Below, piece by piece: positions 1 through 64,000 of a stretch of 64,000 bases of DNA (position 1 is its first letter; every line of letters begins with the position of its first letter). The DNA lies in NCBI GenBank assembly GCA_017507005.1, contig JAFWBT010000026.1, positions 42,892 through 106,891 on the forward strand. Direction: 5' to 3'. The position numbers and the translations under genes are program-made. Below the pieces are notes generated by a model. That model did no database searches, was not told the DNA's origin, and worked only from the letters and a program-made list of their open reading frames with translations. The stretch is from Clostridia bacterium (lineage in GTDB: Bacteria; Bacillota; Clostridia; Christensenellales; Borkfalkiaceae).

Positions 1-3
1 TCG

Positions 4-33
4 TTGACAAAGCGGCTTTTATTATAGTATAAT
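4..33 (+). promoter_or_regulatory. SigA-type promoter of mscL
   Basis: TTGACA at 4-9 and TATAAT at 28-33 are separated by 18 bases. Both hexamers match the consensus exactly and lie about 65 bases before the mscL start. Confidence 0.75.
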
Positions 34-98
34 AAAAAAAGTAAAATCAAAGGAAAAAGCGCAGTGGGGGTATACCCTGTGGCGCGAAGGAGAACTTT

Positions 99-749
99 AT
101 GAAAGGCAAAATTAGAAATTTTTTCGCCGAATTTAAAAAATTCATTACGCGCGGCAACGTCTTGGATATGGCTGTCGGCGTTATTGTAGGCGGCGCGTTT
201 ACGTCAATCGTAAACGGCATGAGCAACTTTATCTTAAAGCCTATCATCAACTGGATTTTGGCGTTATGTCTTGGCGACAACGGCTTGGAAAGCGCCGTAA
301 CGATTTTGTCCAAGGCGTATATGATTGGCGACGACGGCAAATTCGTATTGGACGAGGCAGGCAATAAGATTGTAGACCTTGCAAATTCCATCTATATCGA
401 TTGGGGTTCGTTCATCAGCGCGATTATCAATTTCTTGCTGATTGCGTTCGTGTTGTTCGTAATCGTGCGTATGATTAACAATATTTCGGCGGCTCGCGAA
501 AAAGCTATCGGCGAATTTAGCGGCAACGATAAGAAAGAAATCAAGAAAATTCGCAAAACGGAAAAGGTGTCTTGGAAAGAAGCGAAAGAGCTGTACGAAC
601 AGCGCGTAGCGGCTGAAAAGGCAAAGGCGGAAGAAGAAGCGCGTATCGCGGCGGAAAAGGAAGCGGCGGCAGCGGCTGAGGCGGAAGCAAAGGCGATGGC
701 AAACACCCGTCTTTTGGAAGAAATCCGCGATTTGTTAAAGCAGAAATAA
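99..749 (+). CDS. mscL: Large-conductance mechanosensitive channel MscL with extended C-terminus
   Basis: MscL is a pentameric membrane channel that opens under lateral membrane tension and releases solutes during hypo-osmotic shock. The N-terminal amphipathic helix and the first membrane helix (about residues 18-48) carry the family motif RGNVLDMAVGVIVGGAF. A second membrane helix lies near residues 103-126, and the protein ends with the usual LLEEIRDLLKQK-type helix. At 216 residues it is much longer than the usual 130-150. The extra length is a longer extracellular loop (about 57-100) and a lysine/alanine/glutamate-rich, probably coiled-coil, cytoplasmic segment (about 135-205). The start ATG follows GAAGGAG. 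It has its own promoter and is monocistronic. Confidence 0.93.
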   Translation: MKGKIRNFFAEFKKFITRGNVLDMAVGVIVGGAFTSIVNGMSNFILKPIINWILALCLGDNGLESAVTILSKAYMIGDDGKFVLDEAGNKIVDLANSIYIDWGSFISAIINFLLIAFVLFVIVRMINNISAAREKAIGEFSGNDKKEIKKIRKTEKVSWKEAKELYEQRVAAEKAKAEEEARIAAEKEAAAAAEAEAKAMANTRLLEEIRDLLKQK

Positions 750-781
750 CGCAAGAAAACCGCAAGCGTTATCAAAATCGT

Positions 782-810
782 TTGACAATTTTTAGAAAAA
801 GAGCTATAAT
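782..810 (+). promoter_or_regulatory. SigA promoter of the pheST T-box transcript
   Basis: TTGACA at 782-787 and TATAAT at 805-810 with an ideal 17-base spacer. Transcription would start near 817 and run into the T-box leader. Confidence 0.85.
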
Positions 811-817
811 ACTCGTA

Positions 818-1116
818 TAATCACGAAAAGCGATGAAAAAGCAGGCGTTTTCATACGTCTTCCTGAAAGAGAGCGTGTCCGTGGGCTGAAAGGCGCGTAG
901 GGAGAGGAAAACAGCCATTTCACTTTGGAGCTGTCCTTTTGAGTTTTGTCTATTGCCGCAAGGCGTAACGGCAAAAGGTAGGGAGGAACGTAAAGACGCG
1001 GCGTAACGGCGTGAAAATAAGGTGCGATAACGCATAGCGTTCGCATAAATGCAGGTGGTACAGCGGAGTGATTCGCCCTGCGCGTTGGTAAAACGGCGCG
1101 CAGGGCGCTTTTTTAT
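818..1116 (+). promoter_or_regulatory. T-box leader (tRNA-Phe sensing) with terminator
   Basis: The leader carries the T-box core GCAGGTGGTACAGCG at 1051-1065. The TGGT bulge can pair with the ACCA end of tRNA-Phe. The core is followed by a strong terminator: CGCCCTGCGCG at 1074-1084 pairs with CGCGCAGGGCG at 1097-1107, then a T-run. A Stem I-like region contains a stem (ACAGC/GCTGT) whose loop holds TTC at 919-921, a Phe codon in the position expected for the specifier. Uncharged tRNA-Phe should favour antitermination and pheST expression. Specificity is inferred from the TTC triplet and the downstream genes. Confidence 0.88.
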
Positions 1117-1180
1117 ACCTACACGTTCTATCTAAAAAGGAAAAAAATTTAACGAATAAAATTCGGAGGCAGTAAGAAAT

Positions 1181-2194
1181 ATGAAGGAAAAAATCGAGAG
1201 CTTACGCGCGCAAATCGAGAGCGCGATGGAGCAAACGGAAACGGGCAGAGCGCTCTACGAGCTGAAAGTGAAGTTCCAAACCGAGCTGAAAGGCATTATG
1301 AGCGGTATGAAAGACCTGGCGAAAGAAGATCGTCCTACGTTCGGTAAAATCGTAAACGAATTCAAGCAAGGTATGGAAGAAAAATTCGAGGCGCGCGCGG
1401 CAGTCGTTCGTCAAATGGAAATGGAGAAAAAATACGCGGAAGAGCGTATCGATATCACTATGCCCGGCAAGAACTATAAGGCAGGCGCTTTGCACCCGAT
1501 AACGCAGGTAAAAAATCAACTGATTGATATTTTTGCAGGTATGGGTTTCCAGATTTTTGAAGGCCCGGAAATCGAAACGGATTATTACAATTTCACGGCG
1601 CTCAATACGCCCAAGGATCATCCTGCGCGCGATATGCAGGACACCTTCTATCTCGCGGAAAATCTGCTGTTGCGTACGCAGACGTCGGCAGGGCAAATCC
1701 ACGTTATGGAAAAGAGCGCGCCGCCTATTAAAATTCTCTCCCCCGGCAGAGTGTTCCGTTCGGACGACGACGCTACGCACTCGCCTATGTTCCACCAAAT
1801 GGAAGGGCTTGTGGTAGATAAAGGCATTACGCTGTGTGATTTGCAGGGTATGCTCGCGGAGTTTGCACAAAAAATGTTCACGTCCTCGACGAAAGTGCGT
1901 TTGCGCCCGTCCTATTTCCCGTTCACTGAGCCTAGCGTAGAGGTAGACCTTAGTTGTTCGGAATGCGGCGGTAAGGGTTGCCGTCTTTGCAAGGGTACGG
2001 GCTGGATCGAAGTCCTTGGCGCAGGTATGGTAAACCGTCACGTGTTGGAAAACTGCGGCGTTGATCCCGACGAATATACGGGCTTTGCGTTCGGTATGGG
2101 GATCGAACGTATCGCTATGTTAAAATACGGCATCAACAACATCAAGACGTTGTTTGAAAACGACACGCGCTTTTTGGAACAGTTTGAGGATTGA
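1181..2194 (+). CDS. pheS: Phenylalanine--tRNA ligase alpha subunit
   Basis: Catalytic subunit of the (alpha-beta)2 synthetase that charges tRNA-Phe in the cytoplasm. An N-terminal coiled coil (about residues 1-95) is followed by the class II core, including the segment around [12 protein letters not shown]. Motif 2 is [18 protein letters not shown] and motif 3 is [15 protein letters not shown] four-cysteine patch ([12 protein letters not shown]) before the [12 protein letters not shown] segment is common in Firmicutes PheS. The length of 337 residues is typical. The ATG follows CGGAGG. It is the first gene after the T-box leader and abuts pheT. Confidence 0.97.
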
Positions 2195-2208
2195 TAGGAG
2201 GAAGAAAA

Positions 2209-4650
2209 ATGAAAGCACCTTTGAGTTGGTTGAAAGATTACGTAGATATAGACGTTTCCGCGCAGGAGTTGGCTGAAAAGCTCTTTTCCTGCGGCTTTGA
2301 AGTGGAAGAATTATCCTATCTTGGCGAGAAGATCAATCGCGTCGTGGTAGGTGAAGTAAAGGAGCTCACGCCTCATCCCGACAGCGACCATATGCAGATT
2401 TGCATTGTGGATTGTGGCGAGGAATACGGCAGAGAATTACAAATCGTTACGGGCGCGCCCAACGTATACGTGGGTATGAAAACGCCTTGCGCGCTCGATG
2501 GTTCGACGGTGGCGGAAAGCGATCCTGCCGCTCTTGAAAAGAATCCCGAGGGGATTAAAAAGATTAAAAAAGGCAAGCTGCGCGGCGTGGAATCGTTCGG
2601 TATGCTCTGTTCGGGTGAAGAACTCGGCATCAACGAGGACTATTATCCCGGCGCGGACGTGAACGGCTTGCTCGATTTGGCAAAGGACGCGCCCGTGGGC
2701 GAGGATATCAAGAAAATCGTTGGTTTGGACGATTGGATTTTTGATATTTCTATCACGGCAAACCGCCCCGACTGTCAATGTATTTTGGGTATCGCGCGCG
2801 AAGTGGCGGCGGTGCTGAAAAAGCCCTTGAAAGAACCCTCTTATGCGTACACCGCGCACAAAACGTCGGCTGCGCCCGTAGAGGTGGAAGTGCTCGCGCC
2901 CGACCTTTGTCCTCGTTACGTAGGGCATTATGTAGAGAACGTAAAGGGCGGAGTTTCGCCTGCTTGGATGCGTAGACGTTTGGCGATTTCGGGGATTCGT
3001 TCCATTTCGCCTATCGTGGACATTACGAACTTCGTGCTTTTGGAAATGGGGCAACCCATGCACGCGTTCGACGCGGACGATATCGGCGGCAGAAAGATTA
3101 TCGTACGCAGAGCGGAAAAGGGTGAAAAGATTACCACGCTTGATGAAAAAGAATTTACCCTGACGACGGACAACCTTGTTATTTGCGACGGCGAAAAGCC
3201 CGTGGCGCTCGCAGGGATTATGGGTGGCTTGAACAGCGAAATCAAGGACACGACGAAAAACGTGTTCTTTGAGGCGGCAAAGTTTGCGCGCGATAACGTG
3301 AGAAAGACCTCGCGTGCGCTCGGTCAATCGTCCGATTCGTCGTCGAGATTTGAAAAGGGTGTTGACGCGTACACCAACGCATACGGTATGGCGCGCGCTC
3401 TGCATTTGATTGAAGAGCTGGATTGCGGCACCGTCACTGAGCTTTGTCGCGACGTTTGCGCGGCGGATATCACGCCTCGCAAGATGACGGCAAGCATTGC
3501 AAAAATCAACGCATTGCTGGGTATCGTAGTACCCAACGAAGAGATTGCGTCTATTTTGGAACGCTTGCATTTCAAACCCGAAATCAACGGCGATACGCTG
3601 ACGGTGGAAATCCCTGGCTATCGTGACGACGTGGATAATTATCCCGACTTGGCAGAAGAAATTATCCGTATGTACGGCTATGAACATATCGTACCTACGT
3701 TCTTGGAAAAGGCGAGTGTTACCGACGGCGGTTTGACGGAGGAACAAAAACGCGAACTGCATTTGAAGAACGTATTGCGCGTGCAGGGGTTCTCGGAAGC
3801 GTACAACTATTCGTTCTATTCCCCTAAGGATTTCGATTTGATGAAACTGCCCGAGGACGCGGCGGAAAGAAACGCGGTGCGTATTCTCAATCCTATCAGC
3901 GAGGAATTGTCCGTAATGCGTACTTTCCTTGCACCGTCTATGCTCGGCAACGCCGTGCGGAATATCCGTCGCGGCAACGACGAAGGTAGACAGTTTGAGG
4001 TGGCGAACACCTATTTCCCGAAAGACACGGCGGCGAGCGAACAGCCCGAAGAAAGACAGCACCTCGTGCTCGGCATTTGGGGCGGCAAAAACGATTTCTT
4101 CGATATGAAAGGCGCGGTGGAAAAGATTGCGGAATTGTTCCATTTGGATTTCACGTACGAAAGAGCGGAAAAAACTTATCTCCACCCCGGCGTTTCGGCA
4201 AACGTGTTGCTGAATAAAAAAGTGGTGGGTTCGTTTGGTGAACTCGACCCTGCTATCGCCCTTTCGCTTGGTTTGGATAAAAAAGTATACCTTGGCGAGC
4301 TTGATTTGACGGCGCTTATTGAAGAGGGTATGGAGGACGCGATTCGCTATAAGAATTTGCCGAAATTCCCTGCAATGCAGCGTGATTTGGCGTTGATCGC
4401 GGATGAAAAACTCACCTGTGCGGAGATTGAGGACGTATTGATGCACTCGTGTAAGTACGTGACGAAAGCGAGATTGTTCGACGTATATCGCGGCGGTCAA
4501 GTGCCCGAAGGTAAAAAGAGTATGGCGTTCACGCTCACCTTTACGCCCGATGCGAACGTGGAAAAGGCGTTCACGCCCGAGACGTTGGATGGGTTTGTGA
4601 AAAAAATCCTTGGTAATTTGAAATTCAAGCTTGGCGTAGAGCTTCGTTGA
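2209..4650 (+). CDS. pheT: Phenylalanine--tRNA ligase beta subunit
   Basis: Beta subunit providing tRNA binding and editing for the PheRS tetramer. The 813-residue protein starts MKAPLSWLKDYVDI. It has an N-terminal EMAP-like tRNA-binding domain (about 40-155), the SITANRPDC segment leading into the B3/B4 editing region, a B5 domain, a catalytic-like domain, and a C-terminal ferredoxin-fold anticodon-binding domain (about 720-813). The ATG at 2209 is chosen because AGGAGG lies at 2197-2202; an in-frame TTG upstream at 2191 lacks a site. It begins 14 bases after the pheS stop and shares its T-box control. Confidence 0.97.
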   Translation: MKAPLSWLKDYVDIDVSAQELAEKLFSCGFEVEELSYLGEKINRVVVGEVKELTPHPDSDHMQICIVDCGEEYGRELQIVTGAPNVYVGMKTPCALDGSTVAESDPAALEKNPEGIKKIKKGKLRGVESFGMLCSGEELGINEDYYPGADVNGLLDLAKDAPVGEDIKKIVGLDDWIFDISITANRPDCQCILGIAREVAAVLKKPLKEPSYAYTAHKTSAAPVEVEVLAPDLCPRYVGHYVENVKGGVSPAWMRRRLAISGIRSISPIVDITNFVLLEMGQPMHAFDADDIGGRKIIVRRAEKGEKITTLDEKEFTLTTDNLVICDGEKPVALAGIMGGLNSEIKDTTKNVFFEAAKFARDNVRKTSRALGQSSDSSSRFEKGVDAYTNAYGMARALHLIEELDCGTVTELCRDVCAADITPRKMTASIAKINALLGIVVPNEEIASILERLHFKPEINGDTLTVEIPGYRDDVDNYPDLAEEIIRMYGYEHIVPTFLEKASVTDGGLTEEQKRELHLKNVLRVQGFSEAYNYSFYSPKDFDLMKLPEDAAERNAVRILNPISEELSVMRTFLAPSMLGNAVRNIRRGNDEGRQFEVANTYFPKDTAASEQPEERQHLVLGIWGGKNDFFDMKGAVEKIAELFHLDFTYERAEKTYLHPGVSANVLLNKKVVGSFGELDPAIALSLGLDKKVYLGELDLTALIEEGMEDAIRYKNLPKFPAMQRDLALIADEKLTCAEIEDVLMHSCKYVTKARLFDVYRGGQVPEGKKSMAFTLTFTPDANVEKAFTPETLDGFVKKILGNLKFKLGVELR

Positions 4651-4675
4651 GCGGAAAAGGAAAAAGGAGCTTTTC

Positions 4676-5560
4676 GTGAAGAGAGAGGGAAAGGTAAACA
4701 CTTTCGGTTTTATTAACGTAGACAAGCCGTCGGGGATTGTATCCTCGACGGTTGTCAATAAAATCAAATGGCTGTCTGGGGTGCCTTGCGGACATATGGG
4801 CACGCTCGATCCTTTGGCGAGCGGTGTTTTGCCCGTGGGAGTAGGCAACGCGACGCGGCTGTTCGATTATTTTTTGGAAAAGGAAAAAGAGTACGTTGCA
4901 GAGTTCACTTTCGGTGTGGATTCGGATACGCTAGATTCGACGGGAAACCTCGTTCGAGGGGGGCATGTACCGAACGAAAGGGATATTGCGGCTGTGTTGC
5001 CCTCGTTTTTCGGGGATATTATGCAGGTCCCGCCAAAGTACAGCGCAAAGAACGTAAACGGCAAAAGAGGGTACGATTTGGCGCGCGCGGGTATCGATTT
5101 TGAACTGCCGCCTAAAAAAGTGCATATTTACGATATGCAATGTTTGGGTACGGTGGCGGAGAAAGAAGATACTTTCCGTTTGAAGATTCGTTGCGGCGGC
5201 GGTACGTATATCCGCTCGTTGGCGCGGGATATCGCGGAGGCGTTGGGTACGAAGGCGGTGATGAGCGCGCTCAGGCGCACGCAGAGCGGGATTTTTACGC
5301 TGGACAATGCGATTCCGTTTTCCGTGCTCGAAGCCGATCCGTCGTTGGAGGAATTGCAACGGCTGATTATCCCGACGGACAGCGTGTTGCCTTTTGATAC
5401 GCTGACGCTCACGGGAAAAGCGGAAGAGCGTTATTATAATGGTGTTGCTGTGCCCGTGGAATATGCCGACGGACTGTATAAAATCTATAAAGACGGCGCG
5501 TTTTACGGCGTTGCCGAGGTGAAAAACGGCTTGGCAAAGGCGAAAATAAAATTATGCTAA
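4676..5560 (+). CDS. truB: tRNA pseudouridine(55) synthase TruB
   Basis: TruB makes pseudouridine 55 in the T-loop of tRNAs. The catalytic segment GHMGTLDPLASGVLPVG contains the nucleophilic aspartate. Further family features are DKPSGIVSS at the N-terminus, the PPKYSAKNVNGKRGYDLAR segment, and RCGGGTYIRSLARDI in the second half. The 294 residues include a C-terminal PUA-like tail. The start is a GTG at 4676 preceded by AAGGAG. In most Clostridia truB-ribF follows nrnA; here the pair sits after pheT, about 36 kb from nrnA. Confidence 0.96.
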   Translation: MKREGKVNTFGFINVDKPSGIVSSTVVNKIKWLSGVPCGHMGTLDPLASGVLPVGVGNATRLFDYFLEKEKEYVAEFTFGVDSDTLDSTGNLVRGGHVPNERDIAAVLPSFFGDIMQVPPKYSAKNVNGKRGYDLARAGIDFELPPKKVHIYDMQCLGTVAEKEDTFRLKIRCGGGTYIRSLARDIAEALGTKAVMSALRRTQSGIFTLDNAIPFSVLEADPSLEELQRLIIPTDSVLPFDTLTLTGKAEERYYNGVAVPVEYADGLYKIYKDGAFYGVAEVKNGLAKAKIKLC

Positions 5561-6423
5561 AAAAAGTAAACCTTACGGAAAAATCGCATACGGAAAGCGG
5601 CGTTGCAATGCTGCTGGGCGGGTTTGACGGCTTGCACGTCGGACACCGCCTTCTCGTCGAGCAGGCGAAAAAGAGCGGTTTGCCCGTGGGGATTATGACG
5701 ATTGTCGGCGGAAAAGACGAGGAGAATTTGTTCACGTTTGAAGAGCGCGAGGACATCTTCCGCCGTAGCGGCGTCGATTTTGTATTTGAACTGCCTTTTG
5801 AGGGAATAAAAGACCTTTCGCCGCAGCAATTTTTACAAATTTTAGCGAAAGAATTTTCTCCAAAATTATTCGTTTGTGGCGAAGATTTTCGGTTTGGTTT
5901 TCAGGCGCAAGGTACGCCCGAAATCATCAAAGAGGCTACCCATGTACGCGTTGAAATAGTGCCGCTCGTGGAAATCGACGGCAAAAAAGTAAGTTCTACT
6001 TACGTAAAGGAGCGTTTGAAAAAGGGCGAGATAGAACGCGCAAACGAGCTGTTGCAAGAGGAGTTTTTCCTAATCGGCGAAGTGGTGCAGGATAGAAAAG
6101 TGGGGCGAACGATGGGCTTTCCGACGGCGAATATTTTATATCCCAAAGGAAAATTCCCCTTAAAGAAAGGTGTGTACGAAACGCGCGTTTTTGTGGACGG
6201 CAAGGACTATAAAGGGATTACGAACTACGGTGCGCGCCCGACGTTTGACGACGATACTGTGCTGACGGAAACGTATTTGGACGGTTTTGCAGGCGATTTG
6301 TACGGCAAGACGTTGAAAGTGCGTTTTGTGCGCTATTTGCGCGATATAAAAAAATTCACCGACGTTACGGCACTAAAAGAGCAGTTGCAAGAGGATATCG
6401 TCCGAGTGCGCGAAGGAAAGTAG
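5554..6423 (+). CDS. ribF: Bifunctional riboflavin kinase / FAD synthetase
   Basis: RibF phosphorylates riboflavin to FMN and adenylylates FMN to FAD. The N-terminal nucleotidyltransferase half carries GGFDGLHVGHR (about residues 22-32) and the SSTYVKERL segment (about 149-157). The C-terminal flavokinase half starts around GEVVQDRKVGRTMGFPTAN and contains GITNYGARPTF. The length of 289 residues is normal. The ATG overlaps the truB stop by seven bases, which suggests translational coupling, and no strong separate ribosome site is visible. Confidence 0.96.
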   Translation: MLKKVNLTEKSHTESGVAMLLGGFDGLHVGHRLLVEQAKKSGLPVGIMTIVGGKDEENLFTFEEREDIFRRSGVDFVFELPFEGIKDLSPQQFLQILAKEFSPKLFVCGEDFRFGFQAQGTPEIIKEATHVRVEIVPLVEIDGKKVSSTYVKERLKKGEIERANELLQEEFFLIGEVVQDRKVGRTMGFPTANILYPKGKFPLKKGVYETRVFVDGKDYKGITNYGARPTFDDDTVLTETYLDGFAGDLYGKTLKVRFVRYLRDIKKFTDVTALKEQLQEDIVRVREGK

Positions 6424-6426
6424 TTT

Positions 6427-6501
6427 ATGGAAATGAAGAAGATATACGAAAAAATGACGGAAATAGACGAAAGATTTAAGGGAGAAACTAAATATGATTA
6501 A
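6427..6501 (+). CDS. Possible 24-residue ORF coupled to the next gene
   Basis: A short open frame starts three bases after the ribF stop, behind an AGGAAAG-like site, and ends overlapping the ATG of the endonuclease IV-like gene. The peptide is charged and rich in Lys, Glu and Met, with no recognisable family. It may only be spacer that happens to be open, and could serve to couple translation. Confidence 0.2.
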   Translation: MEMKKIYEKMTEIDERFKGETKYD

Positions 6502-7339
6502 ATTCGGGCCTAGTGGAAATTGTGAGAGTTTTTACGCGGAGGGCTTTTCGCATACCGAAGAATCGGCGGCGTTCGTTAAAAATCGCGGGCTGGATTGTTT
6601 TGAATACTCGTTCGGGCGCGGTGTGCGTATGACGGAGGAAAAGGCTGCTTCTATCGGTGCGGCGTTTGAAAAAGAAAACGTGGAGATTTCCGCGCACGCG
6701 CCTTATTTCATCAATTTTGCAAACCCCGACGACGAAATGGCGGAAAAATCCTACGGCTACGTGTTGGACACAGCAAAGGCGCTCCAACGTATGGGCGGTA
6801 AACGCGTCGTGTTCCACCCTGCCGCGCAGGGCAAGGCGAGCCGCGAAGAGGCTGTTGCGTTGACGGAGGATAGATTGAAAATTTTACGCGATTATATCTA
6901 TCTCAACGAAATGCAGGATATGATATTTTGTCCCGAAACGATGGGCAAGCTCGCGCAGATAGGCACGATTGAAGAAGTTGTGCGGTTTTGTAAGGTGGAC
7001 GCTATTTTTACGCCCTGCGTCGATTTCGGGCACGTCAATGCAAGAGAGCGTGGCTCGCTGAATACCGTTGCCGATTACAAATCCCGTTTGGAATATATGA
7101 TTGCGGAGCTAGGTTTTGAACGTATGCGGCATTTCCACGTGCATTTTTCCAAGATTATGTATGGCGCGAAAGGGGAAATCAAACACCTCACGTTCGAGGA
7201 CAACGAATACGGTCCGGAGTTCATGCCCTTGGCGGTGGCGCTCAAAGAATTGGGATTAGAGCCGTTTATCGTCAGCGAATCGGCAGGCACGCAGGCGGAA
7301 GACGCGCTCGAAATGAAAAAAATATACCTTTCTTTATAA
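6494..7339 (+). CDS. Endonuclease IV-like TIM-barrel protein
   Basis: Member of the AP endonuclease family 2 / xylose isomerase-like TIM barrel, resembling deoxyribonuclease IV, which cleaves at abasic sites. Metal-ligand positions of the family are visible: HAPY at 68-71, H108 in VFHP, E148 in CPET, D177 and H180 in DFGH, the HFHVH cluster at 213-217, and E262 in SES. The length of 281 residues matches Nfo. The ATG follows AAGGGAG. It lies 70 bases after ribF and probably belongs to the same transcript. A sugar-isomerase role cannot be excluded, but the complete ligand set favours nuclease. Confidence 0.82.
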   Translation: MIKFGPSGNCESFYAEGFSHTEESAAFVKNRGLDCFEYSFGRGVRMTEEKAASIGAAFEKENVEISAHAPYFINFANPDDEMAEKSYGYVLDTAKALQRMGGKRVVFHPAAQGKASREEAVALTEDRLKILRDYIYLNEMQDMIFCPETMGKLAQIGTIEEVVRFCKVDAIFTPCVDFGHVNARERGSLNTVADYKSRLEYMIAELGFERMRHFHVHFSKIMYGAKGEIKHLTFEDNEYGPEFMPLAVALKELGLEPFIVSESAGTQAEDALEMKKIYLSL

Positions 7340-7387
7340 AAACAAGAGCGTTTTGGCGGAAAATTTTCGTATTTTATCGCCGTACAC

Positions 7388-7416
7388 TTGACGAAAGAGA
7401 ATTTTTTTGTTAGAAT
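7388..7416 (+). promoter_or_regulatory. SigA-type promoter of the M24 peptidase gene
   Basis: TTGACG at 7388-7393 and TAGAAT at 7411-7416, 17 bases apart, ending 22 bases before the start codon. Confidence 0.7.
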
Positions 7417-7438
7417 ATAGTATAAGAGGGAAAGGGCT

Positions 7439-8494
7439 ATGTTGCAAGCTAACGGAAAAAAATTATTTGAATCGTGCGGATGCGAAGCTATCTATACGTC
7501 TTGTTTGTATCAGTTGCAGTATATTACGGGTATAGCGCCCGAAAACGGCTGTGCGATTATCGATAAAACGGGTACGACGTTATATACCGATATGCGGTAT
7601 ATGGAAGCGGCGGAAAAATTATTGCGCGGAACGGACGTAACGCCTGTACTTTATAAACAGAGCGACGTTCTTGAAAGGCTTGCTGCGTATAAAGAAGTCG
7701 GCGTTTCGTTCGATCAAATGTCGCATATTGAATACGTGACCTTGGAAAAGGCTGGTGCGAAGCTCGTCAATATCGATGACAAGATCACCAAAGCCATGAT
7801 CGTAAAAAACAAAACGGAAGTGGAACAAATATCTATGGCGGGCTGGATAGCCGAGGACGCTTTTATCGAATTGTTGCCTGAGATTAAAGAGGGTATGACG
7901 GAGTTGGAAGTGGCGGCGCTTCTCGAATATAAGATGAGAAAGTTTGGCGCGCACGGTATAGCGTTTGATACGATTGTAGCGTTTGGCTCGCACGCGTCTG
8001 TGCCGCATTATGAAACGGGGCTGACGAAGCTGAAATTTGGCGACGAGATTTTGATTGATTTCGGTTGCAAGGTAAACGGCTACTGTTCGGATATCACGCG
8101 TACGTTCTTGTTCGGTGACGATGGGAAGCACGAAGAATTTAAAAAGGCGTATGCTTGCGTTTTGGCGGCGCATAATTTGGCGAAGGAAAAAATCGTTGTC
8201 GGTATGACGGGGAAAGAGGCGGACGCAATCGCGAGAAACTACCTTATTGAACAAGGCTACGGCGATTTGTTTACCCACTCGTTAGGCCACGGCGTTGGTT
8301 TGAATATCCACGAAGCGCCCTCGATTAGTCCCAAAGGGGATATCGTTCTTGAAGAAGGTATGGTATTTTCCAACGAACCGGGCGTGTATAAGGCAGGCGA
8401 ATACGGGATTCGTATCGAGGATACCGTGATTTTGGAAAATGGAAAAGTAAAGAGTTTTATGCCCAAAACGGACAAAAATCTCATAATTTTATAA
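7439..8494 (+). CDS. M24 family Xaa-Pro aminopeptidase
   Basis: Cytoplasmic dinuclear-metal aminopeptidase that removes the residue before proline, or a proline dipeptidase; the two cannot be separated by eye. The 351-residue protein has an N-terminal creatinase-like domain (1-125) and a pita-bread catalytic domain. All five metal ligands are present: D207, D218, H284 (SLGHGVG), E313 (SNEPGVY) and E327 (GIRIEDT). H190 in SVPH fits the substrate-binding histidine. It has its own promoter, and efp follows 37 bases later as in many Firmicutes. Confidence 0.92.
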   Translation: MLQANGKKLFESCGCEAIYTSCLYQLQYITGIAPENGCAIIDKTGTTLYTDMRYMEAAEKLLRGTDVTPVLYKQSDVLERLAAYKEVGVSFDQMSHIEYVTLEKAGAKLVNIDDKITKAMIVKNKTEVEQISMAGWIAEDAFIELLPEIKEGMTELEVAALLEYKMRKFGAHGIAFDTIVAFGSHASVPHYETGLTKLKFGDEILIDFGCKVNGYCSDITRTFLFGDDGKHEEFKKAYACVLAAHNLAKEKIVVGMTGKEADAIARNYLIEQGYGDLFTHSLGHGVGLNIHEAPSISPKGDIVLEEGMVFSNEPGVYKAGEYGIRIEDTVILENGKVKSFMPKTDKNLIIL

Positions 8495-8531
8495 AAACAA
8501 AAAAAATTAAGTATACAAGGAGAAAAATTGT

Positions 8532-9095
8532 ATGGCACAGATTTTGGCAGGCGATATTCGTAAAGGCGTTACTTTCGAGTACAAGAGCGGCGTTTACACC
8601 GTTACTGAATTCCAGCACGTAAAGCCCGGCAAAGGCGCAGCGTTTGTTAGATGTACGTTGAAAAACGTTGTAACGGGACAGGTTTTGTCCAACGAAACGT
8701 TCAACCCTACGGCAAAGCTTGAAACGGCGCAGGTAGAAACGAAGAAGATGACGTATTCCTATTATGACGGCGAATTCTACGTATTTATGGACGAAGAATA
8801 CAATCAGGAAATGTTGACGTTCGACCAGGTAGAAGACGCGCTCAAGTATATCAAGGAAAACGATATGGTTACCGTGAAATTCCTTTACGGCAAAGCGTTC
8901 TCGGTTGAACCTGAAAACTTCGTAGAACTCAAGGTTATCGAGGCAGAACCCGGCGTTAAGGGTAACACCGCTACGAACGTTATGAAGAACGCAAAAGTGG
9001 AAACGGGCGCAACGATTCAGGTGCCTATGTTCGTAGAAGAAGGCGAAACGATTCGTATCGATACGAGAACGGGCGAATACATGAGCCGTGTTTAA
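8532..9095 (+). CDS. efp: Translation elongation factor P
   Basis: EF-P enters the ribosomal E site and relieves stalling at polyproline stretches. The 187-residue, three-domain protein starts [12 protein letters not shown]. The modifiable tip loop is [12 protein letters not shown], with K34 as the residue expected to carry the lineage-specific modification. The C-terminal domain holds [28 protein letters not shown], in two family blocks. The ATG follows AAGGAGAA. It probably shares the transcript of the upstream peptidase and ends at the terminator after it. Confidence 0.97.
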
Positions 9096-9127
9096 TTACT
9101 ACGACGTTATTTGAATAAAACAGCGAA

Positions 9128-9156
9128 ATGCAGGATAGTTTTTATCCTGCATTTTT
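9128..9156 (+). terminator. Intrinsic terminator after efp
   Basis: ATGCAGGAT at 9128-9136 pairs with ATCCTGCAT at 9144-9152, followed by TTTT. A second hairpin (GCCGTTTTG 9164-9172 with CAAAACGGC 9182-9190) follows at once and directly abuts an interspersed repeat copy. Confidence 0.75.
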
Positions 9157-9190
9157 CACAAGCGCCGTTTTGCTATTTTTTCAAAACGGC

Positions 9191-9210
9191 GGGGGCATGT
9201 ACGCGTTGAA
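9191..9210 (+). repeat. Interspersed short repeat, copy 1
   Basis: GGGGGCATGTACGCGTTGAA directly follows a 9-bp hairpin after efp and lies 14 bases before the dtd start. It belongs to a repeat family found in at least eight spacers of this window. It does not contain the dtd ribosome site, which is the AAGGAG just downstream. Confidence 0.85.
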
Positions 9211-9224
9211 AGGAGTTTTTTACT

Positions 9225-9662
9225 ATGCGAGCAGTGGTGCAAAGGGTGCAAAAAACGACGCTGAAAGTGGACGGGGAATTGATATCGGAAATCCCGTTCG
9301 GTCTGACGGTGTTTTTGGGGATAAAGAGCGGTGATACGGAAAAGGAAGCGGAGTATCTTATGAAAAAGGTAGCCAATCTTCGCATTTTCGAGGACGAAAA
9401 CGGCAAGATGAATTTGTCCGTAAAAGACGTGGGCGGCGAAGTGCTGCTCGTGTCGCAGTTTACGCTGTACGGCGACGCTTCGCACGGGAATAGACCGTCC
9501 TTTACGATGGCAGAACGCCCTGAAAAGGCGGAGCCGTTGTACGAATATGCCGTGGCGGCGTTAAAGGCGTACGATATTCCCGTGAAAAAGGGTGTATTCG
9601 GCGCGGATATGAAGATTGAGCAATACAACGACGGCCCCGTAACGATTTTGTTGGAGATATGA
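9225..9662 (+). CDS. dtd: D-aminoacyl-tRNA deacylase
   Basis: Dtd hydrolyses D-aminoacyl-tRNAs (and Gly-tRNA-Ala) so that wrong-handed amino acids do not enter translation. The family motifs are clear: MRAVVQRV at the N-terminus, the active-site SQFTLYGD (about residues 77-84), GNRPSF (about 88-93), and the cross-subunit NDGPVTILLE near the end, equivalent to the Gly-cisPro-type motif region. The 145-residue length is exact for the family. The ATG follows AAGGAG. Confidence 0.97.
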   Translation: MRAVVQRVQKTTLKVDGELISEIPFGLTVFLGIKSGDTEKEAEYLMKKVANLRIFEDENGKMNLSVKDVGGEVLLVSQFTLYGDASHGNRPSFTMAERPEKAEPLYEYAVAALKAYDIPVKKGVFGADMKIEQYNDGPVTILLEI

Positions 9663-9674
9663 GGTGTGTATTAG

Positions 9675-10199
9675 ATGAAAATTGCTATCGTAGGATATAG
9701 TGGCAGTGGAAAGTCTACCCTTGCTCAAATTTTATCTGAATTATACGGCGTTGATGCGCTTTACCTAGACGCTGTTCATTTTTTACCGCAATGGAAAGAG
9801 CGACCTCGTGAAGAAGAATACGAGCTTGTGAAAAAATTTTTAGATACGCATGAAAAAGAGGGGTGGGTGGTGGATGGTACGTATTCACGATTAGAGTTTC
9901 AGCGCCGTATGGAAGAAGCCGACGAAATTGTTTTTCTTGATTTAAATCGATTTACTTGTCTTTTTCGTGCATTAAAACGTTATAAAAATAATAAAGGCAA
10001 AACTCGTGTATCTATGGCAGAAGGTTGCGAAGAAAAGATGGATTTTTCTTTTGTCTGGTGGATATTGTGGGTAAGCAGACAGAAAAAACGCCGTAAAAAA
10101 TTTGAATATTTAATTAAAAACTATCCTCAAAAAATACGAGTTTTAAAAAATCAACGGCAGTTGGATAAGTATATCAAAGAAAAGAAGACGTTTATATAA
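9675..10199 (+). CDS. P-loop kinase of the FlaR/adenylate kinase-like family
   Basis: A small P-loop nucleotide-binding protein of the type annotated as 'topology modulation protein' (FlaR-related); its true substrate is unknown. Walker A is GYSGSGKST at residues 7-15. YLDAVHFLPQW and VVDGTYS are typical of the family's substrate side. The 174-residue tail is rich in lysine and arginine. Base composition is visibly more A+T-rich than flanking genes, with runs such as AAATTTAATTAAAAA, which suggests a different history. It starts 13 bases after dtd and ends at its own terminator. Confidence 0.75.
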   Translation: MKIAIVGYSGSGKSTLAQILSELYGVDALYLDAVHFLPQWKERPREEEYELVKKFLDTHEKEGWVVDGTYSRLEFQRRMEEADEIVFLDLNRFTCLFRALKRYKNNKGKTRVSMAEGCEEKMDFSFVWWILWVSRQKKRRKKFEYLIKNYPQKIRVLKNQRQLDKYIKEKKTFI

Positions 10200-10203
10200 A
10201 AAA

Positions 10204-10240
10204 GACGCGTGCATTTTATAACGGCGCGTCTATATTTTTT
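10204..10240 (+). terminator. Intrinsic terminator after the P-loop kinase
   Basis: GACGCG at 10204-10209 pairs with CGCGTC at 10225-10230, followed by TATATTTTTT. Confidence 0.7.
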
Positions 10241-10271
10241 ATAAAACCGAAAAAATTTTTCATAAAATCTC

Positions 10272-10300
10272 TTGACAAACAATACTATGCAATGTATAAT
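10272..10300 (+). promoter_or_regulatory. SigA promoter of the padR operon
   Basis: Perfect TTGACA at 10272-10277 and TATAAT at 10295-10300, 17 bases apart. Confidence 0.85.
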
Positions 10301-10319
10301 ATATCGTAAAGAATAGTAT
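10282..10319. promoter_or_regulatory. Candidate PadR operator over the promoter
   Basis: ATACTAT at 10282-10288 and its inverse ATAGTAT at 10313-10319 flank the -10 box and start site. PadR regulators are usually autoregulated through AT-rich inverted repeats in their own promoter, so this is a reasonable operator guess; the half-site spacing is long. Confidence 0.4.
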
Positions 10320-10330
10320 ATGGTGTAGAT

Positions 10331-10639
10331 ATGGATGCGCAATTAAAAAAAGGTTTATTAGAAATATGTGTGCTATCAGCGATAGAGAAAGAGGAAACGT
10401 ACGGCTATAAGATTATATCCGATCTTTCTCCATACGTAAAAATATCCGAATCGACGTTGTATCCTATTTTGCGGCGATTAGAACAATGCGGCGCGGTGAA
10501 AACGCGATGTATGGAATTTAACGGGCGATTGCGAAGATATTTTTCCATTACGGGTATCGGCAAGGGGAAAATAGCGGAATTTATTGAAGATATGCAGCAA
10601 TTTGAAAGAATAAAACATTTTATTTTAGGACGGAAATGA
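10331..10639 (+). CDS. PadR family transcriptional regulator
   Basis: Compact 102-residue winged-helix repressor of the PadR-s2 type. The segment MDAQLKKGLLEICVLSAI opens the HTH, GYKIISDL follows, and SESTLYPILRRLEQCG is the recognition helix/wing region typical of PadR. A short C-terminal dimerisation helix ends the protein. Its stop overlaps the DUF1700 start (ATGA), so the two are coupled. The order padR-DUF1700-DUF4097 is a recurrent Firmicutes envelope-stress arrangement, and PadR is expected to repress the operon. Confidence 0.92.
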   Translation: MDAQLKKGLLEICVLSAIEKEETYGYKIISDLSPYVKISESTLYPILRRLEQCGAVKTRCMEFNGRLRRYFSITGIGKGKIAEFIEDMQQFERIKHFILGRK

Positions 10640-11226
10640 AAATGACGTATAAAACGTGGGAACGAAAGTTTTGTTGGGCACTCAGGGGGTTGCCGAGAGA
10701 AGAACGTGAGCAGGCAATCGCGTATTATCGTGAAATGTATGGCGAAAAACGCGCCAACGGCAAAACGGAAGAAAGTATTTTGAGAGAGTTTGGCGATCCG
10801 AAAATTTGCGCGAAGGACATTGTAGACGAGGAAAAAGCCTCGCTAAAAGGCAAAGAAAAAGGGAAAGATATAGGCGTAAAGAAACAAGAACGAAACGCTG
10901 GCGGCGGCTCTTCCATTGCGGAATATATTTCGCTGTTTTTTGTCAGTCTTATTTTGGTATTGCCGCTTACCTGCGCGGCGCTGGGCGTCATCGTAGCGTT
11001 TGGCGCGGTGAGTATCAGCGGTTTAGCGGCGGTGCTCGGCGGCGCGGCTTTTATATGTATATGCCCGTTTGCAGGATTGACGTGGGTTGGCGTTTTAGCG
11101 AGCATTGGAGGCGGTATCGCCGCGGTGGGGTTAGGATTTTTGCTTTTTGTCGGCTTTTTCTATGCGACGAAATATAGCGCAATCGGCGTTTGGAAAGCCT
11201 TGAAAAATCTTTATATAAGGAGATAA
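10636..11226 (+). CDS. DUF1700 (HAAS-domain) membrane protein
   Basis: The N-terminal 75 residues form a HAAS/DUF1700 domain: W-ERKFCWALRGLPREEREQ, then YYREMYGEK and LREFGDPKICAKDIV. A charged lysine-rich linker leads to three or four hydrophobic membrane segments between about residues 92 and 185. Proteins of this kind pair with PadR regulators and DUF4097 proteins and are thought to transmit membrane signals; the exact role is not established. It overlaps padR by four bases and is four bases from the DUF4097 gene. Confidence 0.85.
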   Translation: MKMTYKTWERKFCWALRGLPREEREQAIAYYREMYGEKRANGKTEESILREFGDPKICAKDIVDEEKASLKGKEKGKDIGVKKQERNAGGGSSIAEYISLFFVSLILVLPLTCAALGVIVAFGAVSISGLAAVLGGAAFICICPFAGLTWVGVLASIGGGIAAVGLGFLLFVGFFYATKYSAIGVWKALKNLYIRR

Positions 11227-11230
11227 AAAA

Positions 11231-12181
11231 ATGAAAAGGATTATGAAAACGTTCACGAAACTTGGCGTATGTTTATTCCTTGTGGGGAGTATTATATTTA
11301 CGACGGCAATGTTTGCGGCGTGTTGGGATTGGTCGAAATTGTCGAATATCGTGTACGAGGATAAGACGTACACCGTTTCCGCGGACGAAGTGGATAAAAT
11401 CGCGCTGGATATCGAGTCGGGTAAGCTGGAAATCGAGCAGACGGACGACGAAAATATTACGGTGGAGTACTATATCGGCAGGTCGAAAAACGGCAAAGAA
11501 CGTATTTCTATAAAGCCCTCGCTTTCGGACGGAGTCTTGACGATAAAACAAAAAGTCGGCTTTGTGATCTTTAATTTCACAGAGAAAAAAGCGGTTGTGA
11601 AAATCCCTGCGGATAAAACTTTGGAATTGTCTGCGGAAGTTGCCTCGGGCGAAATAACGTTGGGAAACGTAGAGGAACAGTATGCGTTCTCTTCGTTAAA
11701 ACTCAATGTAACATCGGGCGAGATTTGCGTGAACAGTGCTGTGACGGCGGAAAAAGTTTCTATGTCGGTGACGTCGGGGGAGATTTCCATTAAAAACGCA
11801 ATGACGTCGGCAGGAAATGTCAGTATAAAAGTAACGTCGGGGGATGTGGAAATCAACGGTGCTTTGACGGCGGAAAATATCAGTATGAGCGTAACGTCGG
11901 GGGATATCGACGTTAATAGCGAGGTGACGGCAACGAGCGCCACTTTGAGTGTAACGTCGGGAAAAATAGATGCCTACGGCGGTGTGTTGGCTGCGGATAA
12001 GGTAGAGGCGAAAGTGTCCTCGGGAGATATAAAAATAGCTATGAAAGGCAAGAAAGAGGTCTATTCCTACACCTGCAAAGTTGGCTCGGGGGATAGCAAT
12101 ATCTCGTCGTATATCGCAGGAGATAAGACGATAAAGGCGACGGTTAGCTCAGGCGATATTCATATAAAATTCAAAGAATAA
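11231..12181 (+). CDS. DUF4097 beta-strand repeat envelope protein
   Basis: A membrane-anchored 316-residue protein with one N-terminal hydrophobic segment (about residues 10-31), followed outside the membrane by short beta repeats. From about residue 158 the unit VTSGE/D recurs every 20-21 residues at least five times, then continues as VSSGD, GSGDS and VSSGD. Each unit fits one turn of a beta-helix-like DUF4097 fold. The DNA of these units is also repetitive. It is last in the padR operon and probably responds to envelope stress; no catalytic residues are evident. Confidence 0.85.
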   Translation: MKRIMKTFTKLGVCLFLVGSIIFTTAMFAACWDWSKLSNIVYEDKTYTVSADEVDKIALDIESGKLEIEQTDDENITVEYYIGRSKNGKERISIKPSLSDGVLTIKQKVGFVIFNFTEKKAVVKIPADKTLELSAEVASGEITLGNVEEQYAFSSLKLNVTSGEICVNSAVTAEKVSMSVTSGEISIKNAMTSAGNVSIKVTSGDVEINGALTAENISMSVTSGDIDVNSEVTATSATLSVTSGKIDAYGGVLAADKVEAKVSSGDIKIAMKGKKEVYSYTCKVGSGDSNISSYIAGDKTIKATVSSGDIHIKFKE

Positions 12182-12253
12182 TATGGCTGACAGCGCGCGT
12201 TCTTTTTTAAAAAGCACGGCGAAAAAGTTCTGATTCCCTTTAAAATAAAGGAC

Positions 12254-12336
12254 TCTACTCACGGTAGAGTGGGCATTCTACGCATAGTAGAGTGTCATTT
12301 GTCATAGGGTAGAGTGACAAATTGTGGTAGTAGAGA
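12254..12336. repeat. Phased GTAGAGTG octamer array
   Basis: GTAGAGTG occurs at 12264-12271, 12287-12294 and 12309-12316, with a GTAGAGA variant at 12330-12336 and an inverted CTCTAC at 12254-12259. The spacing is 23, 22 and 21 bases, about two helical turns. ATTTGTCA (12297-12304) and TGACAAAT (12315-12322) form a perfect inverted repeat around the third copy. It looks like a multi-site protein binding array or a structured RNA in the 294-base spacer before the GT8 gene. Confidence 0.6.
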
Positions 12337-12395
12337 ACAAAAACAAATGATTAGGTTGTCTTTTTTTGGTAATTGCGATAAAATAAAATAGCGAA

Positions 12396-12433
12396 GTTAC
12401 GGTGCTGGTTTTTTTTTACGCCTTTGCCGTAAC
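12396..12433. repeat. Inverted repeat before the GT8 gene
   Basis: GTTACGG at 12396-12402 and CCGTAAC at 12427-12433 could form a 7-bp stem with a T-rich 24-base loop, 42 bases before the glycosyltransferase start. Its role is not known; no trailing T-run is present. Confidence 0.35.
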
Positions 12434-12475
12434 GACGAAATAAAAAGAAATGCACCAATTAAGGAACTTGAAAAA

Positions 12476-13555
12476 ATGCAGACTGAAAACGTGACGAAAA
12501 TTTATAGAAAAGGCTGGAATGAGGCAGACGTAGAGCTTTTAACGCCGCTCAAAGCGGACAGAGGCGAATCCAAGGCAGCCGAAAATAAAAAAGGCGAACG
12601 GAAAGCAAAAAAAGGTATCGTGCCTATTTTCTTTGCGACGGACGACAACTATTTGCCGTTCCTTTCGATAACGTTAGAATCCATTTGGGAAAATTCCTCC
12701 CGCGAATACGATTACGTGATGTACGTGTTGCACTCGGGCGTGCGTAAGGAATACGAAGAAAAGATACTCCGCTATAACGAAAAAGAGGGCTTTTCCATTT
12801 CTTTTGTGGACGTTACCGAGCCGTTGAAAAAGATTTCCGCGCACCTGCATATGCGCGATTATTACACCTGCACGACGTATTTCCGCATCTTTATTGCGAG
12901 TATGTTCCCGCAGTACGACAAGGCAGTGTATCTCGATTGCGACACCGTTGTTTTGGGCGACGTTAGCGAATTGTATCATTACGATTTGGGGGATAATCTG
13001 CTCGGCGGCGCGCCTTGCGAGGGGGTAAACAGTTTTCAAATCTATAAAGATTACGTATCCAAAGTGGATGGCTTAAACCCCGATTTCTTCTTTAACGCAG
13101 GCGTTATTTTGATGAATTTGAAAGCGTTTAGAGAGGAAGGATTCTACGAACAGTTTGCCGACCTTTTGAAAAAATACAAATTCACGGTAATCCAAGACGA
13201 AGATTATCTCAACGTGTTGTGTCAAGACCGCGTTTTGCGGTTGCCGAGGGCGTGGAACAAATCGCCCGTTGCACCCGACGTTTTGCCGAGGGAAGATTTG
13301 CGTATCGTACATTATTTGATGACGTGGAAGCCTTGGCATTACAGCGATATTCCCTATCAGGAATATTTTTGGGAGTATGCGGAAAAGACGGAATTTTACG
13401 ATTTGTTGAAAGGTATGAAAGATAGCGCAACGCCTGAAAACGTCGAAAAGGATAAGCAGGTGGAGGCGAACCTCAAAGCGTTAGCCAAGAGCGAAATCGA
13501 CCGCGTTGACGGCTATTTCAAAACGTACGGAAAATGCTACGGTAAAAAGGCATAA
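12476..13555 (+). CDS. Glycosyltransferase family 8 protein
   Basis: GT8 retaining glycosyltransferase that moves a hexose from a nucleotide sugar. After a basic N-terminal stretch, the core starts with IVPIFFATDDNYLPFLSIT (nucleotide binding). The metal-binding DxD is in YLDCDTVVLGD (about residue 152). Then come FFNAGVILMNLKAF and the C-terminal HYLMTWKPWHY segment containing a typical GT8 histidine/tryptophan pattern. The length is 359 residues. No signal peptide or membrane span is seen. It is followed by two acyltransferase-like genes, suggesting a cell-envelope glycolipid or cell-wall polymer, which is inference. Confidence 0.88.
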   Translation: MQTENVTKIYRKGWNEADVELLTPLKADRGESKAAENKKGERKAKKGIVPIFFATDDNYLPFLSITLESIWENSSREYDYVMYVLHSGVRKEYEEKILRYNEKEGFSISFVDVTEPLKKISAHLHMRDYYTCTTYFRIFIASMFPQYDKAVYLDCDTVVLGDVSELYHYDLGDNLLGGAPCEGVNSFQIYKDYVSKVDGLNPDFFFNAGVILMNLKAFREEGFYEQFADLLKKYKFTVIQDEDYLNVLCQDRVLRLPRAWNKSPVAPDVLPREDLRIVHYLMTWKPWHYSDIPYQEYFWEYAEKTEFYDLLKGMKDSATPENVEKDKQVEANLKALAKSEIDRVDGYFKTYGKCYGKKA

Positions 13556-13579
13556 AAAAGAACAGAAAAGGGGTATACC

Positions 13580-14494
13580 ATGGACGAGACGAAGCTTGCG
13601 CCCGACCGAATCGAGGTGCTGAAAAAGATAGAGGAATACGAACGGGCAGGGCGGTTTGACGAGGACGTGGAGAATGATCCCCCCGCGCCTGAATTGTTGC
13701 CTGATAAGGTGGACTATCTCTGCAAAAAATGGACGAGTAAAATTTCTCGCCGCATTGCAAACCGCGTGGGGGATAGGTTCTTTTTGAATCTTATCAAAAA
13801 GGATATTCTCGTAATCGACGGAGTGGAAGGCGAAGAACATTTATCGGCGCTTGCGAACGGCGCGGTGATTACGTGTAATCATTTTTCGGCGTTTGACAAT
13901 TACGTAGTGTTCCACTGTATTCGTAAGCATTTGCCGAGAAAATATTTGTATAAGATTATCCGCGAGGGGAATTATACGAATTTCCCCGGGCTGTACGGAT
14001 TTTTATTCCGTCATTGTAACACGTTGCCACTTTCTAGCAATCGCCGTACAATGATGAATTTTATGTCGGCGGTGAACACGCTCCTTAAAAGAGGGGAGAG
14101 TATTCTCATCTATCCCGAACAAGGTATGTGGTGGAATTACAAAAAACCCCGTCCTTTCAAGGTGGGCGGTTTTAAAATGGCGTATAATGCAAACGTGCCC
14201 GTGTTGCCTATGTTTATCACAATGACGGACGATACGCGCTTGGGGCCTGACGGCTATCCTATTCAGCGTTTTATCTTGCATATTATGCCGCCTATCTATC
14301 CCGACAAAACGCTCGGTGGCAAGCTCGGCGCGGAAAAGATGCGTGACGAAGCGTACGCGCTGTGTAAGGCAAAATACGAGGAAGTATACGGCGTGCCGCT
14401 CGTGTATACGACGGAAACAGCGTCGGAAACGGCGACGGAAACCGTGGAAAATGCTGCGGCTAAACTCGAGCAGGGCGAGAACGTGGCAAACTGA
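13580..14494 (+). CDS. 1-acyl-glycerol-3-phosphate acyltransferase (PlsC family)
   Basis: Acyltransferase of the PlsC/LPLAT superfamily. The catalytic HX4D motif is NHFSAFDNYV (near residue 98), and YPEQGMWW supplies the substrate-binding E-G-like block. A central hydrophobic surface and the KVGGFKMAYNANVPVLPMF segment match the family. The 304 residues include an unusual acidic N-terminal 60 residues. Substrate could be lysophosphatidic acid or another lipid or glycolipid acceptor. The ATG follows AAAGGGG. The gene lies between GT8 and the CrtO-like gene with short spacers, likely one operon. Confidence 0.85.
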   Translation: MDETKLAPDRIEVLKKIEEYERAGRFDEDVENDPPAPELLPDKVDYLCKKWTSKISRRIANRVGDRFFLNLIKKDILVIDGVEGEEHLSALANGAVITCNHFSAFDNYVVFHCIRKHLPRKYLYKIIREGNYTNFPGLYGFLFRHCNTLPLSSNRRTMMNFMSAVNTLLKRGESILIYPEQGMWWNYKKPRPFKVGGFKMAYNANVPVLPMFITMTDDTRLGPDGYPIQRFILHIMPPIYPDKTLGGKLGAEKMRDEAYALCKAKYEEVYGVPLVYTTETASETATETVENAAAKLEQGENVAN

Positions 14495-14507
14495 CGAGGA
14501 AGAACAA

Positions 14508-15098
14508 ATGAAACTGTATTTGACGATTATAGCGGCGTGCATTTTGCTTATTTCCGCTATCGTGTCCTTGGCGTGCGAAGTGGGCTTTTTATCGACGATA
14601 GGGTTTACGACGCTGGCTGTGGTGGCGGTGATAGCCGTGGACGGATTTGTTTCGGGTATGGCGAGGATGATGCCCAAAGCCATCGCAAGACACGATGCAA
14701 AGATTTACGTCGTTTCCGCAAAGGAAAAGAAATTTTATGAAAAACTGAAAATTCGCAAATGGAAGGATAAAGTGCCTGAAATCGGGCATTTTACGGGCTT
14801 TCGGAAGAATAAGATTGCCGATCCCAAGAGTGTGGAATATCTCGAACGTTTCCTTTTAGAAGCGTGCTACGGCGAAGTGGGGCATTTTTTCAGCCTATTT
14901 TTCGGATTTGCGATTTTGTTGCTGTTTCCTATCAGCGACGTTTGGTTTGCAATTTCTATTCCCGTGGCGATTATCAACGTGCTTTTAAATTTGCCCTCGC
15001 TGTTTATCTTGCGCTATAATTCTTACAAACTAGAAATACTGCGAAAGAGCAATTTACGAAAACAAAGCCGAGAAAAAACGGCAGACGAAACCATTTAA
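14508..15098 (+). CDS. CrtO-like (glycosyl-diaponeurosporenoate acyltransferase family) membrane protein
   Basis: A 196-residue membrane protein with hydrophobic segments at about residues 3-22, 26-45, 125-145 and 148-170. The blocks KIRKWKDKVPEIGHF and SVEYLERFLLEACYGE, then a membrane re-entry and the final LPSLFILRYNSYKL segment, resemble the CrtO acyltransferase family. That family acylates a sugar on the carotenoid staphyloxanthin in Staphylococcus. No carotenoid genes are nearby, so the acceptor is probably another glycolipid. The ATG at 14508 is preferred because of GAGGAAG just upstream; an overlapping frame start at 14316 lies inside plsC. Confidence 0.6.
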   Translation: MKLYLTIIAACILLISAIVSLACEVGFLSTIGFTTLAVVAVIAVDGFVSGMARMMPKAIARHDAKIYVVSAKEKKFYEKLKIRKWKDKVPEIGHFTGFRKNKIADPKSVEYLERFLLEACYGEVGHFFSLFFGFAILLLFPISDVWFAISIPVAIINVLLNLPSLFILRYNSYKLEILRKSNLRKQSREKTADETI

Positions 15099-15104
15099 AA
15101 GAAT

Positions 15105-15133
15105 ATCCGTACGAAATTCGTGCGGATTTTTTA
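15105..15133 (+). terminator. Intrinsic terminator after the envelope operon
   Basis: ATCCGTACGA pairs with TCGTGCGGAT across a short AAT-type loop, followed by TTTTTTA. It ends the GT8-PlsC-CrtO-like unit. Confidence 0.75.
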
Positions 15134-15455
15134 TTTTTTGATATAAAAATCATAGCCGTTTAACGGTGCGAAACAAAGGGTATATACAATAGCCTAAAAA
15201 ATGCAAAATTTTACAAAAGGATAGGGGCATGTACGCGTTGAAATGGTTTTTGGGTAAAAAAGACGTCGTGTGTTCGTTCAAAAAAGACTATTTTTTACGG
15301 CGCGATTAAAAAGGCTGTGAAAAAATGCCAAGAAAAAAAACGAAAAAAAATTAAAAAACTTTCTGAAAAATAAAGGGAAAGAAGAAAGTTTTGTCGAAAT
15401 AATAATTGTAGATTTTTATTTAAAATAAGGAAATACGTACAAGGAGGGAAAAGAC
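15134..15455. other. Non-coding spacer before the dgt-like gene
   Basis: No gene is seen in this AT-rich 320-base spacer. It holds one copy of the interspersed repeat (15224-15242). It also holds a perfect 10-bp inverted repeat, AAAACTTTCT at 15355-15364 with AGAAAGTTTT at 15383-15392. No convincing -35/-10 pair was found, although a promoter for the dgt-dnaG-rpoD transcript should lie here. AAGGAGGG at about 15439 is the ribosome site of the next gene. Confidence 0.6.
15224..15242 (+). repeat. Interspersed short repeat, copy 2
   Basis: GGGGCATGTACGCGTTGAA in the middle of a non-coding spacer, preceded by ATA. The 22-base context ATAGGGGCATGTACGCGTTGAA is shared with copy 3 at 24260, given here as positions rather than a longer string. 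Confidence 0.85.
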
Positions 15456-16478
15456 GTGGGAGAAAAAATACTTTGTGTTCGCGAACAGGTATGTGCGAAC
15501 GAGGAAAAATTCCTTTCGCCGTATGCAAAACGCTCGGCGGATAGTAAGGGCAGAGAACGCGAGGAAAAGCTCTGCGATTTTCGCACCGATTTCCAGCGCG
15601 ACCGCGATAGAATTATTTACAGTAATTCGTTCAAACGCTTGAAAAACAAGACACAGGTCTTTTTCGCGCCTGAGGGGGATCATTACATCACCCGCCTCAC
15701 GCACACCTTGGACGTATCGCAAATTGCCCGTTCGATAGCCCGTTCTTTGGCTCTCAACGAAGACCTCGCCGAGGCGATTGCCTTGGGACACGATCTTGGC
15801 CATACGCCTTTTGGACACGTGGGCGAACGCGTGCTGGACAAGCTGGCAGATTGCGGCTTTAAACACAACGTACAGTCTGTTCGCGTGGTGGACGTCATTG
15901 AAAAAGGGGGCAGAGGGCTTAACCTCACTGCCGAGGTGCGCGACGGGATATTACAGCATAAGAGCTCGGGTAAGCCCGCAACGTTAGAGGGTGAGGCGGT
16001 GTCGCTTGCCGACCGTATCGCCTATATCAATCACGACATAGAGGACGCGATTCGCGCGGGGATTTTAAAGGACGAGGATTTACCCAAGGGTGCGGTGGAA
16101 ACGCTCGGCCATATCACGAAAGAGCGTATCAATACGGCGATTACGGATATTTATCAGCAGTCGAAAGGTCAGCCGCACGTGAAGATGTCGGAAGAAGTGA
16201 TGTCGGCAACGAACGAGCTGCGTACGTTTATGTTTGAAAGGGTGTACGAGCTGGCGAATAAATCCATACAGGAACGCTCCCAACGTATGCTTTCGCAGAT
16301 GTTCGCGTATTTTAAAGAACATTTGGATAAACTGCCCCCGCCCTATTTACAGCTACTGGATAATTACGACAAAGAAAGAGTGGTGTGCGATTATCTTTCG
16401 GGTATGACCGACCGTTACGCAATCAGCGTTTTCGAGAGCCTGTTCATCCCGTCCACCTTCTCGATAGGAGGTGTGTAA
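15456..16478 (+). CDS. dGTPase-like HD-domain phosphohydrolase
   Basis: HD-superfamily nucleotide hydrolase of the deoxyguanosinetriphosphate triphosphohydrolase-like type, thought to clear dNTPs. The N-terminal FQRDRDRIIYSNSFKRLKNK segment, TRLTHTLDVSQIAR (first metal His) and IALGHDLGHTPFGHVGE (HD motif) are characteristic. SLADRIAYINHDIEDA supplies the last ligand aspartate. The length of 340 residues is normal. The start is a GTG after AAGGAGGG. In many Clostridia this gene precedes dnaG and rpoD, as here, and it ends two bases before dnaG. Confidence 0.93.
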   Translation: MGEKILCVREQVCANEEKFLSPYAKRSADSKGREREEKLCDFRTDFQRDRDRIIYSNSFKRLKNKTQVFFAPEGDHYITRLTHTLDVSQIARSIARSLALNEDLAEAIALGHDLGHTPFGHVGERVLDKLADCGFKHNVQSVRVVDVIEKGGRGLNLTAEVRDGILQHKSSGKPATLEGEAVSLADRIAYINHDIEDAIRAGILKDEDLPKGAVETLGHITKERINTAITDIYQQSKGQPHVKMSEEVMSATNELRTFMFERVYELANKSIQERSQRMLSQMFAYFKEHLDKLPPPYLQLLDNYDKERVVCDYLSGMTDRYAISVFESLFIPSTFSIGGV

Positions 16479-16480
16479 CC

Positions 16481-18295
16481 GTGAACGAAAAAAAGGGTAT
16501 AGACCAGGAATTTCTCCACGCCCTTAAACAAAAAAACGATATCGTCGAGGTGATTGGCAGCTACGTAAAGCTCGACCGCAAGGGCGGCAATCATTGGGCG
16601 TGCTGTCCCTTTCATCACGAAAAAACGCCGTCCTTTTCCGTCAGCGAGGCAGACCAGTTTTACCATTGCTTTGGCTGTGGCGTGAGCGGCGACGTGGTAA
16701 AATTCGTGCGAGAGATAGAATCGACGGATTTTATGGGTGCGGTGCGAATCTTGGCGGCGAAGGCAAAAATGCCCGTTCCTGAGAGCAATTACGACACTGA
16801 AGAAGCGGCAAAGCGTCGCAAAAAACGCGAGGCGATTGTAAAAATCGTGCTCGATTCCGCAAGGTTTTATCTGTCGAATTTATACAGCGGCGACAAGCGC
16901 GCCGACGCGTATTTGCAGTATATTTCAGGGCGTGGCTTAGCGCCGACGACGGTGAAAAAATTTGGGCTGGGCGCGTCGCTCGATTACAATTCCCTGCCCG
17001 AATATTTGGCAGGCAAAGGGTATTTTAAAGAGGACCTTATCGATAGCGGTGTGCTGTCCGTCAGTGAAAAGAACGGCAGATTGTACGATTCGCAGGGTGA
17101 ACGCTTGGTGTTCCCTATCATCAACGCATTTGACGAAGTGGTAGGTTTTAGCGGTAGAAAGCTGGAAAAGGTAAAATTCGGCAAGTATAAAAACACGTCT
17201 ACGACGTTGCTTTTCGATAAGAGCAAAACGCTATACAACGTCAATCTTTTGAAAAAACTCAAACGCGAACAACCCATAAACGAAGTCATTTTCGTCGAGG
17301 GGCAAATGGACGCGATAACGCTGTATCAGGCAGGCTTTAAGAACGTCGTTGCGACGATGGGTACGGCGTTGACGAAAGACCAAGCAAGGCTTGCCAAACG
17401 ATATACGGACAAAATCCTCATCAGCTACGACGGGGATTTCGCAGGACAAAAAGCCGATTCCAGAGGCTTGGAGATTTTAAAAGAGGCGGGCTTGGAGGTA
17501 CGCGTCGTGCCGATTCCCGACGGGAAAGACCCCGACGAGGTGGTGCGCGAAAGCCCCGAGGCGTATCAAAAATGTCTGGACGAGGCGATGCCCGTTATCG
17601 ACTATCGCCTGCACGCTTTGGAACGAAAATTCGATTTGTCGAGGACGGAGGACAAACGCAAGTTTGTTTCGGAGGCGCTCAAGGTCGTTAATGAGGCGGA
17701 AAGTGAGAGCGTTAAGGAAGAATTGTTAAAACGCCTGCGCGATAAAACGGGGATTACTTTCCACGCATTAGAGCGCGATTTGCAAAACCTCACGAAAGAA
17801 AACACCAAAACGACGATGGAAATCGTGTTGCCGCAAGAGCGGTTTGCCGAGACGGCGGCAGGCACGGACAAACAACGAAAAGCCGTTCGGTTTATTTTGG
17901 CGGCAAAGCTGTTCGCCGCGCCGTACGCAAAGGACGTGAACGTGAGCGAACTGCCGCTGACGGACGAGATACACCGTATTATCGCGCGTTATATTTCGGT
18001 GCAAGAGGAGAGCGGCACGCGAATACGCCCTAGCGAACTGTTCGAGGTGTTGGATGAGGATTGCGTGGAGCTGAACGAGATTCTCGACCTCAACTACGGG
18101 GACAAGCTGACGGGCGAAGTGGCGGAGCGGTTTTTTATCGACAGCCTGAAAACGTTGCAAAGCGAAGCGATTGAAAAAGAAATCGCGAGCTTGAACAAGG
18201 CGTACGCCGAGGCGACGGAAGAAGAGGAGAAAAAACGTATCGCCAAGCGTTTGGGTGAGTGTATCCAAAAGAAAAATGCGTTGAAAAAGAGCTAA
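16481..18295 (+). CDS. dnaG: DNA primase
   Basis: DnaG synthesises RNA primers for replication. The CHC2 zinc site is C42, H45, C63, C66 (CCPFHHEKTP and YHCFGCG). It is followed by the RNA polymerase core and the TOPRIM fold with VIFVEGQMDAITLYQ and LISYDGDFAGQKA. The C-terminal about 170 residues should contact DnaB and are less conserved. The start is taken as GTG 16481 because AGGAGG lies at 16467-16472; a longer frame from 16385 runs inside the dgt-like gene. It gives 604 residues, typical length. Confidence 0.97.
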   Translation: MNEKKGIDQEFLHALKQKNDIVEVIGSYVKLDRKGGNHWACCPFHHEKTPSFSVSEADQFYHCFGCGVSGDVVKFVREIESTDFMGAVRILAAKAKMPVPESNYDTEEAAKRRKKREAIVKIVLDSARFYLSNLYSGDKRADAYLQYISGRGLAPTTVKKFGLGASLDYNSLPEYLAGKGYFKEDLIDSGVLSVSEKNGRLYDSQGERLVFPIINAFDEVVGFSGRKLEKVKFGKYKNTSTTLLFDKSKTLYNVNLLKKLKREQPINEVIFVEGQMDAITLYQAGFKNVVATMGTALTKDQARLAKRYTDKILISYDGDFAGQKADSRGLEILKEAGLEVRVVPIPDGKDPDEVVRESPEAYQKCLDEAMPVIDYRLHALERKFDLSRTEDKRKFVSEALKVVNEAESESVKEELLKRLRDKTGITFHALERDLQNLTKENTKTTMEIVLPQERFAETAAGTDKQRKAVRFILAAKLFAAPYAKDVNVSELPLTDEIHRIIARYISVQEESGTRIRPSELFEVLDEDCVELNEILDLNYGDKLTGEVAERFFIDSLKTLQSEAIEKEIASLNKAYAEATEEEEKKRIAKRLGECIQKKNALKKS

Positions 18296-18367
18296 AAAAT
18301 AGACAAGGCTCAAAAAAAGATAAGAAAAAACAGAACAACTGTTTCGGTATAAACGGAGGATAAAAAA

Positions 18368-19423
18368 GTGAATATATCCGAGCAAAAACTCAATGAAATT
18401 TTGACAGGTATCATCAGCAACTACGGTAAAAAGGGTAGCATTTCCACGAACGCGCTTTGCGATATTATGGAAAAATACGATACGAATCCAAACCAGATTG
18501 ATTACGTATACAAGGCGCTTGGGGAAGCCGGTATCCAAATCGTAGACGAGGATCAAAGGGATAAAGAGCTGTTTGAACAGGCACTTTCCGATATCGGACT
18601 TGACGATCCCGTAAAGATGTACCTCAAAGACATTGGCCGTGTGCCTTTGCTGTCGGCGGAAGAAGAGGTCGACCTTGCAAAGCGTATGCAGGAAAACGAC
18701 GAGGCGGCGAAAAAACGTCTTTCGGAGGCGAACTTGCGTTTGGTTGTTTCCATCGCAAAACGCTACGTAGGGCGCGGTATGCTCTTCCTTGATTTGATTC
18801 AAGAGGGCAACCTTGGTTTGATGAAGGCCGTGGAAAAATTCGATTATCAAAAGGGTTTCAAATTCTCCACGTACGCAACGTGGTGGATTCGTCAGTCGAT
18901 TACGCGTGCGATTGCCGACCAAGCGCGTACGATTCGTATTCCCGTGCATATGGTGGAAACGATTAACAAATTGACGCGCGTACAACGCGTTTTGTTGCAA
19001 GAGCTTGGCAGAGAGCCGACGCCTAGCGAAATCGCGGAAAAGATGGGCGTTACGGAAGAACGTGTACGTGAAATCCAAAAAATCGCGCAAGATCCCGTGT
19101 CTTTGGAAACGCCTATCGGCGAGGAAGAAGACAGCCACCTTGGTGATTTTATCGAGGATGAAAAGACGACGACGCCTAGCGACAGCGTAGCGTTTACGAT
19201 GCTCAAAGAACAGCTCCTTGGGGTGCTGGATACGCTGACGCCGCGCGAAGAAAAGGTGTTGCGTCTTCGCTACGGTATTGACGACGGCAAGCCCAGAACG
19301 CTGGAAGAAGTGGGCAGAGAATTTAACGTAACGCGTGAACGTATCCGTCAGATTGAGGCGAAAGCGTTGAGAAAGCTCCGTCATCCCTCGCGTAGTAAAA
19401 AGCTGAAGGATTTCTTGGAATAA
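18368..19423 (+). CDS. rpoD: RNA polymerase primary sigma factor SigA/RpoD
   Basis: Housekeeping sigma factor directing RNA polymerase to -35/-10 promoters. Region 1.1 is residues 1-65; region 1.2 includes [12 protein letters not shown]. Region 2 holds [36 protein letters not shown] and [14 protein letters not shown]. Region 3 follows, and region 4 has [20 protein letters not shown] with the -35-binding helix. The 351 residues match Firmicutes SigA. The start is GTG 18368 after CGGAGGA. Its stop overlaps the trmK ATG by one base (TAATG). Confidence 0.98.
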
Positions 19424-20106
19424 TGGCGTACAGCAAGCGTATCGACGTGCTGTGTTCCTTGCTCACGAGAGCGGAAACGTTTGCGGACGTGGGTTGCGAT
19501 CACGGCTACTGTTCGGAATATATGCTAAAAAACGGACTGTGCGAACGGGCGATTTTGTCCGATATCAGCAAGGGTAGCCTTGCCAAAGCGGAAAAATTGC
19601 TGGCGGAATACGTGCAATCGGGCAAGGCGGTAGCGGTGCTTGGCGATGGTTTTTTGGGCGTGCCCTCGGATACGGACGAAGTGCTGATTGCCGGCATGGG
19701 CGGCTGTGAAATCGTGTCTATTTTATCGGATAAAAAGTACGGTTTTATGCCCAAGAGATTTGTTTTTCAGCCTATGCACGATGGGGAAAAATTACGTCGG
19801 TATATCCTCGAAAACGGTGGGTATATCGAACGAGATTTTACCTTTTTCGACGGAAAATTTTACGACGTCATCGTCGGTGGAAAATCGGGAAATGGGAATC
19901 AAACGCGCGCATATACTCCCGCGGAGTATGAATTCGGCAGGGAAAACCTCGAAAGTATGCCCGAGGCGTTCGTAAAAAAGATAGAAAAGCAGCTGAAAAA
20001 CACACGCAAATATTTATCCTGTGCAGGTTTGCAAGAGGATAGCGTGAAAGAGTTGCAAGAAAGAACGGAGAAATTACAAGGAGTGCTCAACGGTGAAATT
20101 AAGTGA
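19423..20106 (+). CDS. trmK: tRNA (adenine(22)-N1)-methyltransferase
   Basis: TrmK methylates N1 of A22 in tRNA, typical of Gram-positives. The SAM-binding Rossmann start is RAETFADVGCDHGYCSEYM (glycine motif near residues 20-25). ILSDISKGSLAKAEK supplies the ribose-binding acid, and EVLIAGMGGCEIVSIL the catalytic motif IV region. A C-terminal coiled-coil helix pair completes 227 residues. It follows rpoD and overlaps the Nif3-like gene by 14 bases; this rpoD-trmK-nif3 trio is common in Firmicutes. Confidence 0.93.
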   Translation: MAYSKRIDVLCSLLTRAETFADVGCDHGYCSEYMLKNGLCERAILSDISKGSLAKAEKLLAEYVQSGKAVAVLGDGFLGVPSDTDEVLIAGMGGCEIVSILSDKKYGFMPKRFVFQPMHDGEKLRRYILENGGYIERDFTFFDGKFYDVIVGGKSGNGNQTRAYTPAEYEFGRENLESMPEAFVKKIEKQLKNTRKYLSCAGLQEDSVKELQERTEKLQGVLNGEIK

Positions 20107-20941
20107 GATTTATGCAATCGCAAACGCTATCGCGCCAAAATCGCTCAGCGACGAATATTGCGCGCAAGCAGGCGCGTACGATAACAGCGGCGTGCTTGTG
20201 GACGCAGGCGAAGAAATCGTGGGTGTTTTGTTTTCGCTCGATCTTAGCGATGGGGCGATTGATAGGGCGATTGAAATGGGCGCGAATCTGATTCTTACCC
20301 ATCATCCTATGATTTACGGCAAGATTGACCACGCGCGCCTCGATGGCGACAACCTCACCGAAAGAAAGCTGGTGAAATGTCTGAAAAAAGGCATTTCCGT
20401 TATTTCTATGCACTTGAATTTGGATTGCGCCGAGGACGGAATTGACGAGAGCCTTATGCAGGGCGTTATGCTCTCGGCTGCGAAAACGACGGGGGCAGGT
20501 ATGGATGTAACGCAAAAAAAGCCGCAAGAATCGACGGCGGTGGCGGTGATGCATCCACTCTCGCAAGGCGGCTATGGACGTGTGTATGACGTAGAGGAAA
20601 CGACGCTTGGCGCGCTCGCGGAAGAATTGAAAAAGACCTTTTCGTCCCAACGTATTTTCTTTTACGGCGATAGAAAGAGAACAATTTCGCGCGCGGCGAG
20701 CTTTTGCGGCGCAGGTGTAGACGAGGGAACGTTGCAGTTTGCGAAAAAGCAGGGCGCGGACGTTATGATTTCGGCAGATTTCAAGCATCATTTTATTACG
20801 GGGGCTTTGGAATCGGGTATGGCGGTAATCGTTTTGACGCATTATGCGTCGGAGGAATACGGCTATAAAAAATATTATGAAAAAATCCGTAGACAGATAG
20901 GGATACCGTGTGCGTATCACACGGACGAACATCTGTTGTAA
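20093..20941 (+). CDS. Nif3-like dinuclear metal centre protein
   Basis: NIF3/YqfO family protein (often named GTP cyclohydrolase 1 type 2 homolog) forming toroidal hexamers with a di-metal site; its cell role is unsettled. LILTHHPMIYG carries the metal histidines. AYDNSGVLVDAG, ISMHLNLDCAEDG and the C-terminal ADVMISADFKHHF and VLTHYASEEYG fit the fold. It lacks the central PII-like insert of the longer homologues, at 282 residues. GTG start inside trmK. Residues around AKTTGAGMDVTQ are encoded by a 23-base sequence also found in rnr (see findings). Confidence 0.9.
   Translation: MKLSEIYAIANAIAPKSLSDEYCAQAGAYDNSGVLVDAGEEIVGVLFSLDLSDGAIDRAIEMGANLILTHHPMIYGKIDHARLDGDNLTERKLVKCLKKGISVISMHLNLDCAEDGIDESLMQGVMLSAAKTTGAGMDVTQKKPQESTAVAVMHPLSQGGYGRVYDVEETTLGALAEELKKTFSSQRIFFYGDRKRTISRAASFCGAGVDEGTLQFAKKQGADVMISADFKHHFITGALESGMAVIVLTHYASEEYGYKKYYEKIRRQIGIPCAYHTDEHLL
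20483..20505 (+). repeat. 23-bp sequence shared with rnr, inside the nif3-like gene
   Basis: Bases 20483-20505 are identical to the reverse complement of 60137-60159 in rnr, but the reading frame differs between the two genes. The core GGGGGCAGGTA also opens the intergenic repeat copy at 62499. Here it encodes Thr-Thr-Gly-Ala-Gly-Met. Confidence 0.6.
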
Positions 20942-20955
20942 CGGGAGGAGATATT

Positions 20956-21657
20956 ATGTCACAGTTACAGGCTATTTTAAAGTATCAGGAAATCGACAAG
21001 GATCTGTACAAAATGGAAAGAGAACTTGCCGGGTGCGACGAGAGAAAAGAGTACGTAAAGCTGAAAAAGTTTTTAGAGACTGCACCTGAAAAGTTGGATT
21101 CCTTGGAAGCAAAGGCAGTCGCGCTCAAAGCAGAGGCGGTGGAGCTTTCCAAAAAGTACGTTGCTACGGAAGAAACGTTGAAAGATTTCGAGCACCTTGA
21201 CGAGTTGGTGACGGGCGGCGCGGACATTGCGTTCTATAAGAAAAAAGCGCAGTCGATTGTCGATCAGCTGAAAAAGATTAAGGCAGATCTCAACGTCTTG
21301 ACGACGAACGTCAAAGAAACGGACGAGGAATATCAAAAGCTGAAAAAGCAGGTTATTTCCGCGCAGAAACAATATCCTGAGGCTTCGGAAAAATATAAAG
21401 CGGTGAAGGCGGCGAAAGAAGCGGACAGAAAGGCGATTGAGGCGCAACTTGCGACGATTGCCAAAGAAATTTCCGCGGAAACGATGGAAAAATATCAAAC
21501 GAAACGAAAGGAGCGTATTTTCCCCGTCGTGGGAGAATTGATGGGTAATCGATGTCCGTTCTGCAGTATGGAACCGCCGCTTGCCGCGCGGAACAAACTG
21601 ACGGGCGGCGGCACGATTGAGTGTGACAACTGTCACCGTATTATTTTCAGCAAGTAA
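20956..21657 (+). CDS. Coiled-coil zinc-ribbon protein
   Basis: A 233-residue protein made mainly of a long coiled coil (about residues 10-185) ending in a C4 zinc ribbon: CPFCSMEPPLAARNKL, then ECDNCHRIIF. It belongs to the widespread 'C4-type zinc ribbon domain' family related to the CT398/HP0958 group, proposed to bind nucleic acid or act in secretion/flagellar regulation; no precise function is known. The ATG at 20956 is favoured by GGGAGGAG; the frame extends upstream into the nif3-like gene. It usually neighbours nif3 in Firmicutes. Confidence 0.85.
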   Translation: MSQLQAILKYQEIDKDLYKMERELAGCDERKEYVKLKKFLETAPEKLDSLEAKAVALKAEAVELSKKYVATEETLKDFEHLDELVTGGADIAFYKKKAQSIVDQLKKIKADLNVLTTNVKETDEEYQKLKKQVISAQKQYPEASEKYKAVKAAKEADRKAIEAQLATIAKEISAETMEKYQTKRKERIFPVVGELMGNRCPFCSMEPPLAARNKLTGGGTIECDNCHRIIFSK

Positions 21658-21733
21658 TTGTAGAAAAGATAGACGAAAGAAGATTGAAAAGATAACGAAG
21701 CACGTTTTTTTCTATCGTGGCATAGGATAAAAG

Positions 21734-22798
21734 GTGCAGAAAATAAAGGCGAAGATTCATTTAAAGCATATACGAGAGAACGCGCAATCGTTCGCGAAAG
21801 CAGGCAAAAAGCTGTGCGCGGTGGTGAAAGCCAACGCTTATGGACACGGCGCGGAAGAGGTGGTCGGTGCTTTGGAAGGGGTAGTGGACGCGTTTGCCGT
21901 TGCACTGTTAGACGAAGCGATAGCCATACGCGCCGCGGCGTGCGGCAAGGATATTTTAATCTTTACGCCGCCCACGACGGTGGAAGAAACGTTGACGATA
22001 GCGGAGGATGGCTATATCGCGACCGTACCCGACCTTTGGACGGCAAAACTGCTTTGCCACGTTAGCGCTACGTATAAAAAGCCAATACGAGTACATTTGA
22101 AAGTGAATACGGGCATGAACCGATACGGCATGAACAAGAGTATGCTGGGCAGAGTGTGCACGCTGTTGAAAAGACAGCCGCTTGTAAAGGTGGAGGGAAT
22201 ATACACGCATTTGTATTCGCTCTGCGTGGAAACGGCGGAACGTCAGCGTGAACTGTTTATGGAAATGCTAACGGTGTGCAAACGCTATTTTTTGGGCGTC
22301 ATCGCGCACATGGGTGGCACGTATGCCGCTTTGTTGGGCGAAAAATTTGCCTTTGATATGGTGCGTGTCGGGCTTGGTTTGTATGGGTATTTGCCGCAAA
22401 ACGCCGAGGTGGACGAAAGCGTTACAAATCGTTTGAGTTTGCAAAAAGGTATGACAGTATACGCGCCGATTGTTTGTACGCGCGCGCCGTCCTTTGGCGG
22501 CGTTGGGTATGGAAACGAGTGGACGCGTGACGAGTTAAACGGTGTGCGGCTCAACGTGTGTCGGTTTGGCTATGCGGACGGATTTTTACGGCAAAAGTCG
22601 AACGGTGTAGACGGCTGGGAGAACAACGCGAATGCTTTGTGTATGGACGTTTGTATACGCAAGGGAGCAAAGAAACGCGGCGAGTGGATTCCCGTGCTTA
22701 TCGACGCAGACGAAACGGCAAAAACGGCAGGCACAATCTCGTATGAAACGTTGTGCGCGGCAACCCGCCGTGCGGAGTGTGTGTATGATTACGAATAA
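21734..22798 (+). CDS. alr: Alanine racemase
   Basis: PLP enzyme converting L- to D-alanine for peptidoglycan. The PLP lysine is K32 in AVVKANAYGHGAEE. The barrel continues with VHLKVNTGMNRYGM and VEGIYTHLYS, and the C-terminal beta domain has GGVGYGNEWTRD with the second catalytic tyrosine and NVCRFGYADGFLR. At 354 residues it is slightly short for the family (about 370-390). GTG start at 21734 with a weak AGGATAAAAGG-type site. The last 14 bases overlap the cyclo-ligase gene. Confidence 0.92.
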   Translation: MQKIKAKIHLKHIRENAQSFAKAGKKLCAVVKANAYGHGAEEVVGALEGVVDAFAVALLDEAIAIRAAACGKDILIFTPPTTVEETLTIAEDGYIATVPDLWTAKLLCHVSATYKKPIRVHLKVNTGMNRYGMNKSMLGRVCTLLKRQPLVKVEGIYTHLYSLCVETAERQRELFMEMLTVCKRYFLGVIAHMGGTYAALLGEKFAFDMVRVGLGLYGYLPQNAEVDESVTNRLSLQKGMTVYAPIVCTRAPSFGGVGYGNEWTRDELNGVRLNVCRFGYADGFLRQKSNGVDGWENNANALCMDVCIRKGAKKRGEWIPVLIDADETAKTAGTISYETLCAATRRAECVYDYE

Positions 22799-23408
22799 AC
22801 TACGTTTCGTGGAAACGGAGGAAGACGGCTCGCAAACGGTGCAGAAAAAGAAAGCTCGTTTGCGCGCGTACATGAAAGAGCGGCGCGGCAATAATGAAAA
22901 CCGCGACGTAAAAGAACGGCTGCAAATAGAAAATTTTTTCAAGGCGTTAGAAGGGATTTTTCCTAAAAGCATAGGGGCAGGTATGCGACGAACGTTTTTC
23001 GTGTACCTTTCCTATTCCTTGGAAACGCCGACGGACGGGCTAATTGAACGGCTGATAGCGGACGGACAAGCCGTGTGCTGTCCACGCGTGGAAGGCGTAG
23101 AAATGTCTGCCGTAGAATACGGAGAGGATTTTTCGTTGTCCGAGCGTGGCATACGCGAGCCGATAGGAAAAACGTACGACGGCGCAATCGACGTAATCGT
23201 ATTGCCGTTGTTGGCGGTGGACGAGCGCGGCGCAAGGTTAGGCTACGGCGGCGGCTATTACGATCGGTTTTTAAAGGCGCATCCAAAGGCGAAACGTATC
23301 GCTTTTTGTTACGATTTCCAAATCGTGCGCGAAGTCCCGACGGAGCTACACGACGAAAAAGTGGACGTAATCGTTACGGACAAGCGCGTGTTATTCATAA
23401 AGCGGTGA
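22785..23408 (+). CDS. 5-formyltetrahydrofolate cyclo-ligase
   Basis: Converts 5-formyl-THF to 5,10-methenyl-THF with ATP (YgfA/MTHFS family). The signature is LGYGGGYYDRFL; KKKARLRAYMKERR opens the family fold, and VDVIVTDKRV ends it. The ATG at 22785 keeps the full N-terminal helix and gives 207 residues, somewhat longer than the usual 180-190. Extra residues SIGAGMRRT (62-70) lie before the FFVYLSY strand and are encoded by a sequence resembling the interspersed repeat. It overlaps alr by 14 bases in another frame. Confidence 0.92.
   Translation: MITNKLRFVETEEDGSQTVQKKKARLRAYMKERRGNNENRDVKERLQIENFFKALEGIFPKSIGAGMRRTFFVYLSYSLETPTDGLIERLIADGQAVCCPRVEGVEMSAVEYGEDFSLSERGIREPIGKTYDGAIDVIVLPLLAVDERGARLGYGGGYYDRFLKAHPKAKRIAFCYDFQIVREVPTELHDEKVDVIVTDKRVLFIKR
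22971..22994 (+). repeat. Repeat-like segment inside the cyclo-ligase gene
   Basis: ATAGGGGCAGGTATGCGACG (first 20 bases) parallels the intergenic copies ATAGGGGCATGTACGCGTTG at 15221 and 24257, with five differences. It sits in frame where the protein appears to have extra residues compared with its family. Likely a domesticated insertion, but degenerate. Confidence 0.45.
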
Positions 23409-23498
23409 TAAGAGCCACGAAAACAAGTAAAACGGCGTTAAAAACGACTCATAAAGAATAAAAATTAAAACAATATAAATACATCGGAGAAAACGAAT

Positions 23499-24257
23499 AT
23501 GGCAAATGTGAAAAAGCAACTCAAAAAATTCGGCAGACAGGTTTGGGAGCTGTATAAAAGCTCGCTGATGCCTGCGTTTATGTATCTTTGCGCAGGTATG
23601 ATACTGATGTCGATTACGATGAAAGGCGACAAAGTAGGCGAAATTCAGTGGGACAATTCCAAACTGCTGTGGACGATTGTTTGTTCGGTCGGCGCGGCGG
23701 CGTATAATGCGCTCGTTATGTGGGCGAACGGCGGTCAGCAGTATGAAATGCTCGTTTCGGGGAATATGAAACGTATGTCGGCGCAATACGGCGAGGGGTA
23801 TAAGATTTCCACGCATAAAGAGTGGAAAGAATACCGTCCTTGGAAAGGCTTTGTAATCGGCGCGTTGATTGGTATTTACGCACTCATCACGGCGTTGTAT
23901 TTCGGGCTGAACCAAGATTGGATTGACAGCTCTTTGGGCGGTAGCGAACACGGCGTAGCGGGCAGTACGTACGGCGTATTGGTCGTAATCGGCATACTCA
24001 TTTCCGGCTGGACGATTTTGCCTTTCTTGTATATCAATATGGGCGGCGTACACGTTAGCTATTTCCTGTCGGCGTTGTTCGTGCTGTTGCCCATTATCGT
24101 TTCGGGTGTGTTCTATATCGCAGGCGCGTATGCGCGCCGTAACAAAGCGCTCCGTCAACAAATGATTGCCGAACAGCAAGCAAAAGCCACGGCGGAAAAA
24201 GAGAAGAAAATTAACTATGGCGGCTTGCCTGGTACGAAACCGAAAAAACGTAAATGA
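23499..24257 (+). CDS. Membrane protein of unknown function
   Basis: Not recognised. The 252 residues hold about five hydrophobic segments (roughly 25-43, 57-75, 125-145, 160-180 and 190-215). The N-terminus is basic (KKQLKKFGRQVWELYKSS). A conserved-looking cytoplasmic stretch includes ANGGQQYEMLVSGNMKR and KEWKEYRPWKGF. The C-terminal tail is charged, and ends PGTKPKKRK. No catalytic motif is seen. The ATG follows a GGAG-like site (CGGAGAAAACG). The spacer on the left is 90 bases; the stop is followed two bases later by repeat copy 3. Probably lineage-specific. Confidence 0.75.
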   Translation: MANVKKQLKKFGRQVWELYKSSLMPAFMYLCAGMILMSITMKGDKVGEIQWDNSKLLWTIVCSVGAAAYNALVMWANGGQQYEMLVSGNMKRMSAQYGEGYKISTHKEWKEYRPWKGFVIGALIGIYALITALYFGLNQDWIDSSLGGSEHGVAGSTYGVLVVIGILISGWTILPFLYINMGGVHVSYFLSALFVLLPIIVSGVFYIAGAYARRNKALRQQMIAEQQAKATAEKEKKINYGGLPGTKPKKRK

Positions 24258-24259
24258 TA

Positions 24260-24278
24260 GGGGCATGTACGCGTTGAA
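24260..24278 (+). repeat. Interspersed short repeat, copy 3
   Basis: GGGGCATGTACGCGTTGAA immediately after the membrane protein gene. Downstream TACGCGTCCTACAT (24287-24300) can pair with part of it, so the spacer may fold as a hairpin. Confidence 0.85.
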
Positions 24279-24350
24279 TTAAAAAATACGCGTCCTACAT
24301 AGGTTGAAATATACCTTACAAAAGGCGAAAAAACAACGGAGCGAACGGCT

Positions 24351-24896
24351 ATGAGAATTATCGGCGGAAAATATAGAAGCAGAGTGCTTGCGGAGTTCCC
24401 GGGCGAGGACGTGCGTCCTACGTCCGACCGTGTTCGCGAGTCGCTGTTTAATATCCTCGCGCTAAAAATGTACGGCGCGCGCGTACTCGATTTGTTTTCC
24501 GGCAGCGGCGCGTTGGGCTTGGAGAGTTTGTCGCGCGGCGCGAAAGAGGTCGTGTTTAACGATTGTTCAAAAGATAGCCTTGCGATTTTGAAAAAGAATT
24601 TGGCGGCACTTAAAATTCCCGTAGGCGGCGACGAGGCAAAGGTATATAATTACGATTTCACCGTTTGTTTGGAAACACTGCGCGGGGAGTTCGACTTGAT
24701 TTTGATTGATCCGCCTTACCGATTTGATTATGGTGTCGCGGCACTCAAAAAGATAGCGCAAAAAGGCTTGCTTTCTGACGGCGGTATTGCCGTATACGAG
24801 CGCGATCGTCCCTTTGAGGGGGAGATAGACGGCTTGGAAAAATACGACGAGAGAAAGTACGGAAAGACGTATTTGACCTTTTTCAAACGCGCCTAA
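24351..24896 (+). CDS. rsmD: 16S rRNA (guanine(966)-N2)-methyltransferase
   Basis: RsmD methylates G966 of 16S rRNA on 30S particles. MRIIGGKYRSR, RPTSDRVRESLFNIL, VLDLFSGSGALGLESLSRGA (SAM site) and LILIDPPYRF (catalytic DPPY) are diagnostic. The length of 181 residues is normal. The ATG lies after a weak GGAG-like site (ACGGAGCGAACGGCT). It precedes coaD, the usual Firmicutes pairing. Confidence 0.96.
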   Translation: MRIIGGKYRSRVLAEFPGEDVRPTSDRVRESLFNILALKMYGARVLDLFSGSGALGLESLSRGAKEVVFNDCSKDSLAILKKNLAALKIPVGGDEAKVYNYDFTVCLETLRGEFDLILIDPPYRFDYGVAALKKIAQKGLLSDGGIAVYERDRPFEGEIDGLEKYDERKYGKTYLTFFKRA

Positions 24897-24954
24897 ACGC
24901 GGCGCATAGTAGCGTATAAACGTAGCGCATAAATGACGTAGCGCCTAAACGCGG
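24889..24954. repeat. Degenerate tandem repeat between rsmD and coaD
   Basis: GCGCCTAAACGCGG occurs at 24889-24902 (overlapping the rsmD stop) and again at 24941-24954, 52 bases apart. Between them CGTAGCG-type units recur (GTAGCGTATAAA, GTAGCGCATAAA, GTAGCGCCTAAA). This looks like local duplication. Confidence 0.6.
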
Positions 24955-24980
24955 AGTAGGGGTAAAAAAGGAGCGAAAAG

Positions 24981-25466
24981 ATGAACACTGAAAAGAAAAA
25001 ATGTATTTTTGCCGGCACGTTTGATCCGCCTACGCTGGGGCATAAGGCGCTGATAAAGGACTGCTTGCGGCTGTTTGACGAAGTGGTGGTGGCGATTATG
25101 GTCAATCCTGCGAAAGCACCCTATTTTACGGTGGAACAGCGCAAGGAAATGCTGGCGTTGACGGTACAAAACGAGCGTATGCGCGTAATCGATTTCGAGG
25201 GTACGGCGGCGGAATTACTGCAAAAAGAAAACACGAAATTTTACGTGCGTGGTATTCGCAACGGCATAGATTTAGACTATGAAAACGCTAATTTTTACGC
25301 GAGTAAAAAGCTCGATTCCGAGCTAGTGACGTTGTATTTACCCTGCCCGCAAGAATTGTTGCACGTTAGCTCGTCTATGGTGAAAAACAGCCTCAAATTT
25401 GGCACACCGATTGACGAATACGTAACCAAAGAAGTGAAAGAATATATCCAAAAAGTGAGAAAATAA
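24981..25466 (+). CDS. coaD: Phosphopantetheine adenylyltransferase
   Basis: Penultimate enzyme of coenzyme A synthesis, making dephospho-CoA from 4'-phosphopantetheine and ATP. The nucleotidyltransferase signature is AGTFDPPTLGHKALI. YVRGIRNGIDLDYE and the ISSTxVR-equivalent VSSSMVKN follow. The length of 161 residues is typical. AAGGAG lies just before the ATG. It follows rsmD after an 84-base repeat-bearing spacer. Confidence 0.95.
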   Translation: MNTEKKKCIFAGTFDPPTLGHKALIKDCLRLFDEVVVAIMVNPAKAPYFTVEQRKEMLALTVQNERMRVIDFEGTAAELLQKENTKFYVRGIRNGIDLDYENANFYASKKLDSELVTLYLPCPQELLHVSSSMVKNSLKFGTPIDEYVTKEVKEYIQKVRK

Positions 25467-25488
25467 ACGAAAGAAGAGGAGAAAAAGT

Positions 25489-26511
25489 ATGTTAGAAAAG
25501 CAATATTTTATTTCCGAACCCGAAGAATTTATAGCGGAATCTCCTTTAACGGCGGAGATGAAAGAGGTGAAAAAACACCGCGACCAAGAAATTCGCGACG
25601 CTATTTCGGGCAGAAGCGACAAAATGTTGATTATCGTAGGCCCTTGCTCCGCGCACGAGCCTGCGCCGACGCTTGAATACATTTCACGCCTTGGCAAGCT
25701 GAACGAAAGGGTGAAAGAAAAGCTCGTTATCGTGCCGCGTATTTACACGAACAAACCGCGTACGAAAGGCGTAGGATATAAGGGTATGTTTTTACAGCCC
25801 GATCCCGAGGGGGCGGCGGATATCGCAAGAGGGATTCGCAGTATCCGTTCCTTACATCTTGCGGCAATTAACGAATCGGGCTTGACGTCGGCGGACGAGA
25901 TGCTCTATCCCGAAAACACGGCGTACGTGGAAGACCTTTTGTCCTATCACGCCGTTGGCGCGCGTAGCGTAGAAGACCAGCTCCATCGCCAAGTAGCGAG
26001 TGGTATCGACGCGCCCGTTGGCTTGAAAAATCCTATGAGCGGTAACATTATCGCTCTCGTGAATTCGATTTTTGCGGCGCAGAGCCCGCAGATTTTCAAA
26101 TACAGAAACTATCAGGTTAGCTCGGACGGCAATCCGTACGCGCACGCGATTTTGCGTGGCGGTGTGGACGGCGCAGGTGCGGACGTACCGAATTTCCATT
26201 ATGAAACGGTGATGCAGCTAGAAGAAATGTATCGTGGCAGTAATCTTGAAAATCCTGCAATCGTAATCGACTGCAATCACTCTAATTCGGGCAAGCAATT
26301 CAAACAGCAAATCCGTATCGCCGAAGAAGTAATGCAAAATCGTCGCTTCGACGCCGATTTCAAGAAAATCGTAAAAGGCTTTATGATTGAGAGTTTTTTG
26401 GTCGAAGGCAGTCAAAAACACGACGAAGTATTCGGCAAATCCATCACCGACCCTTGTCTGGGGTGGGAGGATACGGAGAGGTTGTTGCTCGATCTCGCCG
26501 ACCAAGTGTAA
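25489..26511 (+). CDS. 3-deoxy-7-phosphoheptulonate synthase (class I)
   Basis: First step of the shikimate pathway, condensing PEP with erythrose 4-phosphate. It is the AroF/G/H-type class I enzyme: IIVGPCSAHEP, VPRIYTNKPRTKGVGYKGM, the GARSVEDQLHRQVASG block, VGLKNP, RGGVDGAG, IDCNHSNSGKQ and a C-terminal SITDPCLGWEDTE. The length is 340 residues. No separate regulatory domain is present; feedback would be by direct ligand binding. The ATG follows GAGGAG. pheA comes next after a 131-base spacer, so the two likely serve phenylalanine synthesis. Confidence 0.95.
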   Translation: MLEKQYFISEPEEFIAESPLTAEMKEVKKHRDQEIRDAISGRSDKMLIIVGPCSAHEPAPTLEYISRLGKLNERVKEKLVIVPRIYTNKPRTKGVGYKGMFLQPDPEGAADIARGIRSIRSLHLAAINESGLTSADEMLYPENTAYVEDLLSYHAVGARSVEDQLHRQVASGIDAPVGLKNPMSGNIIALVNSIFAAQSPQIFKYRNYQVSSDGNPYAHAILRGGVDGAGADVPNFHYETVMQLEEMYRGSNLENPAIVIDCNHSNSGKQFKQQIRIAEEVMQNRRFDADFKKIVKGFMIESFLVEGSQKHDEVFGKSITDPCLGWEDTERLLLDLADQV

Positions 26512-26577
26512 AACGGCGGATTTACGGCGCAATACCTTTACAAGAGGCAACCAAACGGCGGATTTACGGTGCAATGC
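26511..26577. repeat. Direct repeat between the DAHP synthase gene and pheA
   Basis: Two near-identical 25-base units at 26511-26535 and 26553-26577, 42 bases apart. Both begin AAACGGCGGATTTACGG and differ at two positions. The first starts in the DAHP synthase stop codon. They may be operator sites or a local duplication. Confidence 0.6.
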
Positions 26578-26642
26578 TTTGTCAGGCTTGCGTTTTGGCA
26601 TTTTTATTCAAATTGTAAAATTTTTACCAACAGAGGGTATAT

Positions 26643-27497
26643 ATGAAAATAGCATTTTTAGGGCCAGAGGGGAGCTATTCCCATTTGGCGGCAAAAGAAT
26701 TTTTAAAGACGGAGTCCACGGGCAAAAAATCCGTGAACGATTGGGATGAGTGTATTCCGTTCCGCAATTTCCCCGAAGTGCTGGCGGCGGTGTCGTGTGG
26801 CAGAGTGGACGCGGCGGCAGTGCCCATTGAAAACAGTCTGCAAGGCGGGGTGTTGCAAAATCTCGATTTGTTGCAAAGTTCCACCGATTTGTACGCAGTA
26901 AAAGAGGCGATTATTCGCGTTGACCATCGCTTAATTTATAAAAAGGGTGTTAAATTTTCCGAAATCGGCCGTGTGTATTCGCATCGTCAGGCGCTCGATC
27001 AGTGTGCGGGATTTTTAACGAAAGAAATGCCGTTCGCTTCCTTGCGCGAGGCGGAATCTACGGCGTTTGGCATTTCGCGCGCAATGGAAGACGATTCGGG
27101 AAAGAGCGCGGCTATCGCAGGCGCGCACGCGGAAAATTTGCGTTCGGGCTTTGTGATGAGCGAGGAAAGTATCTCTGACGAGAAAAATAATTTCACCCAT
27201 TTCTTACTCGTGAAAAAGGGCGAAGATAGCTTGCCGCAAACGAGCGAGAGAGTGTTCTTCTCCGCTGTTTGTCCGCATCGTCCGGGAAGTCTGCTTGCGC
27301 TCCTTGAAATTATTGCGAAATACGGCATTAATATGACCAAAATTGAGAGCCGTCCTGTGAAAAATAGCCCTGGTGATTATCGTTTCTTTATCGAGGCAGA
27401 TTGCAATCTTCGTTCTGCGCAGGTGCGAGAAATGTTAGAATCGATTAAAGAAAATACCTTGGAATGCAAGTTGCTCGGGGCATATAATCACAACTAA
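26643..27497 (+). CDS. pheA: Prephenate dehydratase
   Basis: Converts prephenate to phenylpyruvate. The catalytic PDT domain (1-180) has FLGPEGSYSHLAA, DAAAVPIENSLQGGV and the active-site NNFTHFLLV. An ACT domain (about 200-284) carries PHRPGSLLALL and KIESRPVKNSPGDYRFF, the phenylalanine-binding ESRP motif used for feedback inhibition. The length of 284 residues fits a monofunctional enzyme without chorismate mutase. A ribosome site is only weakly visible (ACAGAGGG) before the ATG. Confidence 0.96.
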   Translation: MKIAFLGPEGSYSHLAAKEFLKTESTGKKSVNDWDECIPFRNFPEVLAAVSCGRVDAAAVPIENSLQGGVLQNLDLLQSSTDLYAVKEAIIRVDHRLIYKKGVKFSEIGRVYSHRQALDQCAGFLTKEMPFASLREAESTAFGISRAMEDDSGKSAAIAGAHAENLRSGFVMSEESISDEKNNFTHFLLVKKGEDSLPQTSERVFFSAVCPHRPGSLLALLEIIAKYGINMTKIESRPVKNSPGDYRFFIEADCNLRSAQVREMLESIKENTLECKLLGAYNHN

Positions 27498-27521
27498 AAA
27501 CAGAGGGGGATATCCCCAAAA

Positions 27522-27564
27522 GGGCGTATTCATCTCGTACATGGTATGCCCGTTTTCTTCTTTT
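27522..27564 (+). terminator. Terminator after pheA containing a repeat copy (copy 4, inverted)
   Basis: GGGCGTA at 27522-27528 pairs with TATGCCC at 27545-27551 (one mismatch), followed by GTTTTCTTCTTTT. The reverse complement of 27529-27547 reads CATACCATGTACGAGATGAA, close to the repeat copy at 29770, so the repeat forms the loop of this hairpin. Confidence 0.6.
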
Positions 27565-27619
27565 GAAAGGAAGAATAGGCTGTGCGCTTCCCTTGTTTTA
27601 GGGAGCGAAAGGAGAATAA

Positions 27620-28396
27620 ATGAAAAAATTAGGTTTTGCTTTGGGGGCAGGTGGCGCGCGAGGTGTCGCGCATGTCGGTTTTTTACAAGCGATGGAAGAA
27701 GCGGGAATTGTGCCCGATTATATTACGGGCTGTTCGATGGGTTCGGTCGTGGGGGCGGCATACGCGGCAGGCGTATCCGTGGAAACGATGCGAAAAGCGA
27801 CGTGCAGCCTGCGTTGGTTTGATTTGATAGCGCCGACGAAAAAACGCGGCGGTTTGTTTGATACGTGGAAGATGCGTAGAATGTTGTCCCATTATCTCGG
27901 CGACGTGACGTTTGACGAGCTGAAAATCCCGTATCATTGCATTGCCGTGGATATGATAACGCAGAGTGTTGTCGAATTTTCCGAAGGCAGCGTTTTGGAC
28001 GCGGTGGTGGCTTCGTCCTCTATTCCGTCGTTGTTTCGTCCTACGGAAAAGGACGGGAAAAGATTGATTGACGGCGGCATATTAGAGCGCGTGCCTTTTG
28101 AACAAGTGAAAAAAATGGGCGCGGACGTCGTGGTTGCCGTGGACGTTTTGGGTTGGAGAGAGTGCAAAGAAGAAATGCCGGGCACGATAGGCGTATTGCT
28201 GGAAATGCTCGACATTATGGACAATCACCGCACCCGCCGTCGGCATAAGGAAAACGAAGATATTATTGATTTTTGGTTAGAACCCGAGCTTGGGGATATG
28301 AGCCAGTATTCTTTCAAGAAATTTGATTTTGCCTATGAAAAGGGATACGAGCTGGGCAAGGCGAACGCTGAAAAAATAAAAGCGGCATTACAATAA
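27620..28396 (+). CDS. Patatin-like phospholipase family protein
   Basis: Serine acyl hydrolase of the patatin/RssA type. The oxyanion glycine motif is GAGGARGVAHVGF, the nucleophile elbow is GCSMGS (Ser near residue 40), and the catalytic aspartate lies in LIDGGILERVP. No signal peptide is present, so it acts in the cytoplasm or at the inner membrane face. The length of 258 residues is normal for the bacterial NTE/RssA group. GGAG lies before the ATG. The natural substrate is unknown. Confidence 0.92.
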   Translation: MKKLGFALGAGGARGVAHVGFLQAMEEAGIVPDYITGCSMGSVVGAAYAAGVSVETMRKATCSLRWFDLIAPTKKRGGLFDTWKMRRMLSHYLGDVTFDELKIPYHCIAVDMITQSVVEFSEGSVLDAVVASSSIPSLFRPTEKDGKRLIDGGILERVPFEQVKKMGADVVVAVDVLGWRECKEEMPGTIGVLLEMLDIMDNHRTRRRHKENEDIIDFWLEPELGDMSQYSFKKFDFAYEKGYELGKANAEKIKAALQ

Positions 28397-28454
28397 ACGA
28401 AAAACGCAAAGTTAAACGAATGTGCCGTAAAAATTGCGGCAAAAGAGAACGGAT

Positions 28455-29762
28455 ATGGATTTATTTGATTTTAACAAAACGGAAGAAAACGCAAGACCGC
28501 TCGCCGAGCGTATGCGCGCGAATTCCTTAGAGGAATTTATCGGGCAAAAGCATATCGTTGCGGAAGGCTCGTTGTTGCGCCGCGCCATCGCGACTGATCG
28601 TTTGGGCAGCTGTATTTTTTGGGGCCCTCCGGGATGTGGAAAAACGACGCTCGCGAATATCGTTGCGCTGACGACGAACGGAGAATTTATAAAATTGAAC
28701 GCCGTTAACGCAGGGGTGGCAGACGTAAAAAAAGCCGTCGAAACGGCGCGTGAAAACCTGCGTTTGTACGGTAAGCGCACCTATCTTTTGCTGGACGAGT
28801 GTCATCGTTTTAATAAGACGCAGAGCGATTCGTTGTTGCCTGCAATCGAGCAGGGTACGATTATTTTTATTGGCTCGACGACGGAAAATCCCTACGCTTC
28901 GATGACGGCGGCTATCGTATCGCGCTGTCGGGTGTTTGAATTTAAACATCTCACCAACGAGGATATTGAAGGGGCGTTGTACGCGGCGCTGAAAAACCGC
29001 CATAAAGGGCTGGGGAAACAGAAGATTGCGGCGGATGAGGACGCGATAAAACATATAGCGAATATGGCGGGCGGCGATTTGCGTTCGGCGTATAACGCTT
29101 TGGAGCTGGCGGCGTTGACGACGGTGCCCGACAGCGAAGGGAACGTGCGTATTACGCTTGCGGACGCCGAACAATCTATTCAAAGAAAAGCGCTCTCGTA
29201 TAACGAGGATTCCTATTACGATTTCCTTTCGGCGTTTTGTAAATCCCTGCGCGGCAGTGACGCGAACGCGGCGCTGTATTACGCAATGCGTTTAATCGAG
29301 GGCGGTTGCGATCCTATGCTGGTGGCGCGGCGGCTTGTTGTGCACTCGGCGGAGGACGTTGGTATGGCAGACCCTCGCGCGTTACAAATTGCCACGTCGG
29401 CAATGTACGCGTTAGAAAAAATAGGCTATCCCGAAGCGCGTATTCCCTTGTCGGAGGCGATTATATACGTCTGCGAGGCGGAAAAGAGTAATTCCGTCGT
29501 AGAGGCAATGTATGCGGCGATTGCGGACGCGCGTGAAACGCGTGACGATAACATACCGTCCTATCTCAAAGACAATAGCTATGGCAGTAAAGAGGATAAA
29601 AACAATTCCAAAGCGTATAAATATCCGCACAATTACGGCGGCTACGTCGAACAGCAGTATTTGCCCGATTCTTTAAAGGACAAGGTGTACTACGTGCCGA
29701 ACGACCGCGGGTATGAAAACGAAGTGAAAGAGATACGTAAAAGAAAGGGTAAGAAAAGCTAA
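28455..29762 (+). CDS. rarA: Replication-associated recombination protein A
   Basis: RarA/MgsA AAA+ ATPase that acts at stalled replication forks with SSB. The opening PLAERMRANSLEEFIGQKH is typical, Walker A is WGPPGCGKTTL, Walker B is LLLDECHRF, and the sensor regions are IGSTTENPY and the arginine finger segment SRCRVFEF. The C-terminal half contains RRLVVHSAEDVGMADP and the tetramerisation domain. The ATG at 28455 is preferred over TTG 28434, giving 435 residues, the normal length. It begins 58 bases after the patatin gene. Confidence 0.95.
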   Translation: MDLFDFNKTEENARPLAERMRANSLEEFIGQKHIVAEGSLLRRAIATDRLGSCIFWGPPGCGKTTLANIVALTTNGEFIKLNAVNAGVADVKKAVETARENLRLYGKRTYLLLDECHRFNKTQSDSLLPAIEQGTIIFIGSTTENPYASMTAAIVSRCRVFEFKHLTNEDIEGALYAALKNRHKGLGKQKIAADEDAIKHIANMAGGDLRSAYNALELAALTTVPDSEGNVRITLADAEQSIQRKALSYNEDSYYDFLSAFCKSLRGSDANAALYYAMRLIEGGCDPMLVARRLVVHSAEDVGMADPRALQIATSAMYALEKIGYPEARIPLSEAIIYVCEAEKSNSVVEAMYAAIADARETRDDNIPSYLKDNSYGSKEDKNNSKAYKYPHNYGGYVEQQYLPDSLKDKVYYVPNDRGYENEVKEIRKRKGKKS

Positions 29763-29771
29763 AACGAGCAT

Positions 29772-29820
29772 ACCATGTACGCGTTGAAATAATAAAGAAC
29801 GCATCCATGTACGAGTTTAA
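29772..29820 (+). repeat. Interspersed short repeat, copy 5, with a partial second unit
   Basis: ACCATGTACGCGTTGAA at 29772-29788, followed by a degenerate unit CCATGTACGAGTTTAA at 29805-29820. GCGTT (29781-29785) and AACGC (29799-29803) can pair, giving a hairpin. It lies between rarA and nrdR. Confidence 0.8.
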
Positions 29821-29844
29821 CGAGAAGATAAGGAGTAGATAGAT

Positions 29845-30327
29845 ATGAAGTGTTTGTATTGTGATTGCACGGACAGCAAGGTGGTGGATTCGCGTTCGGC
29901 GGACGACGATAGAACGATAAGACGCCGTCGGGAGTGTACGGGCTGCGGCAGACGTTTTACGACGTATGAAACGATAGAAGTAACCCCCGTGTTGGTGGTG
30001 AAAAATAACGGTACGCGTCAATCGTACAACGCGGAAAAAATCCGCAACGGCATTATCAAATCGTGTGAAAAACGTCCCGTACCTATGTCGGTAATTGATG
30101 ATATGGTGGCGGATATTTCCAAGCAAGTGTATAACAGTATGGAAAGCGAAGTCACGACGAAAGCCATAGGAGAAATGGTGATGGAACGCCTGAAAAAGGT
30201 GGACGAAGTATCGTACGTCCGTTACGCGTCCGTCTACCGTTCGTTTAAAGACCTTTCCTCGTTTATGTCCGAATTAAAACAAATGATGAAAGCGGACAAA
30301 GCCGAGAAAAAGAACGGCAATAATTAA
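29845..30327 (+). CDS. nrdR: Transcriptional repressor NrdR
   Basis: Represses ribonucleotide reductase genes when (d)ATP binds. The N-terminal zinc ribbon is CLYC...CTGC with the linker DSRSADDDRTIRRRREC and GRRFTTYE. The ATP-cone domain (about residues 47-137) starts VVKNNGTRQSYNAEKI. The 160-residue length matches the family. AAGGAG precedes the ATG. No ribonucleotide reductase gene or NrdR box is visible in this window. Confidence 0.97.
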   Translation: MKCLYCDCTDSKVVDSRSADDDRTIRRRRECTGCGRRFTTYETIEVTPVLVVKNNGTRQSYNAEKIRNGIIKSCEKRPVPMSVIDDMVADISKQVYNSMESEVTTKAIGEMVMERLKKVDEVSYVRYASVYRSFKDLSSFMSELKQMMKADKAEKKNGNN

Positions 30328-30370
30328 GATTTTGGCGAGATAGAATAAATAAAAACGTATGGAGAAAGTT

Positions 30371-31423
30371 ATGAAACAGACGAAACGCGTTTTGGTTGGC
30401 GGCGTAGCAGTCGGCGGCGGAGAACGGATAAAGATACAATCGATGACGACGACGAAAACGGCGGACGTGGAAAAGACGGTGGCGCAAATCACCGCGCTGG
30501 AAAACGCAGGCTGTGAAATCGTGCGCGTAGCGGTGGCGGACGAGGCGGATGCGTTGGCGATAAAAGCGGTCGTGTCCAAAATAAGAACGCCGCTCGTTGC
30601 CGATATCCATTTCTCGCCAAAGCTCGCCGTTATGGCGATAGAAAACGGCGCGAATAAAGTGCGTATCAATCCCGGTAATATCGGCGGCGAACAGGAAATA
30701 AAATACGTTGCGGATTGTATCAAGGCGCACGGGATTCCCGTTCGCGTCGGCTCGAACACGGGCAGTATTGAAAAGACGTTTTTGGAAAAGTACGGCAGGA
30801 GCGAACGCGCCTTGGTAGAGAGTGCGCTTTATAACGTCGGGATTTTGGAAAAATTCGGCGTGCGCGATATCGTTATTTCGGTAAAGGCGTCGGACGTACC
30901 GCTCACCGTGCGCGCGTATACGTTGCTTTCAGAGCAGACGGACTATCCTTTGCACCTTGGCGTAACGGAGGCAGGCACGATAGAGGCAGGCATTGTAAAG
31001 AGCGCCGTAGGGATAGGCAGTCTTTTATTAAACGGTATCGGGGACACTATTCGCGTGTCGTTGACGGACGATCCCGTGCGCGAAGTATACGCGGCGCAAA
31101 ATATCCTGCGCGCCTGCGGTATGGACGAGGAATTCGTCGAAGTGGTATCCTGCCCGACGTGCGGTCGCTGTACGTGGGAGAGTATGACGCTCGCGAATAA
31201 AGTGACGGAATTCGTGCGTCCGTATAAAAAACGCGCGAAAATCGCCGTAATGGGCTGTGTGGTAAACGGCCCGGGCGAGGCAAAGGACGCGGATTTGGGA
31301 ATAGCCGGCGGCAACGGTTTTTGTATGCTCTTTAAAAAAGGTGAAGTGTATAAAAAGGTGACCGCAAAAGATGCAGAAGAGGAATTTTTGAAGGAAATAA
31401 GGTTGTTGTTAGATGGCGAATAA
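30371..31423 (+). CDS. ispG: 4-hydroxy-3-methylbut-2-enyl diphosphate synthase
   Basis: [4Fe-4S] enzyme of the MEP isoprenoid pathway. The TIM-barrel half starts VGGVAVGGGERIKIQSMTTT in two blocks, with VADIHFSPKLA and NIGG. The cluster-binding half has SCPTCGRC and the third cysteine in MGCVVNGPGEAKDADLG. The ATG at 30371 is chosen over 30359 because GGAGA lies at 30361-30365. It gives 350 residues. The frame overlaps the next gene by 11 bases. It heads the conserved ispG-polC-rimP-nusA-infB order. Confidence 0.97.
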   Translation: MKQTKRVLVGGVAVGGGERIKIQSMTTTKTADVEKTVAQITALENAGCEIVRVAVADEADALAIKAVVSKIRTPLVADIHFSPKLAVMAIENGANKVRINPGNIGGEQEIKYVADCIKAHGIPVRVGSNTGSIEKTFLEKYGRSERALVESALYNVGILEKFGVRDIVISVKASDVPLTVRAYTLLSEQTDYPLHLGVTEAGTIEAGIVKSAVGIGSLLLNGIGDTIRVSLTDDPVREVYAAQNILRACGMDEEFVEVVSCPTCGRCTWESMTLANKVTEFVRPYKKRAKIAVMGCVVNGPGEAKDADLGIAGGNGFCMLFKKGEVYKKVTAKDAEEEFLKEIRLLLDGE

Positions 31424-32984
31424 ATTAGAACAGTACTTAGAAGAAATCCGTGGCGCGGACGGCTTAAAAAACGCGATTTTGTGCGGTATTTCCGTTCGTA
31501 AACGCGATCAGGCGGCGGAATTTTTCCTCGTCACGGATAAAACGTATACGTCGATAGAGGAAACGCGCGCAAGGGAAATCACGCAAAAATATCTCCCCGA
31601 CGGCTTTACGGCGTACGTGCGTATCGTCAAGCGTGTGCCTGATGAAAAGATAGTAAGAGAGAAAATATTAGAATATATTCGCAGTACGTTTCCTGCGGCT
31701 GCGGCGTTTTTGGAAGAGGAACATATCCACGTGGAAATGCTGGGTAGCGGCGCGAATTTTTACGTCGATATCGCCTCGGGTGAGCAATCGCTGTTTTCTT
31801 CGGGAAAAATACTCGACGAGGTAAGCAGGTATTTGTCGAGCGTGTATTGCGGCAGTTTTTACGGCAACGTTCGGCTGGTGGAAAAGACGCGCGACGAGAG
31901 CGTTTTAGACGAGTTTCCCGAGGTGGAAGAGAACGAGGACGCGCCCGTGGAAATTCGGCGTTTCCCTATCTGTGATTACGAAAAAATCGACGGCGTGGAC
32001 GAACCGCAAAAAACGGCGGTGTATATGGCGGACGCGCTGAACGTAGACGGCACGTATTCCATTTGCGGTACGGTGACGTATATCGAAGAAATCGAATACA
32101 CCAAACACAACGAAAAAACGGGCGAGGACGTAAAGAAAACACGTTTCTCTATTACGCTCACCGACGAAACGTTTTCTATGCGTATGACCTATTTCCCCAA
32201 GAAAGCGACGGTGGATAAGGTGCGCGAGATTAAGACGGGTGATAAGATTGTCGTGACGGGCAGTAACGAAGAATTTAAAGGCTCGAAATCGTTTAAGGCG
32301 GCGAAAATCAATTTCGGCGCGCCGCCCGAGGGCTTTACGCCCGAGGCGAGAAAGGGCAAGCCCGTACCCAAGGCATACCACACGGTATTCCCCGAAGAAT
32401 ACGTCGATTATACGCAGGCAGGGCTGTTTGACAACCTCAACAAGCCTGAGGATTTGAAAAAAGGCACGTTCGTCGTGTTCGACTTGGAAACGACGGGCTT
32501 GAATAACAATCCCGCGATGGGTAGGATGGACAAGATTATCGAAATCGGCGCGGTGAAAATCGTCGGCGGTGAGATGCGGGAAAAATTCTCCTCGTTTATC
32601 GCCTGCAAAGAACGTCTTTCGCCTGAAATTATCGATTTGACGGGTATTCACGACGAGGATTTGTACGGCGCGCCCGAGGTGGATAAGGTGTTGGCGGACT
32701 TCTTTAAATTTGCCGACGGGGCAATTCTCGTTGGGCATAACGTCGGCTTTGACTACCGTTTCGTGCATTATTACGGCGAGCAAAACGGCTATATGTTCGA
32801 TCATAAACAAATGGACACTTTACATTTAGCGCAAGAGGTGTTGCGCGGACTTTTGCCTAATTACAAACTCAATTCCGTAGCTGATTATTACGGTTTTACG
32901 TTTAATCATCATCGCGCGTTCGACGACGCGTGCGTTACGGCGAAAGTATTTATTGAGCTAGTAAAGGCGAAAGGGCATTTATAA
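31413..32984 (+). CDS. PolC-like protein reduced to N-terminal, OB and 3'-5' exonuclease domains
   Basis: The gene sits exactly where polC is expected but is only 523 residues, not about 1,400. Residues 1-165 resemble a PolC-type N-terminal region. Residues about 205-305 form an OB-like domain (CGTVTYIEEIEYTKHNEK, then ITLTDETFSMRMTYF). Residues about 345-520 are a DEDDh exonuclease with FVVFDLETTGL (Exo I), GHNVGFDYRF (Exo II) and HHRAFDDACVTA (Exo III). The PHP and polymerase modules are absent and a clean stop is present. It could serve as a stand-alone proofreading or repair exonuclease. No polymerase sequence was recognised in the next 3 kb. Confidence 0.8.
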   Translation: MANKLEQYLEEIRGADGLKNAILCGISVRKRDQAAEFFLVTDKTYTSIEETRAREITQKYLPDGFTAYVRIVKRVPDEKIVREKILEYIRSTFPAAAAFLEEEHIHVEMLGSGANFYVDIASGEQSLFSSGKILDEVSRYLSSVYCGSFYGNVRLVEKTRDESVLDEFPEVEENEDAPVEIRRFPICDYEKIDGVDEPQKTAVYMADALNVDGTYSICGTVTYIEEIEYTKHNEKTGEDVKKTRFSITLTDETFSMRMTYFPKKATVDKVREIKTGDKIVVTGSNEEFKGSKSFKAAKINFGAPPEGFTPEARKGKPVPKAYHTVFPEEYVDYTQAGLFDNLNKPEDLKKGTFVVFDLETTGLNNNPAMGRMDKIIEIGAVKIVGGEMREKFSSFIACKERLSPEIIDLTGIHDEDLYGAPEVDKVLADFFKFADGAILVGHNVGFDYRFVHYYGEQNGYMFDHKQMDTLHLAQEVLRGLLPNYKLNSVADYYGFTFNHHRAFDDACVTAKVFIELVKAKGHL

Positions 32985-33018
32985 GAATACGCCGATAACG
33001 GCGAAAAGGGGCAAAGAT

Positions 33019-34131
33019 ATGCAGGGCAGACGGACGAAAGTGTATTTAGAAAGGCTTGTAAAAGAAAAGAAAATCCCGTATATGGATATTCTCGTGCAAA
33101 GGGAACACGAACCCATATTGCGCCATTTTATTTCGCTGAACGGGCAGGCGACGGGCAAGGAACGGTTGTTTTTATATTCCGCGACTAAACCGATGACGGT
33201 GGCGTGCGCGTTGTCGCTGATAGAGGAAGGTCGGCTGTCGCTGGACGACGAAGTGTCGAAATATCTGCCTGCGTATGCGAATACGTTTTTAGAGGGCGGC
33301 GCGCCTACGAAAAATAAAATGACCGTGCGGCATCTTTTTACGATGTCGGGTGGGCTTTCTTATAACGTCAATACTCCTGCGGTGCAAAAGCTGTTGAAAG
33401 AAACGGACGGCAAAGCGGATACCGTGTCCCTCGTGCAGGCGTTCGTGAAAGAGCCTTTGCTCTTTGAACCGGGCGAGCGTTTTGAATATAGCCTTTGTCA
33501 CGACGTCTTGGCGGCGGTGGTGGAAGTGGTGGCGAAAAAACGCTTTTCGGAAGTGATGCAAGAGCGTGTATTCTCGCCCCTGGGTATGTCGAATACGGGT
33601 TTTCACACGCAAAACGACGCTCCGATGGAACGGCAATATTTGGCGGATAAATCGGGTAAAATCGTCGAAATAGAATGTGAAAATTTCTTGGTGCTGAGTG
33701 AAACTTACGACAGCGGCGGCGCAGGCGCAATCGGTTGCGTGGAGGATTATGCGAAATTTGCCGATGCAATGGCTTGCGGCGGTGTTGGCGCAAACGGCGC
33801 GAGGATTTTGAAGGAAGAAACGGTGGCGCTTATGCGGAGCAACACGCAGGGCTCGGCAGGTGTGGAGAGTACGTTTACCTGCGTGCAAGGCGAAGTGTAC
33901 GGCTATGGGCTTGGCGTGCGGACGAGAAAATACGCGACGGATTGGGGCTTGCCCGTGGGCGAGTTCGGTTGGGATGGTGCGGCAGGTATGTATTTGCTGG
34001 CAGACCCCGAACATAAGATTTCAGTGGTGGTCGGTATGCACGTAAGAGGTTGGCCGTACGTTATAAACGGCGAGCACTTGCGGCTTACGCAATGCGCCTA
34101 TGAGGATATGAAGGAAGAAGGCTTACTGTAA
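33019..34131 (+). CDS. Beta-lactamase-fold serine hydrolase (class C/esterase type)
   Basis: Serine hydrolase of the beta-lactamase/penicillin-binding-like superfamily, more likely an esterase or peptidase than a resistance enzyme. The nucleophile motif is S54-A-T-K57. The tyrosine motif is Y157-S-L, with Leu where Asn is usual. RHLFTMSGGL and FSPLGMSNTGF are family blocks. No signal peptide or membrane anchor is visible, so it seems cytoplasmic. The length is 370 residues. It starts 34 bases after the PolC-like gene, behind AAGGGGC. With the next gene it interrupts the conserved polC-rimP adjacency. Confidence 0.85.
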   Translation: MQGRRTKVYLERLVKEKKIPYMDILVQREHEPILRHFISLNGQATGKERLFLYSATKPMTVACALSLIEEGRLSLDDEVSKYLPAYANTFLEGGAPTKNKMTVRHLFTMSGGLSYNVNTPAVQKLLKETDGKADTVSLVQAFVKEPLLFEPGERFEYSLCHDVLAAVVEVVAKKRFSEVMQERVFSPLGMSNTGFHTQNDAPMERQYLADKSGKIVEIECENFLVLSETYDSGGAGAIGCVEDYAKFADAMACGGVGANGARILKEETVALMRSNTQGSAGVESTFTCVQGEVYGYGLGVRTRKYATDWGLPVGEFGWDGAAGMYLLADPEHKISVVVGMHVRGWPYVINGEHLRLTQCAYEDMKEEGLL

Positions 34132-34142
34132 AGGAAAAATTG

Positions 34143-34958
34143 ATGATGAAAAATGCAAAAAAGGTTTTGATAAGCGTGTTGGCAGTGCTGACGTTTGGCG
34201 TTTCGTATTTGACGGCTTGCGGCGCGGCGGGCAGCAACGCGAATAGCGGCGTGGAGAATAGCAATTCTTCTGTCTTAGAAAGGACGAGCGAGAGTGAAAC
34301 GGCTAGTTCATCGGATTTTACGAGCGATAGCGAAGAGGAAACGTCCTCTGAACTGTCCTCTGAATCGTCCTCTGAAAGCTCGCCCGAAACGGAAAGAGAG
34401 CCGAGCGAGGGGTTGGCTTACGAGTTGAGCGAAGACGAGGAATATTATATCGTGACGGGTATCGGTGATTGTACGGATGCGGACCTCGTTATTCCTGCAA
34501 CGTATGACGAGTTGCCCGTGAAAGAAATCGCGGAGAACGCCTTTTACGATGCTGACCGTTTAATGAGTGTAGTAATCGGCGACAATATTACAACGATTGG
34601 TGAGAGCGCGTTTTCCACTTGTAGCTGTATCACGAGCGTGACGTTGGGCAGTAGTGTCAAGACGATTGGCGTCAGCGCGTTCAACGCGTGTAAAGCCCTG
34701 ACGAGCGTGACAATCCCTAGCGGCGTTTTGGAGATTGGGGCGCACTCGTTTGGTTGGTGTAGTGGTTTGAAAGAGGTAACGATAGCGGATAGCGTGACGA
34801 AAATCGGGGATTCGGCGTTCGTGATGTGCGAAGCGTTGGAAACTATCACGTTCGAGGGCGGCGTAGAAAGCTGGACGGCGGTGGAAAAGGGCGCAAACTG
34901 GGCGTTTAGAATCGTTGCGACAAAGGTCGTGTGTAGCGACGGAGAAGGGGAGATATAA
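34143..34958 (+). CDS. Surface lipoprotein with BspA-like leucine-rich repeats
   Basis: A 271-residue secreted protein: signal peptide with lipobox LTAC (Cys near residue 22), a Ser/Glu-rich, repetitive linker (about 25-95, with repeated SSES/LSSES units), then about five LRR_5 units of the BspA type. Repeats such as DNITTIGESAFSTCSCITSV and KTIGVSAFNACKALTSV show the 23-residue period. Such proteins mediate surface contacts. The first ATG (34143) is chosen with AAGGA seven bases upstream. It begins 11 bases after the serine hydrolase gene and probably shares its transcript. Confidence 0.85.
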   Translation: MMKNAKKVLISVLAVLTFGVSYLTACGAAGSNANSGVENSNSSVLERTSESETASSSDFTSDSEEETSSELSSESSSESSPETEREPSEGLAYELSEDEEYYIVTGIGDCTDADLVIPATYDELPVKEIAENAFYDADRLMSVVIGDNITTIGESAFSTCSCITSVTLGSSVKTIGVSAFNACKALTSVTIPSGVLEIGAHSFGWCSGLKEVTIADSVTKIGDSAFVMCEALETITFEGGVESWTAVEKGANWAFRIVATKVVCSDGEGEI

Positions 34959-34961
34959 AGA

Positions 34962-35045
34962 GTGAATTGCCTGCGGCGTGACTTGTTTTTTTGCAAAACG
35001 TGAATTGCGTTCGTTGAACGCGTGAATTGCAAAGCGTTGCTTTGC
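34962..35045. repeat. GTGAATTGC repeats with small palindromes
   Basis: GTGAATTGC occurs at 34962-34970, 35000-35008 and 35022-35030. Two short hairpins with the same GTT loop follow the last two: GCGTTC-GTT-GAACGC at 35007-35021 and GCAAAGC-GTT-GCTTTGC at 35029-35045. This part of the 324-base spacer before rimP has no gene. Confidence 0.65.
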
Positions 35046-35067
35046 GTTGCGGCTAGGTTTTATATTG

Positions 35068-35129
35068 TTATTGCGAGCGTAGCGCGGCAATCTCGTAAAA
35101 AATACGGCAATCAATACGTCCCTTACGAG
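35068..35129. repeat. REP-like palindromic element
   Basis: TTATTGCGAGCGTAGCGCGG (35068-35087) continues CAATCTCG. ATTGC and GCAAT pair, giving an imperfect palindrome. It strongly resembles the ATTGCGAGCGNAGCG...GCAATCTC motif found in intergenic spacers of many bacteria. CTCGTAA (35092-35098) and TTACGAG (35123-35129) form a further inverted repeat. Confidence 0.6.
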
Positions 35130-35174
35130 TAAAGCGCGCGAAAAGAAATTTTTGCTAAAATAGGCGTAAAATGC

Positions 35175-35203
35175 TTGCGTTTTGCTTATAATAATGTTAT
35201 AAT
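35175..35203 (+). promoter_or_regulatory. Promoter of the rimP-nusA-infB operon
   Basis: TTGCGT at 35175-35180 and TATAAT at 35198-35203 with a 17-base spacer; a second TATAAT lies at 35187-35192. This gives the block from rimP onward its own start downstream of the inserted genes. Confidence 0.65.
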
Positions 35204-35231
35204 AAGGGTACTTAATAGTTCAGTAATGAGT

Positions 35232-35260
35232 ATTGAGAGTGGTCTTGCGCCACTCTCAAT
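35232..35260 (+). promoter_or_regulatory. Leader hairpin upstream of rimP
   Basis: ATTGAGAGTGG at 35232-35242 and CCACTCTCAAT at 35250-35260 form a perfect 11-bp stem with a 7-base loop. No T-run follows, so it is a 5'-UTR structure rather than a terminator. AGAGTGG/CCACTCT-type hairpins are, as I recall, common before rimP in Firmicutes and may serve autoregulation. Confidence 0.6.
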
Positions 35261-35282
35261 ATTGCTGTAAGGGGATATTTTT

Positions 35283-35753
35283 ATGAAAACGAAACCGATT
35301 ACGGACGTACAGGCGGCTTTGCAGCCTATCGCGGACGAAATGGAAATCGAGATTGTCGAGGTCGAATTTAAGCAAGGGAAAGAGCCTGCGCTCACCGTCT
35401 ATATCGATATGGAAGGCGGCGTCGATTTGAACGCTTGCGAGAAATTCCACCGCGCAATCGACCCGATTTTGGACGAACTCGACCCGACCTTTGGCGAGCC
35501 TTACACCCTCAACGTATCCAGCCCCGGCTTAGATAGGCCCTTGAAAACGGATCGCGATTATCAAAAATGTATGGGTAAAAAGGTAGAGGTAAAGCTGTTC
35601 GCGCCCTTGAAAGGCAAGAAATTTTTCGAGCTGACGTTGAAAGGTCACGACGAGAACTGCGTCTACCTTGACGACAACGGCGAAGAGCTGAAATTGGAAA
35701 AGGCGAAGATTGCAAAGATTTGTCGCGCGATTGATTTCGACGGCTTGGTGTAA
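35283..35753 (+). CDS. rimP: Ribosome maturation factor RimP
   Basis: Needed for 30S subunit maturation. The N-terminal alpha/beta domain has VEFKQGKEPALTVYIDMEGG and DLNACEKFHRAI. The SSPGLDRPLKTDRDYQKCMGK block and the C-terminal SH3-like domain with VYLDDNGEEL are diagnostic. The length of 156 residues is normal. AAGGGGA precedes the ATG. First gene of the transcription/translation operon after a structured leader. Confidence 0.96.
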   Translation: MKTKPITDVQAALQPIADEMEIEIVEVEFKQGKEPALTVYIDMEGGVDLNACEKFHRAIDPILDELDPTFGEPYTLNVSSPGLDRPLKTDRDYQKCMGKKVEVKLFAPLKGKKFFELTLKGHDENCVYLDDNGEELKLEKAKIAKICRAIDFDGLV

Positions 35754-35878
35754 AAGTAAAACGCGAGTGTCGTTGCCACAAACCGTAAGGATAGCGTGGA
35801 GACCTCGTGAAAAAACAACGAAAAAATAAAAAACAAAACGTATAAAGTAAATCGAAAATTCAACAGGAGATTACAACA

Positions 35879-37000
35879 ATGGAAAACAAGGAGTTTTTTG
35901 CGGCGTTCACCGATTTGGTAAGAGAAAAGGGGATTAGCGAAGAAGCGTTTATTCAAACGCTGGAAAACGCGCTTGCGTCCGCGTACAAAAAACAGTTTGA
36001 AGGCGGTGCGGAGATTAACGTTACGCTTGATGCGGAAAAGGGTTTAATCGAATTCAAGGCTACCCGTTACGTCGTAGAAGAAGTGGAAGACAAGGATAAG
36101 GAAATTTCTCTCGAAGACGCGCAGGAATTGAATCCTGATTACAAAGTGGGCGACACCATCGTTACCACCTTTATTCCTAAAGACTTCGGCCGTATTGCGG
36201 CGCAGACGGCAAAGCAGGTACTTTTGCAAAAACTGCACGAGACCGAACGCGACAACACGTTCTCCGAATTTTCGGATAAAGAGGGCGAGCTGATGGAAGG
36301 CGTTATCCGTAAGATGGACGAAAGAAACATCTACGTAGAGCTCGGCGATAAGAAAATTGAGGGCGTTATGCCCCCGCAGGACCGCGTTCCCACCGAAAGA
36401 TACGCCGTTGGCGACCGTTTGAAGGTGTTCGTAAAACGCGTGAAAAACAGCGGTAAAAATTCGCAAATCGTCGTATCCCGTTCGGCGCAGGGCTTGGTAA
36501 AGAAACTGTTTGAAGAACAAGTGCCTGAAATCGCGCAGGGTATCGTTGAGATTAAAGAAATCGCTCGTGAAGCAGGTCATCGTACGAAGATGGCAATCGT
36601 TTCCAACGACGCGCGCGTGGACGCTGTCGGCGCTTGCGTTGGTAATCGCGGCGCGAGAGTAAACGCTGTCGTGGAAGAACTCGGCGGTGAAAAGATTGAT
36701 ATTATCCTTTGGAACGAAGATCCTTTGGCGTTCATTTATAAGGCTTTGTCGCCTGCAACGGTGTTGTCGGTAACGGCGAAAGGCGAACGCAGCGCGATTG
36801 CTATCGTGCCTGATGAAAAGCTGTCGCTTGCTATCGGTAGAGACGGTCAAAACGCGCGTTTGGCGGCAAGACTTACGGGCTGGAAGATTGACGTAAAGAA
36901 CGCGTCCTCGCCCGAGGCTGCGGAAATCCTTGCGGCTATGGAAGCGGAGGAAGAAACGGGCGTTGAAGAATCCTTCGAGGACGAAACCATCGAAGAATAA
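35879..37000 (+). CDS. nusA: Transcription termination/antitermination factor NusA
   Basis: RNA polymerase-associated factor controlling pausing, termination and antitermination. The N-terminal domain (1-130) binds polymerase. An S1 domain (about 135-200) starts GELMEGVIRKMDERNIYVELG in two blocks. Two KH domains follow with ACVGNRGARVNAVVEEL and AIGRDGQNARLAARLTG. It ends in a short acidic tail and lacks the C-terminal acidic repeats of E. coli, as usual in Firmicutes. The length is 373 residues. CAGGAG precedes the ATG after a 125-base spacer. Confidence 0.97.
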   Translation: MENKEFFAAFTDLVREKGISEEAFIQTLENALASAYKKQFEGGAEINVTLDAEKGLIEFKATRYVVEEVEDKDKEISLEDAQELNPDYKVGDTIVTTFIPKDFGRIAAQTAKQVLLQKLHETERDNTFSEFSDKEGELMEGVIRKMDERNIYVELGDKKIEGVMPPQDRVPTERYAVGDRLKVFVKRVKNSGKNSQIVVSRSAQGLVKKLFEEQVPEIAQGIVEIKEIAREAGHRTKMAIVSNDARVDAVGACVGNRGARVNAVVEELGGEKIDIILWNEDPLAFIYKALSPATVLSVTAKGERSAIAIVPDEKLSLAIGRDGQNARLAARLTGWKIDVKNASSPEAAEILAAMEAEEETGVEESFEDETIEE

Positions 37001-37065
37001 TACGCTTGAAAATAATACGCTCGGTGGCGCGGCGAGGCTGCGACAACGGCAACGGGAGGCAAGCT

Positions 37066-37335
37066 ATGCCTAAGAAAAAGAATATACCCATGCGTATGTG
37101 TATCGCTTGTCGGGAAATGAAACCCAAGCAAGAAATGACGCGCGTGGTGAGAAATGCCGACGGGGAAATTTCACTCGACCCGACGGGAAAAGCGCCGGGC
37201 AGAGGCGCGTATATCTGCAACGGCGACGAATGTTTGAAAAAGCTGAACGGTAAAAAGCTGTTGAATAAAACGTTTTCCGCAAACGTATCCGACGAAGTGT
37301 ATCGGGGCGTTGAGGAGGTTTTGAGTGAACAGTAA
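37066..37335 (+). CDS. rnpM: RNase P modulator RnpM (YlxR family)
   Basis: Small RNA-binding protein of the YlxR family, reported in Bacillus to bind RNase P RNA and modulate its activity. PMRMCIACREMKPKQEMTRVV and the GRGAYIC motif are typical, given here as blocks. The ATG at 37066 is chosen because GGGAGG lies at 37054-37059; the open frame extends back to 37006 in the spacer. It has 89 residues, the usual length, and overlaps ylxQ by 11 bases. Confidence 0.92.
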   Translation: MPKKKNIPMRMCIACREMKPKQEMTRVVRNADGEISLDPTGKAPGRGAYICNGDECLKKLNGKKLLNKTFSANVSDEVYRGVEEVLSEQ

Positions 37336-37654
37336 AATCGATTCGTATCTCGGTTTTTGTATCCGTTCCCGAAAAATCTTGTTCGGGGTGGACAATATCG
37401 ACGAAAAGCGCAAAGGTGTGTTTTTAATCGTCGTGGATAGCGGCATTTCAGACAATTCGATGAAAGTGATAAAAAGAGCGCAAGAACGTTTTGCCTGTCC
37501 GATTTTGGTGACGGATAAAGACTGTTTGGGCGAACGTTTGCACCGACCTGCCGTAAAGGCGGCGGCTATACTGGATAAAAATCTCGCCGCGGCGATTCTT
37601 TCCGCGGTGGATACCGAACCTCAATTCAAATTCTATTCTGGAGGGAACAACTGA
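37325..37654 (+). CDS. L7Ae-family ribosomal-like protein YlxQ
   Basis: RNA-binding L7Ae/L30e/S12e-fold protein, K-turn binder, always found between ylxR and infB. SYLGFCIRSRKILFGVDNI and VDSGISDNSMK show the fold start and RNA-binding loop. It has 109 residues and a GTG start with GAGGAGG just upstream. It overlaps rnpM and lies four bases before infB, so translation is coupled through the set. Confidence 0.9.
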   Translation: MNSKIDSYLGFCIRSRKILFGVDNIDEKRKGVFLIVVDSGISDNSMKVIKRAQERFACPILVTDKDCLGERLHRPAVKAAAILDKNLAAAILSAVDTEPQFKFYSGGNN

Positions 37655-37658
37655 ACCT

Positions 37659-40397
37659 ATGGCAAAAAAATACGAAAATGTGGAAAAAGTATTGGGATTG
37701 TTAGACGATAAGCAGCTTGGGGGCTTGCAAAAACGTCTTTCTTCCACAGAGAAAAATCTTTCGGAAATTTTGAAAAGACTTTCTGTCTTAGAGACGGAAA
37801 AGGCAGAACGCGACGCGCAAGAAGCGGCAATCAAGGCGGAGGAAGAAGCACGCCTTGCAGTGGAAGCTGCCGAAAAAGCGGCGAAAGAGGCGGTCGTTCC
37901 CAAGAAAACGAGCAAGAAAAAGGCGGAAGAAACGGAAGAACCCGTTGTTGCCGCTGAGGGCGAAGAAGAAAAGCCCAAAAAGACAGCTCGCAAAAAGAAG
38001 GAAGAGGCTACGGAAGAAGTAGCGGCGGAAGAAGCTCCGACGGAAGAAAAGCCTAAGAAAACGAGCAAGAAAAAGGAAGAGCCTGTTGCGGAAGAGCCTG
38101 CGCAAGAAACGCAGCCCGCAGAACCTACTCCCGTAGCGGAAGAGGAAAAGGCGAAGCCTGAAACGAGAACGTTCGTTCCCAAGACGGACGCTCGTCCTGC
38201 CACGCCGGCATCACCCCGTGCCCCCAGATATTTCAGAAACGGTCAGGAACAAGGCGTGTACGTGGCAAAGCCCGGTGCGGAATCGGCAACGAGCGGCGGC
38301 TCGACCTATCGTCCCCGTCAAGAGGGTGCAAGACCTGCTCGTCCGCAGGGGGATAGACCGTTCAACGGTCAAAGACCTGCAACGTCGGCGCGTCCGGCTC
38401 GTCCCGTGAGCGCAGGCGCGACAATGCCCGCACCCGCAACGCCGAGCAGAGATGCTAAATCGTTCTCTGCGCCTGCAAAGAAGAAGACGTTTGAAAAGAC
38501 GTATACGGAAAAGAAACCTATGTCCAAGCGTTCGCTTATCAAGCAGCAGGGCATGACGGTGGAGGATTTCGACGAGGATAAGTCGGGGTACAGAAAGGTG
38601 CGTTCGCCGAAGAAGCAAAAACGTCAGGAAATCCCCACGATTAAGATTGAACACGCAGTCGTTACCACGCAGGAAATTCCTTTGAAAGTCCTGTCTGAAA
38701 AGTTGGGCGTATCGGCTGTGGAAATCACCAAACGCCTTTTCAAAGAAGGTATTATGAAAGGCATTAACGACTCCATCGATTACGAAAACGCGGCGCTTAT
38801 GGCGGCGGATATGGGTATCGATTTGGAATACAAACCCGAAAAGACGGCGGAAGAAGTGCTGATGGATACGGCGGCGGCTGAAGACGAGAGCAAGCTCATC
38901 ACGCGCGCGCCCGTCGTAACGGTAATGGGCCACGTAGACCACGGTAAGACGTCCTTGCTCGATAGAATTCGTGCGACGTCGGTAACGGCAGGCGAAGCGG
39001 GCGGTATTACGCAGAGTATCGGTGCGTACACGGTAACGGCGAAAGGCAAGCAGATTACCTTTATCGACACGCCCGGTCACGCGGCGTTCACGTCTATGCG
39101 TGCGCGCGGCGCGAAGATTACGGATATCGTTATTCTCGTCGTAGCGGCGGACGACGGTATTATGCCGCAGACGGTAGAGGCTATCAATCACGCGAAAGCG
39201 GCTGACGTGCCTATTATCGTGGCTATGAATAAAATGGATAAACACGAGATCAATCCCGATCGCGTAAAACAGCAGCTTATCGAACACGAGCTCGTGCCTG
39301 AGGAATGGGGCGGCGACACTATGATCGTGCCCGTTTCTGCAAAGACGGGTATGGGTATCGACGATTTGCTCGATTCTGTGAACTTGATTGCGGAAATGCA
39401 AGAACTCAAAGCCAACCCCGACCGTCAGGCTCGCGGTACGATTATCGAGGCGAAGCTGGATAAGGGTAAAGGTCCCGTTGCGAGCATTATCGTGCAGACG
39501 GGTACGCTGAAAACGGGCGACAATATCTTGTCGGGTACGACGATGGGCCGTGTGCGTGCTATGTTCGACGACAAGGGCAGAGCGGTAAAGAGCGCAGGTC
39601 CTTCGATGGCTGTGTCCATTTTAGGTCTTGAAGACGTGCCTAACGCTGGCGATAGCATTATGGTTGTCGATCAGACGCTGATGAAGCAGGTACAAGAAGA
39701 AAGAAAGAACAGAGAACGCGAGAGCATGATTAAAGAACAGAGTCGCGTATCTCTCGACGATATCTTCGCGCAGGTGGAAGAAGGCAAGATTAAGAACCTC
39801 AATCTTATCGTCAAAGGCGACGTGCAGGGTAGCGTAGAGGCTGTGAAACAGTCCTTGGAAAAGCTGACGAACGAAGAAGTACGCGTAAAGGTTATCCACG
39901 CGGCGGCGGGTGCTATCAACGAAGGCGACGTGATGTTGGCTGACAGCGCGAACGCGATTATTATCGGCTTTAACGTGCGTCCCGACACCAAGGCGAAGAA
40001 GCTCGCGGAAACGAGCAAAGTAGACGTAAGAAGCTACCGTATCATTTACGAACTCATTGACGATATGGAAGCGGCGCTGAAAGGTATGCTCGCGCCCAAG
40101 CTCAAAGAAGTGCTTACGGGTAAATGTGAAGTCCGTCAAACGTTCAATATCTCGAACGTGGGTACGATTGCAGGCTGCTACGTTACGGACGGCAAGATTG
40201 TTCGCGGCGGCAAACTGCGTATCTATCGTGAAGATATTATGATTTGCGAAGGCGGCGTAAAACAGCTGAAACGTTTCAAGGACGACGTGAAAGAGGTCAA
40301 CTACGGCTACGAATGCGGCTGCGCAATCGAGGGCTTTAACGAGATTCGCGTAGGGGATATTATTGAATGTTACGTAACGGAGGAAATCAAGGCGTAA
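37659..40397 (+). CDS. infB: Translation initiation factor IF-2
   Basis: GTPase that places fMet-tRNA on the 30S subunit. The first about 300 residues are a low-complexity Lys/Glu/Ala then Pro/Arg-rich extension, including repeated KKTSKKK-type blocks. The IF2_N domain (about 335-390) is followed by the G domain with [17 protein letters not shown] (near 423), DTPGHAAF, and NKMDK. Domains II, III and the C-terminal tRNA-binding C2 domain complete 912 residues. GGAGGG lies at about 37640. Its stop overlaps the rbfA start by one base. Confidence 0.98.
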
Positions 40398-40789
40398 TGA
40401 AAGTATCGAGAACGTCGAGATTGAACGGTGAATACCAAAAAGAAATCAGCGAGGTGATTCGCCGTTTAAAAGACAAAGAACCGGAATTGAAAGGGCTGGT
40501 GTCCGTGACGGAAGCGGACGTTGCGCCCGATTTGAAAACGGCAATCGTCTACGTGAGTATTTACGGCAAAGGCGAGGCGGAAACCAAGCGTTCTTTTGAG
40601 ATTTTGCAGGAGAACGCAGGGTATATTCGTCACGAGCTGGCGCAGGTAATGCGTATGCGTACCGTGCCTTCCATCACGTTCCGTATGGACGGTAGTATGG
40701 TATACGGCGCGAAAATGGACGAGCTGTTTAAAAAGATTACCTATTCTACGCCCGATACGACGGAAGAAACGGACGCGGATGAAGAATAA
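40397..40789 (+). CDS. rbfA: Ribosome-binding factor A
   Basis: KH-fold 30S maturation factor. [21 protein letters not shown] opens the family fold, shown as one block of the start; SVTEADVAPDLKTAIVYVSI and RMRTVPSITFRMDGSM are diagnostic. The ATG at 40397 is inside the infB stop (TAATG) with GGAGG at 40379-40383. The 130-residue protein ends with an acidic Thr/Asp/Glu tail. The frame extends upstream to 40367 but lacks a site there. Confidence 0.95.
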   Translation: MKVSRTSRLNGEYQKEISEVIRRLKDKEPELKGLVSVTEADVAPDLKTAIVYVSIYGKGEAETKRSFEILQENAGYIRHELAQVMRMRTVPSITFRMDGSMVYGAKMDELFKKITYSTPDTTEETDADEE

Positions 40790-40804
40790 AACAGGATTTT
40801 TCTG

Positions 40805-40826
40805 CCTCCCTCTTTTTCGAGGGAGG
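40805..40826 (+). terminator. Hairpin after rbfA (weak terminator)
   Basis: CCTCCCTC at 40805-40812 pairs with GAGGGAGG at 40819-40826. The following sequence TAAGATTTTAAAG is only modestly T-rich, so termination may be partial and nrnA may be co-transcribed. Confidence 0.4.
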
Positions 40827-40849
40827 TAAGATTTTAAAGAGGAATACGT

Positions 40850-41815
40850 ATGGAAACTTTACAACAAATCGCAGAACGGATCAAGAGCGCAAAATCGGTG
40901 TTAATTATGACGCATATGCGTCCCGACGGCGACGCTTTCGGTAGCTCGCTCGCCTTGTCTGCTGCGCTGGATTTTTTTAAAACCCCCAACCAGGTATGCG
41001 TTGAATCGGATATTCCGTCCAACCTTGCCTTTTTAAACGGGATAGAAAAGGTGCAAAAAACGCCGACGATGGCGTACGATTTGCTTATCACGGTAGATTG
41101 TAGCGACGAACAGCGTTTGGGTGCGCTTTCCGACGAGTTCTCGGCGGCAAAACGCAAAAAAATCGATACGATTAACGTCGATCACCACATCTCTAACACC
41201 CGTTTCGCAAAATACAATTACGTGCGTGAATGCGCGGCGAATTGTATGAATATGGCAACGCTCATCGAGTACATGGGTGCCCCGTTTGATAAAAAAACGG
41301 CAGAATATCTGCTTTTGGGCTTGCTCACCGATTCGGGGAATTTTGCCCACGACGACGTGTCGGAAGAAACGTTTACGCTCGCGGCGAAGCTCGCAAAGGC
41401 AGGCGCGGATATCCGCTATTATAATTACAATCTATTCAAAAAACAGCCCAAGCAGCGTGCGGCGTTGTTTGCGCGTACTATGAGCGGTATTCGCTATTAT
41501 TTTGACGACCGTTTCGCTGTAATCGTGGTGACGAAACAAGCTATGGAAGAATGCGACGCAGACCACGGTATGACGGAAGGGTTTGTGGATTTTCCTCTCA
41601 ACGTGGACACGGTGGAGGTGGCGGCGTCCGTTATGGAAGTGAAGAAAGGGCAGTATAAAATTTCCTTGCGCTCGAAAGAATACGCAGACGTCAACAAGAT
41701 AGCAGGCACGTACGGTGGCGGCGGTCATATCCGCGCGGCAGGCTGTATGCTGTTTGGCGATATCGAAGAAGTGCTGGACAAGCTCTCGTATACGGTGTCG
41801 CAATATTTGGAATAA
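40850..41815 (+). CDS. nrnA: DHH-family nanoRNase/pAp phosphatase NrnA
   Basis: Degrades short oligoribonucleotides and 3'-phosphoadenosine 5'-phosphate. Metal-binding motifs of the DHH domain are visible: THMRPDGDAFGSSLAL, DCSDEQR, NVDHHISNT and LLTDSGNF. The DHHA1 domain ends with YGGGGHIRAAGC. The 321-residue length matches NrnA. Position after rbfA is the conserved Firmicutes order. In many genomes truB-ribF follows, but here they are elsewhere and a terminator ends the block. Confidence 0.95.
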   Translation: METLQQIAERIKSAKSVLIMTHMRPDGDAFGSSLALSAALDFFKTPNQVCVESDIPSNLAFLNGIEKVQKTPTMAYDLLITVDCSDEQRLGALSDEFSAAKRKKIDTINVDHHISNTRFAKYNYVRECAANCMNMATLIEYMGAPFDKKTAEYLLLGLLTDSGNFAHDDVSEETFTLAAKLAKAGADIRYYNYNLFKKQPKQRAALFARTMSGIRYYFDDRFAVIVVTKQAMEECDADHGMTEGFVDFPLNVDTVEVAASVMEVKKGQYKISLRSKEYADVNKIAGTYGGGGHIRAAGCMLFGDIEEVLDKLSYTVSQYLE

Positions 41816-41841
41816 GGACAAATAACGATTAAAAAATAGCA

Positions 41842-41873
41842 AACGAGGTTGGGATACGCCAGCCTCGTTTTTC
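41842..41873 (+). terminator. Intrinsic terminator after nrnA
   Basis: AACGAGGTTGG at 41842-41852 pairs with CCAGCCTCGTT at 41859-41869 (one G-U), followed by a T-run. It closes the infB operon. Confidence 0.85.
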
Positions 41874-41908
41874 TATCAAAATCCCCTAAAAAATTTTAAC
41901 GGAGGGGG

Positions 41909-41937
41909 TTGATTTTTTCACCGTTTGCGTGTATAAT
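41909..41937 (+). promoter_or_regulatory. Promoter of the DUF4011-type helicase gene
   Basis: TTGATT at 41909-41914 and TATAAT at 41932-41937, 17 bases apart. Confidence 0.7.
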
Positions 41938-41963
41938 AGAAAAGTAAAATATATAAGGAAGGA

Positions 41964-41986
41964 CGCAAGGGAGTTTTGCCCTTGCG
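41964..41986 (+). promoter_or_regulatory. 5'-UTR hairpin before the helicase gene
   Basis: CGCAAGGG at 41964-41971 and CCCTTGCG at 41979-41986 form a perfect 8-bp stem between the start of transcription and the GGGAAG ribosome site. No T-run follows. It could protect the RNA or tune translation. Confidence 0.5.
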
Positions 41987-42001
41987 ATAGTGGGAAGATT
42001 T

Positions 42002-45000
42002 ATGGCAATAAAGACGAGAAAAATAGACGAAATTATCACGCTGAGCGGCGAGGCGGCGAAGGTCGTTTCCTACGCCGATTATTTTGCGCGCAGACCGTTG
42101 TTTTCTTCCTTGCAGGTAAAAAATGCAGGTGAAGAAGTTGTCAACGACCTCACGCTCACCATTTCCAACGAAAACGGAATGCTTGTCAACGTCACGAAAA
42201 CGTTGGCGGAAATCCCGTTTGAAAGCGTGGTGGAAGTGGAGCTGGACAACGTGCTTTCGCCCGTGTATTTTGCTGGGCTGGAAGAGGTGCGCGAGGAAAA
42301 GATTAAGGTCGTTTTAAAAAAGGACAAAACGCTGATATCCGCACAGGAATTCACCGTAACGGCTTTGCCGTTCGATTATTGGCAGGGTGTTGAAGGGGAT
42401 TGCGAACTCCTCGCCTCTTTCGTGCGCCCGAAACTCGCCGATTGTATCCGTATGCAGACGGAAATCTCCGCGCAGCTGAAAAAATGGGGTGCGGATAGCG
42501 AGCTTGGCGGCTACGCAGGCAACGATAAAAACGCCGTTCGCCGTATCATTGCGGCTCTGTACGCGGCGTTGCGCCATTTTGCGGCAACGAGAAAGGACTG
42601 CGATATCGCAAAGCCCGTTATGGCAGGCGCAGGGGTGAAAATCTTGTCCGAGCATACGGCAACGCCTTTGGAAATGGCGCTGTTTGCTTGCGGCTGTTTG
42701 GAAAGCCTTGGCTTACACCCCGTTTTGGTGTTCGGTGAAAGGGAAATTTCTTGCGGTGTTTGGCTGTACGATAGCTGTTTTATGGACACGGTATCGGATG
42801 ATATGCAGCGTGTCGAGGCGTATATTTCGGACGGCATTAACAATCTCAGCTGTTTTGACGTAGAGGATATTTTCTCGGATAGAAACGCGGCGTATTCGAC
42901 GTCCGAGGCACATTTCAAGCAGAAATTAGAGGCGGGTACGTATTTTGATAAATGCGTCGACGTACATCGTTGCCGTATCGCGCATATCCTGCCCTTGCCT
43001 TTGCGCGCGCGTAACCTCAAAGGCGTAGAAATTCTTTCCGAAGAGGATATGTCGCCCGATATCGCACCGAAGGAACTGAAAACGACGCAAAAACTCAGCT
43101 TGGATAACGAACAAACGAAGGACAAGCAATGGGAACGTCGTTTGCTCGATTTGTCGCTGAAAAACACGTTGTTGAATTTCTCGCCCACGAAAACGGTGGT
43201 TCATCTCGTTTCCTCGTCGGTGGATTCGACGTTGGACGTTTTGGAGGAAGAGGGCGAATTGCACTTGGAAGCGGCGACGGCGGACGTGGCGGAGATAGCG
43301 AAACGCGGCGTGCATTACGGCTCGAGCGCGGAAGTAAAGAGCATGCGCGAGCTGATTGCGCTGGAAAATAAATCGGGGATTTTGCGTACGTATTTGGACG
43401 ACAAAATCCTGAACGAAACGGTAAACCGCCTGATAAAGAAGAACAAAGAGGCAGACGAGGAATCGGGTACGAAAATCCTCTATCTTGCTATGGGTTTTTT
43501 GAAATGGTATTCGCGCGAGGACGGCAAAGAGAAATATGCGCCTCTCGTGTTACAGCCCGTACAGCTGAAAAAGTGTAAAGGCGGCAACGGGTATTCGGTG
43601 GTGTTGACGGACGAGGAAATCTCCGTCAACTCGACCTTGCTCGAATTTTTAAAACAAGAATTTAATATCGATATTCGCGGCCTTAACGGCGCGATACAGG
43701 GCTTGAAAATTTCCGAAATTCTCGGTATGATTCGTATGGAAGTCGTTGGAATGCGGAATTGGGAAGTGTTCGACGACGCGTACGTGGCGGCGTTCTCGTT
43801 CGCGCGCTATCAAATGTGGAACGATTTGCGCCAAAATATCGGGGAGTTTTCCAAGAACAAGATTATCGACGCGCTCTTGAATAATTCCGTTTTGGTAAGC
43901 GGCGGCGTGGACGAGATTCCCAAAGAGGACGAGGCGAGTCCCGAGCTGACGTTGACGCCGTTGCCGGCAGACGCGTCGCAATGGGCGGCGATTGCTATGT
44001 CGCAAACGGGCAAGAGTTTCGTGCTGCACGGTCCTCCGGGAACGGGTAAATCGCAGACGATTACGAATATGATTGCCAACGCACTCAACGACGGCAAACG
44101 CGTGCTGTTCGTTGCGGAAAAACAAGCGGCTCTGTCCGTCGTTAAAAAGAGATTGGACGGTATCGGTATCGGGGATTTCTGCCTCGAATTGCACTCGAAC
44201 AAAGCCAACAAAACGGACGTATTGCAGAAATTGACGTCTACGTTGTCGCTTGCAGGGGCGCAGGAAACGGTCAGTTTGACGGAAAAGGCAGGCGCTATCA
44301 GTAAGCTGAAAGAGGACCTTGCCGAGCCGCTCGCGGCGCTCCATAAAAAACGCCGTTTGGGCGTGTCCATTTACGAGGCGTTGCTTATTTGTTTGAAGAA
44401 CAAGAACGCGCCTGATATTATGAACATTGAGAGTACGTTCTACGACGGCTTGACGAAAGAAAAGATTGACGTGTACGAACGTATGATGATACAGGCGGCG
44501 GCAGCGGCGAAGGAGTGCGGCGGCGTGTATAATTCGCCTTTTGCGAACGTCAACCTCACCGAGTACAGCAGAGCGTTGCGCGATTCGGTGTACTGTTCGT
44601 CCGAGGTCGTGATAGCGGAAATCAAGCATCTTAAAAACTACGTTGCGCTGTTCCTCGATTTGTATCGTCAAAAAATTAGTACGTTTACGCGGAAGAAATT
44701 AGAAGCGTTGTACGAGATAGCGAAGATGCTGCAAAGCGGTATTTTGAATAAATACTACCGCGAAAACGAAGAAGAATTTTACGCCTTTTTCAATGCCAAC
44801 AGACGGCTGGATGCGAGCCTTGAAAAATATTTCGCTTGCTGTAAAAAGCTCGTTGACGTTGCCAAGGAATACAAAGAACTCGGCGAGTGGCTGGATAAGG
44901 GCAGGAGCGATTACGAAACGAATAAGACGGTGAACGGTATCGTCAAGAAACTGACGAGAGTGGCGCTTTCGCCTATGACGCGTGAGGAAACGTTGCAACA

Positions 45001-47659
45001 GCTCGAAAACGTGTTCGAGATATACGAGGCAATGGCGCGTATCCGCACGAATACCAAGCTGTCGCAATATTTCACGTTCGCGTTCGGCCGTGTCGATTTC
45101 TTCGACGCGAGAAAGAATTTCCTCAAAGATTTGTATGCCCTGCACGATTTGTGCGCGCAGGTGTTTATGGATTATAACGCAGACAGCTTTAACAGTATGT
45201 GTATCCGCGCGGCGAGCGGCTATTCCGCGCCCGTGCTCGGTGGTTTGATGCGCTCGGTGGACAGCTTCCGCGCGGCGGAAAATAGTTTTCTTGACGTGAC
45301 GGCGGCAGATCGTAATAAAGCGCCTGCGGACGAGATTTTGGACACATATACGGCAAAGGCAGGCGCGCTGATAGAAAATATCGATATGATCGCTAGCTGG
45401 TGTATGTATAAAAAGACGGCGGTGGCGTTGGATACGGCAGGGCTTACGTTCATTACGGACGCGCTCGAAAACGGTTCGGTGACCAGTGAAAATATCGTCG
45501 AGAGCTTTGAAAAGAATATCTATAAAAACTTCTTGCAGACGAATATCCCGCTCGATCCCGTGCTGGCGCGCTTCTCCGCGGCGGTGTCCGAGGAAAAGGC
45601 GGAGAGCCTGCGTATGACGATGGACGAATTTTTACGCCTTACCAAAGAGGCAATCCGCGCCAAACTCATTGCGCGCGTTCCCACCGCGGAAACGGAAGGC
45701 ACGCTCAGCTTTGAAATGGCGACGTTCCAACGCCTTGCAAAATCGCATCTTCGCGGTATGGGGCTTAGAAAACTCTTTGAAAGTATACCCGAACTCATCA
45801 AGACGATTGCGCCTTGTATGCTGATGAGCCCGATTACGGTGTCGCAGTATTTGCAGGCGGAAAACGGCTTGTTCGACCTTGTTATCTTTGACGAAGCGTC
45901 GCAAATCCCGACGGCGGAGGCGATTTGTTCGCTTGCGCGCGGTAAAGCAGCAATCGTCGTAGGCGACCCCAAACAGCTCCCACCGACGACCTTCTTCAAC
46001 ACGACGTACGTGGACGAGGACAACCTCGAAAACGAGGATATGGAGAGCGTTTTGGACGACTGCCTTGCAATCAATATGCCGCAAAGACATCTTACGTGGC
46101 ATTATAGAAGTAAGCACGAGAGTCTTATCGCGTTCTCGAATATTATGTATTATGAAAACCGTCTTTGCACTTTCCCGTCGCCTGACGCGCTCAGCAGTAA
46201 AGTCAATTTCGTGCTGGTAGAGGACGGCGTATACGATCGCGGTTTCACCAAGAAAAACAAGCAGGAAGGGGACGCGCTGGTGGCGGAAGTGTTGCGCCGT
46301 TTGTCCGATCCCGTGCTGAGAAAATCGAGTATCGGTATCGTTACGTTTAGTACGGTGCAAAAGGACTATATCGAACGCAAGCTGTCGGCGGCGATTGCGG
46401 AAAAGCGTTTGGATAGTGCGGCGTACGACGTGGAAGAGCCGTTGTTTGTTAAAAACCTCGAAAACGTACAAGGCGACGAGCGAGACGTTATTCTGTTCTC
46501 CGTTTGCTACGGGCCTGACCGTACGGGCAGAATTTCGCTGAATTTCGGGCCTTTGAACCAAGTTGGCGGTTGGCGGCGTTTGAACGTTGCGGTGTCGCGT
46601 GCGCGTGAAGAAATGGTGGTGTTTGCCTCTATGACGGGCGCGATGATTGATCTTTCCAAGACCAAATCGAAAGGGGTTGCAGGCTTGAAAGCGTTCCTTG
46701 ATTTTGCGGAAAAGGGCAGAACGAATTTGGCGATTTCGTCGAGCAACGTCATCACCAAAAAGACGGGGCTTGGCAAATATATCGCGGAAGAGCTGTCTGC
46801 GTACGGCTACGATTGCCGCTACGACGTGGGTGTATCGGGCTTTAAGATTGACGTGGCTGTGGTCGATCCGAAGAATCGGCATCGTTTTATTCTTGCGATT
46901 ATGTGCGACACGCCGAACACGTTCTCGGTGAAAGACCGCAATATCTTGCAAATCCAGACACTTAAACGCAATAATTGGAACGTTATGCGGCTGTATTCCG
47001 TCAATTATTACAACAATCCCAAACGTGAAATCAAGAAAATTAAAGATATGCTTGACAAGCTGACTGGCTCGGATAAGAAAGGCGGCGCGGAGCTTAATCG
47101 TTGCAAGAAGAATTATAAAGCAGCAGTTTTGGACGAGCGTTTTGAAAACGCCACGTACGTGACGTCGGGTGAAAACGATAAGGAAATTATCGCGCGTTTG
47201 AAGGCGATTGTGACGGCGGAAGAGCCTATTTCCTTTGATTTCCTTGTAAGGAGATGTTTGGGCAGTCTTGGCATTATGAAATACGGCGGCAAAGTGGAAA
47301 CGCGTATGCAGGCGTTGATTGAGCTGTGCGGTTTTAAATGCGAGCGCATCTTTAATACGCCGTTCTATCGCAAGACGGATAAGAGCGTGGCTTATGATAA
47401 ATACCGCGTGGAAACGGGGGAAACTTTACGAAAGGACTACACCGATTTTACGCCGTATGAAATCGTAGCCATTGTGCGCGGAGCGCTCGAAGACAAAGTG
47501 GCGTTGTATATGGAAGAAATCCAGACGATTGTAGCGTCCATCTTACGCGTGGCAAAGCCGTCGGAAAAATTCGCGGCATACGTCAACGATTGCGTGACGC
47601 TCGGTGAAGAAAAGGGCTTGTTCGTGCGTTCGGTGTCAGATAGAATTTCTTTGCTGTAA
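42002..47659 (+). CDS. Large superfamily 1 helicase with DUF4011, PD-(D/E)XK-like and DUF3320-like regions
   Basis: A 1,885-residue protein. Residues 1-115 look like a beta-sandwich. Residues about 150-320 resemble a transglutaminase-like fold (ATPLEMALFACGCLESLGLHP). DUF4011 starts at about 376 (WERRLLDLSLKNTLLNF). The SF1 core has HGPPGTGKSQT (Walker A, about 676), VIFDEASQIPTAEA (Walker B, about 1293), VVGDPKQLPPT, WHYRSKHESL, NVQGDERDVI and NVAVSRAREEM. A nuclease-like region follows from about 1590, and a DUF3320-like end from about 1740. The transglutaminase-like Cys and His and the nuclease acid appear altered. The ATG at 42002 is favoured by GGGAAG. Such helicases are associated with genome defence or repair; function here is inferred. 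Confidence 0.85.
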   Translation: MAIKTRKIDEIITLSGEAAKVVSYADYFARRPLFSSLQVKNAGEEVVNDLTLTISNENGMLVNVTKTLAEIPFESVVEVELDNVLSPVYFAGLEEVREEKIKVVLKKDKTLISAQEFTVTALPFDYWQGVEGDCELLASFVRPKLADCIRMQTEISAQLKKWGADSELGGYAGNDKNAVRRIIAALYAALRHFAATRKDCDIAKPVMAGAGVKILSEHTATPLEMALFACGCLESLGLHPVLVFGEREISCGVWLYDSCFMDTVSDDMQRVEAYISDGINNLSCFDVEDIFSDRNAAYSTSEAHFKQKLEAGTYFDKCVDVHRCRIAHILPLPLRARNLKGVEILSEEDMSPDIAPKELKTTQKLSLDNEQTKDKQWERRLLDLSLKNTLLNFSPTKTVVHLVSSSVDSTLDVLEEEGELHLEAATADVAEIAKRGVHYGSSAEVKSMRELIALENKSGILRTYLDDKILNETVNRLIKKNKEADEESGTKILYLAMGFLKWYSREDGKEKYAPLVLQPVQLKKCKGGNGYSVVLTDEEISVNSTLLEFLKQEFNIDIRGLNGAIQGLKISEILGMIRMEVVGMRNWEVFDDAYVAAFSFARYQMWNDLRQNIGEFSKNKIIDALLNNSVLVSGGVDEIPKEDEASPELTLTPLPADASQWAAIAMSQTGKSFVLHGPPGTGKSQTITNMIANALNDGKRVLFVAEKQAALSVVKKRLDGIGIGDFCLELHSNKANKTDVLQKLTSTLSLAGAQETVSLTEKAGAISKLKEDLAEPLAALHKKRRLGVSIYEALLICLKNKNAPDIMNIESTFYDGLTKEKIDVYERMMIQAAAAAKECGGVYNSPFANVNLTEYSRALRDSVYCSSEVVIAEIKHLKNYVALFLDLYRQKISTFTRKKLEALYEIAKMLQSGILNKYYRENEEEFYAFFNANRRLDASLEKYFACCKKLVDVAKEYKELGEWLDKGRSDYETNKTVNGIVKKLTRVALSPMTREETLQQLENVFEIYEAMARIRTNTKLSQYFTFAFGRVDFFDARKNFLKDLYALHDLCAQVFMDYNADSFNSMCIRAASGYSAPVLGGLMRSVDSFRAAENSFLDVTAADRNKAPADEILDTYTAKAGALIENIDMIASWCMYKKTAVALDTAGLTFITDALENGSVTSENIVESFEKNIYKNFLQTNIPLDPVLARFSAAVSEEKAESLRMTMDEFLRLTKEAIRAKLIARVPTAETEGTLSFEMATFQRLAKSHLRGMGLRKLFESIPELIKTIAPCMLMSPITVSQYLQAENGLFDLVIFDEASQIPTAEAICSLARGKAAIVVGDPKQLPPTTFFNTTYVDEDNLENEDMESVLDDCLAINMPQRHLTWHYRSKHESLIAFSNIMYYENRLCTFPSPDALSSKVNFVLVEDGVYDRGFTKKNKQEGDALVAEVLRRLSDPVLRKSSIGIVTFSTVQKDYIERKLSAAIAEKRLDSAAYDVEEPLFVKNLENVQGDERDVILFSVCYGPDRTGRISLNFGPLNQVGGWRRLNVAVSRAREEMVVFASMTGAMIDLSKTKSKGVAGLKAFLDFAEKGRTNLAISSSNVITKKTGLGKYIAEELSAYGYDCRYDVGVSGFKIDVAVVDPKNRHRFILAIMCDTPNTFSVKDRNILQIQTLKRNNWNVMRLYSVNYYNNPKREIKKIKDMLDKLTGSDKKGGAELNRCKKNYKAAVLDERFENATYVTSGENDKEIIARLKAIVTAEEPISFDFLVRRCLGSLGIMKYGGKVETRMQALIELCGFKCERIFNTPFYRKTDKSVAYDKYRVETGETLRKDYTDFTPYEIVAIVRGALEDKVALYMEEIQTIVASILRVAKPSEKFAAYVNDCVTLGEEKGLFVRSVSDRISLL

Positions 47660-47817
47660 AAGATAAAATTAAAAAGCACAAATTAGCAGAACGGTTAGAG
47701 GTCGGACAATGTACGCTATCGCGTTGGTTTACAGGCAGTATGCCGGAAACGGCGATATTGATTAGAATAGCGAATTTGTTAGATATTTCTTTGGAAGAGC
47801 TCTTAGGCAGGGAATAA
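47656..47817 (+). pseudogene. XRE-type helix-turn-helix remnant without start codon
   Basis: An open frame from the TAG at 47641 to TAA 47815-47817 encodes about 54 residues resembling a Cro/CI HTH: KLAERLEVGQCTLSRWFTGS, then ILIRIANLLDISLEELLGRE. It begins inside the last codons of the helicase gene in the -1 frame. No ATG, GTG or TTG with a ribosome site is available at its 5' end. It is best read as a decayed regulator fragment; fusion to the helicase by frameshifting is possible but no slippery heptamer is seen. Confidence 0.7.
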
Positions 47818-47831
47818 AAAGAGGCGGCGTT

Positions 47832-49493
47832 ATGAAAAATGCGAACGACAAATTATTCAATTTTCGTCCAGCGTTTTTCGCCGCCGTTTTTCTTTGTTTC
47901 GGTATTGTTTTTGCGTATTTACGCAGTTTTTTCGGCGTGTCCGTTTGGTGGCTTGCAGTATGTTTGCCGCTAGCGGTTGCGCCTTTTTGTTTCTGTCGTT
48001 CGCGCCGTTACGCTTTGAAAATCGCGCAGGCGTTGTTTTTGTTGTTTATCAGTTTTGCGATAGGGCATAGCGCGTTTTTATTAAACGTGCAGTCGTATGC
48101 CGATTGCGGCGTGTATAACGCGCAGACGGAAATGATAGGAAAAGTGGTGCAAATAGAACGATTCGACGGCTACGCAAGGCTGATTTTAGAAGAGCCGTAT
48201 ATCGGTAAAACGCAAGAGGAAGGACGGCTCGTCGCGTACATGCCTGCCTCGTTTTGCAAAAATGTGCGCCTTTCGGATAAAGTTTTATTGCTCGGCTACG
48301 TGGAAACGGACGTCGATTGTTTTGGTGAATACGGATTTCGCGCGCAGGACATACGCGAGCGCGTGCGGTATTCCGTGTCGCAGGTGGATAGCTGTATCGT
48401 CGTGGGGTACGAAACGGATGTATTCCTTGCCATGCGGCAACGTATGAAAACGGTGACGTACGCGGGTATGGACGACGAAGCTGCCGCTGTGACGTTGGCG
48501 GTGCTGACGGGCGATACGTCGGGGATTGATAGAGGACTGCTGACGAATATTCGTATGGGCGGTATCGCGCACGTGTTTGCCGTTTCAGGCTTGCATATCG
48601 GCTCGCTATACGCCTTTTGTCTGCTGTTGATGCAGAAAACAAAACTGAAAAACGCGCCTGCACCCGTTCGGTTTTTCCTAACGGCGGCAATTCTTATTTT
48701 TTATACGGGTGTTTGCGGTTTTTCCTCGTCCTCGCTCCGCGCGACGGTCATTTGTTTGGTGGCGTACGCCGCAAAAGCGTTGGGCTTGGAAACCGATTTA
48801 TTAGATTCGTTAGGCGTTGCGGCAATCGTGATTTTGTTGTTGTCCCCGACGGCGCTCTTTGAAGTCGGATTTCAGCTTTCCTTTGCGGCGTGCTTGGGAC
48901 TTGCACTGTTATCGCGCCCGATAGGGAAGACGCTCGATAGTGGTTGTGATATAGTCAAAAAAGTATGGATACGCTTGTGGCGTTTGGAAAACAAAGCTCG
49001 ACCTAACCCCAAACGCAAAGATGAGGATATGCCCGAAGGGGTGGGTGCGCGTATTCGTCGTGCTTGCGTTTCCTTTCTTGGCGCGAGCCTTGCCGCACAG
49101 ATTGCCACCGCGCCTATTCTTCTAAATGCGTTCGGCTATCTTTCAGGCTGGGCGTTATTGCTCAACTGTCTATTCGTGCCGCTTATCAGCGGTCTGTTTG
49201 CAACGCTGTTGCTGTTCGTGGCGGTGGCTTGCGTTTTGCCCACGGCATTTTCGACGGTGATACTATATCTTCCGTCCGTCGTTTGGTCGGCACTATTGCT
49301 GTTGTTTTATGCTGTTGATTTTTCTACGTTCGTCTTCACGGGCGTCAAAATATCCGGAGTTGGCAGTCTTTGTTATTACAGCGGTTGGCAATTTTTATCG
49401 GATAAATGGAATATTTCTAAAAAGGAAAAGACGGCGTATGCGTTGGCGTGCTTTTTAACGTTTGTGATAACCGTGTACGCGTTGAACGTGTAA
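47832..49493 (+). CDS. ComEC/Rec2-family DNA uptake channel (membrane part only)
   Basis: Polytopic membrane protein forming the inner-membrane channel for transforming DNA. The N-terminal region has two or three membrane helices and the DUF4131-type soluble domain (about 95-185). The Competence domain has FAVSGLHIGSLYAF, FYTGVCGFSSSSLRA and FEVGFQLSFAACLGLAL, then further helices to residue 553. The C-terminal metallo-beta-lactamase-like nuclease domain of full-length ComEC is missing. The stop is followed 17 bases later by repeat copy 6. Its last codons (GTGTACGCGTTGAACGTG) resemble the repeat too. No other competence genes are near. Confidence 0.88.
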   Translation: MKNANDKLFNFRPAFFAAVFLCFGIVFAYLRSFFGVSVWWLAVCLPLAVAPFCFCRSRRYALKIAQALFLLFISFAIGHSAFLLNVQSYADCGVYNAQTEMIGKVVQIERFDGYARLILEEPYIGKTQEEGRLVAYMPASFCKNVRLSDKVLLLGYVETDVDCFGEYGFRAQDIRERVRYSVSQVDSCIVVGYETDVFLAMRQRMKTVTYAGMDDEAAAVTLAVLTGDTSGIDRGLLTNIRMGGIAHVFAVSGLHIGSLYAFCLLLMQKTKLKNAPAPVRFFLTAAILIFYTGVCGFSSSSLRATVICLVAYAAKALGLETDLLDSLGVAAIVILLLSPTALFEVGFQLSFAACLGLALLSRPIGKTLDSGCDIVKKVWIRLWRLENKARPNPKRKDEDMPEGVGARIRRACVSFLGASLAAQIATAPILLNAFGYLSGWALLLNCLFVPLISGLFATLLLFVAVACVLPTAFSTVILYLPSVVWSALLLLFYAVDFSTFVFTGVKISGVGSLCYYSGWQFLSDKWNISKKEKTAYALACFLTFVITVYALNV

Positions 49494-49510
49494 GGTGTAA
49501 AAAACACCCC

Positions 49511-49528
49511 ACCCATGTACGCGTTGAA
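49511..49528 (+). repeat. Interspersed short repeat, copy 6
   Basis: ACCCATGTACGCGTTGAA, preceded by AACACCCC. The extended context matches copy 7 at 54207 (AACACCC before the core). The related sequence GTGTACGCGTTGAACG at 49473-49488 lies in the end of comEC, 22 bases before this copy. Confidence 0.85.
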
Positions 49529-49549
49529 TTGGTAAATAAAAACCGTGTG

Positions 49550-49588
49550 AGCAAGGAAAAGATTTTAGGCTTTTTCTTGCTTTTTTTA
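49550..49588 (+). terminator. Terminator after comEC
   Basis: AGCAAGGAAAAG at 49550-49561 pairs with CTTTTTCTTGCT at 49570-49581 (one G-U), followed by TTTTTTT. Its 3' arm and T-run contain the -35 box of the holA promoter. Confidence 0.8.
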
Positions 49589-49605
49589 TGCAGATATGCT
49601 ATACT
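49577..49605 (+). promoter_or_regulatory. Promoter of holA
   Basis: TTGCTT at 49577-49582 and TATACT at 49600-49605, 17 bases apart; it overlaps the comEC terminator. Confidence 0.6.
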
Positions 49606-49633
49606 ATAAGGGGAAGAAAAGGAGGCGCGGCGT

Positions 49634-50632
49634 ATGAAATACGTAGAATTGAAAAAATATACCGACGAAAACGGCGCGCAGCCGATTTATTTGTTGGAGG
49701 GTGAGGAGTCGTATTTCCGTGAACGGGGCGAGTTGTTGCTGAAAAATCGCTATTTGCAGGACGCAACGCTCGATTATATTTCCTACGACGGCGCTGCGCT
49801 CAAAGGCGATAAGATGAAAACGCTCACCGATTCGGTGAATTGTTTTCCGTTTCTCAGCGCAAAGCGTATCGTGCGCGTGACGGAGTTTTATCCCACGGAA
49901 AAGGAATATGATACGTATTTGAGCGGTCTGTTTGAAAATCCGCCCAAGGACGGCATTTTGCTTATCGTCAATATAGGCAAAGGTAAGATAGGAACAGCGG
50001 CGCTTGCGAAAAAGCCCAACGTCACCTACGTCGATTGTTCTCGCTCGGACGAGGAAACGATAAAAAAATGGATATACCTCACCTGCAAAAAGGAGGGGGT
50101 GTACGCCGACGGTATCACTTGCGGAAAGCTTGCGGCGTATTGTTTGAACGATATGGCGCGTATAGCCAACGAAACGGAAAAACTGCTGACGTATTGCAAA
50201 GCAACGGAGCAGGAACGGCTGACGGACGAGATTGTAGAGGGGTTGGTGTATCCCGATTCCGAGTATAAGATATACGAGCTGGCAAACGCCCTCGCGCGAA
50301 AGAATTATTCCGCGTTTATGCACATTTTAGGGGATTTGTCCACGCGCGGCTTTAACGAAACGTCGCTCTTGTCCTCGCTTGCGTCCTATTTTAGGGGGCT
50401 GTACGACGCGTCCGTATGCACGGGGAGCGACCGCGAAGTGGCAGCGGCGCTTGGCATTAAAGAATATGCGGCAAAAAAGAACCGCGAGCAGGCGGCAAAA
50501 TTCAAAAAAGAGGAGCTGCTGCGGTTGTATAACGAGATATACGGCGCGATTAGCGGTATTAAATGCGGTGAATTGACGCCTGCTTCGGCGTTGAAAACGG
50601 TGACGGCGCGGCTGTTTTTTGAAAATTTATAA
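49634..50632 (+). CDS. holA: DNA polymerase III delta subunit
   Basis: Clamp-loader subunit that opens the beta clamp. YLLEGEESYFRERG (N-terminal degenerate P-loop region), VNCFPFLSAKRIVRV and the domain II block CKKEGVYADGITCGKLAAY fit HolA. The C-terminal collar domain holds FNETSLLSSLASYFRGLYDA. The length of 332 residues is typical. AAGGAGG precedes the ATG. In Clostridia holA often follows comEC, as here. Confidence 0.92.
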   Translation: MKYVELKKYTDENGAQPIYLLEGEESYFRERGELLLKNRYLQDATLDYISYDGAALKGDKMKTLTDSVNCFPFLSAKRIVRVTEFYPTEKEYDTYLSGLFENPPKDGILLIVNIGKGKIGTAALAKKPNVTYVDCSRSDEETIKKWIYLTCKKEGVYADGITCGKLAAYCLNDMARIANETEKLLTYCKATEQERLTDEIVEGLVYPDSEYKIYELANALARKNYSAFMHILGDLSTRGFNETSLLSSLASYFRGLYDASVCTGSDREVAAALGIKEYAAKKNREQAAKFKKEELLRLYNEIYGAISGIKCGELTPASALKTVTARLFFENL

Positions 50633-50762
50633 AAACAAAGGGAAAATTTATAAAAACAAACGGAAAATTATAGTCAAACGCTTTATTTTTTGTTAGAAAT
50701 TTTATATAATAATAGTAAGTTTAAACATACGGAAATGGTATAGATAAAAACGGAGGAAGCAT

Positions 50763-51641
50763 ATGAGAATGGGATTGTTATCGGCAGTCGCGCAATGGAA
50801 CAAGCTGCTCGACGGCGTTGTGGTCTTTTTTAAAGAATTTCAAATTATCTATTGCGTAGAAATCCTGCTCTTTTTTGCGTTGATATTTTTCGTTTCGAAA
50901 GTATTGCGCGAGAACGACGCAACGAAACTGATGGTGCTGTATTGGGTGCTGTTGATTATTGGCGGTTGCGTGCATATTTTCGACGAGAATTTAATGAAAG
51001 GCAACGTATTCCTTTTCTACGTGTTGCTCATTTCGGCGTTTATGCTGATTTTGTTCAACGTAGAGGTAAAAAAGAGTCTTTGGGATGTGCATAAGGCGAG
51101 TGAAGGCGCGGAAAAAACGCAGGGCGGTAATGCCGAGGTTCACTCTCAGGCGGAAACGGAGCGTTGTATCGCCAACATCATCAAGGCGTTGCAGAATATG
51201 TCCAAAAACAACGTAGGGGCGCTGCTTGTGCTCTCGCGCGGTAGCTTGCCAAAGCAGGTGATTCAGAGCGGCGTTACGATTGAATCGGAAATCTCCACGC
51301 AGCTCATTGAAGGGATTTTCTTCCCCAAAGCGCCCTTGCACGACGGCGCAACGATTATCCACGGCCATAAGATTCAGGCGGCGGGTTGTTTCTTGCCGTT
51401 GACGCAAAAGACTAGCTATCCCAAGGAATACGGCACACGTCACCGCGCTGCAATTGGTATTACGGAGGTTGCGAATGTAATCTCTCTCGTCGTGTCGGAA
51501 GAAACGGGTATCATTTCCATTGTAAAGCAGGGCAACGTAACGCGCTATGCCGATTACGATATGCTGATGGACGCATTGCGCGATTATTATTGGCAGGAAA
51601 TGACGGCAAACGATAAAAAACGCGGTGGAGGTAACAGATGA
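50763..51641 (+). CDS. cdaA: Membrane diadenylate cyclase CdaA
   Basis: Makes c-di-AMP, the essential second messenger for osmolyte and potassium balance. Three membrane helices (about residues 27-46, 55-73 and 80-100) precede the DisA_N/DAC domain. Catalytic motifs are DGA at 194-196 and RHR at 226-228 (EYGTRHRAAIGITE). GALLVLSRG is also typical. The length of 292 residues fits. CGGAGG precedes the ATG. The normal operon is cdaA-cdaR-glmM; here only a 34-residue cdaR-like stub follows and glmM is absent. Confidence 0.96.
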   Translation: MRMGLLSAVAQWNKLLDGVVVFFKEFQIIYCVEILLFFALIFFVSKVLRENDATKLMVLYWVLLIIGGCVHIFDENLMKGNVFLFYVLLISAFMLILFNVEVKKSLWDVHKASEGAEKTQGGNAEVHSQAETERCIANIIKALQNMSKNNVGALLVLSRGSLPKQVIQSGVTIESEISTQLIEGIFFPKAPLHDGATIIHGHKIQAAGCFLPLTQKTSYPKEYGTRHRAAIGITEVANVISLVVSEETGIISIVKQGNVTRYADYDMLMDALRDYYWQEMTANDKKRGGGNR

Positions 51642-51742
51642 AATTTGTAAAATTCTTAAAAGACGTATTTATTTCTAAGTTTTGGATTAAGGCGATTTCC
51701 TTGTTGCTTGCGGTCGCTGTGGTGATTTTATTAAACGTTTAA
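51638..51742 (+). CDS. 34-residue single-span protein, likely CdaR/YbbR remnant
   Basis: A small ORF overlaps the cdaA stop (ATGA) and has a strong GGAGG at 51627-51631. It encodes MKFVKFLKDVFISKFWIKAI followed by SLLLAVAVVILLNV. The pattern of a basic start, a short amphipathic stretch, then ISLLLA and one membrane helix matches the N-terminal anchor of CdaR (YbbR), the regulator of CdaA. The YbbR domains are missing: the frame ends cleanly and the following bases show no continuation. It could be a relic or a retained membrane micropeptide acting on CdaA. Confidence 0.65.
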   Translation: MKFVKFLKDVFISKFWIKAISLLLAVAVVILLNV

Positions 51743-51908
51743 AATAGAGCGTTAATAGAGCGTTCAAAAATAGACGCGCAAAAAAAGAATAGCGTTGGCG
51801 CTTATTTTTAACGCCAACAGTATTGCTTGTTATACGGAAGAATAAGAGAGAATAGAGGGGATTTATCAAAATTGTAAAAAGTTTTTTTTGCAGAGAAAGG
51901 AGTTTTGT

Positions 51909-53231
51909 ATGGGTATCAAAGTATGTAAATTCGGCGGTACGTCCATGGCGGATGGGAATATTATTCTCACCGGCGCGAAAATCATACAATCGGATGCGGA
52001 GCGTCGTTACGTCGTCGTTTCCGCGCCCGGGAAACGTTTTAGCGGTGATATCAAGGTCACCGATTTGTTGTACGAATGTTCCGACGCGTACGAATCGGGC
52101 GATGAGGCGGCTTTCCAAAAAGTGTTTGAAAAGATACGTTCTCGTTTTTTGAATATCGAAAAAGAGATAGGCAAAGATTTGCATATCTCGGCGGCGTTGG
52201 ATGTGGTAGAAAAGGAAATTTTGAGCGGCGCAGGGCGCGATTATTGCGCGTCGCGCGGTGAATATTTGGCGGCAAAAATTATGTCGGCGGTGCTGGAAGT
52301 GCCTTTTGTGGACGCAACGGAATTTATCCGTTTTAAAGAGGACGGTACGTTGGACGAAACGACGTTCGAGCTTGGCGCAAAAGTGTTGGGCGCGCACCAA
52401 AGAGCGGTTGTTCCTGGGTTCTACGGGCTTGGCGCGAACGGGAAAGTAAAGACGTTTTCGCGTGGCGGCGGCGATATTTCGGGTTCGATTGTGGCGCGCT
52501 CGGTGATGGCGTCGCTGTATGAAAACTGGACGGACGTCAGCGGTTTTTACGCGTGCGATCCCCGCATTGTCAATTCGCCGAAATGGATATCCGAGCTGAC
52601 CTATCAAGAACTTCGCGAGCTTTCGTATATGGGCGCAAACGTGTTACATAGCGAATCGATTTTCCCCGTGCGTAGCGCAGGGATTCCTATTCGTATCTGC
52701 AATACGTTCCGTCCCGACGACGCAGGCACGTATATCGTAAAAAATTCCACGCGCGATATGCGCGAGGTGGTCGTTACGGGTGTGGCGGGTAAGAAAGGCT
52801 TTACGGCGATTACGTTGGAAAAATCGTTGATGAACTCCGAAATCGGGTTTGTAGAAAAAGTGCTGTCCGTCATTGGTAAGCACGGCATTTCCTTTGAACA
52901 TCTCCCGTCGGGGATTGATACCATGTCTTTGGTTATCGATAATGAATATCTCAAAGACGGCATTTTACAAACGCTACTTGATGAAATGGAAACGTTGGTG
53001 CATCCCGATAAATTATACACGCACGAAAATATTGCGCTAGTGGCAACGGTAGGGCACGGTATGGCGAAGAACGTCGGTACTTCGGCGCGTCTTTTCAAGG
53101 CGCTCTCCGAGGCGGGAATTAACGTCAATATGATCGACCAAGGCTCTAGCGAGCTGAATATTATCGTCGGCGTAGAGAACGAGGATTGCGCGGATTGTAT
53201 CAAGGCGATTTATAACGAGTTCTTTAACTAA
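51909..53231 (+). CDS. lysC: Aspartate kinase
   Basis: Phosphorylates aspartate, opening the lysine/threonine/methionine pathway. The catalytic start is KVCKFGGTSMADGN; FSRGGGDISGSIVARSV and TDVSGFYACDPRIV are kinase motifs. Two ACT domains near the end (about 300-440) carry EKSLMNSEIGFVEKVLSVI and GMAKNVGTSARLFKALSEA, the lysine or threonine feedback sites. The ATG at 51909 is chosen because AAGGAG lies at 51897-51902; an upstream in-frame start at 51888 lacks one. It gives 440 residues. It stands alone, with 166 bases upstream and no lysine riboswitch visible. Confidence 0.95.
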   Translation: MGIKVCKFGGTSMADGNIILTGAKIIQSDAERRYVVVSAPGKRFSGDIKVTDLLYECSDAYESGDEAAFQKVFEKIRSRFLNIEKEIGKDLHISAALDVVEKEILSGAGRDYCASRGEYLAAKIMSAVLEVPFVDATEFIRFKEDGTLDETTFELGAKVLGAHQRAVVPGFYGLGANGKVKTFSRGGGDISGSIVARSVMASLYENWTDVSGFYACDPRIVNSPKWISELTYQELRELSYMGANVLHSESIFPVRSAGIPIRICNTFRPDDAGTYIVKNSTRDMREVVVTGVAGKKGFTAITLEKSLMNSEIGFVEKVLSVIGKHGISFEHLPSGIDTMSLVIDNEYLKDGILQTLLDEMETLVHPDKLYTHENIALVATVGHGMAKNVGTSARLFKALSEAGINVNMIDQGSSELNIIVGVENEDCADCIKAIYNEFFN

Positions 53232-53303
53232 CGAGTTTCTTTAACGAATAAATTTTTAAAGAACAAGAAAATAATGAAATAAAACGTATCAAAAGGTGAA
53301 AAA

Positions 53304-54140
53304 ATGAGAGCATTTACGGTAGATTTGAAAGAAAAGTATGCTTTTTTGCAGGGCGGTAAACTTGATTGTATCCTTACGAGCTATCCCTATGACACCGAAG
53401 AGCCTGAAAATTGGTCGCGTCCGGCGGTTATCGTTGTGCCTGGCGGCGGCTACGGTATGGTGAGTAAGCGTGAGGGCGAGCTTATCGCAACGGCGTTTAT
53501 GGGGCAGGGGTTTCAGGCGTTTGTTTTATGGTATCTCACGGCGAGTGACGGCGTGCGCTATCCCGAACAACTATTAGAGCTTTCTTCCGCTGTGGATTAC
53601 GTTAAAAAGAACGCGAAAGAATTGAAAGTAAATCCCAACGAAATCTTTGTGGTTGGGTTCTCGGCAGGTGGGCATTTGACGGGGAATTTGGCGATTGAAT
53701 ACGACGCCGTGTCTAAAAAAGCAGGCGTTGCGCTCGATTGTAAGCCCGCAGGCGTAGGACTTTGCTATCCCGTTATCACGGGTGTTCACGGGCATTTTTC
53801 ATCCTTTGAAAATTTGTTGAACGGGTATTCGGAAGCAGAAAGGGCAGAGCTTTCCAAGACGTTGTATCTCAACGAAGCGGTGACGGAAAATACGCCGCCT
53901 GCGTTTATTTGGGCGACGATGAACGATGGGGTTGTGCCTGCGGACAACGCTATTCGTTTTGCAAAAGCAATGGCGGATAAAGAACGTCCTTACGAATTGC
54001 ATATTTATCCTCGTGGGCGTCACGGCTTGTCGACGGGGCGTCTTGACGTAAATCCCCCCGAAGAATATGCAAAAAAGGTTGTTCGTTGGGTAGAGGATTG
54101 CGCGGAATTCTTCCGTACGTTTACAACGGATGCGTTCTAA
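53304..54140 (+). CDS. Alpha/beta-hydrolase, acetyl-xylan-esterase-like
   Basis: Cytoplasmic carbohydrate esterase-like hydrolase of the BD-FAE/Axe family. The oxyanion block is VVPGGGYGMVS, the nucleophile elbow is GFSAGGH (Ser near residue 115), the acid lies near MNDGVVPADN, and the histidine is in RGRHGLS. No signal peptide is present. The length is 278 residues. It likely removes acetyl or similar groups from imported oligosaccharides, which is inference. AAAGGTG precedes the ATG, and a bidirectional terminator follows. Confidence 0.88.
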   Translation: MRAFTVDLKEKYAFLQGGKLDCILTSYPYDTEEPENWSRPAVIVVPGGGYGMVSKREGELIATAFMGQGFQAFVLWYLTASDGVRYPEQLLELSSAVDYVKKNAKELKVNPNEIFVVGFSAGGHLTGNLAIEYDAVSKKAGVALDCKPAGVGLCYPVITGVHGHFSSFENLLNGYSEAERAELSKTLYLNEAVTENTPPAFIWATMNDGVVPADNAIRFAKAMADKERPYELHIYPRGRHGLSTGRLDVNPPEEYAKKVVRWVEDCAEFFRTFTTDAF

Positions 54141-54175
54141 ATTTTAACGCAAATACGATATAAAAAGAACAATAT

Positions 54176-54205
54176 AAAAGAGAGGCAAAATAGCCTCTCT
54201 TTTTT
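54176..54205. terminator. Bidirectional terminator between convergent genes
   Basis: AAAAGAGAGGC and GCCTCTCTTTTTT pair across AAAATA. The T-runs on both strands can terminate the esterase (+) and, from the other side, the deacetylase gene (-). Confidence 0.85.
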
Positions 54206-54206
54206 G

Positions 54207-54224
54207 TTCAACGCGTACATGGGT
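54207..54224 (-). repeat. Interspersed short repeat, copy 7 (inverted)
   Basis: The minus strand reads ACCCATGTACGCGTTGAA, preceded by AACACCC as in copy 6. It lies directly next to the bidirectional terminator. Confidence 0.85.
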
Positions 54225-54262
54225 GGGTGTTTTTATTAAAACAGCATTTTAAGGGAGCTTTA

Positions 54263-55201
54263 TTAACGTTTTTTTGCCTGAATATATACGCCGCCGCGTT
54301 TAAAAATGCAGCCGTGCGCGCGTATGAGCTGGGAAACGTTCACCACTTGATAACCGTCCGCTTTTAAATCGGGTAAAAGCCGTTTCAACGCGTCCACGGT
54401 AGCCTCGTACCCGTCGTGCATGAGTACGATTGCGCCAGAATATCGGTGGCTGAACACTCTGTCGTATATTTCGTCCGCGCTCACGCCCGTCCAGTCTAAC
54501 GTGTCGATAGACCAATCGATTATAGGGGTAGCCGCCGCTTTTTTTACAGCCTCGTTTGTTTTGCCGAAGGGCGCGCGTAACAAATGCCGTTCTTTTTTAT
54601 CGACGGAGCGTAACAGTTTGTCCGTTTTATCTATTTCTATTCGTAAAACGTCCGAGGTAAGCGTTGTGAGATCGTAATGAGAATAGGTGTGATTTCCCAG
54701 CTCAAAGCCCAGCGCGCAAGCTGCGTGTAAAAGATGCGGCGTGCTTTCGTCGAATAAGTATCCGTTAAAGAATACGGTGGAGCTAGCTACGCAATCGGGG
54801 TTGTTTTCGTTAAAATCGGCAAAAACGGCAAAGATATTTTCGAGCGTTCGACTAGGCGAATCGTCAAAGGTAAACGCAATCAGCTTTTTTGTGCGGTCGA
54901 TTTTGGATATATCCACCGTGGAAACGTCCCAAACGTCGCTTGTTGTAGGCAAATCGGACGATTCAGACGAAGAATTTTCCGACAAAGACGGATAGGACGA
55001 TAGCTCGTTTTCTATCTTTTCGGGCAGAGATAAGGCGCTGTCGTTTGTGGATTCGACGCCTATGGAAGAAAGATGTTCTTGGGGACGGCGGGCGCTACAA
55101 ACACAAAAGAATAGCGGATAGAAAAGTACGCTTATCCATAAAAAAACACGAGAAAGTTTTGACATGCTAAAAGTATTCGTTAAAAAGACTTTTTTATACA
55201 T
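54263..55201 (-). CDS. Secreted polysaccharide deacetylase (NodB domain)
   Basis: Membrane-anchored or lipid-anchored deacetylase acting on peptidoglycan or another N-acetylated polymer. A hydrophobic N-terminal segment (about residues 17-36) ends in FFCVCS, possibly a lipobox. A Ser/Glu-rich linker (about 45-95) follows. The NodB domain has FTFDDSPS, GNHTYSHYD, RAPFGK and IVLMHDG, containing the metal Asp-His-His set. The length is 312 residues. No convincing ribosome site is visible; a second possible start is at 55165 (MSKLSRV). Confidence 0.88.
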   Translation of the reverse strand: MYKKVFLTNTFSMSKLSRVFLWISVLFYPLFFCVCSARRPQEHLSSIGVESTNDSALSLPEKIENELSSYPSLSENSSSESSDLPTTSDVWDVSTVDISKIDRTKKLIAFTFDDSPSRTLENIFAVFADFNENNPDCVASSTVFFNGYLFDESTPHLLHAACALGFELGNHTYSHYDLTTLTSDVLRIEIDKTDKLLRSVDKKERHLLRAPFGKTNEAVKKAAATPIIDWSIDTLDWTGVSADEIYDRVFSHRYSGAIVLMHDGYEATVDALKRLLPDLKADGYQVVNVSQLIRAHGCIFKRGGVYIQAKKR

Positions 55202-55280
55202 TTTACATCTATAAAGTCCATAAAAAATGCAATAAGTATACTGTAAAATTCCAAGAAATTTATTTTTTTATCAGTTGTAC

Positions 55281-55309
55281 TTGACAAAACATAGAATTCG
55301 TGCTATACT
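55281..55309 (+). promoter_or_regulatory. SigA promoter of the sugar-kinase-like gene
   Basis: TTGACA at 55281-55286 and TATACT at 55304-55309 with a 17-base spacer, 127 bases before the start codon. Confidence 0.8.
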
Positions 55310-55358
55310 GTTATGGTACAGTTTGGAAATAACGAAAGAATAGAAGAAGTTTAGGTAG

Positions 55359-55413
55359 TGCCGAACGATTGACGAAATGCATGCGCGTTGCATATAAATG
55401 TATGGTTTCGGCA
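55359..55413 (+). promoter_or_regulatory. Structured leader RNA before the sugar-kinase-like gene
   Basis: TGCCGAA at 55359-55365 closes with TTCGGCA at 55407-55413; inside, ATGCA/TGCAT-type arms can form a second stem. The 55-base element ends 23 bases before the ATG, near the ribosome site. It matches no riboswitch class that I recognise. Confidence 0.45.
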
Positions 55414-55435
55414 AAAAAGATAAGAGGTTTTTTTA

Positions 55436-56557
55436 ATGAATGAGGAAAAACAGGTCCGTGCCGTTTGTGAAAAATTTGGCTTGAAAGGGGAGTATCGTAA
55501 TTACGAGATCGTCAACAGCGGACACATCAACACTACCTATCGCGTATATTATTTCCGCGACGGAGAGGTGAAAGATTATATTTTACAGCGCGTGAATACC
55601 TACGTTTTCAAAAATCCCGTGGACGTAATGGATAATATTTCAACGGTCACCGAATATATCCGCGCGAAGATTAAACAAAAACAAGCAACGGCAAAACGTA
55701 ACGTTTTGCACTATTCCAAAACTCCCGAGGAACAATATTACACCTTCACGGAGGACGGCGGTTTTTGGCGTTGCTGTCGTTTTATCGACGATTCCGTTTG
55801 TTTTATGACGACGGACAGCTTGGACGTAATCGAAGAATCGGGCAAGGCGTTTGGTGAATTCCAGATGTATCTTTCCGACTTCCCCGTGAAAGAACTGAAT
55901 ATCGTTATTCCGCACTTCCATAACACGATTCGCCGCTACGACGCGTTACGCGAGGCGGTGAAAATGAATGAGGCAGGTCGCTTGGCGGAAGTGGAACAAG
56001 ACGTTGAAAACTATCGCACGGTAGAAGAAATTGCAACGAAACCCTATCGATTGCAGCGCGAGGGCGTATTGCCGCTCCGCGTTACCCATAACGATACGAA
56101 ATTGAGCAACGTGCTCTTTGATGCGGCAACGCACGAGCATTTGTCCGTAATCGATTTGGATACGGTAATGCCCGGGCTTGTGGCGTTCGATTTTGGTGAC
56201 GCGATTCGTATCTGCGCCTCGACGGGCGAAGAGGACGAGAAGGATTTGGATAAAGTCGCTCTCGACATCGAAAAATACGAAGCGTTTGCGCGTGGCTTTG
56301 TGCCTTGCGTCAAAGATCAGCTCAATCAAGCGGAAAAAGACACGCTTGCGCTGGGCGCGGTGGCAATGACGGTGGAGTGCGGTGTGCGCTTCCTCACCGA
56401 TTATCTTAATGGCGATAAGTATTTCAAAATCCATTATCCCGATCAAAACCTCGTTCGCGCGAGATGTCATTTCGTACTGGCACAGGATATGATTCGGCGC
56501 TTGGATGAAATGCAGGCAATCGTCAACAAGTATTGTGAGGGCGAAAAAGAAAACTAA
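55436..56557 (+). CDS. Aminoglycoside phosphotransferase-fold kinase, NahK-like
   Basis: Small-molecule kinase of the APH/choline kinase fold, closest in look to N-acetylhexosamine 1-kinase, which feeds GlcNAc/GalNAc into nucleotide-sugar synthesis. NSGHINTTYRVY is the nucleotide loop, VTHNDTKLSNVLFD the catalytic loop with Asp, and IDLDTVMPGLVAFDFGDAI the metal-binding block. The length of 373 residues matches NahK. AAGAGG precedes the ATG. A strong promoter, a structured leader and a terminator make it a single-gene unit. Confidence 0.85.
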   Translation: MNEEKQVRAVCEKFGLKGEYRNYEIVNSGHINTTYRVYYFRDGEVKDYILQRVNTYVFKNPVDVMDNISTVTEYIRAKIKQKQATAKRNVLHYSKTPEEQYYTFTEDGGFWRCCRFIDDSVCFMTTDSLDVIEESGKAFGEFQMYLSDFPVKELNIVIPHFHNTIRRYDALREAVKMNEAGRLAEVEQDVENYRTVEEIATKPYRLQREGVLPLRVTHNDTKLSNVLFDAATHEHLSVIDLDTVMPGLVAFDFGDAIRICASTGEEDEKDLDKVALDIEKYEAFARGFVPCVKDQLNQAEKDTLALGAVAMTVECGVRFLTDYLNGDKYFKIHYPDQNLVRARCHFVLAQDMIRRLDEMQAIVNKYCEGEKEN

Positions 56558-56565
56558 ACGAAAAC

Positions 56566-56601
56566 AAACCGACGGAAAATCACTTCCGTCGGTTTTAATT
56601 T
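56566..56601. terminator. Terminator after the sugar-kinase-like gene
   Basis: AAACCGACGGAA and TTCCGTCGGTTT (12 bp, perfect) pair across AATCAC, followed by TAATTTTTATT. The minus-strand microprotein gene ends inside its 3' side, so it may serve both directions. Confidence 0.85.
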
Positions 56602-56684
56602 TTATTGATTTTGAATAACGCCATCAGCACAACGCCTAAATTGCCGCCTATCACGACGCCAACCCCCAAACCCAACCAAAACAT
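56595..56684 (-). CDS. 29-residue membrane microprotein (DUF3789-like)
   Basis: A minus-strand ORF of 30 codons with a strong GGGAGG ribosome site six bases before the ATG. It encodes MFWLGLGVGVVIGGNLGVVL followed by MALFKINKN. One glycine-rich membrane helix and a short basic tail match the small DUF3789-type proteins of Clostridia, whose role is unknown. It ends in the terminator shared with the convergent kinase gene. The upstream region holds an operator-like cluster. Confidence 0.75.
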   Translation of the reverse strand: MFWLGLGVGVVIGGNLGVVLMALFKINKN

Positions 56685-56733
56685 TTTTTGCCTCCCATAG
56701 TTTTATTTTTTCGTTAAAAGTATCGCCTTGAAG

Positions 56734-56790
56734 ACGTTTTTTTATACCACGTTTTTATACCTATTATATGCGAACGGTATAAAAAAACGT
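56734..56790. promoter_or_regulatory. Three-copy operator-like cluster in a divergent spacer
   Basis: ACGTTTTTTTATACC at 56734-56748 and its perfect inverse GGTATAAAAAAACGT at 56776-56790 flank a shorter direct copy, ACGTTTTTATACC at 56750-56762. The spacer separates the microprotein gene (-) from the nitrilase-like gene (+). It looks like a regulator-binding cluster. A TATAAT on the minus strand lies within it. Confidence 0.6.
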
Positions 56791-56930
56791 CCGCGGTGTA
56801 ATTCGATGCAGTGCAATTCAACGCGAGATATTCGCCGCTGATTGTCACCTTTTTTAAGGACGGTGTGTATAATAAAAAGAAAGCGGTTGCAATTAGCAGG
56901 GTAGACGAAAAAGAAAAGGGAGGGGCGCGG

Positions 56931-57614
56931 ATGCGGATATGTTTCGTTGGGAGTGGAACGCTTCGAGGCTTTCGTGAGGAGTACGAGAACGCCAACGAGG
57001 AAATAGGACAGGACACTAAAAAAGCCGATTTGTTCATTTTTGGATTCGGAGGTATGGGCGAGGTTAATTACGAAAAAGAATTAAAAGGGGAAACGAACTA
57101 TTTTGAGGACGCCGCGCTCTTGTCCAAGACAGGCAAAACAATCGTCGTTTGCGGCTGTATCACCGATACGCGCGGTCATAAACGGAAATCGGTACTCGTT
57201 GCCGAAAACGGTCGGCTTTCGGGGGTGTCCGATATGCTCAACGTTATCGACGGCGAGCTAGCGAGCGGCGCGGCGCTACGCGTTTACGATACGAACGCAG
57301 GGCGTATGGGGGTGATTGTCGCAGAAGACCTCAATTTCCCCGACGTGGTGAAATCCCTTGCCGTGTGTGGCAGTGATTTTATCGTCTGCCCGTTTGGGCG
57401 TTTGCGCGATAGCTTGCAATCGGTACTGCTTCGCGCCAGTGCCTATTGCTACGGCGTGCCTATCTTTTTTTGTGCCGACGGCTATTGTATGATAGCGGAC
57501 GCGTCGGGCAACGTTGCCTTCGCCTCGCCGCATAGCCCCGTGTACGCAGAGTTTGAAAACGTAAAGGAATACCACCTCATAGAAACGCGTCGTCGCGGTT
57601 TTTATCACACGTAA
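56931..57614 (+). CDS. Nitrilase-fold protein lacking the catalytic Glu and Cys
   Basis: A 227-residue protein of the carbon-nitrogen hydrolase fold: MRICFVGSG start, ADLFIFG strand, the lysine region GHKRKSVLVAENG and RMGVIVAEDLNFPDVVKSLA. In active enzymes the strand reads xxPE and the nucleophile block GxxICxDxxFPE. Here Glu aligns with Phe39 and Cys with Ala131, so only the lysine (K84 or K86) remains. It is shorter than usual (about 260). It is probably a binding or regulatory pseudoenzyme. The ATG at 56931 has AGGGAGGGG upstream; the frame also extends back to 56811. Confidence 0.75.
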   Translation: MRICFVGSGTLRGFREEYENANEEIGQDTKKADLFIFGFGGMGEVNYEKELKGETNYFEDAALLSKTGKTIVVCGCITDTRGHKRKSVLVAENGRLSGVSDMLNVIDGELASGAALRVYDTNAGRMGVIVAEDLNFPDVVKSLAVCGSDFIVCPFGRLRDSLQSVLLRASAYCYGVPIFFCADGYCMIADASGNVAFASPHSPVYAEFENVKEYHLIETRRRGFYHT

Positions 57615-57672
57615 GGGCGTAGAGGCTCGGTATACGCCTACGCCGTATGTAGTCGATTGCTATAAAAAATAC

Positions 57673-57702
57673 CGCCCTGAAATACTCAGGACGTTTTTTT
57701 TT
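57673..57702. terminator. Terminator between the nitrilase-like gene and smpB
   Basis: CGCCCTGA at 57673-57680 pairs with TCAGGACG at 57686-57693 (one mismatch), followed by nine T. The reverse strand also gives a hairpin followed by a T-rich tract, so it may end the smpB transcript too. Confidence 0.75.
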
Positions 57703-57715
57703 ATGCTATTTTTTA

Positions 57716-58168
57716 TTAAAAACCCGCGTTTTTAATCTCGCGATCGACCGAGCGTTTTACGTCGCGCTCTGCAATCGCCTGCTTTTTGTCAAAGGTGTGC
57801 TTACCGCGACAAAGCGCAATCTCCATTTTAATAAGGGAATCTTTAAAATACAGCTTTAACGGCACGAGCGTATAGCCTTGTCGATTGATTTTGCCTGCGA
57901 TTTTGGCGATTTCGCTCTTATGCAGTAGCAGTTTTCTATCCCGACGGGTGTCGCGTGTGCTGAAAGAATCCGATTGCTCGTACAAGGCGATATGCATATT
58001 TTTAACGCTGACGTCGTTGCCGCGTAAAAAACAAAAGCTGTCGTTCATATTCACGTTCCCAAGGCGCAAGGATTTTACTTCGTTGCCTTCCAAAACAATC
58101 CCTGCTTCGTATTTTTCCTCAATGAAATATTCAAAAGAGGCGCTCTTGTTCGTCGCAATAATTTTCAT
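57716..58168 (-). CDS. smpB: SsrA-binding protein SmpB
   Basis: Partner of tmRNA in trans-translation, which rescues stalled ribosomes. KIIATNKSASFEYFIEEKYEAG, EGNEVKSLRLGNVN and the C-terminal basic tail GKHTFDKKQAIAERDVKRSV are diagnostic blocks. The length is 150 residues. It is the last gene of the pgk-to-smpB minus-strand block and lies 39 bases after rnr. The tmRNA gene itself was not found in the window. Confidence 0.96.
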   Translation of the reverse strand: MKIIATNKSASFEYFIEEKYEAGIVLEGNEVKSLRLGNVNMNDSFCFLRGNDVSVKNMHIALYEQSDSFSTRDTRRDRKLLLHKSEIAKIAGKINRQGYTLVPLKLYFKDSLIKMEIALCRGKHTFDKKQAIAERDVKRSVDREIKNAGF

Positions 58169-58207
58169 ATCGATTACTCCTAAAAAACTTCGTTTTATCT
58201 ATTGCTA

Positions 58208-60316
58208 TTATTTTTCTATCTTTTGTAAAATGCGGAATTCCGCTCTCCGACGTTCAAAATCGACGTCGATTACACGCACGCGCACTTCTTCGCCTATCGT
58301 GTAACTCTCGTAATTGCCGTTCAAACGGAACCTATCAGGGTCGAACGTGAATTCCCCGAACAGCGATTCGATAGGAACAAAGCCCTCAATCGTGTTCGAC
58401 AACTCGGCAAACAGCCCAAACGAGGTAACGCCCGAAATCACGGCGTCAAATTCCTCGCCTATATGCTCGCTCATATACATCGTCGTATACAAATCGTCCA
58501 CGTCTCGTTCCGCATCCGTTGCGCGGCGTTCGCGCTCGGAAGAACGCTTTGCTGCCTCGTCCACGAACCCTGCATACGTCTTCGTAGCGTCCTCGTAGCC
58601 GCCGCGGATAATTTCCTTGATAATGCGGTGAATACAAAGGTCGGGATAGCGACGGATAGGGGAGGTGAAATGGCAATAACACGTGCTCGCCAGCCCAAAA
58701 TGCCCCACGTTTTCGGGCGAATAGCGCGCCTTTTGCATAGAACGGAGCATTACGCGGTTTAACACCGAATACACGGGCAAACCCTCTGCCGATTTTAATA
58801 AATTTTGATAATCGTACGGCTTTACGTCCACGGCAGAAAACCGCGCCGTCAAGCCCAACGTCTGCGCGAAAGCGCGGAAATTCGTCGCTTTTTCTTCGCT
58901 CGGTTTTTCGTGGATACGGTACACGAACGGCGCGTCGATGGCGTGCATATATTCCGCGACGGTCTCGTTTGCCAGCACCATAAACGCCTCGATAATTTGA
59001 TAGGAAAACAGCCGTTCGTATTTGGGAATACGAATCTCGTTCGTTTCGGGATTGAAAAGAATTTTCGCTTCTTTCACGTCCAAAGACACGTTGCCTTTTT
59101 TCTGACGCATGGTCTGCAAAATGTGCGTCAATTCGGCGAAGAGGGGTACCATGTCCGCAACGAGTGGATATTTTTTCACCGTTTCCCCGTCACCGCTCAG
59201 CATTTTTTCTACGTCCGTATACGTCATTTTATAGGTGGAGCGGATAATCCCTTCAACGATTTCACTGTTCTTTACTACGCCTTTTTTATCGACGTGCATA
59301 ATGCAGGAAAGGGTGAGTCTGTCCTCGCCCTCGTTCAACGAACAAATGCCGTTGGACAGCGCGCGGGGGAGCATAGGCAGAACACGGTCGGGAAAATATA
59401 CGCTCGTGCCTCGTTCAAAAGCATCGTTATCAAGGATAGAACGGTAGCCAACGTAATGGCTCACGTCTGCGATATGCACGCACAGCCGATACTCGTTGCC
59501 GATTTTTTCCAAAGAAACAGCGTCGTCGATATCCCGCGTGTCCTCGCCGTCAATCGTAACGATAACCGTATCTCGAAAATCCTTTCGTCCGATAAGGTCG
59601 CGTTCGGTAATGTCGCGATTTTGCTGCTTTTGCGCTTCTTTTTCCACCGTTTCAGGGAATTCCTCACGCAAATCGTACGAACGGATAATGGACAATTCTT
59701 CCGCGAAAAAATCATCTTCGTCGCCAAGCACCTCTATAATTTCGCCACCGGGGGATTTCCCGTAAGGATAAGAGGTGATTTTGGCAACGGCTTTTACGCC
59801 GCTGGGAATATTAAAACAATCGGATAAAGGGATATAAATATCCGTCGAATATTTCTTCTCGTCAGGCACAAGATATCCCGCCCGACGGTCTTTTTGGAAA
59901 GTCCCGACGATGGTCGTATACCCACGTTGCAGTATTTTTACAACGTTGCCCTCGTCTTCGCCACGGCCAAAGCTCTTTTCAATGAGCACCGTGTCGCCGT
60001 GCAACGCGCCGTGCAGGTTTTTATGCGGAATAAAAAAGTCGTTTTCATACGCCGTTTTATCCTCAGGAACAAGAAAAGCAAACCCTCGTTCGTTGCCCGA
60101 AAGCACGCCTTTAATCAGCCCTAATTGTTCACTCGTTCCATACCTGCCCCCGTCGTTTTGATATAATTTGCCGTCTTTAACGAGTAGCTCTAATAGGTCG
60201 ATCACCCGTTGTTTTTCCCGATAGGGGATATTTAAAATTTTACATATTTCACTCGCGGTTTTGACTGCGAGCGTGCCGTCTTGGAAGAGGGCAAAGATAC
60301 TTTCTTTTGCGTTCAT
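58208..60316 (-). CDS. rnr: Ribonuclease R
   Basis: Processive 3'-5' exoribonuclease able to digest structured RNA, often working with SmpB-tmRNA. An N-terminal winged-helix (1-65) is followed by two cold-shock domains, the RNB catalytic domain with GEDTRDIDDAVSL, DRVLPMLPRALSNGICSLN and TSPIRRYPDLCIHRII, and a C-terminal S1 domain (about 615-700). The length of 702 residues is slightly short and lacks a long basic tail. GGAGG precedes the ATG. The codons around GGRYG at about residue 56 contain a 23-base sequence shared with the nif3-like gene. Confidence 0.97.
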   Translation of the reverse strand: MNAKESIFALFQDGTLAVKTASEICKILNIPYREKQRVIDLLELLVKDGKLYQNDGGRYGTSEQLGLIKGVLSGNERGFAFLVPEDKTAYENDFFIPHKNLHGALHGDTVLIEKSFGRGEDEGNVVKILQRGYTTIVGTFQKDRRAGYLVPDEKKYSTDIYIPLSDCFNIPSGVKAVAKITSYPYGKSPGGEIIEVLGDEDDFFAEELSIIRSYDLREEFPETVEKEAQKQQNRDITERDLIGRKDFRDTVIVTIDGEDTRDIDDAVSLEKIGNEYRLCVHIADVSHYVGYRSILDNDAFERGTSVYFPDRVLPMLPRALSNGICSLNEGEDRLTLSCIMHVDKKGVVKNSEIVEGIIRSTYKMTYTDVEKMLSGDGETVKKYPLVADMVPLFAELTHILQTMRQKKGNVSLDVKEAKILFNPETNEIRIPKYERLFSYQIIEAFMVLANETVAEYMHAIDAPFVYRIHEKPSEEKATNFRAFAQTLGLTARFSAVDVKPYDYQNLLKSAEGLPVYSVLNRVMLRSMQKARYSPENVGHFGLASTCYCHFTSPIRRYPDLCIHRIIKEIIRGGYEDATKTYAGFVDEAAKRSSERERRATDAERDVDDLYTTMYMSEHIGEEFDAVISGVTSFGLFAELSNTIEGFVPIESLFGEFTFDPDRFRLNGNYESYTIGEEVRVRVIDVDFERRRAEFRILQKIEK
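60137..60159 (-). repeat. 23-bp sequence shared with the nif3-like gene, inside rnr
   Basis: The reverse complement of this stretch is identical to 20483-20505. In rnr it encodes Asn-Asp-Gly-Gly-Arg-Tyr-Gly, which looks native for the family, so rnr is the more likely original context. Confidence 0.6.
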
Positions 60317-60353
60317 GTTACGCCTCCTTGCGATATGTAAAGAGGATTGTAAG

Positions 60354-60383
60354 AAAAACGGCGGCTTGTTAACAAAGCCGCCG
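60354..60383 (-). terminator. Terminator or attenuator between secG and rnr
   Basis: On the minus strand CGGCGGCTTT pairs with AAGCCGCCG across GTTAAC, followed by TTTTTCTT. It would end or reduce transcription after secG before rnr. Confidence 0.8.
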
Positions 60384-60400
60384 ATGTGAGTTCCTTATGA

Positions 60401-60718
60401 TCAAATATAGAAAACGGGAAGAATTTGTACGATGTAGAATGCCAAGGAGAACACTACGAGGAGAGCGAGGCAAATCCACGTCCATTTCTTCATTTTCGCT
60501 TCGATTGATCTACCTTTGTTCTTACCGAAGAAGGTTTCACTCGATCCGCCGAGCGCGTCGATACCGCTGGAATTGCTGGGCTGCAACAATATCAAAATAA
60601 CTGCTGCAACAGCCGCGATTGCCATTAAAACGATCATTGCGATAAGCAATACGTTGTGTACGGTTTCGTGCGTAGGGGATTTATAGACGTCTGCTAATAA
60701 ATTGATATAATTCAACAT
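60401..60718 (-). CDS. secG: Preprotein translocase subunit SecG
   Basis: Small auxiliary subunit of the SecYEG protein-export channel. Two membrane helices (about residues 22-46 and 80-101) flank the typical cytoplasmic loop LLQPSNSSGIDALGGSSETFFG. The 105 residues are slightly long owing to the N-terminal 20 residues. AAGGATT lies before the ATG. The order gpmI-secG-rnr-smpB is standard in Firmicutes. Confidence 0.93.
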   Translation of the reverse strand: MLNYINLLADVYKSPTHETVHNVLLIAMIVLMAIAAVAAVILILLQPSNSSGIDALGGSSETFFGKNKGRSIEAKMKKWTWICLALLVVFSLAFYIVQILPVFYI

Positions 60719-60897
60719 AACTCTAATCCTTTTTTACTTTTTCTTTTGACGGATTTTCATCCGCTTTTCCAAAATTACTAAAACATTATAACATACTTGC
60801 ATAAATATCGCAACTGTTTTTTGCGAGCTTTTGGAAAAATTTTTTCTCTTTTCTTGTGAAAATTCCTGCGAAAATGGTAAAACGAATAGCGAAACGC

Positions 60898-62469
60898 TTA
60901 TTTGATAAGGCTCTTGCCCGTCATTTCCTTAGGCTGCGCAATCTTCATCATATCGAGCAGGGTAGGGGCAAGGTCAGCCAAAACGCCGTCTTCGCGGAGC
61001 GTAACGTTCTTATATTCCTCGGATACGAGAATTACGGGTACGGGGAAGGTCGTGTGCTGCGTGAACGCGCCAACGCCGTCGTCTGCAATCATCTGGTCAG
61101 CGTTGCCGTGGTCAGCCGTCACCAACGCGCTGCCGCCCATAGCAAGGATTTTATCCGTCACTTTCTTTACGCACTCGTCAACGGTATGCACCGCTTTTAC
61201 AGCCGCTGCCATAACGCCCGTATGGCCTACCATATCGCAGTTTGCGAAGTTAAGGATTACGACGTCGTATTCGCCTTTATCCAGCTCTTCCAACACCTTT
61301 TCGGTGACAGGATACGCGCTCATTTCCGGCTGTAAATCGTACGTTGCCACCTTCGGAGAGGGGATAACGATACGCGTTTCGCCTTCGACGGGCGCTTCTA
61401 ATTTCGCGTTGAAGAAGAACGTAACGTGCGCGTACTTTTCCGTTTCTGCAATGTGCAGCTGTTTAAGCCCCAAGGACGCGATATACTGCGGCAGAGTGTT
61501 CGTAATATCGTCGGGCGGGAACGCCACGCCAACGTTTTCAAAGGACGAATCGTACACCGCAAAGCCCACGTATACGGGGGCAAGGAAACCCGTCTTTCTT
61601 TCAAACCCAAGCGTTGTGCCCGTTTTGCTGTCTACAAAGGGGAATTCCTTTTGCGAGAACATTCTCGAAATCTGTCTTGCTCTGTCAGGACGGAAGTTAA
61701 AGCAAATAATGCTGTCACCTGCGCCAATCAGAGCGATAGGTTCGCCGTTTTTGGTGAGGTTGGTGGGCAGGATAAATTCGTCGTTGACGCCGTTTGCGTA
61801 GGACGCTTTCGCCGCGTCTTCCGCCGTGCCTTCAAACTGCACGCCCGTACCCAACGTCAGCATATCGTACGCTTTTTCTTCGCGGTCCCAGTTGTTGTCG
61901 CGGTCCATAGCGTAATATCTACCCGAAACGGAAGCAATTTTACCGAACGACAGCTCGTCCAGTTTGTTCTGCAAATCCTTTAAGAATTCCGCACCGGAGG
62001 TAGGGGCAACGTCGCGCCCGTCGGTGAACGCGTGGATATACACGTTTTCAAGACCTTCCGCTTTCGCCATTTCCACCAAAGCGTACAGATGCTCGATATG
62101 GCTGTGCACGCCGCCCGTGGAAACGAGCCCATAAAGGTGCAGTTTTTTGCCGTTTTCTTTTGCGGAACGCATCGCGCGGAGCAATTCAGCGTTCTTAAAG
62201 AACTCGCCGTCACGGATATCTTTCGTGATTTTCGTAAGGTCTTGATAAACGATACGGCCTGCGCCGATATTGAGATGGCCTACTTCGCTATTGCCCATCT
62301 GGCCGTCGGGAAGACCTACCGACATACCGCTCGCGCCAAGCTGTGCGCTGGGGTAATTTTTCTTCAATTCATTGACGTATTTACTGCCGTCTGCAACGAT
62401 AGCGTTGCCTTTTTCGGAGGGGTTAATTCCATAGCCGTCCATAATGATAATGGCGTAAGGTTTTTTCAT
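60898..62469 (-). CDS. gpmI: 2,3-bisphosphoglycerate-independent phosphoglycerate mutase
   Basis: Interconverts 3- and 2-phosphoglycerate in glycolysis, Mn-dependent, alkaline phosphatase fold. IIMDGYGIN and the phosphoserine site MGNSEVGHLNIGAG (Ser61) are present. The central insert domain carries HAFTDGRDVAPTSG and GRYYAMDRDNNWDR, and the metal site has NFANCDMVGHTG and TADHGNAD. The length is 523 residues. AGGAGAT precedes the ATG. It follows tpiA after an 83-base spacer that carries a repeat copy. Confidence 0.98.
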   Translation of the reverse strand: MKKPYAIIIMDGYGINPSEKGNAIVADGSKYVNELKKNYPSAQLGASGMSVGLPDGQMGNSEVGHLNIGAGRIVYQDLTKITKDIRDGEFFKNAELLRAMRSAKENGKKLHLYGLVSTGGVHSHIEHLYALVEMAKAEGLENVYIHAFTDGRDVAPTSGAEFLKDLQNKLDELSFGKIASVSGRYYAMDRDNNWDREEKAYDMLTLGTGVQFEGTAEDAAKASYANGVNDEFILPTNLTKNGEPIALIGAGDSIICFNFRPDRARQISRMFSQKEFPFVDSKTGTTLGFERKTGFLAPVYVGFAVYDSSFENVGVAFPPDDITNTLPQYIASLGLKQLHIAETEKYAHVTFFFNAKLEAPVEGETRIVIPSPKVATYDLQPEMSAYPVTEKVLEELDKGEYDVVILNFANCDMVGHTGVMAAAVKAVHTVDECVKKVTDKILAMGGSALVTADHGNADQMIADDGVGAFTQHTTFPVPVILVSEEYKNVTLREDGVLADLAPTLLDMMKIAQPKEMTGKSLIK

Positions 62470-62498
62470 GTTTTTTATCTCCTAAAAATCAAAATGGT

Positions 62499-62533
62499 GG
62501 GGGCAGGTACGCGTTGAACGCATATCTGTCCCC
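62499..62533 (+). repeat. Interspersed short repeat, copy 8, folding as a full hairpin
   Basis: GGGGGCAGGTACGCGTTGAA at 62499-62518 followed by CGCATATCTGTCCCC. GGGGGCAG (62499-62506) pairs with CTGTCCCC (62526-62533) with one G-U, and GCGTT (62511-62515) pairs with AACGC (62517-62521), so the whole unit is an imperfect hairpin. It sits between tpiA and gpmI. Confidence 0.85.
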
Positions 62534-62552
62534 ATGTTTTACGATTAAAAAA

Positions 62553-63299
62553 TTATTTGTCGAAGTTTACAATCGTAGCGAAATCGGGTGCTTTCAAGGA
62601 CGCGCCGCCGATAAGACCGCCGTCGATTTCAGGCATAGCCATCAGCTCTTTGCAGTTGCCTGCGTTCATGCTGCCGCCGTACTGAATACGGAGCTTTTCT
62701 GCACATTTAGGACAGAACATTTCGCCCACCGTTTTACGGATAAACGCGATGGTTTCGTTTGCCTGTTCCGCCGTAGCCGTCTTGCCCGTACCGATAGCCC
62801 AAACGGGTTCGTACGCGATAACGATTTTCGTGATGTCTTCGATATCTTTCAAACCTTCGTGGATTTGCGTAGCGAGCACTTCTTCCGTCTTGCCTGTTTC
62901 TCTTTCTTCCAAAGATTCACCGATACAAACGATAGGGGTGAGGCCAGCTTTGAGCGCGGTAAGCGTTCTCTTGTTTACCGTTTCGTCCGTTTCAGCAAAA
63001 TACTGACGGCGTTCGCTGTGGCCGATAATAACGTATTCAACGCCGTATTCAAGGAGCATAGCCGCGGAGATTTCGCCCGTGTAAGCGCCTTTTTCAGCAA
63101 AGTGTACGTTTTCTGCGCCGAGCTTGATGTTCGTGCCTTTGAGCGCCTCACTAACAGCGGGGATATCAATAGCGGGAACGCAAACGACTACGTCGCAGTT
63201 TGCTTCCGTAACGAGGGGAGCAATCGCTTTTACGAGCGTTACGCCTTCGGAAGCGGTGTTGTTCATTTTCCAGTTACCTGCAATAATAGGTCTTCTCAT
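62553..63299 (-). CDS. tpiA: Triosephosphate isomerase
   Basis: Interconverts dihydroxyacetone phosphate and glyceraldehyde 3-phosphate. Catalytic residues are Lys11 (AGNWKMN), His94 (IIGHSERR) and Glu164 (AYEPVWAIGTG). IQYGGSMNAGNCKEL and DGGLIGGASLK form the phosphate-binding end. The length of 248 residues is typical. AGGAGAAAG precedes the ATG. It lies between pgk and gpmI in the glycolysis operon. Confidence 0.98.
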   Translation of the reverse strand: MRRPIIAGNWKMNNTASEGVTLVKAIAPLVTEANCDVVVCVPAIDIPAVSEALKGTNIKLGAENVHFAEKGAYTGEISAAMLLEYGVEYVIIGHSERRQYFAETDETVNKRTLTALKAGLTPIVCIGESLEERETGKTEEVLATQIHEGLKDIEDITKIVIAYEPVWAIGTGKTATAEQANETIAFIRKTVGEMFCPKCAEKLRIQYGGSMNAGNCKELMAMPEIDGGLIGGASLKAPDFATIVNFDK

Positions 63300-63385
63300 G
63301 ATATATCTTTCTCCTATATGAAAATTTTTATTCTGTAAAAACGCAAGGAAAGGGCAACGACGTTGCCCTCTGCCTTATCCAAATC

Positions 63386-64000
63386 TTATTTATCGTTCAA
63401 GCAAGCGATACCGGGAAGCACCTTGCCTTCAAACAATTCGAGGGAAGCGCCGCCGCCCGTCGAAATGTGCGTCATCTTATCCGCATAGCCGAGCACCTGC
63501 ACAGCCGCCGCGCTGTCGCCACCGCCGATAATGGTGGTAGCCTTGCCGTATGCGTTTGCAAGAGCCTGTGCAACAGCTTTCGTACCCTCTGCAAGGATAG
63601 GATTTTCAAATACGCCCATAGGGCCGTTCCAAATTACCGATTTAGCGTTAGCAACGGCCTGAGCAAAGAGTTTCTTCGTTTCAGGACCGATATCCAAGCC
63701 CATCATATCGTCGGGGATTGCCATCGAGGAAACGACGGTAGTATCGATAGGCGCGTCGATAGGGTTGGGGAATTCTTTTGCCGCAACGGTATCAACGGGC
63801 AGAAGAATGGTCTTGCCGAGGGATTCTGCCTTTTTCAGCATTTCCAAGCAGTAGTCGATTTTTTCGTCGTCAACGAGGGAAGTACCGATTTTGCCGCCTT
63901 TCGCTTTCAAGAACGTATACGCCATACCGCCGCCGATAACGAGGGTGTCGCACTTTTCAAGCAGGTTGGAAATAACGTTAAGCTTGTCCGCAACCTTTGC
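63386..64000 (-). CDS. pgk: Phosphoglycerate kinase, C-terminal part (5' end outside window)
   Basis: The frame remains open to the right window edge, so only the last about 204 residues are present. The visible C-terminal domain has [29 protein letters not shown] and the ATP-site [10 protein letters not shown], with [20 protein letters not shown] at the end. The gene makes ATP from 1,3-bisphosphoglycerate in glycolysis. It heads, within this window, the minus-strand pgk-tpiA-gpmI-secG-rnr-smpB block. Confidence 0.97.

Follow-up and report, generated by a model that had tools for sequence, protein, structure and literature searches.

The polC locus and its genes

The window considered here is a stretch of 64,000 nucleotides from the genome of a Clostridia bacterium. 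The ispG-polC-rimP-nusA position is shared by a gene of this window which codes for a protein of 523 amino acids, hereafter called the short form, and its ATG start lies within the 3' end of ispG, so that both genes overlap (Table 1). An earlier note on this DNA had described a gene of 523 residues between ispG and rimP; the open reading frame is indeed present and adjoins ispG, but two more genes are inserted before rimP. The frames that follow rimP are those which we take to be nusA, ylxR, ylxQ and infB. A beta-lactamase-fold neighbour was also observed in three relatives of the genus (L005, L021 and L069); in four others (L032 and L070-L072) rimP and nusA were found, and there was no match to the beta-lactamase fold.

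Table 1. Features of the window around the short form of PolC (NTD, N-terminal domain).
Feature	Position	Strand	Description or evidence
Short-form PolC	31413..32984	+	523 aa: NTD, OB fold and linker ahead of a DEDDh exonuclease; PHP and polymerase absent
Region homologous to the PolC N-terminal domain, residues 1-181	31413..31955	+	hhalign
OB fold, residues 216-299	32058..32309	+	PF01336, 3.2e-05
Candidate clamp-binding-type motif QAGLF in the linker, residues 335-339	32415..32429	+	QL[S/D]LF / QxxLF consensus
RNase_T/DnaQ-type exonuclease domain, residues 354-513	32472..32951	+	Pfam, 8.4e-34
ispG (GcpE), upstream neighbour	30359..31423	+	PF04551, 2e-140
Beta-lactamase/CubicO-fold gene, between short form and rimP	33019..34131	+	PF00144, 2.2e-52
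BspA-type LRR protein gene, second insert before rimP	34140..34958	+	PF13306, 3.1e-30
rimP, canonical downstream neighbour	35283..35753	+	PF02576, 2.3e-19
nusA, next in the canonical block	35879..37000	+	Open reading frame; homologues share the gene order in other families

RNase_T is the only Pfam domain above the cut-off in the 523-aa protein. The OB fold is found just below it (24.2 bits, the Pfam cut-off being 27), and the scan gave no PHP, no polymerase domain and no PF07733. The best NCBIfam model is that of PolC; its match lies in the exonuclease and scores 150 bits, the cut-off being 873. The PolC model TIGR01405 gives 135 bits, where 1043 are required. The DnaQ model TIGR00573 reaches 97.4 bits, above its domain cut-off of 71.5, with the PolC models scoring higher, and TIGR01406 (DnaQ/epsilon) gives 73.3 bits against a cut-off of 222.7. 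The best matches among solved structures are PolC chains. When compared by hhalign, the NTD is collinear with the NTDs of PolCs from the same order (1-181 with 1-189; 97.3%, E 1.7e-11), the NTD and OB fold together match those of PolC at 99.6% (E 6e-25) and the whole short form matches PolC at 100% (2.3e-69). The exonuclease is not inserted in a PHP domain, and the linker occupies the place of the first PHP part of PolC, as located in a comparison with PolC that included 54 non-identical sequences. These alignments and profile searches establish that the gene descends from polC and has been reduced to the NTD, the OB fold and the DEDDh exonuclease. What the earlier note had read from the window is thus borne out: the PHP and polymerase modules are lost (Pfam, polymerase-core and PolC-model searches), the N-terminal region and the OB fold are present and homologous to those of PolC, and the exonuclease motifs are all in place (D357, E359, D447, H500 and D505).

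Conservation and distribution within the order

A protein search in 60 relatives and the own genome gave a match in all 61. As for the earlier question of whether relatives share the 523-residue form, it was found in the 36 genomes of the same genus that were searched besides the own one, with frames of 511-544 aa in 35 of them and a frame cut at the contig end in the last one (G020), and also in other families. Among 24 genomes of other families of the order, 13 contain a long PolC (partial in G042) and 11 the short form (G038, G041, G043, G044, G045, G049, G051, G053, G054, G055 and G059). The short form follows ispG in the ten stretches inspected (L056-L065), seven of which also include rimP; in the 12 stretches with PolC (L106-L117; frames of 1,317-1,517 aa) ispG was found in ten and rimP in seven. 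The place after ispG is also occupied by the short form in ten more families, and sister families carry PolC there. In G051 the short form follows ispG and the next gene reads as ileS. Three exonuclease proteins (L066, L067 and L068) are not the short form and were dropped; no ispG was found in their stretches.

The short form is under purifying selection, with dN of 0.16-0.22 against dS of 1.3-1.7 in three pairs, and no frame-breaking changes were seen in the members of the genus. These results, together with the conserved residues, agree with the earlier opinion that the gene is not obviously decayed. Besides, a misassembly is excluded, as all searched members of the genus and further families have the same form. 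The possibility that the short form is fused to another protein was also considered and rejected, since the extra length of seven of the nine long frames (560-759 aa) is open frame upstream of the start; the nine are the frames above 557 aa among the 150 listed, G309 and G287 being left out.

The order was sampled with 297 genomes, namely the own genome and genomes at least 90% complete. PolC (TIGR01405, 1e-60) was found in 91 of them, the PolC-bearing families being f2, f4, f5, f11, f13, f15, f17, f21, f23, f25, f28 and f30, and was not found in the other 206. Matches to an NTD-OB profile (A2), derived from 23 short forms, were obtained in 281 of the 297 genomes at 1e-3: 202 of the 206 PolC-less genomes match at 7.2e-18 or better, and of the 91 genomes with PolC 77 give weak matches (2.0e-17 at best) and 14 none. 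The frames of the short form measure 438-759 aa in 150 genomes and 489-563 aa in the other 52. Four PolC-less genomes are left without a short form, two of short-form families (G295 and G302) and two of the PolC family f11 (G071 and G321), possibly due to missing sequence; the weak NTD-OB match of G302 lies in a 1,239-aa frame which is probably its DnaE.

PF07733 is present in 293 of the 297 genomes, mostly with one match where the short form is found and with three where PolC is found. Eleven short-form genomes have two matches each (counted by eye), and at 1e-10 none was obtained in G073, G143, G237 and G240, all of them from short-form families. In G305 the two matches, located on contigs C15 and C16, have identical score and frame length and represent either a duplicated DnaE or an assembly duplicate. 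A second, partial match (2.0e-16) was observed in G016, a genus member with 6% contamination, on contig C22:18545-18901.

Family f26 has small genomes (about 0.8-1.3 Mb). None of the 11 stretches from this family (L150-L160) showed an ispG next to the short form; perhaps ispG has been lost or moved there. In nine of them rimP or nusA lies near the short form, once on the opposite strand. Those f26 genomes of 0.8-0.9 Mb that are 100% complete (for instance G062 and G083) contain one DnaE, the short form and no PolC, so that missing contigs do not explain the pattern. A class sample of 393 genomes, which includes members of the order, gave no short form from any other order at 1e-20; apart from the short forms of the order, this threshold is reached by two long frames (1,217 and 1,022 aa), putatively PolC. 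The short form is known from 15 families, 14 of which were examined in detail. Most simply, polC shed the PHP and the polymerase core a single time, in the common ancestor of a large clade of uncultured gut Clostridia belonging to one order.

Linker motif, exonuclease site and the remaining DnaE

The consensus for clamp binding has been given as QL[S/D]LF or QxxLF (PMC12309361). The QAGLF of the linker fits a clamp-binding-type pattern with Q at position 1, a hydrophobic residue at position 4 and F or L at position 5. Q335 is among nine invariant or nearly invariant columns of a 23-row cross-family alignment, and other stretches of the linker, unlike this motif, differ strongly between families. 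The strict pattern Q..[LMIF][FL] was looked for in 84 short forms of 14 families, taken from chosen loci (13 from the own genus, 11 from the first round and 60 more). It is present in the linker of 65 of these 84 proteins, which are related and thus not independent, and in 13 of the 14 families; shuffled linkers carry it in 3.0 cases on average and in 10 at most (2000 runs), and other 50-aa windows of the same proteins in 28 of 709 cases. The 19 proteins without the strict motif belong to f1 (3/28), f3 (2/6), f6 (4/6), f16 (5/5), f19 (4/6) and f29 (1/7), and the site reads, for example, VKSVF in f1 and IKDNLF or VKTDLF in f6. It should be noted that QAGLF carries a glycine at position 3, which is reported to weaken clamp binding in E. 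coli (PMC12309361).

The 12 full PolCs examined have, without exception, a Q-x-x-hydrophobic-F/L motif at the C-terminus, which corresponds to the known clamp motif of this polymerase (PMC12309361) and which is gone from the short form along with the polymerase. No such motif exists in PolC in the 60 residues before the PHP domain (0/12) or between PHP and exonuclease (0/9, the start of the exonuclease not being located in three others).

The five DEDDh residues are invariant in 24 sequences of the genus, and the site is intact in 74 of the 84 short forms. In the other ten, which are all five proteins from f16 and five of the six from f19 (L065, L121, L180-L183, L185 and L187-L189), the exonuclease site is decayed. 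Nevertheless these proteins keep their length, follow ispG, match the short-form profile and preserve the NTD-OB body. The loss of the site in ten proteins indicates that proofreading is not the sole function, and the persistence of the body in f16 and f19 after the active site has gone points to a role of this body which does not need the exonuclease. Most of their linkers do not fit the strict motif, reading QMNFV, QVNFV, QINFV (twice) and QMDFT in the five dead-site proteins of f19, and QLSFA, QLTLG, QLSLD, QIRFD and QMGFD in f16.

Other exonucleases have been looked for as well. In four genomes which are 90-97% complete (G043, G049, G053 and G059) no RNase_T-family match other than the short form was obtained at 1e-5, and in most genomes of the genus RNase_T matches a further frame, of about 290-380 aa. 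The own genome has one such further match at 1e-5, a protein of 320 aa whose N-terminal domain resembles an exonuclease (L214:831-1793). The search related to the dead-site proteins gave DnaQ-like proteins of 193 aa in G054 and 192 aa in G051; as G041, whose short form is intact, also has one, a possible replacement of the dead exonuclease by a DnaQ-like protein follows no clear pattern.

The own genome (33 contigs, 71% complete) contains a single PF07733 match, a DnaE in a frame of 1,242 aa with a PHP domain at its start, and the PolC profile at E 10 retrieves only the short form, this DnaE and a weak match of 371 aa. The earlier note had proposed to search for another polC and for dnaE types, and had named a full-length PolC elsewhere as contrary evidence; only DnaE was found, and no second PolC, in the 71% of the genome that is available.

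A set of 28 DnaE sequences was analysed, 18 of them from genomes with the short form and 10 from genomes with PolC. The signature of the PHP domain, given in the literature as HHDHEH[C/H]DH (PMC12926913), is intact in the 26 sequences that cover it fully (G055 and G050 are incomplete there). A decayed PHP of DnaE as the reason for keeping the exonuclease was therefore not seen, and DnaE may proofread itself. The clamp motif Q-x-x-hydrophobic-F is present in 27 of the 28 sequences, G059 reading QMFLN. From these PHP and clamp-motif signatures, rather than from a reference tree, the DnaE would be of the DnaE1 type. The maximum-likelihood tree of DnaE (27 rows, region about 475-507 left out, no outside root) has one branch, supported by 100/100, that splits 17 short-form genomes from the 10 PolC genomes, which in this unrooted tree fits one loss. 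The DnaE of short-form genomes (L122 and others) has extra residues around 475-507 (G000 numbering) compared with PolC-bearing sister families, possibly a co-adaptation.

Possible role and relation to known replicases

The short form shares with the PolC-type DNA polymerase III of B. subtilis the locus, the NTD and the OB fold, and its DEDDh exonuclease is closest to that of PolC; it differs in the absence of PHP, polymerase core and C-terminal clamp motif, and has instead a clamp-type motif in the linker. It is a PolC by descent, but its architecture lacks two of the features that define PolC. On the other hand, DnaQ/epsilon of E. coli Pol III is likewise a DEDDh exonuclease encoded apart from the one DnaE that it accompanies, and likewise has an internal clamp-type motif; the short form may work in a similar way, although it descends from PolC and carries the NTD and the OB fold. 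In epsilon the clamp motif is located behind the exonuclease core, and in the short form before the exonuclease.

Other modular losses have been described. PolCs of Clostridia without the exonuclease insertion exist (PMC3919608), which is the reciprocal case, since there the polymerase remains and the exonuclease has gone. Clostridia with DnaE1 only have also been noted, likewise with a single DnaE as sole replicase, and nothing is said, in the passages dealing with them, of a front part of PolC that has been kept (PMC3919608). In that survey fragments without an intact polymerase site were set aside, and the short form would therefore be hidden there. Standalone homologues of the 5'-3' exonuclease of Pol I are another example of a nuclease outliving its polymerase, but they belong to a different polymerase family and a different type of nuclease (PMC12926913). 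The replicase arrangements recognised are DnaE1 only, PolC with DnaE1 and PolC with DnaE3 (PMC12926913), and the loss of PolC in Actinobacteria has been discussed (PMC3774996). The titles and abstract openings obtained by literature searches contain no description of a polymerase-less PolC, and none of the six phrases looked for is present in PMC4070872.

On balance, the short form is probably a polC remnant kept as a separate replisome subunit, that is, a clamp-tethered exonuclease that serves DnaE in trans, with an NTD-OB body that has a further role. The protein would bind the sliding clamp through QAGLF, the NTD-OB body would touch both single-stranded DNA and the clamp loader, and the DEDDh exonuclease would be brought onto the 3' end made by DnaE for proofreading in trans. 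Epsilon works in this way for the DnaE of E. coli, and PolC probably does so in B. subtilis, where its exonuclease is believed to correct the errors of DnaE (PMC11890065). The NTD of PolC has a relative in domain V of tau, and an interaction of this NTD with the clamp loader has been proposed (PMC3919608). The body would also have a role independent of the exonuclease. The chief doubt about proofreading in trans is that DnaE may proofread by means of its own PHP, and the second RNase_T protein of about 290-380 aa present in most genomes of the genus could act instead.

In a rather unlikely alternative, the short form would be a clamp-using exonuclease for repair or primer processing and DnaE would proofread itself via PHP. 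The intact PHP signature in 26 of 26 DnaE sequences, the maintenance of the gene in the ten proteins without exonuclease site and the clamp-type motif, which fits repair factors as well, are in its favour; the descent from a replicative proofreader at the same locus, and the lack of any other RNase_T-family match in the four genomes at least 90% complete, argue against it. It also seems unlikely that the main function resides in the body, as an adaptor of clamp, clamp loader and single-stranded DNA that replaces PolC in the replisome, the exonuclease being secondary. Such an adaptor would explain why f16 (5/5) and f19 (5/6) keep length, place after ispG and body without the catalytic residues, with linkers that still read QLSFA, QLTLG or QLSLD in three of the five f16 proteins and QMNFV, QVNFV, QINFV or QMDFT in f19, and it agrees with the clamp-loader contact proposed for the PolC NTD (PMC3919608), but the full DEDDh site is kept in 74 of the 84 proteins and the binding itself is a prediction from the motif.

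The earlier note had offered two explanations, a re-purposed stand-alone proofreading exonuclease and a split replicase, and the former is the better one. The gene stops at the point at which the polymerase part would start, which could suggest a polymerase half of PolC located elsewhere. This split replicase is rejected as very improbable, given that the search of the genome for C-family polymerases gave just one, a DnaE that has a PHP of its own, that the PolC profile at E 10 adds just the weak 371-aa match, and that PolC was not found in 206 of the 297 genomes of the order. A decaying relic, a pseudogene or an artefact of an assembly that is 71% complete and in 33 contigs is hardly credible, because the same form is found in the 36 other genus members and in 84 sequences from 14 families, dN is much below dS and the catalytic residues are kept in 74 of the 84.

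The extent of the short form, which is clade-wide and ancient, the clamp-type motif of its linker and the survival of the body in lineages with a dead exonuclease site go beyond what the earlier note had recognised. The genomics is solid; the function is what we infer from it. It is conceivable, though somewhat short of probable, that a fourth bacterial replicase arrangement exists, in which DnaE works with a polymerase-less PolC as a clamp-bound replisome subunit, the NTD-OB body being itself a structural component and the exonuclease an add-on that can be separated from it; the lineages that keep the body after the loss of the active site argue for more than proofreading. Annotation is affected, with an exonuclease gene sitting at the polC locus, and so are surveys that count replicases. 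The reasoning on PolC as a drug target is affected too, because no PolC polymerase was found in bacteria with the short form. The PolC and DnaE1 system of Clostridia has been described as experimentally uncharacterised, and it has been asked whether DnaE1 normally replicates the genome (PMC3919608). The short form provides a natural dissection of this system, in which the PolC polymerase has been removed and the NTD and OB fold kept, usually with the exonuclease, across 15 families, and this yields a testable prediction on which part of PolC matters. If the proposed arrangement is true, the polymerase of PolC would be the dispensable part in the PolC and DnaE1 system of Clostridia, and its front half the indispensable one.
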